A program made the translations under genes and the position numbers. A stretch of 64,000 nt of DNA from Syntrophaceae bacterium (GTDB taxonomy: Bacteria; Desulfobacterota; Syntrophia; Syntrophales; PHBD01), in assembly GCA_013177825.1 (NCBI GenBank), contig JABLXX010000001.1, positions 906,936 to 970,935 on the forward strand, written 5' to 3'. Shown one piece after another: positions 1 through 64,000 of the stretch. The notes beneath the pieces are model-generated. The model saw only the letters and a program-made list of their open reading frames with translations, had not been told where the DNA came from and searched no databases. How positions within the stretch are numbered: the stretch's first letter is position 1; each line of letters begins with the position of its first letter.

Positions 1-42
1 CGTCGCCGCCGGTCGTGCTATAGAGGCCGCGGAGGTTCAGCC

Positions 43-609
43 ATGGTCCTTAAAAGTCAGATATCCCGCATCAGCATCGCCCTGGCGATCCTGATGCTCA
101 TTCCTTCTCTCATCGTGACGTCCCCGTCACTGCGATTCGTTTTGTCCGCTCTTGTTGCCGTGCTGTCGGTCCTGCCGGTGATCTGCGGGCCCATGCGCTA
201 CCGGCTGGTGGGAATCATAGCCGTCGCGGCGGGGATCGGGTTGGCGTTGCCGCTCTATCCCGCCTTCAAGGGCGACCCCTACTACGTCAAGGCAAAGGTC
301 GTCCAGGCGGCCGCTTTCGGCATGGAAGTGGCGCGGGCGGCGGACAAGGTGGCCGTGGAGTACAACCGTACCCCCCTGAGTCTCCGCGAACTGGGCCTCG
401 ATCTGCCCAAAGGCGCAGTGGCGGACGTGAGTTTTCCGAAGGATGGCACCATTCTGCTTGTCCTGGAGGTGCCGACTCTGTCGGGCTCGATTCTGCAGTA
501 CACTCCCACCGGAACACCCGGTGCGAGACAGTGGCGCTGCTCGAGCCAGGCGATCCCCCCTGCGCTCCTTCCGGTACAATGCCGGGAAAGCGTGAATGCC
601 CGTCCCTGA
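43..609 (+). CDS. Membrane protein with pilin-like C-terminal domain
   Basis: 188 residues. The start is an ATG preceded by GGAGG at about 8 bp. Three hydrophobic segments lie at about residues 10-28, 32-48 and 55-73. A soluble tail follows with a helix (about 78-105) and a beta-rich region ending in a two-cysteine pattern, QWRC ... PVQC. That tail resembles the C-terminal disulfide loop of type IV pilins such as PilA, but the N-terminal part is not a prepilin leader: there is no GFTLIE-type motif and there are several membrane spans. It is therefore a pilin-domain membrane protein of unknown role, not a structural pilin. It lies alone at the window edge, upstream of a catabolic cluster in the same orientation. 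Confidence 0.6.
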   Translation: MVLKSQISRISIALAILMLIPSLIVTSPSLRFVLSALVAVLSVLPVICGPMRYRLVGIIAVAAGIGLALPLYPAFKGDPYYVKAKVVQAAAFGMEVARAADKVAVEYNRTPLSLRELGLDLPKGAVADVSFPKDGTILLVLEVPTLSGSILQYTPTGTPGARQWRCSSQAIPPALLPVQCRESVNARP

Positions 610-835
610 CCGGCTGCCCGCAGTCCCTCTGCCGTTCATACGAAATTCATGAAATCGAGGCGGCTTTTTCTTCCGGTCTCTCCGGTGAAGGTCGCCTTTG
701 CGGCACCCCGACGGTTCTGTCAGCATAAAAGCAAAAGTCCGCATTCTGACACGCCCGGTCGGTCCAATTTCGATCGATTCGTCGATATCCAAGCATTATC
801 TATCGTTTACTAATACGAGACGGTGCCGGATCCCT

Positions 836-851
836 TGGCACCAATCATGCA
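836..851 (+). promoter_or_regulatory. Sigma-54 (-24/-12) promoter
   Basis: The sequence TGGCACCAATCATGCA matches the RpoN consensus. GG is at 837-838, GC is at 849-850, and exactly 10 bases separate them. It lies 72 bp upstream of the ATG of the HpaB/AbfD-family gene and points into it. It is a plausible single promoter for the whole plus-strand cluster to 8269. Confidence 0.75.
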
Positions 852-923
852 ACATTGCCGGTCGTACCGCTTTCGGAGGACGGATCTCCCGCGGCAGAAC
901 GAGCCTGGAAAGGGACGAATGCC

Positions 924-2402
924 ATGATGAACGGAACCGCCTATGAAAAGTCTCTCGAGGCCATGAACTCGACGGTATTCATCTATGGCAAGCGAGTCGA
1001 GCGCTTCTGGGAGCATCCGGTCCTCAAACCCGCCTTTCACTGTCTGCGGGAGACCTACGATCTGGCCTCCGATCCGTCCAGGGATCCCGAGCTGCATTCC
1101 CTGCTGGTGACGGAGAGCCCCCTCACGGGCAGAACGATCAGCCGGTTTCTCCAGATTATCGAATCCCGGGAGGATCTGCTGGCCAGGATGAAAATGCAGC
1201 GCGCCCTGATGCGCCATACGGGGGGGTGCTTCGGCGGCCGCTGTGTCTCCGGTGCGGTGATCAATGCCCTCTGGTCCGTCACCTGGGACGTGGACCGCGA
1301 ATCCGGGGGGAAAACGTCCTATCACGACCGTTTCCGGGCCTTCATGAAGGAGGCGCAGGAAAAGGACCTGGTCATCATGGGGAACATCACCGACGCCAAG
1401 GGCGACCGCTCCCTGCCTCCACACCGCCAGGCCGATCCGGACCTTTACCTGCGGATCGTCGAACGATACCCCGACGGGATCGTCGTCAACGGCGCAAAAC
1501 TCCAGCAGTCCGGTGCCCCGCTGGCCCACGAGCGACTCGTGGTGCCGACCACGGCCCTGGGACCCAACGACGAGGCCTACGCCGTAGCCTTCGCCGTCCC
1601 AGGCGACGCCAAAGGGATCATTCACGTGAACGACTCGGCCTGCGCCAACGCCAAATTCATGGCCATGCGGCCCGACGACATCGGCAATGTCACGTTCGGC
1701 ATGCACCAGAGCGCCCATGTCCTGTTCGACCACGTCTTCATCCCGAACGAGCGGGTTTTTCTGTGCGGCGAGGTCAAGGCCACCCGCGACCTGGTCCATC
1801 GATTTTCCGACTTCCAGCGGTTCGCCTCGGCGACCTGCCGCGCAGGGTACATCGACCTCTGCATCGGCGCCGGAATGGCCCTGGCAGACTACAACGGCGC
1901 GGGTGGATTCAGTCACATCCGGGACAAGCTGATCGACATGAGCGTGGACAGCGAGACCCTCTACGGGCTTGTGGCCGGATCGGCGGCCCTGGCGACGGAG
2001 CTTCCCTGCGGCGTGTTCCTGCCGGAGACTTTTTCCGTCAATGCCGCCAAACTTTATATGAACGAGGCGATCCTGAAGACGGGCCAGAGGCTGGCCGAGA
2101 TCGGCGGCGGGATCCTGGTGACCCGGCCCTCCTCGGTGGACCTGGAGATTCCCGGAGTCGGGGAGCTTCTGGCAAAGTATCACCAGGGGCGTGCGGGCGT
2201 CGCCGTGGAGGACCGCCTGAAAATGGCCCGTCTCTGCGAATCCCTTTCGGGACTGGCCGCCCTGACGCCGATCCTGTCCGTCATTGCCGCGGGCCCGCCG
2301 GCGACGCAGCGCCTCAATTTCCGGCTCCTGACGGACTTCGGCCGGAACCGGAGGGCCGCGGAGCGCCTGGCCGGGATCGGCCGGGAGAAGGCACCTGCAT
2401 GA
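924..2402 (+). CDS. 4-hydroxybutyryl-CoA dehydratase / HpaB-family protein, divergent active site
   Basis: 492 residues, the usual length of this fold (HpaB N and C domains; AbfD of Clostridium aminobutyricum is about 490). ATG 924 is preferred over an upstream in-frame start because AAAGGGA lies just before it. It aligns throughout with the better conserved paralogue at 58004-59452. The AbfD iron-sulfur and catalytic positions differ, however. The first Cys pair is spaced CFGGRC (C-x4-C) instead of C-x3-C. The His of the H-x6-C motif is Gln. The catalytic Glu after GGH is Gln. The Tyr before the last Cys is Ser, and the Lys after it is Arg. It probably acts on an acyl-CoA in the pathway of the following genes, but the 4-hydroxybutyryl-CoA reaction should not be assumed. 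Confidence 0.75.
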   Translation: MMNGTAYEKSLEAMNSTVFIYGKRVERFWEHPVLKPAFHCLRETYDLASDPSRDPELHSLLVTESPLTGRTISRFLQIIESREDLLARMKMQRALMRHTGGCFGGRCVSGAVINALWSVTWDVDRESGGKTSYHDRFRAFMKEAQEKDLVIMGNITDAKGDRSLPPHRQADPDLYLRIVERYPDGIVVNGAKLQQSGAPLAHERLVVPTTALGPNDEAYAVAFAVPGDAKGIIHVNDSACANAKFMAMRPDDIGNVTFGMHQSAHVLFDHVFIPNERVFLCGEVKATRDLVHRFSDFQRFASATCRAGYIDLCIGAGMALADYNGAGGFSHIRDKLIDMSVDSETLYGLVAGSAALATELPCGVFLPETFSVNAAKLYMNEAILKTGQRLAEIGGGILVTRPSSVDLEIPGVGELLAKYHQGRAGVAVEDRLKMARLCESLSGLAALTPILSVIAAGPPATQRLNFRLLTDFGRNRRAAERLAGIGREKAPA

Positions 2403-2510
2403 ACGTGCGCCGGGGATCGCTTCCCGGCGCCGCAACCAACCGCCATCGCGCCCCCGGAAAGAGATCCGGACCGGAAGACCCGGGGGGCCGGTGAGAAAGG
2501 AATCTCATCC

Positions 2511-3650
2511 ATGCAGTTCAAGCTCACGAAGGAACAGGAACTGATCCAGCGGGCCGCCCGGGAGTACGCCGAAAAGACCGTGGCACCCCAGGTGGAGGCC
2601 ATTCTCGAGACCGGCAAGGTTCCCGAATCGATCCTCAAGGACCTCAAGGAACTCGACTTTTTTGCCATCCCCATCGCCGAGGAATACGGCGGGGCCGGTG
2701 CGGGGTACGCGAGCTACGCCCTGGTCCTGGAGCAGCTTGCCCGGGTGTTCCCGACCCTCTCGGTCATCATCTCGGTCAACAATGTCGCCCTGGCGGCCAT
2801 CAGCAACTTCGGAACGGAAGAACAGAAGAAGAAGCATCTTCCCCCGGGCGGGCGGGGCGACGACATCCTGTCCTTCGCCTTCACCGAGCCGGGAACGGGC
2901 TCCGATCCCAAGCAGCTCACGACAATGGCGGAGCGGAAGGGCGACACGTTCGTTCTCAACGGGACGAAGCGCTTCATCACCAACGCCGGGTATCCCGGGT
3001 CCATCGTCGTCGTTGCCAAAGAAAGCGACACCGGGGCCGTCAGCGCCTTTCTCCTCAGCAAGTTCTGCGAGGGGTACAGCGTGTCGGAGCCGTGGAAGAA
3101 GATCGGCTGCTCCGGGACGCCCCTCTATGACGTATACCTCAAGGACGTTGTCGTACCCGCGGAGAGCATGCTCGGCGGACCCAACAAGGGGTTCTGGGTC
3201 CTGAAAGTGGCCCTGGCGCTGGGCAAGATCGGCATCAGCTCCATCTTCCTGGGCTGCATGCTGGCGGCCTACGAGGAGGCCCTGAAGTATGCCACCCAGA
3301 AGACCCACCGGGGCCAGCCCATCGCCAAGTTCCAGTCGATCCAGATGGCCATCTCCGACATGGCCATGAAGTACGAGGCGGCCCGCTGGCTGACCTACCG
3401 GGCCGGCTGGCTGGCGGACCAGGCGAAGGACAAGGGGGACATCCTGAAGGACTCGGCCATGACGAAGATCTTCGTCACCGAGGAGGCGGTGGAACTGGCG
3501 AAGATCGCCATGAACGTCCACGGTTCCTACGGGCTGATGCAGGATTATAAGATGTCACAGATCTGGAAAGATGTTATCTTCGGGCCCCAGGTGGAAGGCG
3601 TGTCCCCCCTCCTGAAGGTTCTCGTGGCGGGGGAGATCCTCCGGGGCTGA
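2511..3650 (+). CDS. Acyl-CoA dehydrogenase
   Basis: 379 residues with the complete acyl-CoA dehydrogenase fold: an N-terminal helical domain, the FAD/substrate beta-barrel with FTEPGTGSD (about residue 125) and FITNAG, and a C-terminal four-helix domain. The usual YEGTNEI segment carrying the catalytic base is replaced by VEGVSP near residue 362, so a Glu is retained at the canonical position in an unusual context. The start has AAAGGA upstream. It follows the HpaB/AbfD-family gene by 108 bp and precedes the FixC-like flavoprotein. It probably passes electrons to EtfBA in the same cluster. The substrate is not evident; a short or branched acyl-CoA is likely. Confidence 0.9.
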   Translation: MQFKLTKEQELIQRAAREYAEKTVAPQVEAILETGKVPESILKDLKELDFFAIPIAEEYGGAGAGYASYALVLEQLARVFPTLSVIISVNNVALAAISNFGTEEQKKKHLPPGGRGDDILSFAFTEPGTGSDPKQLTTMAERKGDTFVLNGTKRFITNAGYPGSIVVVAKESDTGAVSAFLLSKFCEGYSVSEPWKKIGCSGTPLYDVYLKDVVVPAESMLGGPNKGFWVLKVALALGKIGISSIFLGCMLAAYEEALKYATQKTHRGQPIAKFQSIQMAISDMAMKYEAARWLTYRAGWLADQAKDKGDILKDSAMTKIFVTEEAVELAKIAMNVHGSYGLMQDYKMSQIWKDVIFGPQVEGVSPLLKVLVAGEILRG

Positions 3651-3874
3651 GCGGAGGCGATGCTCCATCCGGTTCATTTGAGAGAACCGGGCGCGGAGAG
3701 ATACGGAAAACAGGCTTCGCCGGCCCTGCGCCGCAAGGGGGCGGCCATCCGCCTGGTGCGGACGGACTTTGGACGAAGCCGTAAACGATTGCGGTTTCCT
3801 GCGACGCGGGTCCCCCTTCCTCCCTCCCTCGGGAGGTGGGGGACCCTCCCAAACCAATCACTCGACGGAAAAGC

Positions 3875-5161
3875 ATGGATAAATTCGACGTCATCATCGT
3901 CGGCGCGGGGCTGGCGGGCCTCGCGGCCGCGCACACCCTGGTCCGGGAAGGAGCGGAGGTGCTCGTCCTGGAGCGGGGGGACTACGCCGGGGCGAAGAAC
4001 CTGACCGGCGGGCGCCTCTACCTGAATCCGGTGCGTTCCCTGTTGCCGGAGCTGCTGGAGAAGGCGCCCCTGGAGCGGGGGATCGTCCGGGAGGAAATCT
4101 GCCTTCTCGGAAAGACCGGCTCCTTCATCGGGAGCTATGACGCCCGGTCCGGCGCGTCCGGGCCGCCGCAGAGCGCGAGCGTCCTCCGGGCCCGCTTCGA
4201 TCGCTGGCTGGCGAAGGAAGTGGAGCAGATGGGCGCCCCGGTGGTCACGAAGAGCGCCGTGGAGGAGTTGATCCTCGAGAACGGGCAGGTGAAGGGCATC
4301 GTCGTGACGGGCGAGGAGATCGGCGCCGACGTGGTCCTGGCCTGCGACGGCGTCCTGTCCCTGACGGCCGAGAAGGCGGGCCTCCGGAACCCCGGGAAGC
4401 CGGAGCATTTCGCCGTCGGCATCAAGGAAATCATCGAGCTGGATGAAGGCGTTATCGACGACCGGTTCAACGTCGGTCCCGGCGAAGGGGCGGCGCGGCT
4501 TTTCCTCGGGGAGGCCACGCAGGGCCGCTTCGGGGGAGGGTTTCTCTACACGAACCGGACGAGCCTCAGCATCGGGATGGTCCTGGGCATCGACGTCCTG
4601 GGGGGCGCCCCTGGCGAGCCCACGGCGCCGGAGATCTTCGACGCCTTCAAGAACCGGCCGGAAATCCAGTCCCTCATCCGCGGCGGCCAGACCGTGGAGT
4701 ACGGCGCCCACGTGATTCCGGAAGGCGGGATGGCGGGCGTCGGCAAGCTTTGCGGCGACGGCATCCTGGTGGCGGGGGACGCCGCGGGATTCGCCCTCAA
4801 CACGGGGCTCATCGTCCGGGGCATGGACTACGCCCTGGCCTCGGGCTACTGGGCCGCCCGGGCCGTCCTGGAGGCAAAGGGACGGAACGATTTCCGCGCC
4901 GCTTCCCTGGCCTGCTACGAGGCGTTCCTCCGGGACAGCTTCGTTCTCAAGGATTTCGAGACGGCCCGCCACGCCCCGGAGGCCCTCCGGAACCCGCGCT
5001 TCTACGGCCGTTACCCGGATCTCGCCATGGGCATTCTGGAAGACCTGTTTGCCGTTCCTGAAGGTCCCAAGGACAAACTCTTTTCCACCGTCCGGCGGCA
5101 TCTGCCCTTGCGGGAGATCCTGGCGGTCATCCGGGACATGAAAGGCATGGTGAAGATATGA
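3875..5161 (+). CDS. fixC: FixC / ETF-quinone oxidoreductase-like flavoprotein
   Basis: 428 residues. ATG 3875 is chosen because a Rossmann FAD motif, VIIVGAGLAGLAAAHT, follows directly; the ORF extends upstream without homology-like sequence. The C-terminal half has the second FAD-contact motif DGILVAGDAAGFALN. The protein lacks its own 4Fe-4S domain, and the partner ferredoxin is the next gene (ATGA overlap at 5158), which is the FixC-FixX arrangement. It should take electrons from reduced ETF (EtfBA downstream) and deliver them to membrane quinone. An involvement in ETF-based bifurcation, as in FixABCX, is possible but cannot be decided from the sequence. Confidence 0.85.
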   Translation: MDKFDVIIVGAGLAGLAAAHTLVREGAEVLVLERGDYAGAKNLTGGRLYLNPVRSLLPELLEKAPLERGIVREEICLLGKTGSFIGSYDARSGASGPPQSASVLRARFDRWLAKEVEQMGAPVVTKSAVEELILENGQVKGIVVTGEEIGADVVLACDGVLSLTAEKAGLRNPGKPEHFAVGIKEIIELDEGVIDDRFNVGPGEGAARLFLGEATQGRFGGGFLYTNRTSLSIGMVLGIDVLGGAPGEPTAPEIFDAFKNRPEIQSLIRGGQTVEYGAHVIPEGGMAGVGKLCGDGILVAGDAAGFALNTGLIVRGMDYALASGYWAARAVLEAKGRNDFRAASLACYEAFLRDSFVLKDFETARHAPEALRNPRFYGRYPDLAMGILEDLFAVPEGPKDKLFSTVRRHLPLREILAVIRDMKGMVKI

Positions 5162-5442
5162 GCGGCACCCAGGGTCTCAAGGAAAAACTGGGAAAAGACG
5201 TCTTCAAGCCCGGGGCGGACAAGCACATCGCCATCCGGCCGGGCCGGGAAAAGGATCCCCGGCTGCTGCGGGCCGTGGCGCTCTGTCCCTCGGGGCTCTA
5301 TGCCCGGGGGGACGACGGGGCGGTGACCCTCACCCTGGAGGGATGCCTCGAGTGCGGAACCTGCCGGATCGCCTGCGGTCCGGAGGTCCTGGAGTGGTCC
5401 TATCCCCCCGGCGGGGCGGGCATCCAGTTCCGTTTCGGTTAG
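5158..5442 (+). CDS. fixX: FixX-like 4Fe-4S ferredoxin
   Basis: 94 residues, overlapping the end of the FixC-like gene by 4 bases (ATGA), so it is translationally coupled. The C-terminal half has the FixX cysteine set: C in CPSGLY, then CLECGTC and RIACGP, enough for one 4Fe-4S cluster. It supplies the iron-sulfur centre that ETF-QO proteins carry in their own C-terminus. It should sit with the FixC-like protein at the membrane face and relay electrons to quinone. Confidence 0.85.
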   Translation: MSGTQGLKEKLGKDVFKPGADKHIAIRPGREKDPRLLRAVALCPSGLYARGDDGAVTLTLEGCLECGTCRIACGPEVLEWSYPPGGAGIQFRFG

Positions 5443-5545
5443 GGCAGGACGCAGTCGTTCTCCCCCGGCGGGGCTGCCGGGGAAGATTTTCTCTCAACCA
5501 TCGCCGCGTTTCCTCGCGGTCGATCCTTTCATCAAGCGAGTCGCC

Positions 5546-6295
5546 ATGAATATCCTGATTGCCATGAAGCAGGTGCCCGACCTGCAGCAGGTCCGCATCC
5601 GGGACCGCAAACCCGTTCTCGATGACGTGCCCCTCCTGATGGGGGACATCGACCGCAGCGCCCTCGCTGCGGCGGTCGCCCTGCAGGAAGCCGCGGCGGG
5701 GAAGAAGATCGTTCTCTCCGCCGGTGACGGAAACCTGGAAGACACGGTCAAGGAAGCCCTCGCGGCGGGAGCCGACGAGGCGGTTCTGGTGATCGACGAC
5801 CGCCTCCGGGACGCCGAGAGCGCGTTTTCGGCGCGTGCCCTGGCCGAGGCGATCCGGCGCACCGACGACGTCGGCCTGGTCTTCTTCGGCGAAGGGAGTG
5901 CCGACAACTATTCCGGCCAGGTCATGTCCCGTGTTGCCGGGCTTCTGGGTTGGCCGCAGGCGGGATACGTGCGGGAGATCCGCCTGGAGGAGGGGAAAGC
6001 CGTTCTGACGCGCTCCCTGGAAGACCGCGAGGAGATCCTGGAGGTGGACCTGCCGGCGGTGGTGAGCGTCGTGTCCGAGATTGCCCAGCCCCGGACGCCC
6101 TCCGTGACGGCGATCCTCAAGGCCGGCCGGAAGCCGAAGACGGTCTTTAGCCTTGCCGACCTGGGCCTGGACGGACCGCAGCCGAAGGCCGTGGAGACCC
6201 TGGACCAGCTGGCTCCGCAGAGCGAGCGGAAAAAATTGGTCCTGAAGTCCGTGGAGGAGCTGATGGACGTCCTCCGTTCAAAGGAGAAGCCGTGA
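5546..6295 (+). CDS. etfB: Electron transfer flavoprotein beta subunit (EtfB/FixA family)
   Basis: 249 residues. It begins MNILIAMKQVPD, the typical EtfB start, and has the central region EALAAGADEAVLV and the signature-like DLPAVVSVV near residue 170. It ends in an extended C-terminal arm that wraps EtfA in known structures. GTGA overlap with the next gene shows coupling. With EtfA it forms the soluble ETF that collects electrons from the acyl-CoA dehydrogenase at 2511-3650, and possibly from those at 42-52 kb. Whether it has the second FAD needed for bifurcation is not resolved here. Confidence 0.92.
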   Translation: MNILIAMKQVPDLQQVRIRDRKPVLDDVPLLMGDIDRSALAAAVALQEAAAGKKIVLSAGDGNLEDTVKEALAAGADEAVLVIDDRLRDAESAFSARALAEAIRRTDDVGLVFFGEGSADNYSGQVMSRVAGLLGWPQAGYVREIRLEEGKAVLTRSLEDREEILEVDLPAVVSVVSEIAQPRTPSVTAILKAGRKPKTVFSLADLGLDGPQPKAVETLDQLAPQSERKKLVLKSVEELMDVLRSKEKP

Positions 6296-7233
6296 AAAAC
6301 ATTCTCGTTTACAGCGACCGGCCGGAATCGGCGGCGGAACTGGTCTCGGCGGGACAGCTCATTGCCGCCGCGACGGGAGGAACACTCCGGGCCCTGTCCG
6401 TCAACGCCCCGGATCTTTCCGCCTTCCTGGCGGCCCGGGGGATCGACGTGCTGGAGGTCCGGGCGGCGGGAGACCCGGTGACCGATGCGGCACAGATGGC
6501 TGCAGCGCTGCGGGAAGCGGCGGATCGAAGCGACGCGGGGGTCATCCTCCTGTCCTCCGGCCGCCGGGGGAAGGAAATCGCCGGCCGCCTGGCCCAGGAG
6601 ATCGGGGCGGGCTGCCTGACCGACGTGGGCCGGCTGGACGTTGTCGCCGGCCGGATCACCGGCGTGCGGTATGCCCTGGGAGGAGCCACGGAGGTCTTTC
6701 AGGCGGTGGCGACGGATCGGCAGGTCCTGGCCCTCCGGCCGGGCGTCTTTCCGGAGGCGCCCGAGGGAACACCCGGGTCCGTTCAATCCCTGGATGTACA
6801 GCTTCCCGCACCGCGGGTCCGGCTGCGCGCGGTGAACGCAAAAGCGGGTGACGGTGCCGACATCGAAAAGGCCGAGGTCCTTGTCGTCGTCGGACAGGGT
6901 CTGGCGGAGCAGGGGGAACTGGCCCTGGCGGAGCGGATCGCCCGGGGGCTCGGCGGAGAGGTGGCCTGCACGAAACCCGTCGCCACGGACCGCCGCTGGC
7001 TTCCGGAGGACCGGATCGTCGGCCTCTCGGGCAAGACCTGCCGCCCTTCTCTGGCGCTTCTCCTGGGCGTGTCCGGCCAGGTCCAGTTCACCGTCGGGAT
7101 CCGCGACGCGGTCACGATCGTGGCGGTCAACCGCGACGACCAGGCGCCCGTGGCGTCCCTGTCCGATTATTTCCTGCCGGCGGACCTGAAAGCGGTCCTG
7201 CCGGAACTGGCCGGTAAATTCCCGGGTCCCTGA
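6292..7233 (+). CDS. etfA: Electron transfer flavoprotein alpha subunit (EtfA/FixB family)
   Basis: 313 residues. The GTG start at 6292 overlaps the etfB stop (GTGA). The C-terminal FAD-binding domain carries the EtfA signature from about residue 241: VGLSGKTCRPSLALLLGVSG, then QFTVGIRD and IVAVNRDDQAPV. This contacts the FAD pyrophosphate and isoalloxazine. The N-terminal domain is the usual nucleotide-binding-like lobe. It is the partner of EtfB and the electron donor to the FixCX-like pair encoded just upstream. Confidence 0.92.
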   Translation: MKNILVYSDRPESAAELVSAGQLIAAATGGTLRALSVNAPDLSAFLAARGIDVLEVRAAGDPVTDAAQMAAALREAADRSDAGVILLSSGRRGKEIAGRLAQEIGAGCLTDVGRLDVVAGRITGVRYALGGATEVFQAVATDRQVLALRPGVFPEAPEGTPGSVQSLDVQLPAPRVRLRAVNAKAGDGADIEKAEVLVVVGQGLAEQGELALAERIARGLGGEVACTKPVATDRRWLPEDRIVGLSGKTCRPSLALLLGVSGQVQFTVGIRDAVTIVAVNRDDQAPVASLSDYFLPADLKAVLPELAGKFPGP

Positions 7234-7345
7234 GGAGGTGCGTCCGCCGGGGAAACGAACCGGGATCCGAAATCGCTTTTCATGCCGATGGACCGAACGA
7301 AGATTCGCTCGAGGCCGTCGCCCAACACAAAAAGGAGGGGAGATC

Positions 7346-8269
7346 ATGAAAGAGAAAGCGGTTATCACGGCAGCGATCACCGGGAGCATCCATACACCGA
7401 CCATGTCGGAATATCTGCCCGTCACGCCGCAGCAGATCGCCGACGACGCCGTCAGGGCCTACGAAGCGGGGGCGGCGGTGGTCCACGTCCATGCCCGGAA
7501 CCCGGAAAACGGCATGCCCGTGCCGGACGTGAACCTCATGAAGGAGATCATCACCGGCATCAAGAGCCGCTGCCCCGTCGTCATATGCATCACCACCGGG
7601 GGCGGTCTGGGGATGACGGTAGAGCAGCGGGTGGCGCCCGTTTCCCTCTACAAGCCCGAACTGGCCTCGTTCAACGCCGGCTCCGTCAACTTCGCTCTCT
7701 TTCCCGCCGTCGGCCGATACAGCGAATGGAAATACGACTGGGAGACGAAATACCTCGCCATGTCGGAAGATTTCATTTTCCCCAACACCTTCAAGACCAT
7801 GCGGGAGTACTGCGGCCACTTCGCCGAGAACGGGACCAAGCCGGAGTTCGAGATCTACGACTCCGGGATGGTCGACAACGTGGCCTGGCTGATCCAGGCG
7901 GGGCATGTGAAGAAACCCGTCTACGTCCAGTTCGTCCTCGGCATCCTGGGCGGCCTGTCGCCGAGCCCGGAGAACCTGATGTTCCTCGTGGAGCATGCCA
8001 AGCGGCGCCTCGGCGAATTTGAATTCTCCGTCTGCGTCGCCGGCCGGGCCCAGTTCCCCCTCTGCACCCAGTCGCTCCTTCTGGGCGGCAACTGCCGGGT
8101 GGGGCTGGAGGACAACCTCTGGCTGGAGAAGGGCCGGATGGCGAAAAGCAGCGGCGAGCAGGTGGAAAAGATCGTCCGCATCGCCCGGGAACTCGGCATC
8201 GATGCGGCCACGCCCGACGAAGCACGAAAAATCCTGGGCCTCAAGGGGATCGACAAAGTCAGCTACTGA
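7346..8269 (+). CDS. Beta-keto acid cleavage enzyme (BKACE, former DUF849)
   Basis: 307 residues. ATG 7346 has a strong Shine-Dalgarno AGGAGGGG at 7333-7340; the ORF opens earlier but without support. It begins with the family strand VITAAITGS and has the zinc motif HVHARNPENG (H-x-H). Further features are ICITTGGG, a Glu-containing FEIYDSGM and QFVLGILGG. Known members, such as Kce of lysine fermentation, condense a beta-keto acid with acetyl-CoA to give acetoacetate and a shortened acyl-CoA. Placed last in the dehydratase / acyl-CoA dehydrogenase / ETF cluster, it is likely to do the carbon-carbon cleavage of that pathway. The exact keto acid is unknown. Confidence 0.88.
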   Translation: MKEKAVITAAITGSIHTPTMSEYLPVTPQQIADDAVRAYEAGAAVVHVHARNPENGMPVPDVNLMKEIITGIKSRCPVVICITTGGGLGMTVEQRVAPVSLYKPELASFNAGSVNFALFPAVGRYSEWKYDWETKYLAMSEDFIFPNTFKTMREYCGHFAENGTKPEFEIYDSGMVDNVAWLIQAGHVKKPVYVQFVLGILGGLSPSPENLMFLVEHAKRRLGEFEFSVCVAGRAQFPLCTQSLLLGGNCRVGLEDNLWLEKGRMAKSSGEQVEKIVRIARELGIDAATPDEARKILGLKGIDKVSY

Positions 8270-8311
8270 CGACGGTACCGCTTTCGACTTTTTTCTCTTT
8301 TTACAGAGAAT

Positions 8312-8664
8312 CAGGCGCGGATGGGAGGCCAGGCATGCGGGAGGAGGGCTTCCCTCGCGCTCAGAAGCGTTTTTTCGACCCTGCATCGTCTCACTCCGCT
8401 GCAAAGTCATAACTCGCGCCTGGGGGCGCAGAGACTGATGACTTTGCGGTCGCTTCGCTGCGACGGCAGCGTGCCCTGAAAAAGCCGCTATTCGCGCTCC
8501 GGGAAGCCCCCCTCCCCGACCGACGTTCGCGGGGGCGCGACCGGGGGTTCCCAGAGGAGCAATTGGAAAACGTTTCCGGACCCAAGGCTCATCGGTTTCA
8601 GAAGGCGAAGGGCGGAAACGTTTTCGCGACGGCGGGAATCCCCGTGGCAGCCCCCGTGCCTCGA
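8312..8664. repeat. Long structured intergenic repeat, copy A
   Basis: About 350 bp, matching copy B at 18041-18390 over its whole length with interruptions. Inverted arms in order: GGGCTTCCC (8346-8354) with GGGAAGCCC (8501-8509); inside these GCAAAGTCAT (8401-8410) with ATGACTTTGC (8438-8447); then GAAAACGTTTCCG (8566-8578) with CGGAAACGTTTTC (8613-8625). The last pair has a different sequence in copy B but is still complementary. No reading frame is conserved. A partial third unit follows at 8665-8810. Confidence 0.8.
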
Positions 8665-8853
8665 CCGATGTTCGCGGGGGTGCGACCGGAGGTTTCCAGA
8701 GGAGCAATTGGAACGTCCCTGCCGGAAGCATGGGACGGGCATTTTAAACAGCCCGTGCGGAAAAACGGCCGCAACGGCGGCACGCCCCCGTGGCAGCCCC
8801 CGCGCCGCGACGCGAAGAGAAAGAAGAGAAAGAGGAGCGGATTTGAAATCCGC
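8665..8853. repeat. Partial repeat unit and terminal hairpin of copy A
   Basis: The segment at 8668-8711 repeats the 3-prime module of copy A (a GTTCGCGGGGG-type block ending in GAGGAGCAATTGG). It is followed by a small stem ACGGGC/GCCCGT and another GTGGCAGCCCCCG block. It ends in a palindrome GCGGATTTGAAATCCGC (8837-8853), which is also present at the far end of copy B, so the repeat family includes this terminal hairpin. Confidence 0.6.
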
Positions 8854-9035
8854 CCCCTTCCTTTGCATCCTGCCGCTTGGTCTCCCTTCCCGTCCAGTGT
8901 CGAAGGGAATCAGGCATCCGCATTCCCCCCTGCCTGATTCCATCAGATTGTTGGACGACACGATCAGACAATGTGGCATCGACGGCCGTCTTGTGATATG
9001 AGCGGCAGCATTCGGACCTCCGGGAGAGGGATGCG

Positions 9036-11342
9036 ATGCTCGAACGATGGAAGCGATTCCTGCTGGATCTGGTCACAAACGGCAGGCATGAGACGTATGA
9101 CGTCGAAGCCATCCGGAAGGTCACGCTCCTGTTCACGGGCACGACGATCGGAATCGTTTTTCTCCTGGTCCAGGGAACCATCTCGTATTTCAATTCCATC
9201 GTCTCTCTCTGTCTCATCGATTACACCCTGGCCTTCATTCTGCTGCTGATCCTGGTTTATGTCCGCCGGTCCCGGAATTACCCGTTCGGGCTTTATGCAG
9301 TGCTCTTTTTCTTCACCCTCCTGTGCTGGTACCTGCTCTCCTCCGGCGGGGCTTATGAGACGGGATACGTCTGGTATTACACATATCCCCTGATCGCCTG
9401 CTTCGGACTGGGCGCCAGGAAGGGGGCGATCGCGACCGCGATTCTCACGCTGCCGACCCTCGTCCTCTTTTCCCTGGACAATCCCCCCGGCATCATCGGC
9501 AGCTATCCTGTGAATTTCAAGATACGGTTCGTGGGCTCCTTTCTCCTGGTCTCCGCGCTGGCGTATCTTGCCGAGTACGTTAGAGAAGACACCCAGCTCC
9601 GGCTGGAGGGCAAGAACGACGAACTGCAGCGTGTGATTTCCGACTTGAAACTCACCAAGGGAAAGCTGCGGCAGGCGGGGGAGGATCTGGAAAAGCGCGT
9701 AGAGGAAAGGACACGGCAGCTATCCGACGCCAACCGGAAACTGATGGAGGAAATGCAGGAGCGCGCCCAGGTCGAGGAGGCGCTCCGGGTCAGCGAGGAG
9801 AAGTACCGCGTCATCGCGGAAAACACGGCGGATGTCATATCCTTTCAGGACATGAATCTACGCTATACCTATCTGAGCCCGTCCATCATCCGGCTCCGCG
9901 GCTTCACCGTCGAGGAAGCCATGGAGCAGACCCTGGATCAGGTCATGACCCCCGAATCCTTCCAGTTCTGCATGGGCATCTTCGGAGAGGAGACGGCCCT
10001 GGAGTCCGCCGGGACCGCCGACCCGCATCGGATCCGCATCCTGGAGCTTGAGCAATACAAAAAGGACGGGTCGACGATGTGGATTGAGGTCAGCATATGC
10101 TTTGTCAGGGACAGAGACGGGAATCCCGTCGGGGTCCTCTCGGTGTCCCGCGACGTCACGGAGCGAAGGCGGGCGGAGGAGGAAAAACGTCGCCTCGAGG
10201 AGCAGTTGAGAGAAGCCCAGAGGCTGGAGGCAGTCGGGACGCTGGCCGGCGGAATCGCCCATGAATTCAACAATCTGCTGATGGGCATCCAGGGGCAGGC
10301 CTCTCTGATGCTGCTGAGTCTGGATGACGGTCATCCCCATCACAGGCGATTGAAGCAGATCGAGCAGCAGGTCGCCAGCGGCGCCGACCTGACGAAACAG
10401 TTGCTGGGCTTCGCGCGGGAGGGGCGATACGAGGTCAGGCCCGCCGACATGAACGAAATCATCGAGCGGACGTCCGCCATGTTCAGCCGGACGAGAAGGG
10501 ACATCACCATTCTGAAACGGCTGGAAGAGGGGCTCTGGACGGTTCGCGTGGATCGCGGGCAGATGGAGCATCTGCTGATGAACCTGTTCGTGAATGCCGG
10601 GCAGGCGATGAGGGAAGGCGGCACGCTCACCCTGAAGACGGAGAATTCGCACGCAGACGGGGGGCAGGACCCACCTTTTGCAGTCGATGCCGGGAAATAC
10701 GTGAAGCTGTCGATCGGCGATACGGGGATGGGAATGGACGAAAGGACGCGCAAGCGCATCTTTGATCCTTTCTTTACCACGAAGGACATGGGCCGGGGCG
10801 CCGGCCTGGGATTGGCGACGGTTTACGGGATCGTCCGGGGGCATCGGGGGATGATCGACGTGAAGAGCGAGCCCGGGCAGGGGACGACGTTCGACATTTA
10901 TCTTCCGGCCCTGGAGATGGAGACAGCCGCCGCCGGGACCGCCGCAACGAGAAAACGGGAAGGGAAGGGGAAGATTCTCCTGGTCGACGACGAACCGATG
11001 CTGTTGGAGGTGAACCGGCAGCAGCTCGAGGCGTTGGGGTACCATGTATACACGGCTGTGAGCGGACAGGAGGCCCTGGCCGTCTATGCAGAGAATCAGG
11101 AAGAGATTGCCCTTGTGATCCTGGACATGGTCATGCCGGGCCTGTCGGGAGGCGAGACGTTTGACCGTCTTCGAGCGATCAATCCGGCGATCCGCGTCCT
11201 CCTGTCGAGCGGTTACAGCATCGAGGGGCAGGCGCAGCAGATCCTGGACCGGGGCTGCGACGGCTTTCTCCAGAAACCCTTCGATTTTGAGCGGCTATCA
11301 AGAGAGATGGGGAGAATGTTCAGCCGTCGGGAGCAACACTGA
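9036..11342 (+). CDS. Membrane hybrid histidine kinase (6TM-PAS-HisKA-HATPase-REC)
   Basis: 768 residues. About six hydrophobic segments between residues 25 and 185 form a membrane sensor, followed by a coiled coil (about 190-250) and a PAS domain (about 255-385). The phosphoacceptor box is GGIAHEFNN near residue 405. It reads H-E, where the sister kinases at 11370 and 23460 have H-D. The HATPase has GDTGMGMD and [15 protein letters not shown]-terminal receiver has the phospho-Asp in VILDMVMPG (about 697) and the Lys in LQKPF. GGAGAGG precedes the ATG. It converges on the CHASE2 kinase with only 27 bp between the stops. No separate DNA-binding response regulator lies next to it. Confidence 0.9.
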   Translation: MLERWKRFLLDLVTNGRHETYDVEAIRKVTLLFTGTTIGIVFLLVQGTISYFNSIVSLCLIDYTLAFILLLILVYVRRSRNYPFGLYAVLFFFTLLCWYLLSSGGAYETGYVWYYTYPLIACFGLGARKGAIATAILTLPTLVLFSLDNPPGIIGSYPVNFKIRFVGSFLLVSALAYLAEYVREDTQLRLEGKNDELQRVISDLKLTKGKLRQAGEDLEKRVEERTRQLSDANRKLMEEMQERAQVEEALRVSEEKYRVIAENTADVISFQDMNLRYTYLSPSIIRLRGFTVEEAMEQTLDQVMTPESFQFCMGIFGEETALESAGTADPHRIRILELEQYKKDGSTMWIEVSICFVRDRDGNPVGVLSVSRDVTERRRAEEEKRRLEEQLREAQRLEAVGTLAGGIAHEFNNLLMGIQGQASLMLLSLDDGHPHHRRLKQIEQQVASGADLTKQLLGFAREGRYEVRPADMNEIIERTSAMFSRTRRDITILKRLEEGLWTVRVDRGQMEHLLMNLFVNAGQAMREGGTLTLKTENSHADGGQDPPFAVDAGKYVKLSIGDTGMGMDERTRKRIFDPFFTTKDMGRGAGLGLATVYGIVRGHRGMIDVKSEPGQGTTFDIYLPALEMETAAAGTAATRKREGKGKILLVDDEPMLLEVNRQQLEALGYHVYTAVSGQEALAVYAENQEEIALVILDMVMPGLSGGETFDRLRAINPAIRVLLSSGYSIEGQAQQILDRGCDGFLQKPFDFERLSREMGRMFSRREQH

Positions 11343-11369
11343 ACGCGTCCTTCCCGCCGCCAGGGCCTC

Positions 11370-13991
11370 TCATTTCTGAAGGACCTCCCGGATGATCCGA
11401 GACAGGTCGTTGATCAGGAACGGTTTCTGGATGAACCCGTTGCAACCCCGGTCCAGAATGCTCCGGGCCTCTCCTTCGATACTGTAACCGCTGGAGAGAA
11501 TGACCTTCACGCCGGGATCGATGGCGCGAAGGGCGTCAAACGTCTGCCCGCCTCCCATCCCCGGCATGACCATGTCCAGGATGACCAGGTCGATCGAGTC
11601 TTTTCTCATCATGAAGACGGCCGTTGCTTCCTGACCGCTGCCGGCGCAGACGATCCGGTAGCCGAGATCCTCCAGAAGCTCCTTCATCACGGTGATGTTT
11701 TCCTGCTCGTCGTCGACCAGCAGGATGGTTTCCCGGCCTCTGGAGCTTTCCATCGCCGGTACGGGCTTTTCCGTGGTTTCATTCTTTTCCGATGCCGGGA
11801 AGTAGATCTCGAAGGTCGTCCCTTCGCCCACGGCGCTCTTCACTTCGATGAATCCGCCGTGGTTCTTGATGATCCCGTATGCGGAGGCCAGCCCCAATCC
11901 GGTTCCCTTTCCCGGTTCCTTGGTCGTGAAGAAAGGTTCGAAAACCCGTTTCCGGACCTCTTCATCCATGCCCGTACCGGTATCGCTCACGGAAATTTTC
12001 ACGTGACGGCCCGGCTGAATGTCAAAGGATCGATGGTGCGAGCTGTTCAGGACGACATTTTCCGTCGTCAGCGTCAGGTCTCCTCCTTCGGGCATGGCAT
12101 GCCAGCTGTTGATATACATGTTCAGCAATACCTGCTCGATCTGCCCCTGATCGGCGTCCACAAGCCAGATGTTTTCCTGCAGCCGGCGGCTGATCATGAT
12201 TTCCTTCTTGGTCCGGCTGAACATGTCGGAAGTCTTTTCCAGCAGTTCATTGAGATTGGTCGGCCGGACCTCGTATTTCCCGCCCCGGGCGAATCCGAGC
12301 AGCTGCCGCGTCAGGTTCGCCGCACTCTGAACCTGCGTCTCGATTTTCTGGAGTCGCGAATAGCGTCGGTCTTCCGCGGGAAGGTCGATCTGCAGCAGGG
12401 ATACGTATCCCTGAATTCCCATGAGGATGTTGTTGAAATCGTGGGCCACGCCGCCCGCCAGCGTCCCGATGGCCTCCATTTTCTGAACCTGGGCCAGTTC
12501 CGCTTCCAGGCGCTGCTTTTCACGGGCCGCCCTCTTCTGTTCAGTAATATCCTGGATTACCTGGACAAATCCGATCAACCGGTGTGAGCCGTCGATCCGG
12601 GGGAGCGTCTTGATCGAATAATTCCGGGCGGTGCCGGCGTAGATGATTTCATCGTGAACGGGCATGGCAGTGAAGGGGTCACGAAACCCTGCATCCGCGG
12701 TTTTCCCTGTTTCCTTGAACCCTTCCGTGCATTTACGGCTAAGGAGTTCCAGCAGGCGACGATCCTGTGCCAGCTCTTTCGCGGCTGCGTTCATCTGAAT
12801 GGGGACACCGCTCCGATCCGTCACCATGATGGCGTCATCAATCGTGTGGAACGAGTCCTCCCACATATCCTTGGCCTCGGCCAGCTGGCTCTTCGACTGT
12901 TCGAGCCGAACGATATAGGCAATGAAAAACATGAAAAGCAGGAGCACGGAGAAGAGGACCGGGCTGAACCAGATATCCAGAGCGGCAAAGAGAGCAAGAG
13001 AGCCCAGGAATGCGGCCAGCATGGCCGCTGCCCACACTGCAATCGCCCGCCCGCCGTCCATTCTCATCAGCAGGACCAGGCCGAGGATCGCCAGGACGAC
13101 GGAGGCGGCACGGACGACGGATTCGGGGGCCGCGTCAATCTGACGGCCCTCGATGAGGTTGCCGAGGATATGGGCATGCACCTCGATGCCGTTCATCGGC
13201 TTCCGCCGCTGGCTGAATGGCGTCAGGAATTGTCCGTCCAGTCCCGCCGCGTTGATTCCGACAAGGACGATTCTGTTTTTGAAAAATTCGGGAGGGTAAC
13301 GGCCCTCCAGCACGTCGGCAAAAGAGAAACGGGGGTAGGTGCCGGGAGGCCCGTAAAAATGGATGTTTCTCGAATCCAGCTGGACGATGTCCGGCGGGAA
13401 GGCCGTTTCCGGATTAACGCCGGCAGGGGCTTCCCGGTGGAAGACGTTTCCCGGCAGGGTTTCATAGACGGCGGAGGCAAAGGAGGGGAGCTTCCGGCCT
13501 CCGTGATAGATGGTGTGATGAACGGTTCGGATGACGCCGTCGATATCCGGTTCCAGATGGGTGTGGCCGGACCGCAGGTTGGAAAATGCGGAATGGAACG
13601 GGGCGGACTGCGGGTTTTCGGGAATGTAGGTCGGGAAAACCACCCGTCCGTGCCTGCGGACTGCCTCTGCGAGCCGGGCATCACTGGCCGTGGGTTCCGT
13701 CATCAGGATGTCCAGGCCGACGGCGCCGGCCTGACTCAGCCGGCTCAGGAGACGGACGTAGTTGTCCCGTTTCAGGGGCCATCGGCCGAGCCTGTTCAGG
13801 GTGCTGTCATCGATGACCACAAGCAGGATGCTCTTTTCCGGTTCGACGGCGCCCCGGATCCGGAAGAACAGATCATAGCCGTGACGGCTCATTCCGTCAA
13901 AAAAACCGAAATACTCCATGAACAGGATCAGGACGATCCCGATGAGGATGGTGACGAGATGCTTTCGTGCGGGCTTGACGATGCACTTCAA
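11370..13991 (-). CDS. CHASE2-domain hybrid histidine kinase
   Basis: 873 residues. One N-terminal membrane segment (about 13-33), a periplasmic CHASE2 domain (about 35-290, with VVIDDSTLNRLGRWP and FKNRIVLVGINAAG), then three membrane segments (about 298-370). A PAS domain (about 385-490) follows, then a HisKA box GGVAHDFNNILMGIQG (about 512), a HATPase (DTGTGMDEE, GKGTGLGLASAYG) and a receiver with Asp near 804. It lies 39 bp downstream of the LysM-FecR gene on the same strand. CHASE2 sensors are commonly paired with FecR proteins, so the two may form one surface-sensing unit. Confidence 0.92.
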   Translation of the reverse strand: MKCIVKPARKHLVTILIGIVLILFMEYFGFFDGMSRHGYDLFFRIRGAVEPEKSILLVVIDDSTLNRLGRWPLKRDNYVRLLSRLSQAGAVGLDILMTEPTASDARLAEAVRRHGRVVFPTYIPENPQSAPFHSAFSNLRSGHTHLEPDIDGVIRTVHHTIYHGGRKLPSFASAVYETLPGNVFHREAPAGVNPETAFPPDIVQLDSRNIHFYGPPGTYPRFSFADVLEGRYPPEFFKNRIVLVGINAAGLDGQFLTPFSQRRKPMNGIEVHAHILGNLIEGRQIDAAPESVVRAASVVLAILGLVLLMRMDGGRAIAVWAAAMLAAFLGSLALFAALDIWFSPVLFSVLLLFMFFIAYIVRLEQSKSQLAEAKDMWEDSFHTIDDAIMVTDRSGVPIQMNAAAKELAQDRRLLELLSRKCTEGFKETGKTADAGFRDPFTAMPVHDEIIYAGTARNYSIKTLPRIDGSHRLIGFVQVIQDITEQKRAAREKQRLEAELAQVQKMEAIGTLAGGVAHDFNNILMGIQGYVSLLQIDLPAEDRRYSRLQKIETQVQSAANLTRQLLGFARGGKYEVRPTNLNELLEKTSDMFSRTKKEIMISRRLQENIWLVDADQGQIEQVLLNMYINSWHAMPEGGDLTLTTENVVLNSSHHRSFDIQPGRHVKISVSDTGTGMDEEVRKRVFEPFFTTKEPGKGTGLGLASAYGIIKNHGGFIEVKSAVGEGTTFEIYFPASEKNETTEKPVPAMESSRGRETILLVDDEQENITVMKELLEDLGYRIVCAGSGQEATAVFMMRKDSIDLVILDMVMPGMGGGQTFDALRAIDPGVKVILSSGYSIEGEARSILDRGCNGFIQKPFLINDLSRIIREVLQK

Positions 13992-14030
13992 CGGGGGAGC
14001 CGCCTTTTCGGATATGCCGGGTGCCGCTGC

Positions 14031-15719
14031 CTACGGCAGAATCAGGATCATCATGAGCATCGCGGTTAACGTTCCGAATGTCGCCCAATACTTGGCACGG
14101 TCGGGAATCTCAAAGCTTTGGGGCGGAGAAAAACCGCCTTCAAAGCCTTCGGCGTCGATCGTGCTCGTCCTTACATAATAAACACCGGGGTCTGCCGGCC
14201 TGGACAGGGTGATTTCCGGCCGGTTCACTTTTTCGTCGACGACCGGTTTCCGGAAGCTTTCCTCCCTGGCAATCTGGCAGCGGTACGTCATCTTCGGGCC
14301 CTGATCCCGCCATCGGATATGGATGTTCTTCCCTTCCAGCGCCGGTTTCTCCAGGACGGGAGAGGGGGGAGGGGGAATGAGGGTAACCTTAAGGGTGTCG
14401 GACCAGCCTCCCTCGAAACCGTCGGATGCCTTGGAGCGGATGCGGAAGGAGTAGGTGCCGAAATCCGGGAACGACAGGTCTTGCGCCGTCTCGGCGGTTT
14501 CCGTGAGGCCCTCCGCCGTTTCCGGCGGTGTGGAAGCCCGGGACGTCTGGATCTGGTAGCGGACGGCGTCCGGGACTTTCATCCAGCGGAACGGAACGGT
14601 TTTCCCTTTCAACCGGGAGCCGTCGACCGGCGCCTGGATGAAGGGGGGCAGCGGCCTGGTGCGCACGTTGATTTTCTGGGGGGCGAGGGGCAGACCCTCG
14701 ATCCCGATCTCATCGATGCTTCGCCCGTGAAGATAGTAGGGCCCGTCCTCAATCGCCGGAAACTCGGCGGTGTCGCCGGCGCGGATCACCTCTTCCCGGA
14801 TTGCGTCTTTCCCCTCCGCATCGGATGTGAGCAGGATGCGATGCGAAACGGCCCCTTCGGCGGGCGCGAAACGGAACCGTAACGGCATGTTCCGGTACAC
14901 GGGCAGCAGGTCGGTCGGACGCGGCGGGGGCAGCAGCCTGCGGGGCTTCGCGGGTGGGGCGCCCTTGACAACGCGGGTCCCTTCCCCCTCCTTCAGTGCA
15001 ACCGACTGGTTCATGGCCTTGACGTCGACAATTCCTTCGAGGACTTCGGATGTCAGGTTCTCCTGTTCATCGACAGAAACTCTGAATTCCGTTCCCCTGG
15101 CCAGGGCGACGGCAGAGGGGGTCCGGATTTCCATCTGCGATTCCCGTCCCAGGATGCGCCGCAGCTTCACCAGCAGCTGCCCGCTTTGCAGGATCATCCG
15201 CTTCAGGAAGAAATCCCCCTCCTTCCGCTGTGATACATTCACATCGAGGATCGTGTCGGGGCGCTGCAAGAAGGTGGTTCCGTCCTCGAAGACGATTTCG
15301 ACGGCGCTCCCGCCGCCGGTCCGGATCATGTTCCCCTGGAGGATGTAATCGTTCAACCGGACGGGTTTCCATGGACCTTCCGCCCCGGCCCGCACCGCGA
15401 CATTCCCTTTTACAAAAATCACGTGTCCGCTGACGGGGAGGCCTCTCAGAAACCCGACGGGGATGTTCAGCTTCTGTCCCGGATATATCAGGTCATAGTC
15501 CTTTAACCGGTTGATTCGGCCGATTTTAGGCCAGTTCAGCGGATTCTCGAGGTATTTTTTGCAGAGGTCGATCAGGTTGTCGTTTTTGACCACGGTTATT
15601 TCAATGGTCTTCCCATCGGCGGCCCCGGCGGGGAAGGGCAGGAGAAAAAGCCCCGCGACAAGGAAGAAAGAGGCGAGAAGGAGCGCTCGTGCCGACCTTT
15701 TCTTTTCAAGCGGAACCAT
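14031..15719 (-). CDS. LysM-FecR domain exported protein
   Basis: 562 residues. Signal peptide ending near FPAGAADG, a LysM domain (about 37-88, IEITVVKNDNLIDLC ... YPGQKLNIP), then a FecR domain (about 95-240, with IRTGGGSAVEIVFEDGT and ALARGTEFRV). Next come fibronectin-like or cadherin-like beta repeats (about 270-540), and a short hydrophobic C-terminus that may anchor it. GGAGG precedes the start. FecR domains of this stand-alone type occur beside CHASE2 sensors, as here. It is probably a periplasmic or cell-wall linked partner of the kinase at 11370-13991. It is not an iron-dicitrate regulator. Confidence 0.85.
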   Translation of the reverse strand: MVPLEKKRSARALLLASFFLVAGLFLLPFPAGAADGKTIEITVVKNDNLIDLCKKYLENPLNWPKIGRINRLKDYDLIYPGQKLNIPVGFLRGLPVSGHVIFVKGNVAVRAGAEGPWKPVRLNDYILQGNMIRTGGGSAVEIVFEDGTTFLQRPDTILDVNVSQRKEGDFFLKRMILQSGQLLVKLRRILGRESQMEIRTPSAVALARGTEFRVSVDEQENLTSEVLEGIVDVKAMNQSVALKEGEGTRVVKGAPPAKPRRLLPPPRPTDLLPVYRNMPLRFRFAPAEGAVSHRILLTSDAEGKDAIREEVIRAGDTAEFPAIEDGPYYLHGRSIDEIGIEGLPLAPQKINVRTRPLPPFIQAPVDGSRLKGKTVPFRWMKVPDAVRYQIQTSRASTPPETAEGLTETAETAQDLSFPDFGTYSFRIRSKASDGFEGGWSDTLKVTLIPPPPSPVLEKPALEGKNIHIRWRDQGPKMTYRCQIAREESFRKPVVDEKVNRPEITLSRPADPGVYYVRTSTIDAEGFEGGFSPPQSFEIPDRAKYWATFGTLTAMLMMILILP

Positions 15720-16131
15720 GGGATAACCTCCATGTCAGTCGCGATGTCGCGGATCTTTCATACCCGATTTCATGCAACGGTCTATAGTCACGCCTGTTTC
15801 AGGAGATCTTTTCCCCTCGGGACATGACGGATACATTCCCGGGTTTTGACGCGGCCCGGTCGGAGGACGGTTCTGCGGAAGGGTCAACATGCTTCCGACC
15901 ACGGGAAATGCCGGTCCGCAATGGCGCATGGGGCGGTTGCGGTCTTCCGTATGCAACCGTCTCTAAGGCGTACATACGGAACAAGGCCCTCCATATTATA
16001 TCGAACAACAATCAAAAAATCTTTAGCCGGCAGGGATTTTTTTCAGAGTTCGGGTTGGAATGAGGGTGTACAGGTCATGCGCCTGCCATATTCTCCTCTT
16101 CCCGGCGACGGATTCCCGCCCTCTCATTTCC
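15720..16131. other. Intergenic region without a supported gene
   Basis: Divergent spacer between the LysM-FecR gene and glnS. Short ORFs exist on both strands but none has a ribosome binding site plus a coherent protein-like sequence. It probably carries the promoters of both genes; only the glnS one is clear. Confidence 0.5.
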
Positions 16132-16160
16132 TTGACGCGAATGATCAAATTCCCTATAGT
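16132..16160 (+). promoter_or_regulatory. Sigma-70 promoter of glnS
   Basis: TTGACG (16132-16137), a 17-base spacer and TATAGT (16155-16160). This predicts transcription starting near 16167, with a leader of about 83 bases before the glnS ATG. Confidence 0.75.
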
Positions 16161-16249
16161 TCACCGGCTTTCCCGGATCTCTGCGATGCCGCTCCCGGCG
16201 TCCGGCAACTCCGGAGGCAGGCTGGAATATTCTGAAGGAGCCCGCAATC

Positions 16250-17932
16250 ATGATCGAGACACCCTCCCCTCCGCCCACGGATTTCATCCGCGACATCATC
16301 GATGAAGACAACCGGACCGGCAAGCACGACGGCCGGGTCGCCACGCGCTTTCCGCCGGAGCCGAACGGTTACATTCACATTGGCCATGCCAAGAGCGTGT
16401 GCCTCAACTTCGGCATCGCCGCCCAGTACGGCGGCACCTGCAACCTCCGGATGGACGACACGGACCCGGAAGGGGAGTCCCTCGAATTTGTCGAGTCGAT
16501 CAAAAACGACATCCGGTGGCTCGGGTTCGACTGGGAAGACCGCCTTTTTTTCGCCTCCGATTATTTCGAGGCCCTCTACGACTTTGCCTGGCGGCTCATC
16601 GAGGACGGCAAGGCCTACGTCTGCGACCTGACGCCCGACGAGATGCGGGAATACCGGGGCTCCTTCACCGAGCCGGGGAGAGAGAGTCCCGGCCGGAACC
16701 GCTCCGTGGAGGAAAACCTGGACCTGTTCTCGAGGATGCGGGGGGGGGAGTTCGCCGACGGGACTTACACGCTCCGGGCGAAGATCGACATGGCCTCTTC
16801 CAACATCGTCATGCGGGACCCCATCATGTACCGCATCAAGCGGGCGCCCCATTACCGGACCGGGGACGAATGGGTCATCTATCCCATGTACGACTTCGCT
16901 CACGGCCTCTCCGACGCCCTCGAGGGAATCACCCATTCCATCTGCACGCTGGAGTTCGAGAACAACCGTCCCCTTTACGACTGGTTCGTGGAGCAGCTCA
17001 TCCCCGGCGACCGGCCGCAGCAGATCGAGTTTGCCCGCCTGAACGTGAGTTATACTGTCCTCTCCAAGCGGCGCCTCATCGAGCTGGTGACGCGGGGGTT
17101 CGTCAATGGCTGGGACGATCCGCGCATGCCCACGGTGGCGGGCATGCGGAGAAGGGGCTATCCGCCCGCGGCGATTCGTGCTTTTGCCGCCGCCATCGGC
17201 GTGGCCAAGAACGACAACCTCGTGGATATGGGACTCCTGGAATCCTGTGTCCGCGACGACCTGAACGAAACGGCACACCGGGCGATGGCCGTTCTCCGTC
17301 CCCTGAAGGTCGTCCTCGACAACTACCCGGAAGGGGAGAGCGAGGAATTCGACTGCGCGAATCACCCCCAGAAACCGGAACTGGGGTCACGCAGGGTTCC
17401 CTTTTCCCGAACCCTGTATATCGAGCGGGAAGACTTCGAGGAGATCCCTCCGAAGAAGTACAAGCGCCTGGCGCCCGGGAAGGAGGTTCGCCTCCGGAAT
17501 GCTTACGTGATCCGGTTTGAGAGCCTTGTAAGGGATGAGAAGACGGGAGAGATTCTGGAACTGCACTGCACGTTCGACCCGTCAACGAGAAGCGGCCCGC
17601 CGGCCGACGGCCGGAAGGTCGAGGGGGTCATTCACTGGGTGTCGGCGAACCATGCCGTGCCGGCGGAAGTGCGGCTTTACGACCGGCTGTTCACGATTTC
17701 CGATCCTGCCGGAGAAGATTACCTGGATCATCTCAATCCCCAGTCCCTTCAGGTCCTCGCGGGCTGCTTCACGGAGCGGTCCCTCGGGGACGCGGCACCG
17801 GGGAGCCGCTGGCAGTTCGAGCGGATCGGCTATTTCTGCGCGGACATAAAGGATTCCCGTCCCGGGAAGCCCGTTTTCAACCGGATCGTGCCCCTCCGCG
17901 ATACCTGGAGCAAGATCGCCGCCCGGAAATAG
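16250..17932 (+). CDS. glnS: Glutaminyl-tRNA synthetase
   Basis: 560 residues, the normal length for bacterial GlnRS. The class I signatures are HIGH within [10 protein letters not shown] (about residue 43) and the KMSKS-equivalent VLSKR (about 271). RFPPEPNGY near the start and the C-terminal anticodon-binding beta-barrels are also present. AAGGAG lies upstream of the ATG. It charges tRNA-Gln directly. Its presence, together with tRNA-Gln(CTG) at 37.9 kb, means glutamine decoding here need not rely on the GatCAB amidation route. Monocistronic: own promoter at 16132 and a strong terminator at 17983. Confidence 0.97.
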
Positions 17933-17982
17933 GAAGCGGCAAACAGATGGGAGACGGGCGGAAGCCCGGACTCCGACCTCTA

Positions 17983-18023
17983 AAGAGGAGCGGATTTCAA
18001 ATCCGCTCCTCTTCCTTTTTTTT
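17983..18023 (+). terminator. Rho-independent terminator after glnS
   Basis: Perfect inverted repeat AAGAGGAGCGGATTT / AAATCCGCTCCTCTT around a minimal loop, followed by a run of eight T. The core GCGGATTT/AAATCCGC recurs at 8837 and 18451 as part of the intergenic repeat family. Confidence 0.85.
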
Positions 18024-18040
18024 CTTTTCCCAGGAAGCCA

Positions 18041-18390
18041 GGACGCGGATGGAACGCCAACTCATTGGAGGGGGGCTTCCCTCGCGCTCAGAAGAGTTTT
18101 TTCGACCCTGCAACGTCTCGCTCCGCTGCAAAGTCATAACTCGCGCCTGGCGGCGCTCAGACAGATGACTTTGCGGGCGCTTCACTGCGACGGCAGGGTG
18201 CCCCGAAAAAGCCTCTATTCGCGCTCCGGGAAGCCCTTCCTCCCCGCCATCCGCGGGGGCGCGGCCGGGGGTTCCCAGAGGAGCAATTGGGAGAATTTTC
18301 CTCTCGGACAGCCGTACAGTCGGACAATGCGCTCCATGGAAAATTCTCCGTGACGGCGGGAATCCTCGTGACAGCCCCCGCGCCGATGCG
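18041..18390. repeat. Long structured intergenic repeat, copy B
   Basis: Counterpart of copy A. GGGCTTCCC (18073-18081) pairs with GGGAAGCCC (18228-18236), and GCAAAGTCAT (18128-18137) pairs with ATGACTTTGC (18165-18174). GGAGAATTTTCC (18290-18301) pairs with GGAAAATTCTCC (18338-18349). The last pair sits between the same conserved blocks (GAGGAGCAATTGG and ACGGCGGGAATCC) as in copy A but has different bases, i.e. compensatory change. Confidence 0.8.
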
Positions 18391-18448
18391 CTGAATGCAA
18401 TGGGAAAGGGAATCAGGCTTGGCAGGAAAGGAAAAGAAAGAAGGAAGA

Positions 18449-18471
18449 GGTGCGGATTTGAAATCCGCACC
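18449..18471 (-). terminator. Terminator of the alpha/beta hydrolase gene
   Basis: GGTGCGGATTT / AAATCCGCACC palindrome just past the stop of the minus-strand hydrolase. On the minus strand it is followed by a pyrimidine-rich TCTTCCTTCTTTC tract. Confidence 0.65.
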
Positions 18472-18474
18472 CCA

Positions 18475-19335
18475 TTATTTGACGCTTGACACGAATCGCT
18501 CGAAGTCCCCGGCCAGGGCGGCGGAATGCATATAGAGGTTCGATTCGCACGGAATGATCTTCGATCCGGGCAGTTCCGCGGTCAGGCGCCGGATGTTCTC
18601 TTCGGCGTGGAGCTTGTCCGTCGACGCCAGGGTTACGGCAATGGGGATGGTGACCGTCTGCAGGTCCTGCCAGATCGTGTAGCCGATGGCGGACTGGGCG
18701 GTTCTCTTCAGCCGACGGGGATCGGCGGTGAGCAGGGTGTCCCGGTAACGCTGGAGCTGTTCCGGTTCGCGGGCCGCGTCGATCCGGAAGTTCTTCAGGT
18801 ACCAGAGGACGAGGTGTTTGACGAGATGATAGGTGCCGGCAGGCAGGAGCAGGAGCCCCTTGATGAAGATGGGTGCCTTGAAATCGGTGTTGGGGCCGAT
18901 CATGAATCCGGCCTTTGCCCGAAGCCGCCCGTGCTTGAGGGCCTCTATCAGGGCGGTCGCCCCGAGGGAACTCCCGGCGACGATTGTCGGGCAATCGTCG
19001 AGCCCCAGCGATCGGCAGGCCTCCACCAGATCCTGCGCCATCCGGGCGATGCTGAAGTCCGCGGGCAGGAGGCGTTTCCGGCCGATCCGAGCCGATGTCT
19101 TCTCCCGCGATTCGATGTAATAAACCGGCCGGAGCGGAACAATCTCCCGGAGGAAGTCGATCCAGCCGTAGATCGCCGAGGCGAACCCCGGGACAAAGAC
19201 CAGTGGATCCAGAGGAGTGTCCCGGCGCGGACGGAATTGAAGAACCCGGAGCGAAACATCTCCTTCCACGGGAACCATCCGGACGGAAAACTCCACTTCC
19301 GGATGACGGATCGGGTCGGTCATGTCAGCGCTCAT
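18475..19335 (-). CDS. Alpha/beta hydrolase
   Basis: 286 residues. ATG 19335 is chosen because CAGGAG lies 6 bases upstream; the frame is open further but encodes arginine-rich shadow sequence. FVPGFASAIYGW is the oxyanion-hole region. The nucleophile elbow is AGSSLGA (G-S-S-L-G, about residue 118). The likely acid is Asp in ASTDKLHAEE and the likely His is in LYMHSAAL. No signal peptide is seen, so it should be cytosolic. It lies 32 bp downstream of the EamA transporter on the same strand, probably co-transcribed. The substrate is unknown; a lipase, esterase or thioester hydrolase role are all possible. Confidence 0.75.
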   Translation of the reverse strand: MSADMTDPIRHPEVEFSVRMVPVEGDVSLRVLQFRPRRDTPLDPLVFVPGFASAIYGWIDFLREIVPLRPVYYIESREKTSARIGRKRLLPADFSIARMAQDLVEACRSLGLDDCPTIVAGSSLGATALIEALKHGRLRAKAGFMIGPNTDFKAPIFIKGLLLLPAGTYHLVKHLVLWYLKNFRIDAAREPEQLQRYRDTLLTADPRRLKRTAQSAIGYTIWQDLQTVTIPIAVTLASTDKLHAEENIRRLTAELPGSKIIPCESNLYMHSAALAGDFERFVSSVK

Positions 19336-19367
19336 CGTCGACTCCTGCAAGACCGTCACGGTCATCG

Positions 19368-20282
19368 TCATTCCGGGACAACGGCGATTGGAAGCCGCCG
19401 GTTGTCCCGTCCCTTCATCCAGGTCAGAATGGAAAGGGCCGTCAGGATCATGAGGATCCCCGCCGTTTCCCAGGCGTCCATGCGCTCTCCGATCTCCAGT
19501 ACGGACGCGGTCATGCCGATCACCGGGACGGCCATGGTTCCCATTCCCGCCACGCCGGCGGGGAGCTTGTTCATGATATACGTCCAGAGCAGAAAAGCCA
19601 GGGCGCAGACGAGGACGGCATTGTAGGCGATCGCCGTGACGAGATAGGGCGTCCATTGCACGGGCGGGGAAGGGACAAGGGCGGCGGCGATTACAAGGGG
19701 AACCGATCCGTAGAGGAACTGCCAGGCCGTAGCGGACACGAGGTCGAAGTCGGGCCTCCGCTGCATCCATTTGATGACGATGGCGCTGAGCGCCCAGAAG
19801 ACGCCCGCCAGGACGGCCAGGATCTCGCTCATGAACGTGGCCTTCAGGGACCAGGGCTCCAGGATCAGCAACAGTCCGGTGAAGGCCAGCGTGACGGGAA
19901 TCCAGTCGATGCCGCGGATGGTTTCGCCGAGGATCGGACGGGCGAAGATCAGGATCCAGAAAGGCATGGTGTAGACCAGGACGGACGTTTTCCCCGCCCC
20001 GCCGCTGGTCAGCGCCCAGATGATCAGTCCCGTCCCGGCGGCCGTCTGGAGCAGGCCCAAGAGGATCGTGAGGGGGACCTGCTTCGGCCGGAGCGACATG
20101 CCCCTGCCGGCCATGACGGCAAGAAGAATCAGTCCTCCCAGGAGCATCCGGGTGGCATTGAAGTCGAAGGGTCCCATGAACTGCAGGGACTTCTTCATGA
20201 CGACCCAGTTGTAGCCCCAGATCAGTGCCAGCAGGGCCAGTGCTGTGAGGGGACGTCCGTTGGTTGAAAACCGTTTGATCAC
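19368..20282 (-). CDS. EamA/DMT-family transporter
   Basis: 304 residues from a GTG start at 20282, with AAGGA upstream. The longer ORF adds about 89 residues that do not look like membrane protein. Ten hydrophobic segments form two EamA repeats (about 8-140 and 150-290). Repeat one begins LALLALIWGYNWVVMK, the classic EamA start with the GxNW/GYNWV motif, and repeat two begins GVFWALSAIVIKW. Drug/metabolite exporters of this family move small metabolites such as amino acids. The substrate is not predictable. It forms an operon with the downstream hydrolase. Confidence 0.85.
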   Translation of the reverse strand: MIKRFSTNGRPLTALALLALIWGYNWVVMKKSLQFMGPFDFNATRMLLGGLILLAVMAGRGMSLRPKQVPLTILLGLLQTAAGTGLIIWALTSGGAGKTSVLVYTMPFWILIFARPILGETIRGIDWIPVTLAFTGLLLILEPWSLKATFMSEILAVLAGVFWALSAIVIKWMQRRPDFDLVSATAWQFLYGSVPLVIAAALVPSPPVQWTPYLVTAIAYNAVLVCALAFLLWTYIMNKLPAGVAGMGTMAVPVIGMTASVLEIGERMDAWETAGILMILTALSILTWMKGRDNRRLPIAVVPE

Positions 20283-20480
20283 GATGCCGGCGGATCCTTG
20301 TGAGATATTACGCTCATGTCCTGTTCCCGATCGCCCTGAGCGTATCGAGATTTGCCGGGACAATATACGGAAGAGGGCGGGCTTTTCCCATCTTTTTTCG
20401 GTCTGTGCTTTCGGTACGGTAAAGAAATGGCAGGCCGGTCGATTCGGGAGCGACATCCCGGGCTTCCGGACGGATTCCCG

Positions 20481-20510
20481 TTGACAACGACATTTTCCCG
20501 ACATTATGGT
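20481..20510 (+). promoter_or_regulatory. Sigma-70-like promoter of the DUF2284 gene
   Basis: TTGACA (20481-20486), an 18-base spacer and TATGGT (20505-20510), ending 29 bases before the ATG at 20540. Confidence 0.6.
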
Positions 20511-20539
20511 GCTTTTCATTATCCATAAGGGGGAAGGCC

Positions 20540-21079
20540 ATGAACACATCCGATCTCGAGAGATACTGCGAAAAGGCGATTCAGGCGGGTGCCACGCATG
20601 CGGTCGTCACGACGCCGCAGACGGTGGTCACCGCGCCCTGGGTGCGGTTCAAGTGCCTGTACGGTTGCCCGTACAAGGAACGGTACAGCTGTCCGCCCCA
20701 TACCCCCACGCCGGAGGAGACCCGGGCGACCCTCGATTCATACAGCCGTTTGATCCTGTTTCATGTCGAGGCGCCCTACTCGAAGGAGCGGGGCAGGAAC
20801 ATGATGGCGTACCTGGATGTGCTGGTGAAACTGGAGGGGGAACTATTCAAGGACGGCTACTACAAGGCGTTCGTCATGCTGGCCGGCCCGTGCGTGCTAT
20901 GCAAGGAATGCGGCAAGGTGGAAGGGATCCCCTGCCGCCTGCCCGCCAAGACCAGGCCTTCCATGGAGTCCTGCGGGATCGACGTCTTCCAGACCGCCCG
21001 CAACAACGGCTTTTCCATCTCGACGCTGAAGGAAAAGTCGGAGACGCAGAATCTCTACTGCCTGATGCTCGTGGACTGA
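20540..21079 (+). CDS. DUF2284 putative metal-binding protein
   Basis: 179 residues with the family pattern of cysteines: KCLYGCPYKERYSCPPH near residue 39-53, then LAGPCVLCKECGK near 113-125, with a further C in GIPCRLPA and in MESCGID. Spacing suggests one or two metal or iron-sulfur sites. DUF2284 proteins are found mainly in anaerobes, and their function is unknown. AAGGGGGAAGGC precedes the start. It stands alone with its own promoter and is convergent with the FAD oxidoreductase. Confidence 0.85.
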   Translation: MNTSDLERYCEKAIQAGATHAVVTTPQTVVTAPWVRFKCLYGCPYKERYSCPPHTPTPEETRATLDSYSRLILFHVEAPYSKERGRNMMAYLDVLVKLEGELFKDGYYKAFVMLAGPCVLCKECGKVEGIPCRLPAKTRPSMESCGIDVFQTARNNGFSISTLKEKSETQNLYCLMLVD

Positions 21080-21088
21080 GGAAACGTG

Positions 21089-21120
21089 AACGGGGGACAG
21101 ATTTGAATCTGCCCCCCGTT
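21089..21120. terminator. Hairpin between convergent genes
   Basis: AACGGGGGACAGATT / AATCTGCCCCCCGTT, with one bulge. It lies between the convergent DUF2284 and FAD oxidoreductase genes. No strong T run follows, so its efficiency is uncertain. Confidence 0.5.
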
Positions 21121-21227
21121 GTGATTAGAACTGCGGGCTGCCCGGTTCCTTCCGATCCTGTCGCAGGGAGTCGCCGGGAAAAGGCAACCCGCATGCTGCT
21201 TCCGCTAATGCCAGCCGGCGCAGCCCG

Positions 21228-22847
21228 TTACCAGGTCTCTCTCGGTGCGGGCATGGCACGGTGGTAGAAGGGGAATACCTTCTCTTCGGTGTTGGAGTCC
21301 ATCATCCTGTCGACGCAAAGCGTCACGCTCAGAGCCGCCGCATCGACGCCGCAGCCCCACAGGCGCCTGCCGTACTGGTCGCCCGCGAAGTACAGGCCTT
21401 CGATCTCCGGGGACTTCACGTCGATCCGGTCCTGCCCGATAGGCTGGATCCAGGCGAAGGCGTGGTCGGTGCACATCCAGATCAGGTGGTCCATTTCGGA
21501 TTCCCACTTGGCCCGGCCGAAGGTCTGTTTCCACCAGTTCTCGTTCCACTCGATCACCCGGGAAACTTTCTTCGGTGTCCTCATTTCCTCATGGGTCATG
21601 GCGGTGGAGAAGATCCACCCGTGCTTGCCCTCCGGCGCCGAGCCGGTTTCCTTGGTGAGCGAGGGGTTGGCGTTGCTTCCGTGGGCGCAGGAAGCCAGGT
21701 TCCAAAGGACCATGTCGATGCAGCCGCTGTATCCCTCTTCCGCACCGATCACGTCCGGCATGTAGATGAAGCTTCTCTCCTCGATCCCGCGCTCCTCCCA
21801 GATGTTCGATTTCATGTTGCCGTACCCGGTGATCATGCCGGCGCCCCAGTATTTCGTCTGGACCGTCTCCACGAGGTCCTGCGGGAAATACCGGGGGTGG
21901 ATGACGTTCAGCATCTGCTTGGAGGGAACGGTGCAGATGACCCTGTCCGCCCAGGCCGTTTCGAAGCCGTCGGCGGTCTGGTAGGTGACGCCCTTCACGG
22001 CGCCCTTTTCGATGATGACCTCCGCAACGGGGGTGTTCCGGAGCACTTCCCCGCCGTTTTCCTTCAGCGCCTCTTCCATCAGGAGCGGGAAGGCCATGGT
22101 TCCGGGATTGGCCACGGTCGCGCACGAGCCGTCGACCAGGTTCATCCGGATTGGGCCCGCGGTGGACATGTGCCCCAGGACGTCCGGTGCCGGTGTCAGG
22201 TTGAGGTCCGCCTGGCCCGTCTGGGATGCCGCCAGGACCTTGATGTAATCGTACGCCTCCTGGGGGACGTTCCGGGCCCGGATCCACTGCTCGAAGGACA
22301 TATGGGCCGTCTGGGCGATGTCGGCGAAGGTCATCATCGCCATGTCCCGGAGCGCGATCATGGTTGCCCGGAAGCCCTCCTTGCTCATCCACCCGTAGGG
22401 CTCGCCTTTCGCTACCTGGTAGGCCTTGTTGCCTTTCTTGTAGTCGACGAAGGCGAATCCGACGTTGCACGGCATGTCAACGGGCTTGTTGATGTAGTCC
22501 ATGAGCATGCGAATCTTGCCCTTGTTCCCCCAGAACAGCCCGTGCCCTGTGTCGATGGTGTATCCGTCGAACTTCTTTTCCTTGAAGCAGGTTTCCAGGT
22601 CCGGCGTGCATTTCGGGATCCAGCAACCGACCAGGCCCAAGGCGCGCTTGAAGCCGTTGGCATCCAATTCCAGGCCGTCGATATGCACCTTGTCCCCTTT
22701 GCCGACGAAGGAAGCCACGCGGCCGCCGATGAAGGGATTCTTCTCCAGGACGAGGACCTTCTGCTTGAAATCCCGGGAAAGAATGGCCGCGGAACCCAGG
22801 CCGGCGATTCCGGCTCCGACTACGATGACATCATACTTTTTTGACAT
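21228..22847 (-). CDS. FAD-dependent amine oxidase / phytoene desaturase-like oxidoreductase
   Basis: 539 residues. The N-terminal Rossmann motif DVIVVGAGIAGLGSAA is followed by VLEKNPFIGGRV, the signature of the amine oxidase/CrtI-type flavoproteins. The C-terminal FAD contact is IEGLYFAGDQYG near residue 488. No signal peptide or membrane helix is obvious. The middle region, rich in Trp and Met, is the substrate domain and gives no clear specificity. GGAGGATACGGC precedes the start. A sigma-54 promoter at 23007-23022 points into it across a 160-base leader, linking it to the nitrogen/sigma-54 style regulation of the catabolic genes. Confidence 0.8.
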   Translation of the reverse strand: MSKKYDVIVVGAGIAGLGSAAILSRDFKQKVLVLEKNPFIGGRVASFVGKGDKVHIDGLELDANGFKRALGLVGCWIPKCTPDLETCFKEKKFDGYTIDTGHGLFWGNKGKIRMLMDYINKPVDMPCNVGFAFVDYKKGNKAYQVAKGEPYGWMSKEGFRATMIALRDMAMMTFADIAQTAHMSFEQWIRARNVPQEAYDYIKVLAASQTGQADLNLTPAPDVLGHMSTAGPIRMNLVDGSCATVANPGTMAFPLLMEEALKENGGEVLRNTPVAEVIIEKGAVKGVTYQTADGFETAWADRVICTVPSKQMLNVIHPRYFPQDLVETVQTKYWGAGMITGYGNMKSNIWEERGIEERSFIYMPDVIGAEEGYSGCIDMVLWNLASCAHGSNANPSLTKETGSAPEGKHGWIFSTAMTHEEMRTPKKVSRVIEWNENWWKQTFGRAKWESEMDHLIWMCTDHAFAWIQPIGQDRIDVKSPEIEGLYFAGDQYGRRLWGCGVDAAALSVTLCVDRMMDSNTEEKVFPFYHRAMPAPRETW

Positions 22848-23459
22848 GCCGTATCCTCCTTGTTTAATTTTCAGAGTCGAGCTTCCTGCATTGACGGGAA
22901 CAACCCTCGAACGGCGCCCTCTCCGTCACTGCGCCTTGACGCATACGCTACGGACTGCAGCATCCAGCGGTGAGCGGACCGAAATGCCACGGTATCGAAG
23001 AGATGACGCAAAGAAAGTGCCACCCCTATTGCTGGAGAATATCGTGTTAAAACGAATAGTTGTTTAGAGAGTTTCTGAGGCGGGTCCGGCGGAGGAGCGG
23101 TATGTTGTTTTCGCGGGTCCATATGTTGTGCAGAGAAGGGCCTCCGGTAGCGATTGAATCCGCTGTCCGGTTTTCGCTTTTCTTCTTCCCCCGGGGGGAA
23201 AGCGGCTGGGTGCGGTGAACGGCATGCCCGTCAACAGGCTGAATATCATACCGGAAGGCCGGCTGATGCGGAACCATTGGGTCGTTCCGGTCCCGGCGCT
23301 TCTGAACGCTTGACATCTCCCGGAAAGTTCTTCACGGTCATTTCGCGAACCATGACTATGAGATCTCGTATGACGATATACGTACGGTTCGTTCCGATTA
23401 TGCCGGCCTGATTGCAGGCAAGGAAATTTCTTTATCACCGGGCGTTCCGGGGATTTCTC
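22848..23459. other. Divergent intergenic region, about 610 bp
   Basis: Contains the minus-strand sigma-54 promoter (23007-23022) and the unresolved promoter of the plus-strand hybrid kinase. No ORF here has both a credible start and protein-like composition. AT content is raised around 23030-23070. Confidence 0.5.
23007..23022 (-). promoter_or_regulatory. Sigma-54 promoter of the FAD oxidoreductase
   Basis: On the minus strand the sequence reads TGGCACTTTCTTTGCG: TGGCAC plus TTGC with exactly 10 bases between GG and GC. This is close to the ideal RpoN consensus and is the best of the three sites seen in this window. Confidence 0.8.
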
Positions 23460-25829
<2,370 letters not shown>

Positions 25830-25896
25830 AGCGGCCGCTGAAGGGAAGGGGCATGATATCCCGAGATGCTGAATCGTACGGGTTCCTGGAGGGAAC

Positions 25897-28800
25897 ATGA
25901 AGGCAGAGGGAGCGGAGTCCGTCAAAATAACGCGCCCCGGCCTTTCCCGGGTGGTTCAGCGGAGCCGGCTTTTTGCCCTTCTTGATCGCAAGCTGGAAAA
26001 GACGGTCGTCTGGATAACCTCGCCGGCCGGTTCCGGAAAGACGACGCTTGTTGCAAGCTATCTGGACGCCCGCCGGCAACCCTGTCTCTGGTACCGTTGT
26101 GACGAAGGAGATTCGGACCCCGCCACGTTCTTTTACTACATGGGGCTTGCCGCCCGGAAGGCAGCGCCGCGTTACAGGACCCCCCTTCCTCTTCTGAAGC
26201 CCCAATACCTGGCGGGCATTTCCCTGTTTGCCAGAAGATATTTCGAGAATCTCTGCAGCCGTCTCGTGAGTCGAGCCGCGTTGCATGGCAGCTCCTCCGC
26301 CGCTCCTTCGGGAAAGGGAGGCAGCAAGAAGGAGAAGCCGCCGGCGAAGACGGGTGTTTCTCATCCGCCCGGGAAGGAGGAGTTCACCATCGTCCTGGAC
26401 AACTATCAGGATGTGCCCGTCGATTCTCCATTTCACGACATGATCGCCCATGGTTTCGATATGATCCCGGAAGGCATTCACGTCGTGGTAATCAGTCGAA
26501 GCGGTCCGCCGCCGGCATTCGCGCGCCTGCAGGCCGGCGATCGAATGGACGTGCTCGAATACGGCGACATTCGTTTTACACTTGGAGAATCGGAGAAACT
26601 CGTTTGGGGACGCATCCCGGACCTGGACCGTAAACGCGTAGCGGCGATGCATGAAAGCGCGGAAGGGTGGGCCGCGGGCATTATTCTGATGCTCGAAAGG
26701 ACGAAGCTTGAAGGAGAAAGAGCGGAATCGGTGCCGGACGGTGCGTATGAACGGGTGTTCGATTATTTTGCCGGTGAGATATTCAACAAGACCGAAAAAG
26801 GGATTCAGGACTTTCTGCTGAAGACGGCCTTTCTGCCCGTGCTCGCCGTTCCCCTGGCGGAGAAACTGACCGGTGTCGTCGATGGAAGGCGAATCCTCTC
26901 CGCGCTGAACCGTAATAATTATTTCACGGAAAAACTCGCCGGGAGCGGGCAGGATTATCAATACCATCCATTGTTCAGGGATTTTCTCCTGAACAGGGCC
27001 AGGGCGAAATTCACCCCCGATGAATGGACAGTCGCCCAGAGGGAGGCGGCGCTGCTCCTCGATCAGTCCGGACAGATCGAAGACGCCGCAAGGCTTTACG
27101 GCGACGCCGGAGACTGGCAGGGGCTCGCCCGGATGGTTATGGATCATGCCGAGGACCTCCTGGCGCAGGGAAGAAGCAAAACCGTTGAAGAATGGATCGC
27201 CGCAATCCCCGGCGGGATCACGGACGATCAGCCGTGGCTGCTGTACTGGGCCGGAATGTGCTCGTTTCCATTCGACATGCCCCGAGCAAGACGATACCTG
27301 AAGAGGGCCTTTGCCTCGTTCAAAACCATGGACGACACGGCGGGCATCTATCTTTCATGGGCCGGAATCGTGGACGTCTATAGCTACGAGATGGACGAGT
27401 GGAGGCGCCTCGACGACTGCATCGAGATCTTCGAGGGTCTGAGAAGAACGCATCCTTCCTTTCCCTCAAAAGAAATAGCACTCATCGCATCGTCCAGGAT
27501 GCTGATCTCGCTCACTCTGAGAAAAACGGACCAGCCGCAGAGGGTGCATCGCTGGCTGAGGCGCGTGGATAACCTTCTGCAGGAGACGCCGTCCATTGAC
27601 ATTCGGATGGATATCGTCTTCTGTACGAGCCTCTATAATTTATGGAAAGGGGAGTATCACAAGAACGCCATCCTGCTCGAAACGGCGGAGGCCGATATCC
27701 GCCATCGCAAACCGTCTCCCTTTTCCGTCATTCGCATCAAATTGATGAGGGGGATCCATTTCTGGGTTACGGCGCAGTACGATTCCGCCCTGCATACGCT
27801 GTCCGAAGGGCTGGATATTGCCGGGAAGAGCGGCGTCCATGTCTTTGATTCCCTTCTGTGGAGTTTCATGGCGGCGGCGCAGATGGCACCCGGCCGCATG
27901 GAGATGGCGGGGGAATCGATCCGGAATCAGATGACCGCCTCTCCCGGTACGCCGAAGGCGCTGGATCTCTATTTTTATCACTTCAACTCCGCATGGCATG
28001 CCATCCTTGCCGGGAACGCGTACCTCGCCGCTGAAAATCTGGAGACGATCTCCGCGAACGTGGCGAAGATGGGCAATCCTTATTACCGGGCCCTGTGGCA
28101 TATCGGCATGGCGCAGGTGGCCTTCATGCAGGAGCGATCGAGGGAGGTCGGGAACCATATCCGCGCAGCACACCGGATAGCCCGTGATATGAAGAGCCCC
28201 GTCGTGGAGTGGTACAGCCTGCTGATCGATGCCTATTTCCTTTTGCGGCAAGGCAGGGAGAAGGAAGGGCTTCTGTCGCTGCGGCGGGGACTGTCGCTGG
28301 GCGGGAAGCACGGCTATGTCCACCTCGAGTTCTATCAGCCTTCCCTCATGCGCTTTCTTTACGCCAGGGCGCTGAAGGAAGGGATCGAACCGGATTATGT
28401 GAAGGGGCTGATCAGGAAACTGGGGCTCACTCCCCCCTCCCCGGAACATGACCCCGGAGAATGGCCTTACCCGGTCAGGATCTACTCTTTGGGGAGGTTT
28501 GCGGTGATCAGGTACGACGGGGTGCTCGAGTATGCCGGGAAAGTGCAGAAAAAACCGCTCGAAATGCTCAAGGCCGTCATTGCCTTTGGAGGCGTGAATG
28601 TGCCGGCGGATCGTCTTGCGAATGCACTCTGGCCCGATGCTGATGGCGACCTGGCGCATAAATCCTTTGAAATGACGCTGAGCCGTCTGCGCCGTCTGCT
28701 CGGCGGAGAAAACATCGTCCGCTACAGCGCAGGGCAGCTGAGCCTGGATCCGAATTATTGCTGGGTCGACAGCCTTGCGCTGGAGCATATCATCGGACTG

Positions 28801-29202
28801 ATCAGGAAATCCCCGCCAGATGATGTTGCCGGGCTCTGCGAGAGGGCCGTCAGCCTTTATGAAGGGCCTTTCCTTCCTGCGGACAGCGGTCTGCGGTGGA
28901 CTCTGTCAAAGCGTGAAATGCTGCAGATCGGCCTGCTCCGCATCATCGATACGGCCGGTCGTCATCATGAGAAGGAAGGGCAATGGGAAAGAGCGGCTGA
29001 GTGTTACCGGAAGGGGCTGGATACGGACGATCTGGCGGAGGCATTCTATCAGCGTTTGATCGTCTGTTATCGGGAACTGGGCGACAGGGTGGAGGCGGTC
29101 AGGACATACAACCGGTGCCGTCGCATTCTGAAGGAAAAGCTTGAAATCGAGCCTTCCGCGGAAACCCGGGCCGTCTATTCCTCCCTGCTTCAGGCGACGT
29201 AG
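25897..29202 (+). CDS. MalT-like STAND ATPase regulator with C-terminal BTAD/SARP-type domain
   Basis: 1101 residues. The N-terminal NTPase has Walker A SPAGSGKTT (about 43-51), and VLDNYQDV is the Walker B region. A winged-helix-like segment and a long helical TPR-like array (about 380-840) follow. The C-terminal part from about residue 860 (IYSLGRFAV ... NALWPDADGDLAHKSFEMTLSRLRRLLG) is an OmpR-like wing plus bacterial transcriptional activator domain, as in SARP-type regulators. LuxR-type HTH is absent. GGAGGG precedes the start. Such large regulators sense a metabolite through the TPR region. The adjacent hydrolase genes (29.3-32.3 kb) are the likely targets, by position only. Confidence 0.85.
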   Translation: MKAEGAESVKITRPGLSRVVQRSRLFALLDRKLEKTVVWITSPAGSGKTTLVASYLDARRQPCLWYRCDEGDSDPATFFYYMGLAARKAAPRYRTPLPLLKPQYLAGISLFARRYFENLCSRLVSRAALHGSSSAAPSGKGGSKKEKPPAKTGVSHPPGKEEFTIVLDNYQDVPVDSPFHDMIAHGFDMIPEGIHVVVISRSGPPPAFARLQAGDRMDVLEYGDIRFTLGESEKLVWGRIPDLDRKRVAAMHESAEGWAAGIILMLERTKLEGERAESVPDGAYERVFDYFAGEIFNKTEKGIQDFLLKTAFLPVLAVPLAEKLTGVVDGRRILSALNRNNYFTEKLAGSGQDYQYHPLFRDFLLNRARAKFTPDEWTVAQREAALLLDQSGQIEDAARLYGDAGDWQGLARMVMDHAEDLLAQGRSKTVEEWIAAIPGGITDDQPWLLYWAGMCSFPFDMPRARRYLKRAFASFKTMDDTAGIYLSWAGIVDVYSYEMDEWRRLDDCIEIFEGLRRTHPSFPSKEIALIASSRMLISLTLRKTDQPQRVHRWLRRVDNLLQETPSIDIRMDIVFCTSLYNLWKGEYHKNAILLETAEADIRHRKPSPFSVIRIKLMRGIHFWVTAQYDSALHTLSEGLDIAGKSGVHVFDSLLWSFMAAAQMAPGRMEMAGESIRNQMTASPGTPKALDLYFYHFNSAWHAILAGNAYLAAENLETISANVAKMGNPYYRALWHIGMAQVAFMQERSREVGNHIRAAHRIARDMKSPVVEWYSLLIDAYFLLRQGREKEGLLSLRRGLSLGGKHGYVHLEFYQPSLMRFLYARALKEGIEPDYVKGLIRKLGLTPPSPEHDPGEWPYPVRIYSLGRFAVIRYDGVLEYAGKVQKKPLEMLKAVIAFGGVNVPADRLANALWPDADGDLAHKSFEMTLSRLRRLLGGENIVRYSAGQLSLDPNYCWVDSLALEHIIGLIRKSPPDDVAGLCERAVSLYEGPFLPADSGLRWTLSKREMLQIGLLRIIDTAGRHHEKEGQWERAAECYRKGLDTDDLAEAFYQRLIVCYRELGDRVEAVRTYNRCRRILKEKLEIEPSAETRAVYSSLLQAT

Positions 29203-29335
29203 TCCCCCCTCTCTTTTCTCCTATTTTTTTCGATCTGTGGGCAATCTGTGGGCGTCTCCATGCTATGAATCCCGTCCATAAAGGACCCCCCGACTTTAAA
29301 CAGTTTCATTGTACGCATGCAGGAGGAGGCAGGGG

Positions 29336-30667
29336 ATGAAGAAAAAAATCGTGTGGATGACGGCGTTTGTTTTCCTGGCGTCGGCATTTCTGATGTCTTC
29401 CGGTGGAGTCGGCGACTGCCCGGCCGCGCAGACCGACGGAGCAGTGGAGGGGAAGGCGGCGCAGGAGGGAGAGCAGAAGAAGGTTTTCGACGCCCACGAC
29501 ACCGGCGTCCGTTTTCATTTCAATGACAAGGACATGGACTTCCATTTCGGCACCCTCGTTCTCGGTTCCACGGTGAACCACGGCGTCGAGATCGGCGAGG
29601 CCTTCTACGCGGCCTCCCGGATCAAGGACGGCGACGCCGCGAGCTGGCAGGAGGAGTGGTTCCAGCTGGCTCGGCGCGTCGAAGCCCGGGGCGAGGCGTC
29701 CCTGGCCGGCGGCCACAAGGTAAGCGCCCGCGACCAGTTCCACCGGGCCGCCTATTACTGCCGGATCTCCCTCGTCTCCATGCTGCCGACGGATCCGCGC
29801 TTCCGCGAACGGGCGCTGAAGAGCCGGGGCCTGGTGAAAAAGGCGGGAGCGCTCCTGGATCCGCCGCTGGAATATTTCGAGATTCCCTATGAGGGAACGG
29901 TGCTGCCGGGGTATTTCCGCAAGGCCGCCATGGGAACGAAGCCGACAAAGACCCTGATCATGGTCGGCGGCGGCGAGACCTTCGCCGAGGACTTGTACTT
30001 CTACATCGCCGCCCAGGCCAATGAGCGCGGCTGGAACTTCATGACCGTCGACCTGCCGGGGCAGGGGATCCTTCCCCTGGAGGGGAAGGTCTTCCGGCCG
30101 GACATGAACGTTCCCATGAAGGCGGTTGTCGACTACGCCCTGAGCCGCCGCGACGTGGATCCCGGGCGGCTGGCCGCTTACGGATACAGCGGCGGCGGCG
30201 GGTTCGTGCCCCAGGCCGCCACGCACGATTCCCGGATCCGGGCCGTCGCCATGAATTCCGCCGTGGTGGACGCCTATCCACTCTTCTCGACGATGCCGGT
30301 CGTCCTGGCCGATCAGAAGGAGATCGACTCCTGGACAACTTTCCACGGCAACATCGTCAAGGTCATCAACTGGCGCTGGGGTGTGCCCATGGACAAGCCG
30401 TCGGCGCTCGCGGCGGCCAACAGGGGCTTCACCTTCGACCCCGCCAGGGTGACCGTTCCGGCCCTGATCATCGTCGGCGAGGGCGAGTACAGGAGCGTGG
30501 AGGTGAAGCGGCAGCAGAAGGTCAGCATGGACAGTTTCCCCAACCCGTTGAAGAAGATGGTCGTCACGCCGTCCGACGAGGGTGCGACGAACCACTGCAT
30601 CATGGAGAACCGCAGCATTGTGGGCCTGGTGCTCTTCGACTGGCTGGACGAGGTTTTCGAGCGTTAG
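29336..30667 (+). CDS. Exported alpha/beta hydrolase (FrsA / dihydropseudooxynicotine hydrolase-like)
   Basis: 443 residues. ATG 29336 follows AGGAGG closely. A signal peptide ([19 protein letters not shown]) precedes a mature region. A helical N-terminal cap (about 60-180) leads to the hydrolase core: [13 protein letters not shown] is the oxyanion region, the nucleophile elbow is GYSGGGGF (about residue 285), the acid is in VGEGEYRS and the His is in TNHCIM near the C-terminus. The arrangement matches the family of dipeptidyl-peptidase-like or FrsA-like hydrolases with a cap domain. It is followed 50 bp later by a carboxylesterase, suggesting an extracytoplasmic ester-degrading pair. Confidence 0.75.
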
Positions 30668-30716
30668 AATAGGCGGCGGAGAGCACCCGGCTTTCCGCTC
30701 CCTTCCGGAGGATCGG

Positions 30717-32294
30717 ATGAAAACCATCACGAGAGCGGCGATGATGATTTTATTGCTGATCGCCGTCCCGGGCGGAATCTTCGCCGCCGGGAAAACACCG
30801 GATGTTATTCCGATCGACAGTGGACCGATCAGCGGAAAGGCCGAAGACGGGCTGCAAATCTTCCTGGGCATCCCCTATGCCGCCCCGCCCGTCGGGGACC
30901 TGCGCTGGAAACCCCCGCAAGAGGTTGCCTTGTGGACGCAGGTGAGGACCTGCAGGGAATTCGGCCGCTCCTGCCCACAGACGGGACAGTCCGATCCCGG
31001 CACCTTCAGCGAGGACTGCCTCTATCTCAATGTCTGGACGCCGGCCAAAAAGCCCGATGAAAAACTGCCCGTCATGGTCTGGATTCACGGCGGCGGCTTC
31101 AATTTCGGCTCCGCGTCCCTGCCGGAATACAACGGTGGGAACCTGGCGAAAAAAGGCGTCGTCGTCGTGACCCTCAATTACCGCCTCGGGCCGCTGGGAT
31201 TCCTGGCCCATCCGCTCCTGTCCACGGAATCCGCCCACAACGTGTCCGGCAACTACGGGCTGCTGGACCAGATCGCCGCGCTGAAATGGGTGCAGAGAAA
31301 TATCGCCGCCTTCGGAGGGGATCCCGGCCGCGTGACCGTGTTCGGCCAGTCCGCCGGTTCCAGGTCGGTTACGCTCCTGATGATCAGCCCCCTCTCGGCG
31401 GGGCTTTTTCAGCGGGCCGTCGCCCAGAGCGGCGGGCCGATCATCGGCTCGGAGTATCTGAATCCTGTCTTCAACGGCGACATGGCCGGCGTTTCGAAAA
31501 TGGGCCGGAAGCTGGCCTCCAGGCTTGGCTGCGACAAGGCGGCCGACGTCCCGGCCTGTCTGCGGGCCCGGTCCGCACAGGAAATCCTGGTGGCGGCGGA
31601 CTGCAAAACAGGCCTGTTCGACGAAGGCCTCTTCTTTGCGCCGGTCTTCGACGGTCGGGTGCTCCCCCCGAATCCGCGGATGGCTTACCTCGACGGACGG
31701 CAGCACGACGTGCCGATCATCGTCGGAAGCACCCTGAACGAAGGCAATATCTACCTGGCCGGCGTAACGGATTTGACGGTCGACAAGTACATGTCATTCC
31801 TGAAATCCAGGTTTGCCGGCGATTCCGGGAAGGCCCTCGGGATGTTTCCCGCCCTTGAGGCGAAAGACGTCGCCCCGGCCGTCGACCGGGTCGTGACGGT
31901 TGCGGCGAACGCCCACCCGGCGAGGCTCGTGGCCCGGTCCATGGAACGGAAGAAATCCAGGGCTTACCTCTACCAGTTCACACGCCGGCCCGGCACCGCG
32001 ATGGCGCGCAAACTGGGGGTGCACCACGGCGTGGACCTGGCGTACGTCTTCGGGAATATGAAAAAAGAAGACGGCTACAACGACATGGACCGGCTGCTTT
32101 CCGCTCAGATGACGGCCTATTGGGTGAACTTCGCGAGAACGGGGAATCCCAACGGGCCGGGCCTGTCCGACTGGCCGGCCTACGATAGCGAATCCGATCT
32201 CAACCTGGAGTTCTCGGATACCCTGCGCATCAACAGGAATCTTTTCAGGAAGGAATGCGACTTCATCGACGGGAGGTCGATCTATCGCCGATGA
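30717..32294 (+). CDS. Type B carboxylesterase, exported
   Basis: 525 residues. ATG 30717 has GGAGGATC upstream. A signal peptide ends near GGIFAAG. Typical type B features: [17 protein letters not shown], the oxyanion motif [12 protein letters not shown], and the nucleophile in [12 protein letters not shown] (F-G-Q-S-A-G-S). The acid region is SPLNEG-like (GSTLNEGN) and the His is in [12 protein letters not shown]. It also has [11 protein letters not shown], the second family signature. It should hydrolyse carboxylic esters in the periplasm or outside the cell. It lies 50 bp after the other exported hydrolase. Confidence 0.92.
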
Positions 32295-32360
32295 TCCCGA
32301 TGAGCCTCCTGTCAAAGCTTCCCTGACTTTTTTTCAAACAGCCGCGATGAAAAAAGCGCC

Positions 32361-33572
32361 ATGAACGGTTCTGAGGTGGAGAATATAACGCCGGGGCGGG
32401 TTCTCTCCGTCGACGTCATGCGGGGGTTCGCCCTGATCTGCATGGTGATGGTCCACTTCATGGTTTACCTGGTCGACGCCGCCTCCGCGGATACATGGCC
32501 TTATTTTTTTCTGAACCATATCCTGGCCGACTGGGGGGCGTCCTGCTTCCTGATGATGATGGGGATGAGCCAGGTGCTCTCGGCGCGGAGGCATGCCGGG
32601 GAAGACAACCGGCTGATTTTCAAACGGACGATGATCCGCGGGGGCTTCATCTTCCTGGCGGGCATCGTCATGCTGGCCCTGGCCTGGGGACCCGGCAGGA
32701 TCTGGCAGTGGGATATCCTGACCCTGATGGGATTTGCCACGGTCATGCTCTTCTTCTGTCGCTTTCTGCCTTCATGGGCCATCCTGTTCCTGGCTGTGTC
32801 TCTGGCCGTCTGCACGCCCCTGCTCAGGATGGGGATCGATTTCAACGCCGTATGGGGTGGAAATTTCGTCCATGTGCCCGTGATTTCGCGCTATCTCCCC
32901 GGCATCCTGCTCGATCCGGCCGCGGAGTATGAACCGGCCTGGCAGGCCGGGGAGATTGTCCGGGGCTTCCTGTTCACCGGCGAGTTCCCGGTCGTTCCCT
33001 GGTTCATCTTCCCTCCGCTGGGATTCGTCCTGGGGAGGCGGATCGTCAGCAGCCGGCTGCGGCAGGATCTGCCTTTCCTGTCGATCATCGGCCTCCTGCT
33101 TATTGCGTTGGGCCTGGGCTGGGCGTATGCCGCCATGGGCCGGCCGGGGGCATCCGTCGTCTTCGATTACATTGCGCCGCTCAGCTTCTATCCCGACTCC
33201 TTCACGATGATCTGCTACCAGCTCGGCGTGGCCCTTGTCGTCTTCAGCGGCCTCTATTACTGCTACGATGTGCATAGGACGGATAAACAAAAAGAGAGTT
33301 TTCTTGTCCGCGTCTACCTTCGCACGAGCCGCTCTTCCCTCACGTTTTACTTTCTACACTACCTGCTGATCGGGTGGCCCCTGGCCCTGGTTTATCTCGT
33401 GACCGGCAGGTATCTCAAGTATGGGTTCCTGGGTTCGATTCCCACCCTGCTGTGGGGTTTTACGGTGGTGGTTCTGCTGGAGTTGCTGCTGGTCGTCTGG
33501 GGGAACCACGGGAATCAATACAGCCTGGAGTGGTTCCTGGGTGCCCTGACGAAGCGCTTTGCTTCTTCCTGA
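32361..33572 (+). CDS. Multi-spanning acyltransferase (HGSNAT/DUF1624-like)
   Basis: 403 residues with about ten hydrophobic segments. The start region RVLSVDVMRGFALICMVMVHF is the family hallmark of heparan-alpha-glucosaminide N-acetyltransferase-like and DUF418/DUF1624 membrane proteins (R-x-x-S-x-D-x-x-R-G motif, with a membrane His). It carries an acyl group across the membrane to a periplasmic acceptor in known relatives. It follows the carboxylesterase by 66 bp on the same strand. The acceptor is unknown. Confidence 0.75.
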   Translation: MNGSEVENITPGRVLSVDVMRGFALICMVMVHFMVYLVDAASADTWPYFFLNHILADWGASCFLMMMGMSQVLSARRHAGEDNRLIFKRTMIRGGFIFLAGIVMLALAWGPGRIWQWDILTLMGFATVMLFFCRFLPSWAILFLAVSLAVCTPLLRMGIDFNAVWGGNFVHVPVISRYLPGILLDPAAEYEPAWQAGEIVRGFLFTGEFPVVPWFIFPPLGFVLGRRIVSSRLRQDLPFLSIIGLLLIALGLGWAYAAMGRPGASVVFDYIAPLSFYPDSFTMICYQLGVALVVFSGLYYCYDVHRTDKQKESFLVRVYLRTSRSSLTFYFLHYLLIGWPLALVYLVTGRYLKYGFLGSIPTLLWGFTVVVLLELLLVVWGNHGNQYSLEWFLGALTKRFASS

Positions 33573-33679
33573 GAGACACGTCCCTGCTCCCGGCGGGGCG
33601 GATGCCCCGACAGTGCTGGTCCGACGACGGAAATGGAACCGCCGGGCACAGGGATCGGACGAGGAGCGTCCGCAAAAAG

Positions 33680-33715
33680 AAGGGGCTGCCGATGTTTGAC
33701 ATCTGCAGCCCCTTT
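33680..33715. terminator. Bidirectional terminator
   Basis: AAGGGGCTGC and GCAGCCCCTT arms with internal GATGT/ACATC pairing, flanked by A-rich sequence on the left and T-rich sequence on the right. It lies between the convergent acyltransferase and OmpA-like genes. Confidence 0.8.
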
Positions 33716-33870
33716 CCTTCCGGCAGACTCAATGACATGTCCGTTACAGGATCATAGTCGGCGCGTTTCGGCAATGCTCCCAAATTCCATGTCGCTCCAA
33801 TCGAAGGCGCAATGCTTCTGCAATCCGTGAGCGTTGCTTCGGATTGCAGGCTCGACCGGAGCCCTTGTCG

Positions 33871-34710
33871 TTATTGCTTCACCAGTTCGACGCGGCGGTT
33901 CTTTGCCCGCCCCTCTTCCGTATCGTTTATTGCGACCGGGGCGAACGGACCATTTCCAAAGGGCCTTAGACGGGAAGCGGAGATGCCGTGATTGCTGACC
34001 AGAGCCTGTACGACCGCCTCTGCACGGTCCATGGAGAGCTTCAGGTTGGAATCGACCCTGCCCACGGTGTCCGTGTGGCCGACCACGTAAACACGAAGCC
34101 CGCGGTCATTCTTCAACAACCGGGCAATCTCGGTGATCGCCTGCTCCGACTCCGGCTTGATCTCCGATTTGCCGGTATCGAAATGAATACCATAGACCGC
34201 GGTGTGGCCCGCCGTCTTGAGGTCGCCTGCAAAAACTTCCGCGTTGGCCTCGATGTCCTGTTTCATGGACTCCTTTTCCACGATGAAAAGGCTGTGTTTG
34301 CCGGTAAACTCGGTTGTCACTTCAATCCACACCTCTTTCCCGTCCTTGACCACCCGGAGCGTCTCCCTGCTTTTGTCCACCCACAGGGCCTTTCCTCCGA
34401 TCCGCTTGACGGCGTTTTCGAAGTTCCGCAGGATTTGAAGCTCGCTCGGCTTGGATTTCATCGTGGCCTGTGGGTAGTATCGGATTTCGTAGTATCGCCC
34501 CTCCACACGTTCCGTCTTCCCCTTGCCGACAGGGAAGGAGCGGGCGTTGAAATCATTCACCACGCAGTTGTGGATCCAGTAGGTCGGCATACGGTTGAAC
34601 AGGGGGTGGTCCTGGCATTTCGGATTGTCCTTCTGTTGGGCGACAGCCGGAGAGGCCAGGCAGACGACGGCAAAAAGAATTCCGAGAAAAACGCATACGG
34701 ACCTGTTCAT
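33871..34710 (-). CDS. OmpA-family outer membrane protein
   Basis: 279 residues. The signal peptide ends near SPAVAQQ. A domain of about 130 residues (about 25-165, with RYYEIRYYPQ) precedes a C-terminal OmpA/MotB peptidoglycan-binding domain: YGIHFDTGKSEIKPESEQ, VVGHTDTVG and SMDRAEAV, ending NRRVELVKQ. Such proteins tether the outer membrane to peptidoglycan. The N-terminal region is not a recognisable beta-barrel and may be periplasmic. It appears monocistronic, with a 216-bp spacer to the upstream acyltransferase in which nothing else is evident. Confidence 0.85.
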   Translation of the reverse strand: MNRSVCVFLGILFAVVCLASPAVAQQKDNPKCQDHPLFNRMPTYWIHNCVVNDFNARSFPVGKGKTERVEGRYYEIRYYPQATMKSKPSELQILRNFENAVKRIGGKALWVDKSRETLRVVKDGKEVWIEVTTEFTGKHSLFIVEKESMKQDIEANAEVFAGDLKTAGHTAVYGIHFDTGKSEIKPESEQAITEIARLLKNDRGLRVYVVGHTDTVGRVDSNLKLSMDRAEAVVQALVSNHGISASRLRPFGNGPFAPVAINDTEEGRAKNRRVELVKQ

Positions 34711-34926
34711 GTTTCTTTCCTTTCCTTACACATGATTTGTGCCGCCGGACGACGGCTTGTCTCTGAATCGCACACTCGGCCGCAGTCAGACAAGCCCCAT
34801 GTTTTACAAACGGAGACACTCCCGGAACTTCCTCTGTTTTCAAGAAGAAGGTCATCCGGATACCGTTGCCAATGGATCCGTTTTCCAAAAGGCAGTGCCG
34901 GGAAGTCTGATGAGGATTCGGGAAGA

Positions 34927-35718
34927 TTACGGTTGATTCATGACGCTTGTGATCGTGTCTCTTGCCCGCTCCATGAGAAGGGTGAGGTTCGCCTCCGAGT
35001 AGGGGGTGATGGAAATGGGGGGATGGATGATCATCTGCGCCAGTCCCGGACGGACATCGACGCTTTTCGTGGGCAGAATCGCCCTGGTTCCCTTGATCGT
35101 GATGGGCAGAATGGGCAGGCCCAGGTCGAGCGCCATCTTGAAGGCGCCTTTCTTGAAGGGGCCGATCTCGCCGGTTCTGCTGCGGGTTCCTTCCGGGAAG
35201 AACAGGACGGACGTTCCATCGACGATCTTCTCCTTGGCCCGGTTGATCGCCTCGATGGCGGTCGTACCATCGGAACGGTCGATATAGATGTGTCCGATGG
35301 CCTCGCAGGCGGCACCGAGGAATGGGACCTTCCGGAGCTCCTTTTTCATGACCCATTTGAAATCGATGCCGAGCCAACCGTAGAGGAGAAAAATGTCGTA
35401 GAGGCTCTGATGGTTGCAGACGATGACATAGGACTGCTTCCCGTCGATGTTCTTCCTGCCGGATACCTCCACGAACATGGGGGTTGCCCAGGCATTGAGC
35501 TTCGCCCACGCGACGCCGGGAAGCCGGCTCGCGAGCTTCGGGTCTACGAACAAGGCGATGAGATAAGCGGTAGTGCCCAGCACAACCGTGGTGACGGCGA
35601 TAAACGGTACCAGAAAAAGCCATTTGTAGAACCGGTACACAAACAGGCCGCCCTTCCTGAAGAACTCCGGCACCTGAATGAACTCGAAATGTTTGGGGAT
35701 TTCGAATATTCCGGGCAT
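34927..35718 (-). CDS. plsC: 1-acyl-sn-glycerol-3-phosphate acyltransferase (PlsC family)
   Basis: 263 residues from ATG 35718 with GAGGT upstream; the ORF continues upstream without support. N-terminal membrane anchor at about 30-60. Acyltransferase motifs: NHQSLYD (H-x4-D), GHIYIDRSD, FFPEGTRSRTG and PILPITIKGT. It transfers an acyl chain to lysophosphatidate in phospholipid synthesis. The N-terminus is longer than in minimal PlsC proteins. It lies 62 bp after the ribbon-helix-helix-like gene on the same strand, so the two may be co-transcribed. Confidence 0.88.
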   Translation of the reverse strand: MPGIFEIPKHFEFIQVPEFFRKGGLFVYRFYKWLFLVPFIAVTTVVLGTTAYLIALFVDPKLASRLPGVAWAKLNAWATPMFVEVSGRKNIDGKQSYVIVCNHQSLYDIFLLYGWLGIDFKWVMKKELRKVPFLGAACEAIGHIYIDRSDGTTAIEAINRAKEKIVDGTSVLFFPEGTRSRTGEIGPFKKGAFKMALDLGLPILPITIKGTRAILPTKSVDVRPGLAQMIIHPPISITPYSEANLTLLMERARDTITSVMNQP

Positions 35719-35780
35719 GACGACCTCACTTTCTCTTCCGTTGATCCTGCCGATGCTCCAGCGCCGCCAGGCGGCCTGGA

Positions 35781-36269
35781 TCAAATCTTGTCTTTGATGA
35801 GATTCCAGAAATCGGCGACACCCGTCTGCCATCCGGTGATGAAGGAATCGATGTTTTGCCTCACCGCTTTTCCCGAGGTCTCGAAGAAGTCGGACAGATT
35901 CTCCTTCTTGAAATAGTCCGTAAAATAAGAACCGAGCATCTTGTTCTGAAGAGGATCCCGGTCCTCTTCGGGTCTCCAGGTGAGGGCGTAGCAGAGTTCT
36001 TCGTAATGGGCGATCCTGGCCCATCGGAGCCCCTCACGCATTCCCCTGTCCACGATCCTCGCGACGGCCTCCTGCTTCTCTTTTCTCAGACGCTTGACGA
36101 TCTCGGCGAGATTCGCATCTTCCGCGATCCTGCGTTGAAGTTCCTCCTTTCGCTGGATCGCATCCGTTACCACGTCCTGAAACATCTGGGAGAGGTTGAA
36201 GGAGGCGCGCCAGTTCTCTATCTTCTGGTAGAGCGATTCGGGGACGCTCAAGGTGATCTTCTTGGCCAT
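35781..36269 (-). CDS. Ribbon-helix-helix-like small protein
   Basis: 162 residues from ATG 36269 with GGAGGG 9 bases upstream. The N-terminus MAKKITLSVPESLYQKIENW reads as a CopG/MetJ-type ribbon-helix-helix: a basic beta-strand, then two helices, continuing FNLSQMFQDVVTDAIQ. A charged helical middle and a C-terminal region rich in aromatic residues (FFETSGKAV ... FWNLIKDKI) follow; this part is not recognised. Three copies of a CACGTATCAA half-site immediately upstream (36315-36366) suggest autoregulation. It may be a repressor with a ligand or partner domain. Confidence 0.6.
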   Translation of the reverse strand: MAKKITLSVPESLYQKIENWRASFNLSQMFQDVVTDAIQRKEELQRRIAEDANLAEIVKRLRKEKQEAVARIVDRGMREGLRWARIAHYEELCYALTWRPEEDRDPLQNKMLGSYFTDYFKKENLSDFFETSGKAVRQNIDSFITGWQTGVADFWNLIKDKI

Positions 36270-36314
36270 GACAGGAATCCCTCCGCTGGTGATGGCAAGC
36301 ACGTACTTATGAAA

Positions 36315-36366
36315 TTGATACGTGCAGATTTTCAAAACACGTATCAAATATCAGCGCACGTATCAA
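36315..36366. promoter_or_regulatory. Operator-like repeats upstream of the RHH-like gene
   Basis: TTGATACGTGC (36315-36325) is the exact reverse complement of GCACGTATCAA (36356-36366). A further ACACGTATCAA lies at 36337-36347, 19 bp from the last. Three half-sites, one inverted and two direct, sit 46-97 bp before the start codon. Confidence 0.6.
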
Positions 36367-36499
36367 TGAAAAATGTGCCTTTGGATCCTGTTGCCTATCC
36401 CTCGGTTGACACGGAAAGATCCTGCAGAATGCCTCGGCTCGAAAGAGATACGGGTGATCGCTCAGAAGGCTGTTTTGGGAAGCCGCCAGGCCGTAAAAA

Positions 36500-36925
36500 A
36501 GCGAAGGGGTCGCAGACCGTGGTCTGAAGAAGAACCGGTCGGTGGACACGCTACCGTTGAATGCGACTGCGCTGGGGGTTCTGCAGGAGAGATATAGCCG
36601 GAGAGAGAAGGATTCTGATTATGTGTTTCCGAGCCGGAAGGGTACACGGTACATGAAATGGAATATCTTTCGCGCATTCGAGGATGCTTCAACGAGGGCG
36701 AAGATACCCAAGATCCGATTTCACGATCTTCGCCACCCTTTCGAAACAAGGCTCGTGCACAGTGGTGTTGACCTTTACTAGGTCCAGAAGCTCGGAAGAT
36801 GGAAAAATACCGCAATGATGAACCGGTATGCCCATCATAATCCGGAAAGCTTGAGGGCGGGTATCGAGACCATGGACATGGAAAAAAGTCGGTTATCACA
36901 ATGTTATCAAAGTCACAAAAAATAA
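36500..36925 (+). pseudogene. Degraded tyrosine recombinase (phage-type integrase), C-terminal part
   Basis: The readable frame gives a C-terminal integrase domain: KNRSVDTLPLN, SDYVFPSRKGTRY, the RFHDLRHPFETRLVHSGVDL box (about 36718-36778), an in-frame TAG at 36779-36781, then VQKLGRWKNTAMMNRYAHH with the likely nucleophile Tyr. The N-terminal core-binding domain is missing and no start with a ribosome binding site is present. It is therefore a remnant, not an active gene. It abuts a tRNA 3-prime remnant, marking an old integration junction. Confidence 0.85.
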
Positions 36926-36961
36926 GGGGTCACAAGCCATCTCTAAGACTCGTAACCCCTT
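36923..36961 (-). terminator. Terminator hairpin beyond the tRNA remnant
   Basis: On the minus strand CAAGGGGTTACGAG ... CTTGTGACCCCTT is followed by ATTTTTT. The same GGGGTT-type hairpin follows the intact tRNA-Gln at 37852-37872, which suggests that it belonged to a tRNA transcript. Confidence 0.55.
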
Positions 36962-36969
36962 GATTTCGA

Positions 36970-37015
36970 TGGTGGGCCAAGGAAGAATGAAACTGCCGAC
37001 ACCCGGATTTTCCGT
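36970..37015 (-). other. 3-prime half of a tRNA (tRNA-Phe-like), attachment-site remnant
   Basis: On the minus strand the sequence reads through a GGAAAATCCG anticodon-arm end, GTGTC variable loop, a mismatched T arm (GGCAGTTTCATTCTTCC), then TTGGCCCACCA. It ends in an encoded CCA. The 5-prime half is absent. A GAA anticodon is possible but not certain. Such tRNA 3-prime copies are typical of integrase attachment sites; the dead integrase lies 45 bp away. Confidence 0.55.
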
Positions 37016-37079
37016 TTGAACTAAGTCATAAGCAGAACTTTATGCCACAAAACTGACTTTCCTTCAGCCCTCTTGCACC

Positions 37080-37108
37080 CTCGGGTGAGCCTTCCTGCCT
37101 CACCCGAG
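37080..37108. terminator. Perfect 10-bp hairpin after the small ORFs
   Basis: CTCGGGTGAG, a 9-base loop, then CTCACCCGAG. It lies 37 bp past the last of three minus-strand small ORFs. No long T run follows, so the terminator role is tentative. Confidence 0.5.
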
Positions 37109-37145
37109 AATGCGAAGAAGCTACTCAGAGAGAAAAGAGATATAT

Positions 37146-37253
37146 TCAAAGCCCCTTGGGGATTTCGATCGGGGTGGCCATCGGGTCGACCCAGCCGGCA
37201 ACGGTCTTCCTGGTCAAACCCTTCGCGCGCTTCGTAGTGTCTACCTTTTTCAT
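37146..37253 (-). CDS. 35-residue peptide with WVDPM motif, copy 1
   Basis: 35 residues, starting MKKVDTTKRAKGLTRK and containing GWVDPMATPIEIPKGL at the end. AGGAGG lies just upstream of the ATG (minus strand). It shares length, a Lys/Arg-rich leader half, K-G-L near the middle and the WVDPM motif with the neighbour at 37308-37415. It has no signal peptide or membrane helix and is not a family I recognise. A basic leader plus a short conserved core would fit a modified-peptide precursor, a regulatory peptide or a small RNA- or DNA-binding peptide. No maturation enzyme lies in this window. Confidence 0.6.
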   Translation of the reverse strand: MKKVDTTKRAKGLTRKTVAGWVDPMATPIEIPKGL

Positions 37254-37307
37254 GACCCTTCCTCCTTCTTTCTTTTATGCGTTATCGCTCTCTTTCCGTT
37301 CTGCAGA

Positions 37308-37415
37308 TTACTTGCCGATGTAAGGGAAGCACATGGGATCGACCCAGATCCCGCCGACCTTATGAGCCTGATGCTTGCCCTCAACCTTCCTTCCTAATCC
37401 CTTTGTCGCCTTCAT
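37308..37415 (-). CDS. 35-residue peptide with WVDPM motif, copy 2
   Basis: 35 residues, starting MKATKGLGRKVEGKHQAHK and ending GGIWVDPMCFPYIGK. AGGAGG is at an ideal distance upstream. It matches copy 1 in length and in WVDPM, but has a single Cys and two His. The gap to copy 1 is 54 bp. Two paralogues of identical length, each with a strong ribosome binding site, make a chance ORF unlikely. Function unknown. Confidence 0.6.
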   Translation of the reverse strand: MKATKGLGRKVEGKHQAHKVGGIWVDPMCFPYIGK

Positions 37416-37444
37416 GATAAGCCTCCTCTCTTTCCGGCAAATCC

Positions 37445-37591
37445 TTAAATGATTTTATAAAGTGCCCCTCTGACGACTTCCCTTCCGCCGCGCGGGTAAT
37501 CGGTTGTGGTTCTTCCCAGAATGTTTCTCTGGGGGTTGAATTCCAGCCGTCCGCTGGTCCTGATGCCGATTGTCCCGGTTTCTGTCATCAT
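37445..37591 (-). CDS. Small ORF, 48 residues, upstream of the WVDPM pair
   Basis: 48 residues from ATG 37591 (or ATG 37588) with GGGAGGT upstream. It has a polar, Arg/Gly-rich sequence (TGTIGIRTSGRLEFNP ... YPRGGREVVRGALYKII) with no membrane helix. It is the first of three closely spaced minus-strand small ORFs, 29 bp before copy 2. Not recognised. The case for translation rests on the ribosome binding site and the operon-like spacing only. Confidence 0.4.
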   Translation of the reverse strand: MMTETGTIGIRTSGRLEFNPQRNILGRTTTDYPRGGREVVRGALYKII

Positions 37592-37851
37592 GGTCTGGGC
37601 ACCTCCCTTTCTCTTCTTTCGAGTGTAAAATAATGCAGCCCACATTTTTAAACAATCGGCGTTGGTCTCAATTGCAAATACAAAGCTAACGGGATCTGTC
37701 TTCGGAGAGGTGACGGACTCTGCATAGGTGTTCATCTGATGGCCGCAAAACGGGGGTCTTGCAAGGGAGAGAATGTGTTGCAGGTGATCTCTCGGAGGGC
37801 TATTGAGGGGTAGCTATAGGTTGCAAAAGAAACGAAGGGGTTGCAGAGCGT

Positions 37852-37872
37852 ATCTTGCAACCCCTTGAATTT
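37852..37872 (-). terminator. Terminator of tRNA-Gln
   Basis: AAGGGGTTGCA with TGCAACCCCTT, followed on the minus strand by a T-rich tract. It starts about 10 bp past the tRNA CCA end. Confidence 0.65.
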
Positions 37873-37876
37873 TCGA

Positions 37877-37950
37877 TGGCTGGGGGAAGAGGATTCGAAC
37901 CTCTATTCACGGAGTCAGAGTCCGTTGTCCTGCCGTTGAACGATCCCCCA
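37877..37950 (-). tRNA. tRNA-Gln (anticodon CTG)
   Basis: 74 bases with encoded CCA. Acceptor TGGGGGA pairs with TCCCCCA; the D arm contains AACGGCAGGACA; the anticodon stem ACGGA/TCCGT encloses CTCTGAC, giving anticodon CTG; the T arm AGAGGTTCGAATCCTCT is intact. It closely follows the usual bacterial tRNA-Gln pattern. Confidence 0.95.
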
Positions 37951-37969
37951 TCGCTTGGAAGCGACCCGT

Positions 37970-37998
37970 GATATAAAGCGGCCTTTTTCTCCTGTCAA
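37970..37998 (-). promoter_or_regulatory. Sigma-70 promoter of tRNA-Gln
   Basis: On the minus strand TTGACA, a 17-base spacer and TATATC, ending 19 bases before the tRNA 5-prime end. Confidence 0.75.
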
Positions 37999-38085
37999 CA
38001 GTTTTCTCCGTCCCGCAGGAGGCCACGGATATTCCATCTCCGATGGATCCGGGCGTGGTGAGGTCCCGTGCGTTTCCCGGCGGGA

Positions 38086-38580
38086 TCACCGTCGCGTTAT
38101 CTGCCCTTTTCCGTTCGCAGCCAGGAATTTCGGCGGCAGGGGTGGCGCCCCGGCAAGGCCGAAGCCGGGCAGGACGATCAGGCCCGACGTTCCATGGGCG
38201 ACGATCCGGCCCGCAGCGTCTTTCATGGCTGCCTCCGCCAGCCCGAGGGTCTTGCCCATCCGGATGCACCGTCCTTCGGCGGTGAGCTTTCCTGCCTGGA
38301 CGGGGGCCAGGTAATTGACCTTCAGGTCCACCGTCGTGATGCCCGTGCCTTCCTCCAGCCCGCAGAAGGCGGACCAGTACGTCGCCGTGTCGATCACCGA
38401 AGCGAAAACGCCGCCGTGGACGTACCCGAAGGCCTGGATGTGTTCCGGTTTGATCTCGATGTCCAGGACGGCGTACCCGATGCCCAGTTTCCGGATCGCC
38501 ATGGAGAGATGCCGGAAATAGGGGCACCCATTGGCATGCCCGCGAACGGCCCGGACGTAGGCCGGATTGAGCTTTTTCAT
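38086..38580 (-). CDS. PaaI-type hotdog thioesterase
   Basis: 164 residues from ATG 38580 with GGGGAGGAA upstream. The hotdog core has GYVHGGVFASVIDTATYWS (HGG and the catalytic Asp), then DLKVNYLAPVQAGKLTAEG and MKDAAGRIVAHGT. It should hydrolyse acyl-CoA thioesters, often aryl- or short-chain, in the cytosol. It lies downstream of a sigma-54 activator on the same strand, at the edge of the acyl-CoA catabolic island, so a housekeeping role in relieving CoA trapping is likely. Confidence 0.85.
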   Translation of the reverse strand: MKKLNPAYVRAVRGHANGCPYFRHLSMAIRKLGIGYAVLDIEIKPEHIQAFGYVHGGVFASVIDTATYWSAFCGLEEGTGITTVDLKVNYLAPVQAGKLTAEGRCIRMGKTLGLAEAAMKDAAGRIVAHGTSGLIVLPGFGLAGAPPLPPKFLAANGKGQITRR

Positions 38581-38686
38581 GGGGTTCCTCCCCGAAACGG
38601 ATGTTGTCCCGATGCGGTCGTCCCGGCGCCGTGCCTGTTCCCTGGTTAAGTCCATGCCGCAGGAGGCTGCATTCTGCCCGGTACCC

Positions 38687-41600
38687 TCACTCGCTCCTGG
38701 AGGGACTGCGCTCCAGGGTGATTCCCAGTTTCTTCATCCGGTTGATCAGGGTCGTCCGTTTGAGCCCCAGAAGGGCGGCGGCGCCGTCCTTTCCGCCGAT
38801 CTTTCCCCGGGTCGCTTTCAGGGACTGGAGGATATGGAGGCGTTCCATTTCCTGGAGGGGCAGCGGTTCATCCCCCGCCGTCGCGGGGAGTGCTCCCGCC
38901 GCCAGATCGGGAAACCGAATCCTCGATCCTCCGAGAATGACGGCCCGCTCCACCATGTTGGCCAGTTCCCGGATGTTTCCCGGCCATGGATAGGCCTTCA
39001 GCGCTTCCATTTCCGTCTCGGGGAGGCGGACATAGGGCCGGTTGTACTGGGTGGAGAAGAGCTTGAGAAAATGGCCCGTCAGGAGCGGAATATCCTCCTT
39101 GCGTTGCCGGAGCGGCGGCACGGAGATGGGGAAGACGTTGAGCCTGTAGAAGAGGTCGTCCCGGAATCGCCCTTTTTCAACCTCCTTCTGGAGGTCCTTG
39201 TTGGTGGCGGTGATGAGGCGAAAGTCCGAGAAGAGGAGCCGGGTTCCTCCCACGCGCTGAAACTCTTTTTCCTGGAGGATTCGAAGCAGCCGGCTCTGGG
39301 TCGACGGCGGCAGTTCCGACACTTCGTCGAGAAAGATGGTACCGTTGTTGGCCAGTTCGAAGCGTCCGGCTTTCATCTTGATGGCCCCGGTGAAGGCCCC
39401 TTTCTCGTGTCCGAAGAGCTCGCTGTCGATGAGGCTCTCCGGCAGGGCGGCGCAGTTGACACGGATGAAGGGTCCCTTCTGCCGGGGGCTTTCCCGGTGA
39501 ATGGCCCGGGCGATCAGCTCTTTTCCTACACCGGTCTCGCCTTGAATGAGAACGGTGGAGACCGTGGGGGCCACCTTGGCAATGAGTCGATGGATCCGGA
39601 CAATGACCTCGCTGGTTCCGATGATGTCGCCGAAGGGCCGGAATTCCTCCGTTTCCTCCCGATAATACACGTTCTCCTGGAGGAGGCGGTCGTTCAGTCG
39701 GGCGATCTCGTCATAGGCCTGGGCGCGGTCGATGGAAACGGCGATCTGGGAGGCCAGGGCCGAGAGAAGCTTCAATCGCCCGGCGCTGATGTCGAAGGAG
39801 AAAAAGCGGCTGTCCTGATAGAGGGCGCCGATGACGTTCTTGCCGAGAGTCAGCGGCGTGATGATCACCCGGCGGAAGTCGATGGCGTCGGGTCCGCTCA
39901 CATCGTACTGCATGATGTGGCCTCCGGGGTCCTCCGTGGCGATTCGGATCCGCTGGATCGTATCGCCGAACCGCTCGTCCCGGAGGGTCTCCTGCGACAG
40001 GTTTCGGGAGGCCACCATTTCGAGATCCCGGGGATCCTTGCCCCGGATGAAAATGGCCGCCCGCTCCGCGCCGGTAAGACGGGTGAGAGCCGTGATGACG
40101 TTGGTGAGGAGCTGTTCGATGTTCTTCTGGTTTGTCAGGGCCTCCCCCATCTCGACAACCAGATCGAACAGGCGGTCCTTTTCACTGATGTCCTCCTGGG
40201 GGAGAAGCGGGAAGATATCCCGGGGAAAGACGTCCCTGGCGACCGATTTCGACACTTCCCAGGCCTTGAAGGCGTAAGTCTCGGCCATTCTCCAGTTGTT
40301 CGTCTGCAGGAACAGCCTCGTGAGGGTGATGCGCAGCTTGGCCAGTTCGAGGACGGCTCCCAGCTCTCCGAGGGACTTCTCGATTTCCAGCAGTTCGCTG
40401 ATTTTCTCAACCGGGGCCGTTCCCCGTTCGATCAGGAGAATCTGGCGGTGCCGGATGATGCTGTACAGGAAAGGGTTCACGTGGTCCTTTCCCAGGGAAT
40501 AGAGAAAATTGAAGACCGGCTCCAGTTCCACCGGCGAGCGTCCCTTGCGATGCAGCACGTAGCCCGCCTCGAAGACGTGGGGGCTGTTGAGGGTGTGGTA
40601 CCAGCTTGACTTGCGGAGTTTCCAGAGGGTCTTGAACTGCTCCGCCGCCGTATCCAGGTCGCCCTCGAAACAGGCAATGTTCGACAGTCCGATGCCTGCC
40701 ATGACCTCCGCCATGGGGATGCCCTCACGGCGGGACACCTCGAGGGCCATGTCAAAGTAGATCCGGCTGTTCTTGAGCTGGCGGATCTCCAGGAAAATGA
40801 TTCCCGTCGTCGCCAGCGCCACGGACAGGAGAGGTCCGTTTTCGGCCCGTTTCGCCTGCTGGTGGATGGCCTCCGTGATGCCGAGCCCCCGCTGGGGCAT
40901 GCCCACCTGGGTATAGCAGAGGGCCAGGTGGAGGGCGATGAGCTGGGAGAAGTCGTCCGCCGCCACAGAGTCCAGCTCTCCCAGGGAGTCCTCGTAGGCC
41001 TGCACGGCCCCGTTCAGGTCGCCCCGGATCCAGGCCGACAGGGCCTGAAGCTGAAGTCCCCGGCGGTACAGGGCGTCCTTTTCCCCCTTGTCGATCATGC
41101 TCCAGCCGGTGTCGAAATGCTCGACCGCCCGCTCGTGCTGGAACGCCATCCAGAAGTTCTGACCGATCAGGAGATGCAGGGAGGCGAGGGCCCGGAGATC
41201 GCCGAGCTTCATGGCCGCGTCCATCGCCGTTGACAGGAACGTATTGACTTTCTTCAGATTGGGATGGAACAGGGACAGGGAAGCCCTCCGTTCGATGGTC
41301 TGGACGAGGATTCGGCTCAACTCCGGGGGCAGGCCGCCCTCCGCCTCCCGGGCGGCAGACTCGATATATTCGAGAAGGCAGTCGTAGAGTTCCACGGCCG
41401 AGGAGATCTTGTGGTTTTCTTCTTCGTGCAGCGCCGCCAGGAGGATGCCCTCTATGTCGTCTTCCCGGAGGCCTGCCTGGACGCACAGCCTGGCTGTCCG
41501 AAGGAGGCTCTCGGCGGTCCCTGGCAGGTTCCGGCGGAGCATGTCGGCGGCGGAGCGGCAATACCGGTTCCAGAGGGAAGGAGTCACGCGGGATGTCAGT

Positions 41601-41833
41601 TCTTCCCTGGGGAACTTCCGGGTCCATCCATAAACTCCCGGTTGACCGTCGCGCTCGGCGATCCATTGCTGCCCCTCGAGCAACCGAATGGTGGACAGGA
41701 GTTTCGAGGGCGGCATATCGGCCAGTCCCGAAAACCAGTCAATCGAGAAGGCATCGGTGAACGGCAGAAACCGGAAGAGCAGATCCTGCTGCTCATCCGT
41801 CATCTTCTGTAACAACGGGTCGTTGCGAGACAT
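38687..41833 (-). CDS. Sigma-54 activator with TPR region, GAF, AAA+ and Fis-type HTH
   Basis: 1048 residues from ATG 41833 with GGAGAA upstream. The N-terminal 590 residues are helical and TPR-like, with a winged-helix-like start. GAF domain at about 610-755. AAA+ domain: Walker A GETGVGKE (about 769), an intact sigma-54 contact loop GAFTGA (about 814) and Walker B TIFLDEV. Fis-type HTH at the end (AAALLGLKRTTLINRMKKLG). The large TPR half is unusual for this family and resembles MalT/AcoR-like sensing. It is divergent from the operon at 42131, whose sigma-54 promoter lies between the two, so this is the probable activator. Confidence 0.92.
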   Translation of the reverse strand: MSRNDPLLQKMTDEQQDLLFRFLPFTDAFSIDWFSGLADMPPSKLLSTIRLLEGQQWIAERDGQPGVYGWTRKFPREELTSRVTPSLWNRYCRSAADMLRRNLPGTAESLLRTARLCVQAGLREDDIEGILLAALHEEENHKISSAVELYDCLLEYIESAAREAEGGLPPELSRILVQTIERRASLSLFHPNLKKVNTFLSTAMDAAMKLGDLRALASLHLLIGQNFWMAFQHERAVEHFDTGWSMIDKGEKDALYRRGLQLQALSAWIRGDLNGAVQAYEDSLGELDSVAADDFSQLIALHLALCYTQVGMPQRGLGITEAIHQQAKRAENGPLLSVALATTGIIFLEIRQLKNSRIYFDMALEVSRREGIPMAEVMAGIGLSNIACFEGDLDTAAEQFKTLWKLRKSSWYHTLNSPHVFEAGYVLHRKGRSPVELEPVFNFLYSLGKDHVNPFLYSIIRHRQILLIERGTAPVEKISELLEIEKSLGELGAVLELAKLRITLTRLFLQTNNWRMAETYAFKAWEVSKSVARDVFPRDIFPLLPQEDISEKDRLFDLVVEMGEALTNQKNIEQLLTNVITALTRLTGAERAAIFIRGKDPRDLEMVASRNLSQETLRDERFGDTIQRIRIATEDPGGHIMQYDVSGPDAIDFRRVIITPLTLGKNVIGALYQDSRFFSFDISAGRLKLLSALASQIAVSIDRAQAYDEIARLNDRLLQENVYYREETEEFRPFGDIIGTSEVIVRIHRLIAKVAPTVSTVLIQGETGVGKELIARAIHRESPRQKGPFIRVNCAALPESLIDSELFGHEKGAFTGAIKMKAGRFELANNGTIFLDEVSELPPSTQSRLLRILQEKEFQRVGGTRLLFSDFRLITATNKDLQKEVEKGRFRDDLFYRLNVFPISVPPLRQRKEDIPLLTGHFLKLFSTQYNRPYVRLPETEMEALKAYPWPGNIRELANMVERAVILGGSRIRFPDLAAGALPATAGDEPLPLQEMERLHILQSLKATRGKIGGKDGAAALLGLKRTTLINRMKKLGITLERSPSRSE

Positions 41834-42054
41834 GGCCGGTTCTCCAGTTCGAAAGGGGACGCGCTGATCCCGGGCGTGGGTTTCATACGGCGGGTACCCG
41901 AAGCCGGCGGCATGGTAGCGGAAGGTCTCTGAACTGTCAACCATTGTGTCCACATGCGAACATCTGACCGAATAGCGACTTCCCGGGTGTTCCCGATATT
42001 CATCCATTGTAACGTAATATGCTGATATGGCAAATGATTATAGCGAAAAATCCA

Positions 42055-42070
42055 TGGCACCTTTTGTGCA
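42055..42070 (+). promoter_or_regulatory. Sigma-54 promoter of the acyl-CoA catabolic island
   Basis: TGGCACCTTTTGTGCA: GG at 42056-42057 and GC at 42068-42069, 10 bases apart. It lies 61 bp upstream of the isovaleryl-CoA dehydrogenase-like gene, in the divergent spacer beside the sigma-54 activator gene. Confidence 0.8.
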
Positions 42071-42130
42071 ATTAATAAAAGAAGACCCGATGCCCTCGCG
42101 ACCAGGAGGACCGGGAAAAAGGAGGTATCG

Positions 42131-43291
42131 ATGGATTTCGAGTTGAAAGACGAGCATCGGATGCTCAGGGAGAGCGTGGCCCAGTTTGCTGCCAAGGAGC
42201 TGAAGCCCATCGCGGAAGAAACGGATCTGGAAGACAAGTGGCCCGAGGGCATGTGGAAGAAGCTTGGGGACTTGGGTGTTCTGGGTATTACCATCCCCCC
42301 TGAATACGGCGGCGCCGGATCGGACGTTCTGGCGGGCGCCCTGGTCGTTGAAGAGCTGGCACGGGTTATCCCCGCCGTGTCTCTTTCCTACGGAGCCCAT
42401 GCCAACCTCTGCATGCACAACCTGTATCACAACGGAAACGAGGCCCAGCGGAAGAAATACCTGCCCCCTCTCTGCACCGGAGAGCATGTGGGAGCCCTGG
42501 GACTTACGGAGCCCAATGCCGGATCCGACGCGGTCAGCATCCAGACGACGGCCCGGCGCGATGGAGACTTCTATATCGTCAACGGAAGCAAAACGTTCAT
42601 TACCAACGGACCGGATGCCCGGACCGTAATCCTTTACACCAAGACGGACAAGGCAGCCGGTCCGAAAGGCATCACGGCCTTCATTCTGGACACGACCCTG
42701 CCCGGCTTTTCCGTGTCCCGCGCCCTGCACAAGGTGGGCAACCGGGGTTCCCGGACGGGGGAACTGCTGCTGGAAGATTGCCGCATCCCCGCGGAGAACG
42801 TCCTGGGCGTCGAGAACGGCGGGATCGCCGTCATGATGCGGGGCCTCGACGTGGAGCGGGCGTTCCTCTCCACCTTTGCCCTGGGCATTGCGGAGGGGGC
42901 CTTTGCGGAAGCCTTCAAGTACGCCAAGGAAAGGGTCCAGTTCGGCAAGCCCATTGCCTCGTTCCAGCTGATCCAGGCGAAGCTGGCCGACATGTACACC
43001 CTCATCGAGGCGTCCCGCCTGATGTGCTACAAGGCCTGCATCCTCGCCGGCCAGGCGGAGCGGGGTGGCAAAGGCACCGAGGTCCACAAGCTGGCGGCGG
43101 CGGCCATCCTGTTCACAGCCGAGGCTGCCGACAAGGTGTGCACCGAGGCGGTCCAGGTCCACGGCGGTTATGGGTACTGCCTCGAATACCCGGTCCAGCG
43201 TTTCTGGCGGGATTCGAAGCTTGGCACCCTGGGTGCGGGCACGTCGGAAATGAGAAGGCTCATCATTGCCCGGGAACTGCTGATGAGTTGA
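42131..43291 (+). CDS. Isovaleryl-CoA dehydrogenase-like acyl-CoA dehydrogenase
   Basis: 386 residues, preceded by AAGGAGG. Standard fold with LTEPNAGSD and FITNGPDA. The canonical base site is GAGTSEMRRL, without the Glu of YEGTNEI. A Glu is instead present in GLDVERAFL (about residue 242). This is exactly the isovaleryl-CoA / long-chain type arrangement of the catalytic base, and GAGTSEVRRL is characteristic of isovaleryl-CoA dehydrogenases. First gene behind the sigma-54 promoter; the thiolase pair and DUF35 gene follow. A branched-chain acyl-CoA such as isovaleryl-CoA is the best guess. Confidence 0.88.
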   Translation: MDFELKDEHRMLRESVAQFAAKELKPIAEETDLEDKWPEGMWKKLGDLGVLGITIPPEYGGAGSDVLAGALVVEELARVIPAVSLSYGAHANLCMHNLYHNGNEAQRKKYLPPLCTGEHVGALGLTEPNAGSDAVSIQTTARRDGDFYIVNGSKTFITNGPDARTVILYTKTDKAAGPKGITAFILDTTLPGFSVSRALHKVGNRGSRTGELLLEDCRIPAENVLGVENGGIAVMMRGLDVERAFLSTFALGIAEGAFAEAFKYAKERVQFGKPIASFQLIQAKLADMYTLIEASRLMCYKACILAGQAERGGKGTEVHKLAAAAILFTAEAADKVCTEAVQVHGGYGYCLEYPVQRFWRDSKLGTLGAGTSEMRRLIIARELLMS

Positions 43292-43327
43292 CCGGATTCA
43301 TCCCCCGGATGGAAAGGAAGGAAGTCT

Positions 43328-44470
43328 ATGTCGAAAAAGGTAGCGATTGTATCCGTGGCACAGAGTGCCGGGCCTGCATCGAAGGACAACTTCTATGACC
43401 AGGCCTATCGGGTGACGCGGGAATGCCTGGACAAGGTCGGGATGACCCGGGACGACCTGGGAACGGTCGTGTCGGCATCGTCGGACATTTTCCACGGCGG
43501 AATCTCCTGCGCAAACGCGTATTACTGGGAAACGACGGGGGCCTTCCTGAAGAACGCCTCACGCCAGGACGGTGAATCCCTGTTTGCCTTCATGTACGGC
43601 GCCATGCGGATCATGTCCGGCCAATATGACAACTGCCTGCTCCTGGCTCTTTGCAAGGGTTCGGAGAACCCGGAGAACGACACCTGCACGCTGATGTTCG
43701 GCGACCCCTTCTATCACCGGGATCTCGGATTGACGGAAACGACATCGGCGGCTTTCCAGATGCAGGCGTACATGGAGAAATACGGAGTTACGAAAGAGCA
43801 GTGCGCAAAAGTGGCTGTGAAGAACCTCGGCAATGCCCTCCGCAATCCTTATGCTCACCGCCGGGGAAAGTACTCCGTGGCGGACATTCTGAATTCCGCT
43901 CCCGCCGCTGCCCCGCTGACGGACCTCCAAATCGCACCGAAGTCGGAGGGCTTCGTGGCAATGCTCCTGGCTTCGGAAAAGAAAGCGAAAAAGCTGACGG
44001 ACAAGCCCGTCTGGTTCAAGGGCTACGGATCCTCCCTGGACACCTATTTCCTCGGCGACCGCAATCTTCTGGATACCCAGCTGAAAAATGCCGCGGCCCA
44101 GGCCTACAAGATGGCGGGCATCAAGGACCCGAAGAAAGAGATCGACGTTGCGGAAATCACCGAGCCCTACGCGTTCCAGGAACTGCTCTGGTGCGAGGAG
44201 CTCGGATTCTGCAGGCCCGGTGAGGCTGGCAAGATGCTCGATAAGGGAACCACGGGAATCGGCGGCGCCCTGCCGGTCAATCCCTCCGGCGGAGTCCTTG
44301 CGAACAACCCCTATGTGTCCCGGGGGCTGCAGAGGCTCGTGGAGGGATTTCTGCAGATCCGCGGCGAGGCGGGCGAGCACCAGGTGGACAAGAAGGTGAA
44401 GACGGCCCTGGCCCATGGGACCCATGGGTTCGCCGGGCAGTGCCATGCCGTCGCCATCATTGGCGTATAG
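43328..44470 (+). CDS. Thiolase-like protein lacking the nucleophilic cysteine
   Basis: 380 residues with thiolase fold markers (VAIVSVAQSAGP start, EITEPYAFQELLW, NPSGGVLANNPYVSRGL). The segment that normally carries the reactive Cys (as in TCGSTG of the next protein) reads NASRQDGESL near residue 80 and has no Cys. The usual GHPxGATG His motif is also lost (ANNPYVSRG). The C-terminal Cys region (FAGQCHAVAI) remains. It is probably the non-catalytic half of a heteromeric thiolase with the adjacent gene, or an acyltransferase with altered chemistry. The gap to the next gene is 11 bp, so they are co-translated. Confidence 0.8.
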   Translation: MSKKVAIVSVAQSAGPASKDNFYDQAYRVTRECLDKVGMTRDDLGTVVSASSDIFHGGISCANAYYWETTGAFLKNASRQDGESLFAFMYGAMRIMSGQYDNCLLLALCKGSENPENDTCTLMFGDPFYHRDLGLTETTSAAFQMQAYMEKYGVTKEQCAKVAVKNLGNALRNPYAHRRGKYSVADILNSAPAAAPLTDLQIAPKSEGFVAMLLASEKKAKKLTDKPVWFKGYGSSLDTYFLGDRNLLDTQLKNAAAQAYKMAGIKDPKKEIDVAEITEPYAFQELLWCEELGFCRPGEAGKMLDKGTTGIGGALPVNPSGGVLANNPYVSRGLQRLVEGFLQIRGEAGEHQVDKKVKTALAHGTHGFAGQCHAVAIIGV

Positions 44471-44481
44471 GAGGAGGGGTT

Positions 44482-45648
44482 ATGGGAAGACCAGTAGGAA
44501 TCATCGGAGTCGGGCAGACGAAGCACGGCCGGCGCATGGATGTGGCATATCCGGAGCTTGTCCGCGAGGCGGTGCTGCGCGCATTTGAGGACAGCGGGCT
44601 GGAGCCTTCCGACATCGACGGGGTGGTCTCGGGTACGATGCCATCCATGATGGAAGGGGTGGCCCTGACGCATTTTTACTTCGCCGACGCCATGCAGGCG
44701 GTCGGAAAACCGATCCTGAAAACGGAGACCTGTGGATCCACGGGCGTTTCCATCGCCCACACGGCCTACTACTGGGTGGCCTCCGGCATGGCGGACGTCG
44801 TGCTGGCGGTCGGTCACGAGAAGATGAACGAAGGGGACGCCCAGGCCACCATGACAACCGTTGCGGAGCCCTTCTACCAGCGGTATTTCATTGCCGGAGC
44901 GCCGGGTGTGTTTTCCATGCAGTCCCAGATGTGGGCGGAGCGCTACGGGATTCCCGAAGAGAAAATCCGCGACGCGGCGGCGCACATCTCCGTGGAGCAC
45001 CACAACGCGGCCTTCGAAAATCCCTATGCCCACGTGAAAATCCGGGTGACCATGGACGACGTGAAGAACGCCCGGGTCATCACCTATCCCGTGCGGCTTC
45101 TCGACGTCTGTCCCACCTCGGACGGGGCTTGTGCCATGATCTTCGTCTCCAGGAACAAGGCGAAGAAATTCGGCCGCAAGACGGCCTGGGTCAAGGGCGT
45201 CGGTTACCGGGGCGAGGAGTACTTCTTCGGCGACAGCGACAAGGGGCTCTGGCAGGGAGCCGTCCAGGCCGCGAAACAGGCCTATGATCAGGCAGGGATC
45301 AAGAATCCCCGCAAGGATCTGGACGTTGCGGAAGTCTATAACCCCTTCACTTTCCAGGAGATGCTCTTCTACGAGTGCTTCGGTTTCTGCGAGCCCGGCG
45401 GGGCTCCCGATATGGTCCTGAAGGGGACCTTCGACAAGAAAGGTCAGTTGCCCTGCGATCCCTCCGGGGGAGTGCTCTGCACGAATCCCATCGGCGCCAC
45501 CGGCCTGATCCGGGTTGCCGAGACGGTGCTCCAGGTGACGGGTAAGGCGGGGGAACACCAGATCCCCAAGGCGAAGACGGCCCTGAGCCATGCCATGGGC
45601 GGCGTGGACCAGTTCAACGGGATCATGATCGTGGGATCCGAACTTTAA
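44482..45648 (+). CDS. Thiolase (SCP-x-like, catalytic partner)
   Basis: 388 residues from ATG 44482 with AGGAGGAGGGG upstream. The nucleophile Cys is in TETCGSTGVS (about residue 84). The His motif reads TNPIGATG instead of GHPIGATG, as in many SCP-x-like thiolases paired with DUF35 proteins. EVYNPFTFQEML and NPSGG-like DPSGGVL are also present. With the preceding Cys-less protein and the downstream DUF35 protein it resembles the BbsAB-type and archaeal thiolase / DUF35 complexes, which cleave or condense acyl-CoAs. Confidence 0.85.
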   Translation: MGRPVGIIGVGQTKHGRRMDVAYPELVREAVLRAFEDSGLEPSDIDGVVSGTMPSMMEGVALTHFYFADAMQAVGKPILKTETCGSTGVSIAHTAYYWVASGMADVVLAVGHEKMNEGDAQATMTTVAEPFYQRYFIAGAPGVFSMQSQMWAERYGIPEEKIRDAAAHISVEHHNAAFENPYAHVKIRVTMDDVKNARVITYPVRLLDVCPTSDGACAMIFVSRNKAKKFGRKTAWVKGVGYRGEEYFFGDSDKGLWQGAVQAAKQAYDQAGIKNPRKDLDVAEVYNPFTFQEMLFYECFGFCEPGGAPDMVLKGTFDKKGQLPCDPSGGVLCTNPIGATGLIRVAETVLQVTGKAGEHQIPKAKTALSHAMGGVDQFNGIMIVGSEL

Positions 45649-45671
45649 GAATACGGACGGAGGATAATGCT

Positions 45672-46133
45672 ATGTCGAAGGAATATAAGACGTTGATGAC
45701 GGAAATCCGGCTTCCCTACGAACTCGCATATGGTCCTGTCTGGACGCGGTTCTTCGAGGGGATGGCGGAAAAGAAGATATTCGGAACCAAGTGCGCCAAG
45801 TGCAACCGGATCCTCGTGCCGGCCCGGAGCTTCTGTCCCCGCTGCTTTGTCGATACGGACGAATGGGTCGAGGTAGCCCAGACAGGCACGCTGACGGCGT
45901 GGAGCTATGTCAACTATCGCTATTTCGGCATGCCGACGGAACCGCCGTTCATCAGCGCGCTGATGCGCCTGGACGGCACGGACGTCGACTTTCTGCATAT
46001 CCTTGGCGGCTTCGATCTGGCGGACTTCGAGAAGGCCAGAAAAATCGTCAAGAACGGAATGCGCCTGAAGGCGGTCTGGAGCAACGACAAGAAGGCGCAT
46101 ATCATGAACCTGAAGTATTTCAAACCGCTGTAA
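45672..46133 (+). CDS. DUF35 Zn-ribbon/OB-fold protein
   Basis: 153 residues with a rubredoxin-like zinc ribbon (CAKCNR ... FCPRC, C-x2-C twice, about residues 38-60) followed by an OB-fold (GTLTAWSYVNYRY ...). Small DUF35 proteins of this kind are the partners of SCP-x/BbsB-type thiolases and help load or channel acyl-CoA. CGGAGG precedes the ATG, and the gap from the thiolase stop is 23 bp. It completes the thiolase complex operon. Confidence 0.88.
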   Translation: MSKEYKTLMTEIRLPYELAYGPVWTRFFEGMAEKKIFGTKCAKCNRILVPARSFCPRCFVDTDEWVEVAQTGTLTAWSYVNYRYFGMPTEPPFISALMRLDGTDVDFLHILGGFDLADFEKARKIVKNGMRLKAVWSNDKKAHIMNLKYFKPL

Positions 46134-46383
46134 TTCGGGTTGGTGCCGCATCCCTCCTTGAATCCGTCCCGGGGCAGGGGAGTGTCGCCTCTCCCCGGGC
46201 GCGGTTCAGGCGGGGTTGATCAGGGGATGCGGATAGAAGTCTCTCCAGGGGGAGCCGGAGGCCGGAGTCGGCCGCGGCCAGTCTTTCTTTTCTTTGCGAG
46301 CCAAACGGGAACGTCTTCAGCGGGGTACTAGCACCCGCTGCCGGGCGGGGCCGTGCGCAATAAAATCAACAGGAGGGATATTC

Positions 46384-47715
46384 ATGAGTTGGAAGGAAGT
46401 TTACACGAGCAGGCTGATGTCAGCGCAGGAAGCGGCGAAGATCGTCAAATCGGGTGATCGTTTTTGGACGCCTCTGCTTTTGGGGCAACCAGCAATGCCG
46501 ATCATGGACGCCATTGCGGACCGCAAGGACGAGTTGAAAGATGTGGAGTACTGTTTTGCCCTCGTCCTCAGGCCCTACAAGATCTTCAAGCCCGAATACC
46601 GCGATACCTTCAAGCTGGTCTGCGGTTTCTACAGCACACCGCACCTGCAGGAGCTGGCCAAGAGCGAATGGTCCAATTTCTGGCCTACCCAGAGCTCCGA
46701 CATCGCCATCAAGAACGCGCATCGGAACCGGGTATACCCGCGCCGCACGGGGATCATCACCCAGGTAACCCCGCCGGACGAGCACGGCTTTGTAAATCTC
46801 GGGCTCGACACCTTCTACACCGAGCACATCATGGACCAGTGTGACTGGATCATCGCCGAGGTCAACCCGAACATGCCCCGGACCTATGGGCAGAGCAACT
46901 TCCACGTCAGCCGCTTCACGGCCTTCGTGGAGAACCCCAACCCGATCATCGCCGTTCCCACGCCGGATGCGAACGAGCAGGAACGAAAAATGGCCGAAAA
47001 CGTCGTCGGCCTGCTCCGCGACCGGGACTGCATCCAGGTCGGCATCGGGGCTGTTCCGGCGGCCATCAGCAAGCTCCTGGAGCACTCGGGGCTGAAGGAC
47101 CTGGGCGTCCACACGGAAATGGCCCCGGCGGGGACCCACAAGCTCGTGGAAAAGGGCGTCGTCACCTGCAAGTACAAGAAAGTGAACCCCGGCAAGATCG
47201 TCTTGGTTTTCACCATGGGCGACAAAGAGCTCTACGACTTCCTGGGAAACAACCCCATGGTGGAATTCCGTCCCACCATCTACGCAAACCACATCGGCAT
47301 CATTTCCCAGGAAGAGAACATGGTGGCCATCAACGGGTCGATCGAGGTGGACCTCACGGGGCAGATCGTTTCCGAATCCGTAGGGAACCTGATGAGGACG
47401 GGCTCCGGCGGCCAGTTGGACTTCGTTGTCGGCTCCTTCTGGTCCAAGGGCGGCCGGGCGATCAACCTGGTGCCGTCGACGACCCTGAACGATACGGTTT
47501 CGCGAATTGTACCCTACACCACGTGGGGATCGCGGGTCACGGTACCGAGGCATTACGCGGGCTTCGTCGTGACCGAATGGGGCGTTGCGGACCTCTATGG
47601 CCGGTCCGAGCCGGAGCGGGCCGAGGCGCTGATTGCCATCGCCCACCCGAAATTCCGGGAGGAGCTGGAGAAGGCCGGCCGTGAGCGGGGCCTCATCAAG
47701 AAGAAGACGTTCTAA
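46384..47715 (+). CDS. Acetyl-CoA hydrolase/transferase family CoA-transferase (copy 1)
   Basis: 443 residues from ATG 46384 with AGGAGGG upstream. It belongs to the 4-hydroxybutyrate / butyryl-CoA:acetate CoA-transferase family, with IQVGIGAVPAAI, GVHTEMAPAG (catalytic Glu of the HTEM motif), GSGGQLDFV and VTEWGVADL. It should move CoA between acetyl-CoA and short-chain acids (acid activation). It follows the DUF35 gene after 250 bp that contain a strong hairpin (46171-46200) but no gene. A second paralogue lies at 49256. Confidence 0.88.
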   Translation: MSWKEVYTSRLMSAQEAAKIVKSGDRFWTPLLLGQPAMPIMDAIADRKDELKDVEYCFALVLRPYKIFKPEYRDTFKLVCGFYSTPHLQELAKSEWSNFWPTQSSDIAIKNAHRNRVYPRRTGIITQVTPPDEHGFVNLGLDTFYTEHIMDQCDWIIAEVNPNMPRTYGQSNFHVSRFTAFVENPNPIIAVPTPDANEQERKMAENVVGLLRDRDCIQVGIGAVPAAISKLLEHSGLKDLGVHTEMAPAGTHKLVEKGVVTCKYKKVNPGKIVLVFTMGDKELYDFLGNNPMVEFRPTIYANHIGIISQEENMVAINGSIEVDLTGQIVSESVGNLMRTGSGGQLDFVVGSFWSKGGRAINLVPSTTLNDTVSRIVPYTTWGSRVTVPRHYAGFVVTEWGVADLYGRSEPERAEALIAIAHPKFREELEKAGRERGLIKKKTF

Positions 47716-47889
47716 CGAAACCCGGTTTCCTGCCCGTCCCGGTGTTTCCCCGTCCGGGGCGGGCTTCGGGAAAACCTGCGGTTCGGCAGCGAGGCTGCCA
47801 GGGTGCAATCATGAAGTTCCTGTAACTGGACAGACGAGGGGGCATGCCGCGAGGGGCATGTCCCTTCACTACTCCCGGGAGGTGCCGAC

Positions 47890-49044
47890 ATGATCCCTTT
47901 CACCGATGAGCAGAAGATGCTGCGGGAGACGATGCGCAGCTTTGCCGAGAAGGAAGTAGCGCCCCTGGCCTATGAAATCGACGAACAGGAGCGCTTTCCC
48001 ACGGAAAGCTTCCGGAAGCTTGCCGCCATGGGACTGGCGGGCCTGACCGCGCCGGCCGAATACGGCGGTGCCGGGGCGGGATATACGGAACTGTGCATCA
48101 TCACGGAAGAACTTTCCGCGGTGTGCCTTTCCACCGCCGCTTCCTGGGGGACCCACGCCTGCCTGTGCCTGGACAACATCCGCCGGAACGCGACGGAGGC
48201 ACAGCTCGCGAAACATCTTCCACCGCTCTGCCGGGGCGAAAAAATCGGTGGATTGGCCATGACGGAACCCTCCTCCGGGTCGGACGTCATGTCCATGAAA
48301 CTCCGGGCGGAGGACAAAGGCGACCACTACCTCTTCAACGGCTCCAAGATCTTCATCTCCAACGGCCCCGTGGGGGACGTCTTCGTCGTCTACGCCAAAA
48401 CGGCCCCGGAAAAGAAGGCCCACGGCGTATCGGCCTTCATCATCGAGAAGGAATTCCCCGGCTTCTCCCGGGGGAAGAAATTCGAGAAGATGGGGTGGCG
48501 CGGCTCCCCGACGGGAGAGCTGATTTTCGAGGATTGCCGGGTGCCCAAGGAGAACCTGCTGGGGAAGGAGAACAAGGGATTCCTGGTCCTGATGAGCGGA
48601 CTGAACACGGAGCGGGTCTGCTTGGGGGCCATGTCGCTGGGGCTCGCCCGGGGGGCTTACGAGGTGGCGCTCAAGTACGCAAGGGAGAGGGTCCAGTTCG
48701 GGAAGCCCATTGCCGCCTTCCAGCTCATTCAGGCCAAACTGGCCGACATGGCCATGGAGATCGAGCTCGGACGTCTCATTACTTACAAGGGAGCCCTCCT
48801 GGCGGATCAGGGAAAGCACCGGGAGATGAACCTGACGGCCGCCTATGCGAAGCTCTACACCTCCGAAGCTGCCATGCGGATCACCACGGAGGCCGTCCAG
48901 ATCCTTGGCGGCTACGGGTACATCAAGGAGTTTCCCGTGGAGCGGATGATGCGGGATGCCAAGCTTCAGAGTATCGGCGGCGGCACGTCGGAGATCCAGC
49001 GCATGATTATTGCCCGGGAGATTCTGGGTGACGTGGCGGGATAA
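47890..49044 (+). CDS. Acyl-CoA dehydrogenase (alternative-base type)
   Basis: 384 residues with GGGAGGTG before the ATG. Fold motifs MTEPSSGSD and FISNGPVG. The canonical base position is GGGTSEIQRM (Gly), while a Glu is present in GLNTERVCL (about residue 241). It therefore uses the isovaleryl/long-chain type catalytic base, as does the protein at 42131. It lies between the two CoA-transferase genes, 174 bp after the first. The substrate is a short to medium acyl-CoA; the exact one is unclear. Confidence 0.88.
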   Translation: MIPFTDEQKMLRETMRSFAEKEVAPLAYEIDEQERFPTESFRKLAAMGLAGLTAPAEYGGAGAGYTELCIITEELSAVCLSTAASWGTHACLCLDNIRRNATEAQLAKHLPPLCRGEKIGGLAMTEPSSGSDVMSMKLRAEDKGDHYLFNGSKIFISNGPVGDVFVVYAKTAPEKKAHGVSAFIIEKEFPGFSRGKKFEKMGWRGSPTGELIFEDCRVPKENLLGKENKGFLVLMSGLNTERVCLGAMSLGLARGAYEVALKYARERVQFGKPIAAFQLIQAKLADMAMEIELGRLITYKGALLADQGKHREMNLTAAYAKLYTSEAAMRITTEAVQILGGYGYIKEFPVERMMRDAKLQSIGGGTSEIQRMIIAREILGDVAG

Positions 49045-49255
49045 AGTCGCACCGCCGGTATGCATAATTGCCGAAATGGGCTGATCTGCACAGGGCGGAA
49101 TCGCCTTCCGGATTTTTTCTTATTGGTTATGGTCCCGAATATGGCAGGTATTTTTATCCTCTCTCAAGTGGCTCGTCTCTTGCAACTGAGCGAAGCGCTG
49201 CCTCCGTTCGGCCGGGATGGCACGCGGGGGTAAGTAACAGGAGGGAGGTTTCGCG

Positions 49256-50623
49256 ATGTCCAAGTACGGTAACAAACTGGTGACCCCGGAACAGGCTGCG
49301 GCTTTGGTCAAGGACGGCATGTGGGTGGACTATGGGACGGTCCAGATGCCCCGGGCCTTCGACAGGGCCCTGGCCGCGCGGGCGGGGGAAGTAAAGGGCG
49401 TCAAGGTGCGCATGCTGGGCCACCTGACCCCCCTGGAGATCATGGAAAAGGATCCGGAGGGGAAGAGCTTCTGGACGGCCAACTGGCACATCCTGGGGCA
49501 TACCCGCCGCTACATCGCCGAGAACAGGGGAACTCACATTCCCTATAATTTCGGGGAGAGCGCCCGGATCTACCGGGAGGACATCGAGGTGGACCTGGCG
49601 GTTCAGGCGGTGACCCCCATGGACAAGCACGGCTATTTCAACTTCGGACCTCTGAACAATTTTAAGAAGGCCGTCTTCGAGAAGGCGAAGATCCGGGTCG
49701 TGGAAGTGGTGGAAGACATGCCCTGGTGCTACGGGGGCTATGACGAGTGCATCCATATTTCACAAGTGGACAGCGTCATCGAAAACAAGACGGACAAGCT
49801 GATCACCATTCCTTCCGCGCCGGCTTCGGATACCGACCGGGCCATTGCCGCGCACATCGCCGAATTGATCCCCAAGGACGGACCCTGTCTCCAGATCGGA
49901 ATCGGCGGTCTTCCCGACACGGTGCTCCGCCTCCTGGCGGACAGCGGCGCCCGGGACATCGGGATCCACACGGAAATGGTGACGGAGGCCATCATGGAGC
50001 TTCATGAGGCCGGCCTCATCACCGGCCGCAAGAAGACCTTCCTGCCGGAGAAGATCGTCTGGGCCTTTTCCATCGGAAGTCGCAAGCTCTATGACTGGAT
50101 CGACCATAACCCGGCCCTGGCCATGTACCCGGTCGATTTCACGAACGACCCCAATGTGATCGCCCTGAACAAGGATCTGATCTCCATCAACGCAGTCCTG
50201 GGCGTGGACCTCCAGGGACAGGTCAGTTCCGAGTCCATCGGTTTTAACGAGTATTCCGGAACGGGCGGTCAGCTTGCCTTCGTCCGGGGAGCCTACTACT
50301 GCTCGACAAAGGGTCTGCCGCCGATCGGCTACCAGGGGAGCAAGTCCATCCTGGCGTTCCATTCCACGTACAAGGACAAGAACGGAAAACTGCAGTCCAA
50401 GATCAATCCCACCCTGCCTCCGGGAGAGATCGTAACGGTGCCGCGGACGGATGTTTCCTACCTGGTGACGGAGCAAGGCGTGGCGTATCTCAAGGGACTC
50501 TCCATTCCGGAGCGGGTCCTGGCGATCGTGAAGCTTGCCCATCCGGATTTCCGGGATGAGCTCCTGGAGGAGGCGCAAAAAATGCACTGGCTTAATAAGC
50601 AGTGGGCGCTGGGCGGATTCTGA
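49256..50623 (+). CDS. Acetyl-CoA hydrolase/transferase family CoA-transferase (copy 2)
   Basis: 455 residues with AGGAGGGAGG upstream. CoA-transferase motifs LQIGIGGLPDTVL, GIHTEMVTEA (catalytic Glu), VSSESIGFNEYSGTGGQLAF and YLVTEQGVAYLKG. It resembles butyryl-CoA:acetate CoA-transferases more closely than copy 1 does. Two different CoA-transferases in one island suggest two acids, or activation plus product release. A 210-bp spacer precedes it with no evident gene. Confidence 0.88.
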   Translation: MSKYGNKLVTPEQAAALVKDGMWVDYGTVQMPRAFDRALAARAGEVKGVKVRMLGHLTPLEIMEKDPEGKSFWTANWHILGHTRRYIAENRGTHIPYNFGESARIYREDIEVDLAVQAVTPMDKHGYFNFGPLNNFKKAVFEKAKIRVVEVVEDMPWCYGGYDECIHISQVDSVIENKTDKLITIPSAPASDTDRAIAAHIAELIPKDGPCLQIGIGGLPDTVLRLLADSGARDIGIHTEMVTEAIMELHEAGLITGRKKTFLPEKIVWAFSIGSRKLYDWIDHNPALAMYPVDFTNDPNVIALNKDLISINAVLGVDLQGQVSSESIGFNEYSGTGGQLAFVRGAYYCSTKGLPPIGYQGSKSILAFHSTYKDKNGKLQSKINPTLPPGEIVTVPRTDVSYLVTEQGVAYLKGLSIPERVLAIVKLAHPDFRDELLEEAQKMHWLNKQWALGGF

Positions 50624-50628
50624 TAGGC

Positions 50629-50750
50629 GGGCCGTTGAAAAAAACCCGTCTGCTTCGTTTCCCTTGTCCCTCGCCGCTCGACGGACGAAAAAGTACGCCT
50701 CGCAGCTCGGGACTTCGGGGGCCTCGCATCCGGGCCTTTTTGAACGGCCC
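50629..50750. repeat. Palindromic intergenic element (GGCCGTTGAAAAA type)
   Basis: The left end GGGCCGTTGAAAAAAA is the near-exact reverse complement of the right end TTTTTGAACGGCCC, enclosing about 90 bp. The layout (ends GGCCGTTnAAAAA, an interior GTACGCCTCGCA) matches a dispersed element that I recall as frequent in deltaproteobacterial intergenic DNA. It starts 5 bp after the CoA-transferase stop. Confidence 0.6.
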
Positions 50751-50776
50751 TCAGGGAGTTTAATGGCAGACTGTTG

Positions 50777-50813
50777 GGGAAGGGGAAAAGATCTTAATCT
50801 GTCCCCCTTCCCT
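50777..50813 (+). terminator. Hairpin before the next acyl-CoA dehydrogenase
   Basis: GGGGAAGGGG, with inner AGAT/ATCT, and CCCCCTTCCC arms. It could end the transcript of the upstream CoA-transferase. The rest of the 324-bp spacer (50624-50947) holds the repeat and no gene. Confidence 0.55.
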
Positions 50814-50947
50814 GAACTGCTGTTGGATAAAATCCGTCTGCCCGGTTCAGGCGGAGGCGGCCGTTTCGGCGGTAAGATCAGGTCGACACTCCACCATCGG
50901 TGGATGAAGGCCCTGCCGGGCCTTCCAATTGAAGAAGGAGGTTTGCG

Positions 50948-52090
50948 ATGGATTACGAGCTTTCCGAAGAATTGAAGATGTTGAAGGAGATGGCGTACAA
51001 GTTCGCGGTGGCGGAGTTCACGCCGATTTCGAAGGAGTGCGACGAGCACGAGAAGTACACGCCGGAGATCCGGAAGAAGGCGGCGGAGAACGGCCTGGTG
51101 GGGGCCTGGATCCCGGAGGAGTATGGCGGGGCGAATGCGGGAAGCCTGGGGAACGCGATCATCACGGAAGAGCTGTCGAAGGTGGACATGGGGATCGGCT
51201 TGAACGTGGTAGCGGCGTGCTTTGGCTGCGAGTCGATCTTCCAGTACGGCAGCGAGGAGCTGAAGAAGAAGTACCTGCCGCCGGTGTGCGCGGGCGATTG
51301 GGTGAGTTCCGGTGGCTATACCGAGCCGAACGCGGGGACGGACGCGTCGGGATACAAGACGCGGGCCGTGAAGGACGGGTCGGACTACGTGATCAACGGG
51401 AACAAGATGTTTATCACAAATGGTTCGGTGGCGGACTTCATGGTAACGGCGTGCATCACGAACCCCGATGAAAAGAAGCACAACAGCTTCAGCCTGATCA
51501 TCGTCCCGATGGACACCCCGGGGATCACCCGGAACAAGATCAAGGGGAAGCTGGGGATTCGTGCGAGCGACACGGCGGAGATCGCGCTGGAGGACGTCCG
51601 TGTTCCGCAGGCGAACCTGATCGGGAAGGAAGGCAAAGGATTCATCCAGCTGATGCACTTCTTCGACACGACCCGCGTCATGGTTTCGGCTCAGGGTCTC
51701 GGGCTTTCGGAGGCGTGCCTGGAGACGTCGGTGAAATACGTGAAAGAGCGGACGGCGTTCGGGCAGCCGATCGGGAACTACCAGCTTTCGCAGAAGAAGC
51801 TGACGGAGATGGTGATTCAGATTGAGGCGTTGCGCGGATTGGTGTACAAGTCGGCGTGGCTGATCGACCAGGGCAAGCCGGACTACACGCTGGCAGCGAT
51901 GGCGAAGTTCTACAGCGGGCAGACGGCGGTGTTCTGCGCCAATGCGGCAGTGGAGCTCCACGGAGGCTACGGGTACATCGACGAGTACTCGGTACAGAAG
52001 TGGTACCGGGACGCGAAGATCCTGGAGCTGTACGAGGGGACGAAGGAAGCGGAGATCATGACCATCGGTCGGTATCTCCAGACGAGATAG
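50948..52090 (+). CDS. Acyl-CoA dehydrogenase (canonical base; unusual codon use)
   Basis: 380 residues with AAGGAGG upstream. Fold motifs TEPNAGTDASG and FITNGSVA. The canonical base is present in YEGTKEAE (about residue 363), unlike the two dehydrogenases upstream. FDTTRVMVSAQGLG precedes the C-terminal helix bundle. It resembles the alicyclic / glutaryl / aromatic-acid pathway dehydrogenases rather than the isovaleryl type; the substrate is not certain. Codon choice differs visibly from the neighbours: Ala GCG, Thr ACG and Pro CCG dominate here, while GCC, ACC and CCC dominate next door. Confidence 0.87.
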   Translation: MDYELSEELKMLKEMAYKFAVAEFTPISKECDEHEKYTPEIRKKAAENGLVGAWIPEEYGGANAGSLGNAIITEELSKVDMGIGLNVVAACFGCESIFQYGSEELKKKYLPPVCAGDWVSSGGYTEPNAGTDASGYKTRAVKDGSDYVINGNKMFITNGSVADFMVTACITNPDEKKHNSFSLIIVPMDTPGITRNKIKGKLGIRASDTAEIALEDVRVPQANLIGKEGKGFIQLMHFFDTTRVMVSAQGLGLSEACLETSVKYVKERTAFGQPIGNYQLSQKKLTEMVIQIEALRGLVYKSAWLIDQGKPDYTLAAMAKFYSGQTAVFCANAAVELHGGYGYIDEYSVQKWYRDAKILELYEGTKEAEIMTIGRYLQTR

Positions 52091-52261
52091 GACGGGCCGG
52101 TTCCCGCAACAGGGACGTATTATTCCTTTTCACTCCATCGTTGAATGAGGTGGAGAGAACCGGCCGTCGAATGGGGACGCACCGTTTCTCTCCGCCCTTT
52201 CATCAGGGAAGAGGGTTCAGGAAGAGATGCGGGCAATCGCGAAAAGGGAGGAATGCGAGAG

Positions 52262-53512
52262 ATGAAAGATGTAGTTATTGTATCGGCGTGCCGGACGGCC
52301 ATCGGCGAGTTCGGCGGATCGCTCCGGGACATGCAGCTGCCCTACATCGGCGCTGTCGTCATGAAGGAGGCCATCAAGCGGGCGGGGATCGACCCGGCCA
52401 CCATCGGGGACGTGCGGTTCGGATGCTGCATGGAGCCGGCGGAGGCGATGAACGTGTCCCGCGTCGCAGCCCTGATTGCTGGGATCCCGGAGACGGTCAC
52501 GGCCTGCACGATGAACCGGGTGTGCATCTCCGGCATGGAGGCGGTCGTTTCCGGTATGGCCATGATCCAGGCGGGGATGGTGGACATCGTTCTGGCCGGT
52601 GGCATGGAGCACATGTCGGGAGTTCCCTACATCGTGCCGGCGGCCCGCTGGGGCTGCCGGTTCCAGGATCAGATCTTCATGGACGCCCTGGTCCACGGCC
52701 TCCACGCGGGGTCGCACATCCTGCCCGGCCCGGAGCTGGGGCCCATCAAGGACGGACCGATCATCGACAAGTTCCGGGGGAAGCCCTACATCATGGGCGT
52801 CACGGCGGAACTGATCGCCCAGAAGCACAACCTGACCCGTCAGGAGATCGACGAGGTGGCCCTGCGGAGCCACAACAACACGGAGCGGGCCACCGTCGAG
52901 GGCGACTTCAGGGAGGAGATCGTCCCCATCGAAGTTCCGACCAAGAAGGGCAAACCGCCAAAAATCTTCGACAAGGACGAGCACTTCCGTCCGGGCCTCA
53001 CCATGGAGGACCTGGCGAAGCTGCCGGCAGCCTTCGTTCCGAAGATCGGTCTGGTCACGGCGGGGAATGCCTCGGGCATCAACGACGGCGCTGCCGCCGT
53101 GGTCATCATGTCCGCCGAGAAGGCGAAGGAACTCGGCCTGAAGCCCATTGCAAAGATCAAGGCCGTGGGTCGCGGCGGCTGCCACCCCTCCGTCATGGGA
53201 CTCAGTCCCGTTCCGGCGGTGAATGACCTGATGGCCCGGTCGGGCATCAAGCTGTCCGATTTCGAGCTCATCGAGCTGAACGAGGCCTTCGCCGCCCAGT
53301 ACCTGGGCTGTGAGCGAGAACTGGGGCTGAACCGGGAAATCACGAACGTCAACGGGTCCGGCTGCGGCCTGGGGCATCCGGTCGGCGCCACGGGCTGCCG
53401 GCTCATCGTGTCGCTGATCCATGCCATGAAGAAGCGGGGCAAGACCCTCGGAATGGCGACCCTTTGCGGTGGCGGCGGTGTGTCCCTCGCCACGGCGGTG
53501 GAGATGCTTTAA
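52262..53512 (+). CDS. Acetyl-CoA acyltransferase (thiolase)
   Basis: 416 residues. ATG 52262 lies 10 bp after AGGGAGG; the ATG at 52253 is too close to it. All three catalytic features are present: the nucleophile in TMNRVCISGM (about residue 88), GHPVGATGCR with the active His, and LCGGGGVSLA with the second Cys. ELNEAFAAQ is the thiolase signature. It should cleave 3-ketoacyl-CoA to acetyl-CoA plus a shortened acyl-CoA, closing the beta-oxidation spiral with the upstream dehydrogenases. It follows the dehydrogenase by 171 bp. Confidence 0.93.
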   Translation: MKDVVIVSACRTAIGEFGGSLRDMQLPYIGAVVMKEAIKRAGIDPATIGDVRFGCCMEPAEAMNVSRVAALIAGIPETVTACTMNRVCISGMEAVVSGMAMIQAGMVDIVLAGGMEHMSGVPYIVPAARWGCRFQDQIFMDALVHGLHAGSHILPGPELGPIKDGPIIDKFRGKPYIMGVTAELIAQKHNLTRQEIDEVALRSHNNTERATVEGDFREEIVPIEVPTKKGKPPKIFDKDEHFRPGLTMEDLAKLPAAFVPKIGLVTAGNASGINDGAAAVVIMSAEKAKELGLKPIAKIKAVGRGGCHPSVMGLSPVPAVNDLMARSGIKLSDFELIELNEAFAAQYLGCERELGLNREITNVNGSGCGLGHPVGATGCRLIVSLIHAMKKRGKTLGMATLCGGGGVSLATAVEML

Positions 53513-53567
53513 GAGCCCGAAAAAGGTGTCCGGAGAAGGCCTTCAGGCTGTTCCGGGAATGAATCTG

Positions 53568-53598
53568 AAGGGGAAGGACCACCCGGTTCTTCCCCTTT
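53568..53598 (+). terminator. Terminator after the thiolase
   Basis: AAGGGGAAG and CTTCCCCTT separated by 12 bases, followed by TGCTTTG. It marks a likely end of the main acyl-CoA operon. Confidence 0.65.
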
Positions 53599-53758
53599 GC
53601 TTTGTCCGCGGCGCGGGGGCTGTCGCGGGTTGCGGAAACGGTTTGTTTCCGCTACAAATGAACGGCCGGAGGCTGATTTGCATTGTGCCGGCGGCGGCCG
53701 GAATCCGGGGACAGGGAATGATCGGTCCATGCCTGGGATCGAGAGTGGAGAAGAACCT

Positions 53759-54256
53759 GTGAGCCATTGGAATGTCATTCAGGTTTCTGAATACATGCCC
53801 GGTCTCCTCGGCCGGGTGACGGATCTGCATGGACGGTATTACCACCGTCACTGGGGGTTCGATCTCTTTTTTGAAGCCAAGGTGGCGACGGAGATGGCCG
53901 CGTTCCTGGAGCGCTTCGATCCGGCCCGGGACGGCCTCTGGGTTGCCATGGTGGAGGACCGGATCATAGGGGCCGTCGCAATCGCCGGCCGGGACGCCGA
54001 TACCCTCGGGGCCAGACTGCGCTGGCTGATCGTCGCGCAGGAGCATCAGGGGCGGGGAATCGGGAAAGCCCTGATACGGGAAGCCGTCGCGTTCTGCCGG
54101 CATGCCCGCTTCCGGTGTGTATATTTGACGACCTTTGCCGGGCTCGATGCGGCCCGCTGTCTTTATGAGCGGGAGGGCTTTCACCTTCTGGAGGAACGGG
54201 AAGACGCCCACTGGGGCAAGACCGTGCCGGAGCAGACATTCGAGCTTCAGATTTGA
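53759..54256 (+). CDS. GNAT-family acetyltransferase
   Basis: 165 residues from GTG 53759 with GGAGAA upstream; an ATG at 53729 is possible. GNAT motif A is LIVAQEHQGRGIGKALIREA (R/Q-x-x-G-x-G/A pyrophosphate loop), preceded by strands with IIGAVAIAG and followed by ARCLYEREGF. It transfers an acetyl group from acetyl-CoA to an amine. The substrate is unknown. It lies 41 bp before the SDR gene. Confidence 0.8.
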   Translation: MSHWNVIQVSEYMPGLLGRVTDLHGRYYHRHWGFDLFFEAKVATEMAAFLERFDPARDGLWVAMVEDRIIGAVAIAGRDADTLGARLRWLIVAQEHQGRGIGKALIREAVAFCRHARFRCVYLTTFAGLDAARCLYEREGFHLLEEREDAHWGKTVPEQTFELQI

Positions 54257-54296
54257 AGAGTGCCGGCACGTTCCGGCACTGCGCGAGGAAACAGCA

Positions 54297-55061
54297 ATGG
54301 GCATCATGGATCAGTTCAGACTGTCGGGACGTATTGCCGTTGTAACCGGCGGGAGCAAGGGATTGGGCCGAGCCGTGGCGATCGGTCTGGCGGAAGCGGG
54401 AGCCACGATCGTCGTGGTAAGCCGGACGAAGAACCTCATCGAGGAGACTGCCGCCGAGATCATCCTGAACGGGGGAGAGGCGATCGCTGTTCCTGCGGAT
54501 GTGAGGAGTGAGGAGGACATCGAGAGGATGGTCGCCCTGGTGGCGGAGAAGTACGGCCGCATCGACATCCTCGTCAACAATGCCGGAATCGGGGGCTCCA
54601 GGAAGGTCGTCGCCCTGACAGTGGACGAGTGGAACACCATGATGGACACCAACGTGAAATCGATCTTCCTCACTGCCCGCGCCGTGGGAAAGGTGATGAT
54701 CCGGCAGCGGTCCGGAAAGGTGATCAACATCAGCTCGGTCCTGGGGAAGGGGGCGCTCCCCCGCTCCATGCACTATGGGGCATCGAAGGCCGCGATCATG
54801 CACATGACCAAGACCCTGGCTCTCGAGTGGGCGCCTTTCAACATTCACGTCAACTGCATCGCCCCCGGCTGGTTTCTGACGGAGATGACGAAAGATCAGC
54901 AGGAAGGCGAAAACCGGAAATTCCTCATCCAGAGAATCCCCTTCGGACGGTTCGGGGAGCCCGAGGAAATGGTCGGTGTGGCCGTGTTCCTGGCCTCGGA
55001 GGCGTCGAACTACATCACGGGGGATACCGTCTTCATCGATGGCGGGTATTCCCTCTGGTAG
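54297..55061 (+). CDS. Short-chain dehydrogenase/reductase
   Basis: 254 residues from ATG 54297 with GAGGAA upstream. Classical SDR: TGGSKGLGRAVA (cofactor loop), NNAGIGG, ISSVLGKG with the Ser, and HYGASKAA (Y-x3-K). It ends ITGDTVFIDGGYS. It is NAD(P)-dependent. In this setting a 3-hydroxyacyl-CoA dehydrogenase or an FabG-like role is likely, supplying the missing dehydrogenation between dehydrogenase and thiolase. It is convergent with the next sigma-54 regulator. Confidence 0.9.
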   Translation: MGIMDQFRLSGRIAVVTGGSKGLGRAVAIGLAEAGATIVVVSRTKNLIEETAAEIILNGGEAIAVPADVRSEEDIERMVALVAEKYGRIDILVNNAGIGGSRKVVALTVDEWNTMMDTNVKSIFLTARAVGKVMIRQRSGKVINISSVLGKGALPRSMHYGASKAAIMHMTKTLALEWAPFNIHVNCIAPGWFLTEMTKDQQEGENRKFLIQRIPFGRFGEPEEMVGVAVFLASEASNYITGDTVFIDGGYSLW

Positions 55062-55137
55062 AGACCGGGGAGGCAGACAACGGGAGAACGGAGCCGCCTG
55101 CAGCAACAGGGGATACGGAGCCGACAGGCCGCCCTGT

Positions 55138-56568
55138 TCAGCCTGTTGCCTTGACTGTTCCCGTGAGGCCGTATTTCCTGTTCTTGCGGGTCAGGGTGGA
55201 CAGGTCGATCTGCAGTTCCTTCGCCGCATCGTTCAAGTTCCCGAATTTCCGGATGGTTCTCCGGATGAGGATTCGCTCGAATTCCTCCACCTGTTTACGC
55301 AGAGGACCCGTCTGCCCGCCCTGCAAGGGGCTGTCCAAACGCTGCTGGTAGGGGCCCCCGTAAGCCGCCCGGATCTCCCGGGGCAGGTCTTCCATGGTGA
55401 TCACATCCCCTTCGCTGGTGACGACGATCCGCTCAACGGTGTTCCGGACCTCCCGAACGTTTCCTGGCCATTCGTGCTGGATCAGGGCGTTGAGGGCGTC
55501 GATGGACAGCGCCTTGTCCGTCTGGTAACGCTGGTTGTAGATCTTCATGAAGTGCTTGATCAGGGGCAGAACATCCTCCCGCCGATCCCGGAGCGGGCTG
55601 ACGTGCATGGGGATCACGTTCAGGCGGTAATAGAGATCTTTCCGGAATTTTCTTTCCTTGACCATCCGTTCCAGGTCCATGTTCGTGGCGGCGATGATGC
55701 GCACGTCAATGGGGAGGCTGGCCAGGCCCCCGAGGCGCTTGATGGACCGGTCCTGCAGCACGTTGAGGAGCTTGGGCTGCAGTTCCAGCGGGAACTCGCC
55801 GATCTCGTCGAGAAACAGGGTACCGCCATGGGCCAGTTCGAAAAGCCCCTGCTTGCCCTGGCTCCGGGCGTCCGTGAAGGCCCCCTTCTCGTAGCCGAAG
55901 AGCTCCGATTCGAGGAGCGTCGGTGGCAGGGCGGCGCAGTCTACCTTGACGAAGGAGCCCAGGCGGTGGCGGGAACTGTGATAGTGGATGAACTGGGCCA
56001 GGACGTCTTTGCCGACCCCCGAGTCACCGGTGATGAGAATCGTTGCGTCCGACGAGGCAACCTTCTTGGCCACCGCGAGGATATGCCGGAACTCGGTGCT
56101 CCGGGCGACGAAGAACTTGTTTGTATTCCCGAGCTGTTCCTCTAGGTAGTCGATCCGCTTCTTGAACTGTTCGATCAGGACCTGCGATTTTTTCAGCTCA
56201 CGGCTGATGGTGTTCAGCTCCGTCACGTCCCGCAGGGAGCTGATGACCGCCAGGGGATGTCCGTCCCTGTCCCAGACGATGGCCGCCGTCACCAGCAGAT
56301 CGCGCCCGCTTGGATAGCGGACCAGGCGGCTGCGGCTCTTGTGATCCTTGAGGACCTCCAGGTTCACGGCCCGGGGAACCCAGTTTTTTTCAATGGCGAA
56401 ATTCGTATGCTGTCCCGCCAGCTCCTTGCGGTTGATGCCGCTGATGCGTTCGAAGGCCCCGTTGGCCATCAGGTAGTAGCCGTTGAGATCGGCGATGTAA
56501 ATGCCGTCGGAGACGGACTCGATGACGGACTTCATGACGCTCAGGACGTGGTCGGAAAATCCGGACAC
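55138..56568 (-). CDS. PAS-AAA+-Fis sigma-54 type activator with GAFTDA loop
   Basis: 476 residues from GTG 56568, which has AAGGAG 8 bases upstream; a GTG at 56598 lacks this. PAS domain at about 12-125, then AAA+ with Walker A GDSGVGKD (about 184) and Walker B TLFLDEI, and a C-terminal Fis HTH (NDAAKELQIDLSTLTRKNRK). The sigma-54 contact loop reads GAFTDA (about 229), not GAFTGA. The Gly-to-Asp change is at a position needed for sigma-54 contact in studied members. It closes the catabolic island and may control it or the 4-hydroxybutyryl-CoA dehydratase. Confidence 0.88.
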   Translation of the reverse strand: MSGFSDHVLSVMKSVIESVSDGIYIADLNGYYLMANGAFERISGINRKELAGQHTNFAIEKNWVPRAVNLEVLKDHKSRSRLVRYPSGRDLLVTAAIVWDRDGHPLAVISSLRDVTELNTISRELKKSQVLIEQFKKRIDYLEEQLGNTNKFFVARSTEFRHILAVAKKVASSDATILITGDSGVGKDVLAQFIHYHSSRHRLGSFVKVDCAALPPTLLESELFGYEKGAFTDARSQGKQGLFELAHGGTLFLDEIGEFPLELQPKLLNVLQDRSIKRLGGLASLPIDVRIIAATNMDLERMVKERKFRKDLYYRLNVIPMHVSPLRDRREDVLPLIKHFMKIYNQRYQTDKALSIDALNALIQHEWPGNVREVRNTVERIVVTSEGDVITMEDLPREIRAAYGGPYQQRLDSPLQGGQTGPLRKQVEEFERILIRRTIRKFGNLNDAAKELQIDLSTLTRKNRKYGLTGTVKATG

Positions 56569-56726
56569 GATATCGACTCCTTGAGGGGATTGCGGCACTC
56601 AGGCACGGCCTCGGCCGTGCCTGCGCTGAACGGACAGTAATCCAGCGGGAAGCGGATGTCAATGGAGGGAACGGGAGTGTCGGGATTCGATTCCCCGAGG
56701 CTTGTGCGGCCGGGGTCCGGCCGGAA

Positions 56727-57071
56727 TCAGGACCCCCCGGCGGTCTCCGGAGGCGGTTCTTCCTCCGCCTCGATCCGTCTGATTTTTTCCGCGACCCGCG
56801 CGGCCAGACCCTCCGGTGGCACGGATTCGCAGTCGATCGTGGCGCCTCCCACCCGGATCCAGCGCCGGGCCATGCCCCGTACTTCCGGGCGGTCCGCACA
56901 GGCCGCCGGGCATCCACAGATCAGGACCGCGATCCTGCCGGCATGGGAAGGGCGCAGCGTCTCCAGGCGGCTGCCCGGTGACAGGAGCGATCCGATTTCC
57001 GCCGCCAGGGCCGTCCGGTCGATCTGCGGATTGCAGCCGCCGCAGTATTTCAGTCCGACGCTTCGGCTCAT
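56727..57071 (-). CDS. Small conserved-type protein with CGGCNP motif
   Basis: 114 residues from the ATG at 57071, which overlaps the patatin stop (TGATG), so it is translationally coupled. It begins MSRSVGLKYCGGCNPQIDR, a CGGCNP motif known from small uncharacterised proteins of anaerobes, and has another Cys pair (CGCPAACADRP). The four or five cysteines could bind a metal or cluster. The C-terminal third is acidic. Function unknown; the coupling to patatin suggests a joint role. Confidence 0.65.
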   Translation of the reverse strand: MSRSVGLKYCGGCNPQIDRTALAAEIGSLLSPGSRLETLRPSHAGRIAVLICGCPAACADRPEVRGMARRWIRVGGATIDCESVPPEGLAARVAEKIRRIEAEEEPPPETAGGS

Positions 57072-57997
57072 CACCCCTCCCAATGCCGGATGGCCTCGGT
57101 TGCCAGCCTGCGTCCCTGTTCGTAGCCCTCATCGAGAATCCGGCGGTTCCGGCTCAGCCGGGAAACGCGAAAGTCCGCGGGCGGGCAGATCTCGATGATG
57201 TCCACGCCGGCCGGCGGCTTCCGGATCAGGGCCACCGATTCATTGTAGCGCGCCGCGCGTAGATTCATCGCGTCCCCAAGCAGAGGGCAGTCCCGTGTGT
57301 GGCGGACGAGCAGTCTGTCGGAGAGCCCCCGACGCTTGACGTAATCCCGGGGACGCGAGCGGATGACCATGACGCGGCGGGCCCCACGCCGGATCGCTTC
57401 GCCGACCGGAATGGCATCAGCGATGCCGCCGTCCGTGGAGGGGCGTCCGTCCACTTCCGGGTAACGTCTGTAAAGGAGAGGAATGGCGCTGGAGGCCTTG
57501 AGCGTGTGCTCCAGGTCCTCTGCCGCCGTCTGCCGGTAAACGGCCTGTCCCGTCAGGACGTCCGTCAGGACCACGACGAAAGGCTTTTGCCGGGCGTAGA
57601 TGGTCGCCAGGTCGAGTCGGATTTCCCGGATGGTGATCTCCCAGAGCCAGTCCAGATCCAGCAGGTGGCCGCCGCGGAGGAATCGGCCGAAGTCGATGAA
57701 CTCCGGCCGGAGCGAGTAGTCCCGGTAGATGCGGCCGTTGCGGCCTTTCATGCCGGCCAGGTAGGCCGCGAGGTTGGAGGCGCCCGCCGAGACGCCGATA
57801 TAGAGGTCGAAAGGATTGAAGTCCGCTTCCAGAAATCCGTCCAGGAGACCCGTGGAGAAGACGCCGCGCAGGGCGCCCCCCTCGACGACAAGGGCCGACA
57901 TCCCGTTCCCGGTGGCCATATCCCCTTTGACCGTTGCGCTGTCCGCGGTCATGAACCTTTTGCTTCCCGCATTCGTCGCCGTTTGATCGGACGCCAA
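57071..57997 (-). CDS. Patatin-like phospholipase
   Basis: 308 residues; the start may also be ATG 57952. VVEGGALRGVFSTGLLDG is the oxyanion glycine loop, GVSAGAS is the nucleophile elbow (G-x-S-x-G), and STDGGIAD holds the catalytic Asp (D-G-G). No signal peptide is seen. It should be an intracellular lipid acyl hydrolase. It lies between the CGGCNP gene (overlapping) and the 4-hydroxybutyryl-CoA dehydratase, only 6 bp past the stop of the latter, on the same strand, so the three form an operon. Confidence 0.88.
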   Translation of the reverse strand: MASDQTATNAGSKRFMTADSATVKGDMATGNGMSALVVEGGALRGVFSTGLLDGFLEADFNPFDLYIGVSAGASNLAAYLAGMKGRNGRIYRDYSLRPEFIDFGRFLRGGHLLDLDWLWEITIREIRLDLATIYARQKPFVVVLTDVLTGQAVYRQTAAEDLEHTLKASSAIPLLYRRYPEVDGRPSTDGGIADAIPVGEAIRRGARRVMVIRSRPRDYVKRRGLSDRLLVRHTRDCPLLGDAMNLRAARYNESVALIRKPPAGVDIIEICPPADFRVSRLSRNRRILDEGYEQGRRLATEAIRHWEG

Positions 57998-58003
57998 TCG
58001 AAT

Positions 58004-59452
58004 CTATTTTATCCTGGCGATTTCCCGGGCCAGCTTCTTCTTGTAGTCCAGGTTGCCCTGCCGGGAGATCATGATCCGCTGCGCCTGGGGCGATCCGGCG
58101 CCGTGCATGGATTCCGTACGGTAGCCCACCGCCGCCGTGCCGAGGGTGATGTTCTCGATGAGGCGCAGGATCCGGCAGCGCGACTCCGTCCGCACCGAGG
58201 CGATCCCCTTGAAGTACTTCTCCACGACCGGGCCGATCTCGGGGTGCTTCAGGTCCCGCTCCGAGGCCATGGTGACCATCAGCCCTCCTGCGATGTCTTC
58301 GGCAAGCCGGGCGATCTCGTAGGGGAAGCGCGTTACGTTCTGCTTGCAGACGTTCGCCAGGAGAAGGTCGATCAGGTAGTTCCCGGATGCGGTAGGATGC
58401 CCCTCCGCCGAGCAGGCGATCCCGCAGGCATAGAGCGTCTCGTTGAGGTGGATCATCTCGATGAGCTTGTCCTTCACGTGGGAAGCCTTCGCCGCACCGT
58501 TGAAGTCCGCCGCCAGGGCCGCCGCGCCGATCAGGACGTCTCCGACGCCCACCTTGCAGCCGCCATAGCTCTGGCGATGGTAGCCGGCGAATCGCTCCAC
58601 CAGGGCGCCGCTGAACTCATACTCGCCGCACATGAAGACGTTCTCCCAGGGGACGAACAGATCGTCGAAAACCATCAGGGCCTCGTGTCCTCCGTACAGG
58701 AGGTTGCCCACGTCGATCTCGCCGCCTTCGAGTTTCCGCGTGTCGCAGGACTGGCGCCCATAGATGTAGAAGATCCCCTCAGCGTCGGCGGGGGCCACGA
58801 AGGACAGGGCGTAGTCGGCGTCCTCCTTCGTCATGGTCATGGTGGGCATCACCAGGATCCAGTGGGAGTTGATCGCTCCCGTCTGGTGGGCCTTGGCGCC
58901 CCGGACGACGATGCCGTCCTTCCTCCGCTCCACCACGCGCGTGAAGAGGTCCGGATCGGCCTGCTTCGAGGGCGGAAGCCCCCGGTCGCCCTTGGGGTCC
59001 GTCATGGCGCCGTCAACCGTCCAGTCCTCCTCCTGCATCCTCTGCAGGAATTTCAGGAAGCGCGGGTAGTAGGACGTGCCGAGCTTCCGGTCCATCTCGA
59101 AGGTGACGCTGTCCACGGCGTTGATGGCGTCCATGCCGACGCAGCGCTGGAAGCATGCCCCGGTCTTCTGGCCCAACAGGCGCTGCATCTTGACCTTTCT
59201 CACAAGGTCGTCGGTGCTCCGGTGGAGGTGGCAGAACCGGTTGATCCGCTCCCCCGACAGGTGGGAGACGGCGGTCATCAGGTCTTCGTGGGCCGGGTCC
59301 TGTGCCAGGGTGTAGGTCATCTTCACGGAATTCATGGAGGGCCGGATGATCGGGTGATCCACGGGGGTTTCCACCTTCTCGCCCATCAGCCAGACCTTCA
59401 GGTTCATCCGGCGCAGGCTTTCTTCATACTGCTCGGGGGTCATGAGGGCCAT
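58004..59452 (-). CDS. abfD: 4-hydroxybutyryl-CoA dehydratase (AbfD-like), conserved active site
   Basis: 482 residues from ATG 59452, with AAGGAGG ideally placed; the ORF extends further without support. All four ligands of the AbfD 4Fe-4S cluster are in place: Cys in CFQRC (C-x3-C, about residues 100 and 104) and H-x6-C in YHRQSYGGCK (292 and 299). The catalytic Tyr of that motif, the following Lys and the Glu after GGH (about 257) are also kept. AbfD dehydrates 4-hydroxybutyryl-CoA to crotonyl-CoA with FAD and the cluster, and can isomerise vinylacetyl-CoA. Crotonyl-CoA would enter the beta-oxidation genes of this window. Compare the divergent paralogue at 924-2402. Confidence 0.9.
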   Translation of the reverse strand: MALMTPEQYEESLRRMNLKVWLMGEKVETPVDHPIIRPSMNSVKMTYTLAQDPAHEDLMTAVSHLSGERINRFCHLHRSTDDLVRKVKMQRLLGQKTGACFQRCVGMDAINAVDSVTFEMDRKLGTSYYPRFLKFLQRMQEEDWTVDGAMTDPKGDRGLPPSKQADPDLFTRVVERRKDGIVVRGAKAHQTGAINSHWILVMPTMTMTKEDADYALSFVAPADAEGIFYIYGRQSCDTRKLEGGEIDVGNLLYGGHEALMVFDDLFVPWENVFMCGEYEFSGALVERFAGYHRQSYGGCKVGVGDVLIGAAALAADFNGAAKASHVKDKLIEMIHLNETLYACGIACSAEGHPTASGNYLIDLLLANVCKQNVTRFPYEIARLAEDIAGGLMVTMASERDLKHPEIGPVVEKYFKGIASVRTESRCRILRLIENITLGTAAVGYRTESMHGAGSPQAQRIMISRQGNLDYKKKLAREIARIK

Positions 59453-60098
59453 GTCGTTTCCTCCTTTTTGACGGGCCGGGGCCGAACGGCCTGTAGCTGT
59501 TCGCTGTCCTGCCAGCGGCGGAATGTGCCGGCGATCGATCATTGCCACAGGCTGGGCAGTTCAATCCGCCGGGTCAGGGAGCCATGTGCCGGCAGGATCT
59601 TCATCTGTCTTCCCGGAGCATCGGTTATCCTTGGGGATGCACAACGGTCCCTGGTAACGGTTACCCGACGCCCCATGATCTATTTTGAGAAGGCGATCTG
59701 ATATGCACTCCGGGCTATGTGGATGCACCTCAAATATACCGTTTGCCATATTGATAGCAAGAAGTGCCATATTTATAGAGAAATCCGAATTCCCTGTCAA
59801 TGCAAGGCGTCGCTTGTCGTTCCGAGCGCTGTATCTTCCTGCGACTGAGTGAGACTGCGAATTGAACGACGGAACCGTCACGATGCGACACTCTGTCCAT
59901 GTCACTATGTAATGCTGCCAATCCCCTATACCGCTTACAAGATTATCAAGCATTGTCATTCAACGGGATTCATCTACCCTGCAATTGCAAACGGAAAATC
60001 TGGTTTGCGTATCTTTGATTGGTCGATCTCCGGAAAGATCGGCCCCCATTGTACCTGAGGGATGTTATGCCGGTGAAACCGGGAAAGGAGGAAGAATC
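59453..60098. other. Intergenic region with operator-like direct repeats
   Basis: About 645 bp between divergent genes. TGCCATATTGATAG (59744-59757) and TGCCATATTTATAG (59765-59778) are 13/14 identical and start 21 bp apart (two helical turns). A GCAAAC/GTTTGC inverted repeat lies near 59986-60009. No credible gene; the 132-residue minus-strand frame here has no ribosome binding site. Confidence 0.55.
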
Positions 60099-60458
60099 AT
60101 GAAACGAACGACCCTGGTAATCGCATTGGCGGTTATGTTTTTCCTGATTGCGGGCATTTCAGTAAACTCTGCCTTTGCCGTCAGCTGTTCCGATCAGGAG
60201 GTGTCCTGCTGGATCAACGCCGATAAATCGAAGAGCGTCGCAAAGACGAAATTCAGCAGGTGCTGGAGCTGGAAACATTTGGGATGCATGCCGTGCGGCG
60301 GAGAAAAGGAGTGGAGTTACGCCGCAAAGTGGTGCGACAAAAACTATAAAGATCAATGCAAAGAAAGATGCTGGGCGTGTTTTCGCAATCCAATCGACTC
60401 CTGTGTGAATGGAACGGCCTGCTGGAACACGGTCAATGACAAGCTGTGCATTTACTAG
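60099..60458 (+). CDS. Exported cysteine-rich protein C1
   Basis: 119 residues with AAAGGAGG upstream. The signal peptide ends SAFA (signal peptidase I type, A-x-A). The mature part has 12 cysteines. Shared family pattern: EVSC, KTKFSRCWSW, GCMPC (C-x2-C), WSYAAKWC, then a C-x3-C-x2-C cluster and two or three later cysteines. Here the usual adjacent C-C is C-W. The family is unknown to me. First member of module 1 of the array. Likely folded by disulfides in the periplasm or outside the cell. Confidence 0.8.
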   Translation: MKRTTLVIALAVMFFLIAGISVNSAFAVSCSDQEVSCWINADKSKSVAKTKFSRCWSWKHLGCMPCGGEKEWSYAAKWCDKNYKDQCKERCWACFRNPIDSCVNGTACWNTVNDKLCIY

Positions 60459-60468
60459 AGCCTGGAAA

Positions 60469-60843
60469 ATGAAGACACCGATCCGAATCATCAGCCTGGC
60501 GGTCATGTTGCTCCTGAGTGCGGGCGTATCCGTAAACTTGGCCTGTGCTTTCGGGTGTCCGGATTGGGAAGTCTCCTGCTGTATTGATGGAGACAAGTCG
60601 CAGACCCTGGCGAAGACTTCCTTCACCATGTGCTGGAGCTGGAAAAGAGTTGGATGCGTGCCGTGTCACGGAGGGGGGAAGTGGAACTGGCTTGCCGACT
60701 GGTGCAACGACAACTACAGCGGGTGTCAGGCGAGATGCCAGGGGTGTATTGAGGACGAGACTCCATACTGGACACCCCTGGCTTCGAGCATCAAAGGCAA
60801 ATTCAGCTGCGTGGACAGCAACGGCCATTGGCATTCTCACTGA
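60469..60843 (+). CDS. Exported cysteine-rich protein C2
   Basis: 124 residues from ATG 60469, 10 bp after C1. The signal peptide ends near LACAFGC. Family pattern WEVSCCIDGDKS, SFTMCWSWKRVGCVPC, WLADWCND. The mature part has 11 cysteines and a longer tail (TPYWTPLAS ...) like C6. An upstream ATG at 60436 would overlap C1 and lacks the signal peptide start. Second member of module 1; the ribosome binding site is weak, so coupling to C1 is likely. Confidence 0.75.
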   Translation: MKTPIRIISLAVMLLLSAGVSVNLACAFGCPDWEVSCCIDGDKSQTLAKTSFTMCWSWKRVGCVPCHGGGKWNWLADWCNDNYSGCQARCQGCIEDETPYWTPLASSIKGKFSCVDSNGHWHSH

Positions 60844-60942
60844 GTTTAACTCCATCAAGGGGATGTGTTGTGTCCGCGCGGATGCAGCTGCCTCTGGAGG
60901 AGGGAGATCAGGATCAACATTCATTTCAAGGAGGAGAGATTG

Positions 60943-61356
60943 ATGAGAGAGCTGTCGCGGGTATGCATTGCATTGGTCATCGCATGTGCGTTTTTAGCCG
61001 GTCAGGCTTTTGCCGGTGAGGCGAAGGATAAGGCATCCGAAAACAAGAGGACCGTGATTTACAGTTTTCTGGGCACGGTGGTGAAGGCGGATGCGGAGAA
61101 GAAGACGATCACGATCAAGGCCGTGGCGGACAAGGAAAATTACCTGCTGAAAGACGACATGCCGTTCCGGGAGTTCAGTGCCGAGGGGAAAGAGATCACC
61201 TTTGATGTCTCGAAGGCGCAATTTCTGGGGGCAAAGGACGTCGGCGGCATAGTGGGACATCCGCTTGTCAGGGTTGGTTATGACAATGTGGGCGGAGCGT
61301 ATGTTGCCCACACGGTACTGGTTCTGTCGAAGCGGGAGTTTTCCATGGCCCGATAA
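60943..61356 (+). CDS. Exported beta-rich protein B1
   Basis: 137 residues from ATG 60943 with AAGGAGG upstream. The signal peptide ends GQAFA. The mature part has no Cys. It starts GEAKDKASENKRTVIYSFLG and runs through a strand-rich core (TITIKAVAD, MPFREFSAEGKEITFD, VGYDN) ending AHTVLVLSKR. This suggests a small OB-like or beta-barrel fold, similar in style to DUF5666-like exported proteins. Its 5-prime leader and start are nearly identical in DNA to B3. Third member of module 1. Confidence 0.8.
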   Translation: MRELSRVCIALVIACAFLAGQAFAGEAKDKASENKRTVIYSFLGTVVKADAEKKTITIKAVADKENYLLKDDMPFREFSAEGKEITFDVSKAQFLGAKDVGGIVGHPLVRVGYDNVGGAYVAHTVLVLSKREFSMAR

Positions 61357-61385
61357 GATGAGGGAATACAGAGGGAGGGTGAGCC

Positions 61386-61739
61386 ATGAAAAAAACGGGC
61401 TGCATGGTGGCTATGGCGTTTTTTTTGTTTCTGACTGCAGTTGTGTTTGTAAATTCTGCCGGTGCTTTCGACTACTGTGAGAAGCAAGAATATTCATGTT
61501 GCATGGAAGGCAAAAAGGATGCGGTGGACAAAACAAAATTCAGCATGTGCTGGAGCTGGAGTTCATTTGAATGTGTGCCGTGTCACGGAGGCGGGAAATG
61601 GGGGTATTTAGCCGAGTGGTGTAATGACAACTACCCCCAGTGCGAAGGGAAATGTGATGCTTGCTGGCCAGTTGCCGATCCGGATTCAAAATGTGTCATG
61701 CTCTGTTATGACAAGCATGGCCATAAGACATGCAAATGA
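61386..61739 (+). CDS. Exported cysteine-rich protein C3
   Basis: 117 residues, preceded by GGGAGGG. Signal peptide MKKTGCMVAMAFFLFLTAVV ending near SAGAF. Thirteen cysteines in the mature part: YSCCMEGK, SMCWSWSSFECVPC, WGYLAEWCND and QCEGKCDAC. The same family as C1-C6, but the most divergent in its second half (VADPDSKC). First member of module 2. Confidence 0.8.
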   Translation: MKKTGCMVAMAFFLFLTAVVFVNSAGAFDYCEKQEYSCCMEGKKDAVDKTKFSMCWSWSSFECVPCHGGGKWGYLAEWCNDNYPQCEGKCDACWPVADPDSKCVMLCYDKHGHKTCK

Positions 61740-61761
61740 TCTGAAACAGGGAGGATGAAGC

Positions 61762-62115
61762 ATGAAAAAAACGGGCTATATCCTGGGGATGCTGGTCTTC
61801 TTTCTCCTGATTGGCTGCATATCCGTGAATTCGGCCTGTGCCATGGGCTGTGAGGATTGGGAAGTCTCCTGCTGTATTGATGGGAATGATTCGCAGACCG
61901 TGGCAACGACTTCTTTCAGTATGTGCTGGAGCTGGTCAAAGTTCGGCTGTGTCCCCTGTCATGGAAAGCATAAATGGTCGTATCTCGCAACATGGTGCAA
62001 TGACAACTACAACCAATGCGAAGGGAAATGCAGAGCCTGTCATTACATGAGTTCTGAGTATTGCAAGAAGTCGCGAACCTGCTGGGACAAGGAAGGGAAA
62101 TCACATTGTCAATAG
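61762..62115 (+). CDS. Exported cysteine-rich protein C4
   Basis: 117 residues, 22 bp after C3, with GGGAGG upstream. The signal peptide ends NSACA. Thirteen cysteines in the mature part: WEVSCCIDGND, SMCWSWSKFGCVPC, WCNDNYNQCEGKCRAC, and a tail YCKKSRTC. DNA around WEVSCCIDG is nearly identical to C2 and C5. Second member of module 2. Confidence 0.8.
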   Translation: MKKTGYILGMLVFFLLIGCISVNSACAMGCEDWEVSCCIDGNDSQTVATTSFSMCWSWSKFGCVPCHGKHKWSYLATWCNDNYNQCEGKCRACHYMSSEYCKKSRTCWDKEGKSHCQ

Positions 62116-62152
62116 GATGGAGGACAGAGAAAAAAGCAAGGAGGGGCGATTT

Positions 62153-62554
62153 ATGAAGAACCTGTTGCGTGTATGCGTTGCAATGATCATCGTATGTGTC
62201 TTTCTAGCCGGTCAGGCCTTCGCCGGTGAGGCGAAAGATGCGGCATCCGAAAACAAGAGGGCCGTTGTCTATAGTTTTCTGGGTACGGTTGCAAAGATGG
62301 ATGCGGGAAAGAAGACGATCACCATCCATGCCGTTGCAGACAAGGAAGAATATCTCAGGGAGGGCGACATGCCGTTCCGGGAGTTCAGTGCCGACGGGCA
62401 AGAGATCACCTTTGACGTCTCGAAGGCGGTGTTTCTGGGGGTTAACGACATCAGCAACATCAAGGGACTCCAGCTTGTCAGGGTTGGTTATGACAAAGAG
62501 GGAGGAGCGTATATGGCTCACACGGTATTGGTTTTGACGAAGAGGAAGCCCTGA
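62153..62554 (+). CDS. Exported beta-rich protein B2
   Basis: 133 residues from ATG 62153 with AAGGAGG upstream. Signal peptide ending GQAFA, then GEAKDAASENKRAVVYSFLG and the same core as B1 and B3 (FREFSADGQEITFD, LVRVGYDKEGG, MAHTVLVLTKRKP). Mature protein without Cys. Third member of module 2. The following 150 bp hold no gene. Confidence 0.8.
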   Translation: MKNLLRVCVAMIIVCVFLAGQAFAGEAKDAASENKRAVVYSFLGTVAKMDAGKKTITIHAVADKEEYLREGDMPFREFSADGQEITFDVSKAVFLGVNDISNIKGLQLVRVGYDKEGGAYMAHTVLVLTKRKP

Positions 62555-62706
62555 AGCGGGGGTCGGGCTCTCTCCGGTCGGATGACGCTACCAAGTCAAG
62601 CTGTTCGTGATCCAAGGTGATGTTGCGGGGGGCCTGGCGGAGAAGCGCTCTTTTTCGCCGGGAGACTGTCTGTTGGTGAAATAAGAGAAAACAAGGAGGA
62701 CGTAAC

Positions 62707-63060
62707 ATGAAAAAAACGAGCTGCATCGTGGCAATGGCGTTTTTCTGTCTCCTGCTTGCCGGCATATCCGCAAACTCAGCCTGGGCTATGGGCTGTTCGG
62801 ATCGGGAAGTCTCCTGCTGTATTGACGGCAAGCAATCGGAGACGGTGGCCAAGACGAAATTCAGCAGGTGCTGGAGCTGGAAAGACTTTGGATGCGTGCC
62901 GTGCCATGGAGGGGGAAAATGGAGTTATGCCGCCGAATGGTGCAATGACAACTACGGTCAGTGCCAGGGGAAGTGCAAAGCGTGTTTTCATGATCCTGGT
63001 GATCGGTGTGTGCTGAAACTGACCTGCTGGGACAAGGACGGCCGGCAGACGTGTCAATGA
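62707..63060 (+). CDS. Exported cysteine-rich protein C5
   Basis: 117 residues with AAGGAGGA upstream. The signal peptide ends NSAWA. Thirteen cysteines in the mature part: REVSCCIDGK, KTKFSRCWSWKDFGCVPC, WSYAAEWCND, QCQGKCKAC and GDRCVLKLTC. The closest relative is C1. First member of module 3. Confidence 0.8.
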   Translation: MKKTSCIVAMAFFCLLLAGISANSAWAMGCSDREVSCCIDGKQSETVAKTKFSRCWSWKDFGCVPCHGGGKWSYAAEWCNDNYGQCQGKCKACFHDPGDRCVLKLTCWDKDGRQTCQ

Positions 63061-63082
63061 TCCGAAGAAGGGAGGATGAGCC

Positions 63083-63463
63083 ATGAGGGAAGCGGGCTGC
63101 ATTATGGCGATGGCGGTTTGCTTTATCCTGCTTGCCGATGCATCCATAAACTCAAAGGAGGCTGTCGGCTGTCAGGATAAGAAGGTCTCCTGCTGTATCG
63201 ACGGCGATGAATCGAAGACGGTGGCCAAGACCAAATTCACCATGTGCTGGAGTTGGAGCAAGGCTGAATGTCGGCCGTGTAATGGCGAAGGGCAATGGGC
63301 TTATATTTCTCTATGGTGCAATGTCAACTACATCAATGAATGCCACGGAACATGCCAGGGGTGCTTCAAAGTGCAATATCCCTTTTTTATGACACCGCAG
63401 GCTTCAGAGGGAGATGACGGGATCTGCTGCGTTGATAATGAAGGCCATAAGCGTTGTCGATGA
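63083..63463 (+). CDS. Exported cysteine-rich protein C6
   Basis: 126 residues with GGGAGG upstream. The signal peptide (MREAGCIMAMAVCFILLADA) has a less clear cleavage site near NSKEAVGC. Thirteen cysteines in the mature part: KKVSCCIDGDES, FTMCWSWSKAECRPC, ECHGTCQGC and ICC near the end. The long tail with TPQAS is like C2. Second member of module 3. Confidence 0.78.
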   Translation: MREAGCIMAMAVCFILLADASINSKEAVGCQDKKVSCCIDGDESKTVAKTKFTMCWSWSKAECRPCNGEGQWAYISLWCNVNYINECHGTCQGCFKVQYPFFMTPQASEGDDGICCVDNEGHKRCR

Positions 63464-63559
63464 TTCGGGCTTCAACCACGGGAGGCAATGGAGTCGGGAG
63501 GTAAACCGTCACTGAAGAGGGTGATCAGGATCAACATTCATTTCGAGGAGGAGCGATTG

Positions 63560-63955
63560 ATGAGAGAGCTGTCGCGTGTATGCATTGCATTGGTCATCGC
63601 ATGTGCCTTTCTGGCAGGCCAGGCCTTTGCCGGTGAGGCTAAGGATAAGGCATCCGGAAATCAGAGGACCGTGATTTACAGTTTTCTGGGCGCAGTGACG
63701 GGGATGGATGCGGGGGAAAAGACGATCACCATCAATGCCGTTGCGGACAGGGAAGATTACCTGACGGAAGGTGACATGCCGTTCCGGGAGTTCAGTGCCG
63801 AGGGGAAAGAGATCACCTTGGATATCTCGAAGGTGATGTTTCTGGGGGTGGAAGACATCAAAGGAATCAAGGCACTCCAACTCGTCAGGGTCGGTTATGA
63901 CAAGAAGGGCGAAGTGCATGTTGCTCACACGGTGTTGGTTCTGTCAAAGCGGTAG
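63560..63955 (+). CDS. Exported beta-rich protein B3
   Basis: 131 residues from ATG 63560 with GAGGAGG upstream. The leader GGATCAACATTCATTT and the first 25 codons nearly repeat those of B1. Signal peptide ending GQAFA, GEAKDKASGNQRTVIY, then FREFSAEGKEITLD and AHTVLVLSKR. Third member of module 3. The array may continue past the window end, 45 bp later. Confidence 0.8.
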   Translation: MRELSRVCIALVIACAFLAGQAFAGEAKDKASGNQRTVIYSFLGAVTGMDAGEKTITINAVADREDYLTEGDMPFREFSAEGKEITLDISKVMFLGVEDIKGIKALQLVRVGYDKKGEVHVAHTVLVLSKR

Positions 63956-64000
63956 CTGTGAAGCCGGGCTCGGGCATTCCGGGGCCTGTACACGCTGTGA

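What the first reader, a model, noticed from the sequence alone, without database searches (positions are those of the whole stretch)
60099..63955. Three tandem modules of two secreted Cys-rich proteins plus one beta-rich partner
Nine exported small proteins lie in the exact order C C B, repeated three times. C proteins keep a shared pattern of 11-13 cysteines (SCC, CWSW, C-x2-C, C-x3-C-x2-C); B proteins have none. C1 pairs with C5, C2 with C6 and B1 with B3, so the module was duplicated as a unit and the middle module has diverged. Module-wise amplification suggests that C and B act together, for example as an extracellular disulfide-rich complex, envelope coat, antagonistic factor or metal scaffold. 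Cys-rich extracellular clusters in anaerobes can also hold metal or haem, but no CxxCH is present.
Basis: partly seen in the sequence, partly recalled or inferred. Interest (0 to 1): 0.85.

Follow-up and report, generated by a model that had tools for sequence, protein, structure and literature searches.

The report
Secreted cysteine-rich array with its exporter
A sediment bacterium carries a tandem cluster of small, exported, cysteine-rich proteins next to the genes of a pump that probably pushes them out of the cell; every other genome I found with an intact member of this protein family also has that pump, so this looks like an undescribed protein-secretion route whose biological purpose is still unknown.

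Summary
Window 60099-63955 encodes nine small exported proteins in the order C C B three times; C1-C2-B1 and C5-C6-B3 are a collinear 1.28-kb DNA duplication (71%). One stated fact is wrong: six of eight C proteins in the full array do have CxxCH (CVPCH or CKPCH), although family-wide only 14 of 29 do, so haem binding is not a conserved trait.

The window edge hid the key context. The array runs on with two more C genes and then a same-strand TolC / PAS-fused HlyD adaptor / MacB-type ATPase / MacB-type permease operon. C and this exporter track each other. In the order Syntrophales, 9 of 10 C genomes have it (17 of 155 genomes do), and the exception holds a truncated C without a signal peptide. 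In a phylum sample all 5 C genomes have it (11 of 395). Often the two are not neighbours. B is confident in six genomes and lies beside C in five, but most C genomes lack B.

Best explanation: Sec delivers C to the periplasm, disulfides form, and the PAS-MacAB-TolC exporter drives C outside, as described for E. coli STII; B is a periplasmic or co-exported partner. Export and biological role are inferred. C and B match no curated family.

The parts
60099..60458 (+). C1, exported Cys-rich protein, 119 aa, 12 Cys in the mature part; first gene of module 1
60469..60843 (+). C2, exported Cys-rich protein, 124 aa, 11 Cys in the mature part, CVPCH
60943..61356 (+). B1, exported beta-rich partner, 137 aa, no mature Cys
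61386..61739 (+). C3, exported Cys-rich protein, 117 aa, 13 Cys in the mature part, CVPCH
61762..62115 (+). C4, exported Cys-rich protein, 117 aa, 13 Cys in the mature part, CVPCH; groups with C8 in the tree
62153..62554 (+). B2, exported beta-rich partner, 133 aa
62707..63060 (+). C5, exported Cys-rich protein, 117 aa, 13 Cys in the mature part, CVPCH; groups with C1; used for the fold model
63083..63463 (+). C6, exported Cys-rich protein, 126 aa, 13 Cys in the mature part, CRPCN; shares a tail insertion with C2
63560..63955 (+). B3, exported beta-rich partner, 131 aa; 5' leader close to that of B1
63956..64000 (+). End of window inside the cluster. It continues in the genome (window-frame coordinates): C7 64117-64476, C8 64754-65101, TolC-like 65296-66903, PAS-HlyD adaptor 66917-68701, MacB-type ATPase 68670-69365, MacB-type permease 69405-70577
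   Evidence: L009

Best explanation
The cluster is a two-step protein secretion unit. Shown: C and B proteins carry Sec-type signal sequences (by heuristic), and the array continues on the same strand into a tripartite exporter: TolC-like outer-membrane channel, HlyD-type adaptor with an N-terminal PAS domain, MacB-type ATPase and MacB-type periplasmic-core/FtsX permease. In the genomes searched, intact C proteins occur only where this exporter is present. Inferred: Sec moves C to the periplasm, its cysteines form disulfides, and the MacB-type exporter pushes the folded protein through the TolC channel, as described for E. coli STII. The PAS domain on the cytoplasmic side would gate the pump by a redox, gas or ligand signal. 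B, a small beta-rich protein with weak CusF/SilF-like similarity, would be a periplasmic escort or co-exported partner of the C proteins in arrays. The most likely use is an extracellular disulfide-rich effector or inhibitor set directed at competitors or their enzymes; this last step is the least certain.
For: Adjacency: C genes lie next to the exporter in G000, G001, G028 (Syntrophaceae UBA4054) and G032, which belong to three families of the order. Co-occurrence in the order: C in 10 and exporter in 17 of 155 genomes, both in 9 (Fisher 2e-9; by genus 7 of 7, 1.1e-5); the exception G090 has a C lacking its first 49 residues and signal peptide. Phylum sample: all 5 genomes with real C are among the 11 exporter genomes of 395 (6e-9; by genus 2.4e-7). 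In G012, G020, G091, G132, G133, G450, G464 and G484 C lies on a different contig from the exporter, so adjacency does not create the correlation. Pump domains: OEP, PAS + HlyD, ABC_tran, MacB_PCD + FtsX. Precedent: STII goes by Sec, gets Dsb disulfides and is exported by MacAB-TolC, with MacB acting on periplasmic substrate (PMC5985334). A DsbA-like thioredoxin gene lies 41 bp upstream of the exporter operon in G345. Other small exported proteins adjoin the same exporter elsewhere, among them chagasin I42 inhibitors in G012, G450 and G484.
Against: No export, disulfide or binding was measured. MacAB-type pumps also export drugs, heme precursors and siderophores. About half of the exporter genomes have no detectable C, so the pump either has other cargo or another main job. 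Outside C loci the enrichment of small exported Cys proteins beside the pump is weak: 0.33 per 10 kb, against 0.44 in more distant parts of the same loci (which include cluster parts) and 0.07 in unrelated loci. Genomes are related and mostly MAGs, so the Fisher values overstate independence. In G372 and G431 the adaptor lacks the PAS domain, so PAS gating is not universal.
Confidence: 0.58

Rival explanations
1. C proteins are periplasmic or surface proteins that bind metal or haem (CxxC/CxxCH sites), with B as a CusF-like metal chaperone; the exporter removes a toxic small molecule and is only functionally linked.
For: CxxCH is present in six of eight array copies. B has sub-threshold similarity to SilF/CusF (E 0.13 and 0.032).
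Against: The His is absent in 15 of 29 family members, including C1 and C6 of the same array. Ten or more conserved cysteines with few conserved His or Met look like disulfides. CusF matches are below cut-off.
Confidence: 0.17
2. The C/B array is a structural envelope or coat component (disulfide-linked surface layer or matrix) and the exporter is its assembly machine.
For: Most array C copies have 13 cysteines, an odd number that would leave one free for an inter-chain bond. Several different copies occur in one gene cluster.
Against: Distribution is sporadic and copy number runs from 1 to 8. A structural layer would be expected to be more universal within a genus.
Confidence: 0.12
3. C proteins are anti-competitor toxins (bacteriocin-like) and B proteins are their periplasmic immunity factors. 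(This is a sub-case of the secretion model; its confidence is for the specific roles.)
For: Tandem diversified paralogues in a lineage-specific expansion, variable tails, a linked exporter, and one B per two C.
Against: B is more conserved than C (72-76% against 41-62%) and most C genomes have no B. Gene-wide dN/dS is below 1. No match in PADLOC or PHROGs that suggests this.
Confidence: 0.2
4. C and exporter co-occur only because both are spread in larger genomes of certain lineages (shared ancestry), without a cargo relation.
For: C and pump genomes are often related and comparatively large.
Against: The link persists by genus in two samples, across at least two orders, and the one C genome without a pump holds a broken C. 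Adjacency occurs in three families.
Confidence: 0.2

Closest known systems
E. coli MacAB-TolC exporting heat-stable enterotoxin STII
   Same: TolC-like channel, HlyD-type adaptor, MacB-type ATPase and periplasmic-core permease. STII is likewise a small Sec-exported disulfide protein taken from the periplasm (PMC5985334).
   Different: The adaptor carries a cytoplasmic PAS domain; ATPase and permease are separate genes; the candidate cargo has 11-13 cysteines rather than the two disulfides of STII, and is arrayed. Export is not shown.
Exporters with dedicated peptide cargo genes (darobactin DarBCDE; lactococcin 972-type ABC)
   Same: NCBIfam models of these systems hit the adaptor and ATPase below cut-off; exporter encoded beside its cargo (own knowledge).
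   Different: Scores are well below the curated cut-offs, no modification enzymes are seen in the cluster, and the cargo has Sec-type signals.
CusF/SilF and BON- or EF-hand-linked small beta-rich periplasmic proteins
   Same: B and relatives share a GxVxxxDxxxKTIT...ITFD...VRVxYD pattern; weak CusF/SilF matches.
   Different: Below every cut-off; the B model is low confidence (pLDDT 42), so the fold is not established.
c-type cytochromes
   Same: CxxCH in 14 of 29 C family members.
   Different: The motif is not conserved across the family.

Membership tests
MacAB-TolC-type tripartite ABC exporter | TolC/OEP channel, HlyD-type adaptor, MacB-like ATPase, MacB_PCD + FtsX permease encoded together | tested here: met
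   Pfam OEP 1e-35, HlyD_D23 4e-11, ABC_tran 2e-32, MacB_PCD 7e-34, FtsX 3e-22; NCBIfam MacB is the best hit for ATPase and permease, below the equivalog cut-off (the model is of a fused protein, here split)
MacAB-TolC-type tripartite ABC exporter | Transport of substrate from periplasm to outside | not testable with these tools
   needs an export assay
STII-like (Sec plus MacAB) cargo | Sec signal peptide on a small cysteine-containing protein | tested here: met
   n-h-c signal pattern in the array C copies, by heuristic and inspection only
STII-like (Sec plus MacAB) cargo | Secretion depends on the exporter | not testable with these tools
   only genetic association is available
c-type cytochrome | CxxCH with proximal His conserved across the family | tested here: not met
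   14 of 29 members; C1 is CMPCG and C6 is CRPCN
CusF/SilF metal chaperone | Significant profile match | tested here: not met
   E 0.03 to 0.9, below the Pfam cut-off
CusF/SilF metal chaperone | OB-type fold | tested here: inconclusive
   model of B has five strands but pLDDT 42
Any curated family for C or B | Match at cut-off in Pfam, NCBIfam, PHROGs or PADLOC, or to a solved structure | tested here: not met
Known fold for C | Strong structural match in PDB | tested here: inconclusive
   best Foldseek E 1.6, best VIA-align Z 3.3; one of five models had pLDDT 76.6, the others about 45
Toxin with immunity partner B | Partner gene always accompanies the toxin gene | tested here: not met
   most C genomes lack B

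The most novel reading that the evidence does not exclude
A signal-gated, two-step secretion system dedicated to small folded disulfide-rich proteins in anaerobic deltaproteobacteria: a MacAB-TolC relative whose adaptor carries a PAS or GAF sensor, sometimes encoded beside STAS/HATPase partner-switch genes or a DsbA-like oxidase, serving several interchangeable families of small exported proteins of which C (with partner B) is one.
Probability: 0.4. Interest if true: 0.75.

Novelty: new variant of a known kind. Interest (0 to 1): 0.6.

Why it matters
MacAB-type pumps are mostly studied as drug pumps, with one well-known folded protein substrate. Here genomes show a candidate dedicated cargo, so substrate choice by MacB-type pumps could be tested on eight natural variants. 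A PAS domain fused to the adaptor would be a direct way to couple a cellular signal to outer-membrane export. It also gives a first handle on what uncultured syntrophic bacteria put outside the cell.

Tried and rejected
Array as a window-limited nine-gene unit: rejected, it continues. 'No CxxCH': wrong. Haem as family function: motif not conserved. Phage or plasmid cargo: no hit by tblastn with C5 in either collection; no PHROG match for C. Defence system: no PADLOC match. Positive selection: gene-wide dN/dS below 1 and dS often saturated, so neither shown nor excluded. Fold of C: no convincing solved relative. Fold of B: model too poor to search. G531 C hit: spurious, overlaps another ORF and contains stops. 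General enrichment of Cys proteins beside all exporters: weak. Literature: no paper found in the held library on a PAS-HlyD exporter of this kind or on Cys-rich secreted proteins of Syntrophales.

Full report
Observation. Gaps are short (10 to 152 bp) and eight of nine starts have a Shine-Dalgarno-like sequence. The C proteins share C30, C37, C55-W-S-W, C63-x2-C66, C79, C86/87, C90/91 and C93/94, W72, W78 and N82-Y83. DNA self-comparison shows collinear module copies: 60085-61338 with 62693-63955 (1276 bp, 71%), and shorter overlaps linking the middle module and the part beyond the window. The array region has GC 0.52 and strong GC skew against about 0.61 in most of the window.

Beyond the window. 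In the source genome (G000, contig of 1.1 Mb) the array continues with C7 and C8, without B, and 194 bp later an operon of four genes on the same strand: an OEP/TolC-like channel, a 594-aa adaptor with PAS at about residues 8-125 and HlyD domains at about 235-480, a MacB/LolD-type ATPase and a MacB_PCD + FtsX permease. The closest genome, HGW-Deltaproteobacteria-19 (G001), has the same arrangement from C7 onward, its contig starting inside the array, so its C and B counts are lower bounds.

Distribution. Profiles were made from 16 C, 7 B and 4 then 12 adaptor sequences. In 155 genomes of the order (Syntrophales by the record titles), C is in 10, B in 3 with confidence, the adaptor (E at most 1e-60) in 17; 9 of the 10 C genomes have the adaptor. 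The tenth, G090, keeps only the last 65 residues, 83% identical to the G091 protein, and has lost the signal peptide. In 395 genomes across the phylum, C is real in 5 and the adaptor in 11, and all 5 C genomes are among them. Fisher values are 2e-9 and 6e-9 by genome, 1e-5 and 2e-7 by genus. These treat lineages as independent and so overstate the strength; the two samples also share some genomes. In eight of these genomes C and the pump are on different contigs, so co-occurrence is not a by-product of linkage. Two further exporter genomes found by the adaptor scan, G534 (UBA7527, seven C) and G540 (Geobacteraceae, one C), also have C; they were chosen for the pump and are not counted.

C with B. 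Confident B occurs in G000, G028, G032, G372, G534 and G262. It adjoins C in all but G262, where it stands alone. G372, outside the order, has C C B, and G534 has C C B C C. So B follows C arrays, while C often occurs alone. B relatives with weaker scores are small exported proteins, some with BON or EF-hand-like parts.

Evolution. The tree puts C1-C8 in one lineage-specific group, whereas three pairs join G028 or G032 with G372 across orders (G28_C19+G372_Ca, G28_Cd+G372_Cb, G32_C+G372_Cc), which suggests transfer or old subfamilies. Paralogues are old (synonymous sites near saturation for many pairs), evolve under gene-wide constraint, and vary most in the C-terminal tail.

Neighbourhood of the exporter elsewhere. 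In other genomes small exported proteins of different families lie beside it: Cys-rich ones in G135, chagasin I42 inhibitors in G012, G450 and G484, a 129-aa protein in T. thiogenes, Lcl-type proteins in a Geobacteraceae MAG, and 'ACVFLK' and 'ICLHNK' proteins in G431 whose relatives sit beside C and B in G372. A statistical check of this wider pattern is weak, so it is a lead. The adaptor's N-terminal domain is PAS in most, GAF in G026 and absent in G372 and G431. STAS and HATPase_c_2 genes flank the exporter in several genomes, and a DsbA-like gene precedes it in G345.

Mechanism. MacB does not carry substrate across the inner membrane; it works on periplasmic substrate, and STII is a Sec-exported, Dsb-oxidised protein sent out by MacAB-TolC (PMC5985334). 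The anatomy here fits that scheme: signal peptides, many cysteines, exporter in the same gene cluster, and absence of the pump coinciding with a broken C in the one exception. What C does outside is not known. I lean to an antagonistic or inhibitory role because of array diversification, variable tails and the protease inhibitors beside the same pump, but this is inference from analogy.

Limits. Signal peptides were called by heuristic, genomes are mostly MAGs, the B fold is not modelled well, the C model had one good run of five, and no function was measured.

Noticed in passing
L009 7353-9137 and relatives (L095, L187, L194): HlyD-type adaptor with an N-terminal cytoplasmic PAS domain; the sensor is GAF in G026 and missing in G372 and G431.
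   Followed up: partly
L188 94-850, L190 7661-8427, L084 12326-13141: STAS and HATPase_c_2 (partner-switch type) genes directly beside the exporter in several genomes.
   Followed up: partly
L083 149-685, L188 6298-6717, L189 12930-13340: Chagasin-family I42 peptidase inhibitor next to the exporter permease in G012, G450 and G484.
   Followed up: partly
L193 12290-13078: DsbA-like thioredoxin gene 41 bp upstream of the exporter operon in G345.
   Followed up: partly
L009 4511-5110 against L037 1-600: C7 and its flanks are 99.7% identical between two species whose next genes are mostly about 85-97% identical; recent exchange or conversion is possible.
   Followed up: no
window 60001-64000: GC drops to about 0.52 and GC skew rises to about 0.22, unlike most of the window (about 0.61).
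   Followed up: no
window 25897-29202: 1101-aa protein with a C-terminal bacterial transcriptional activator domain and TPR.
   Followed up: no
L157 6747-7124 and 10260-10670; L194 12213-13254: Two other families of small exported proteins shared between the C/B cluster of G372 and the exporter locus of G431.
   Followed up: partly
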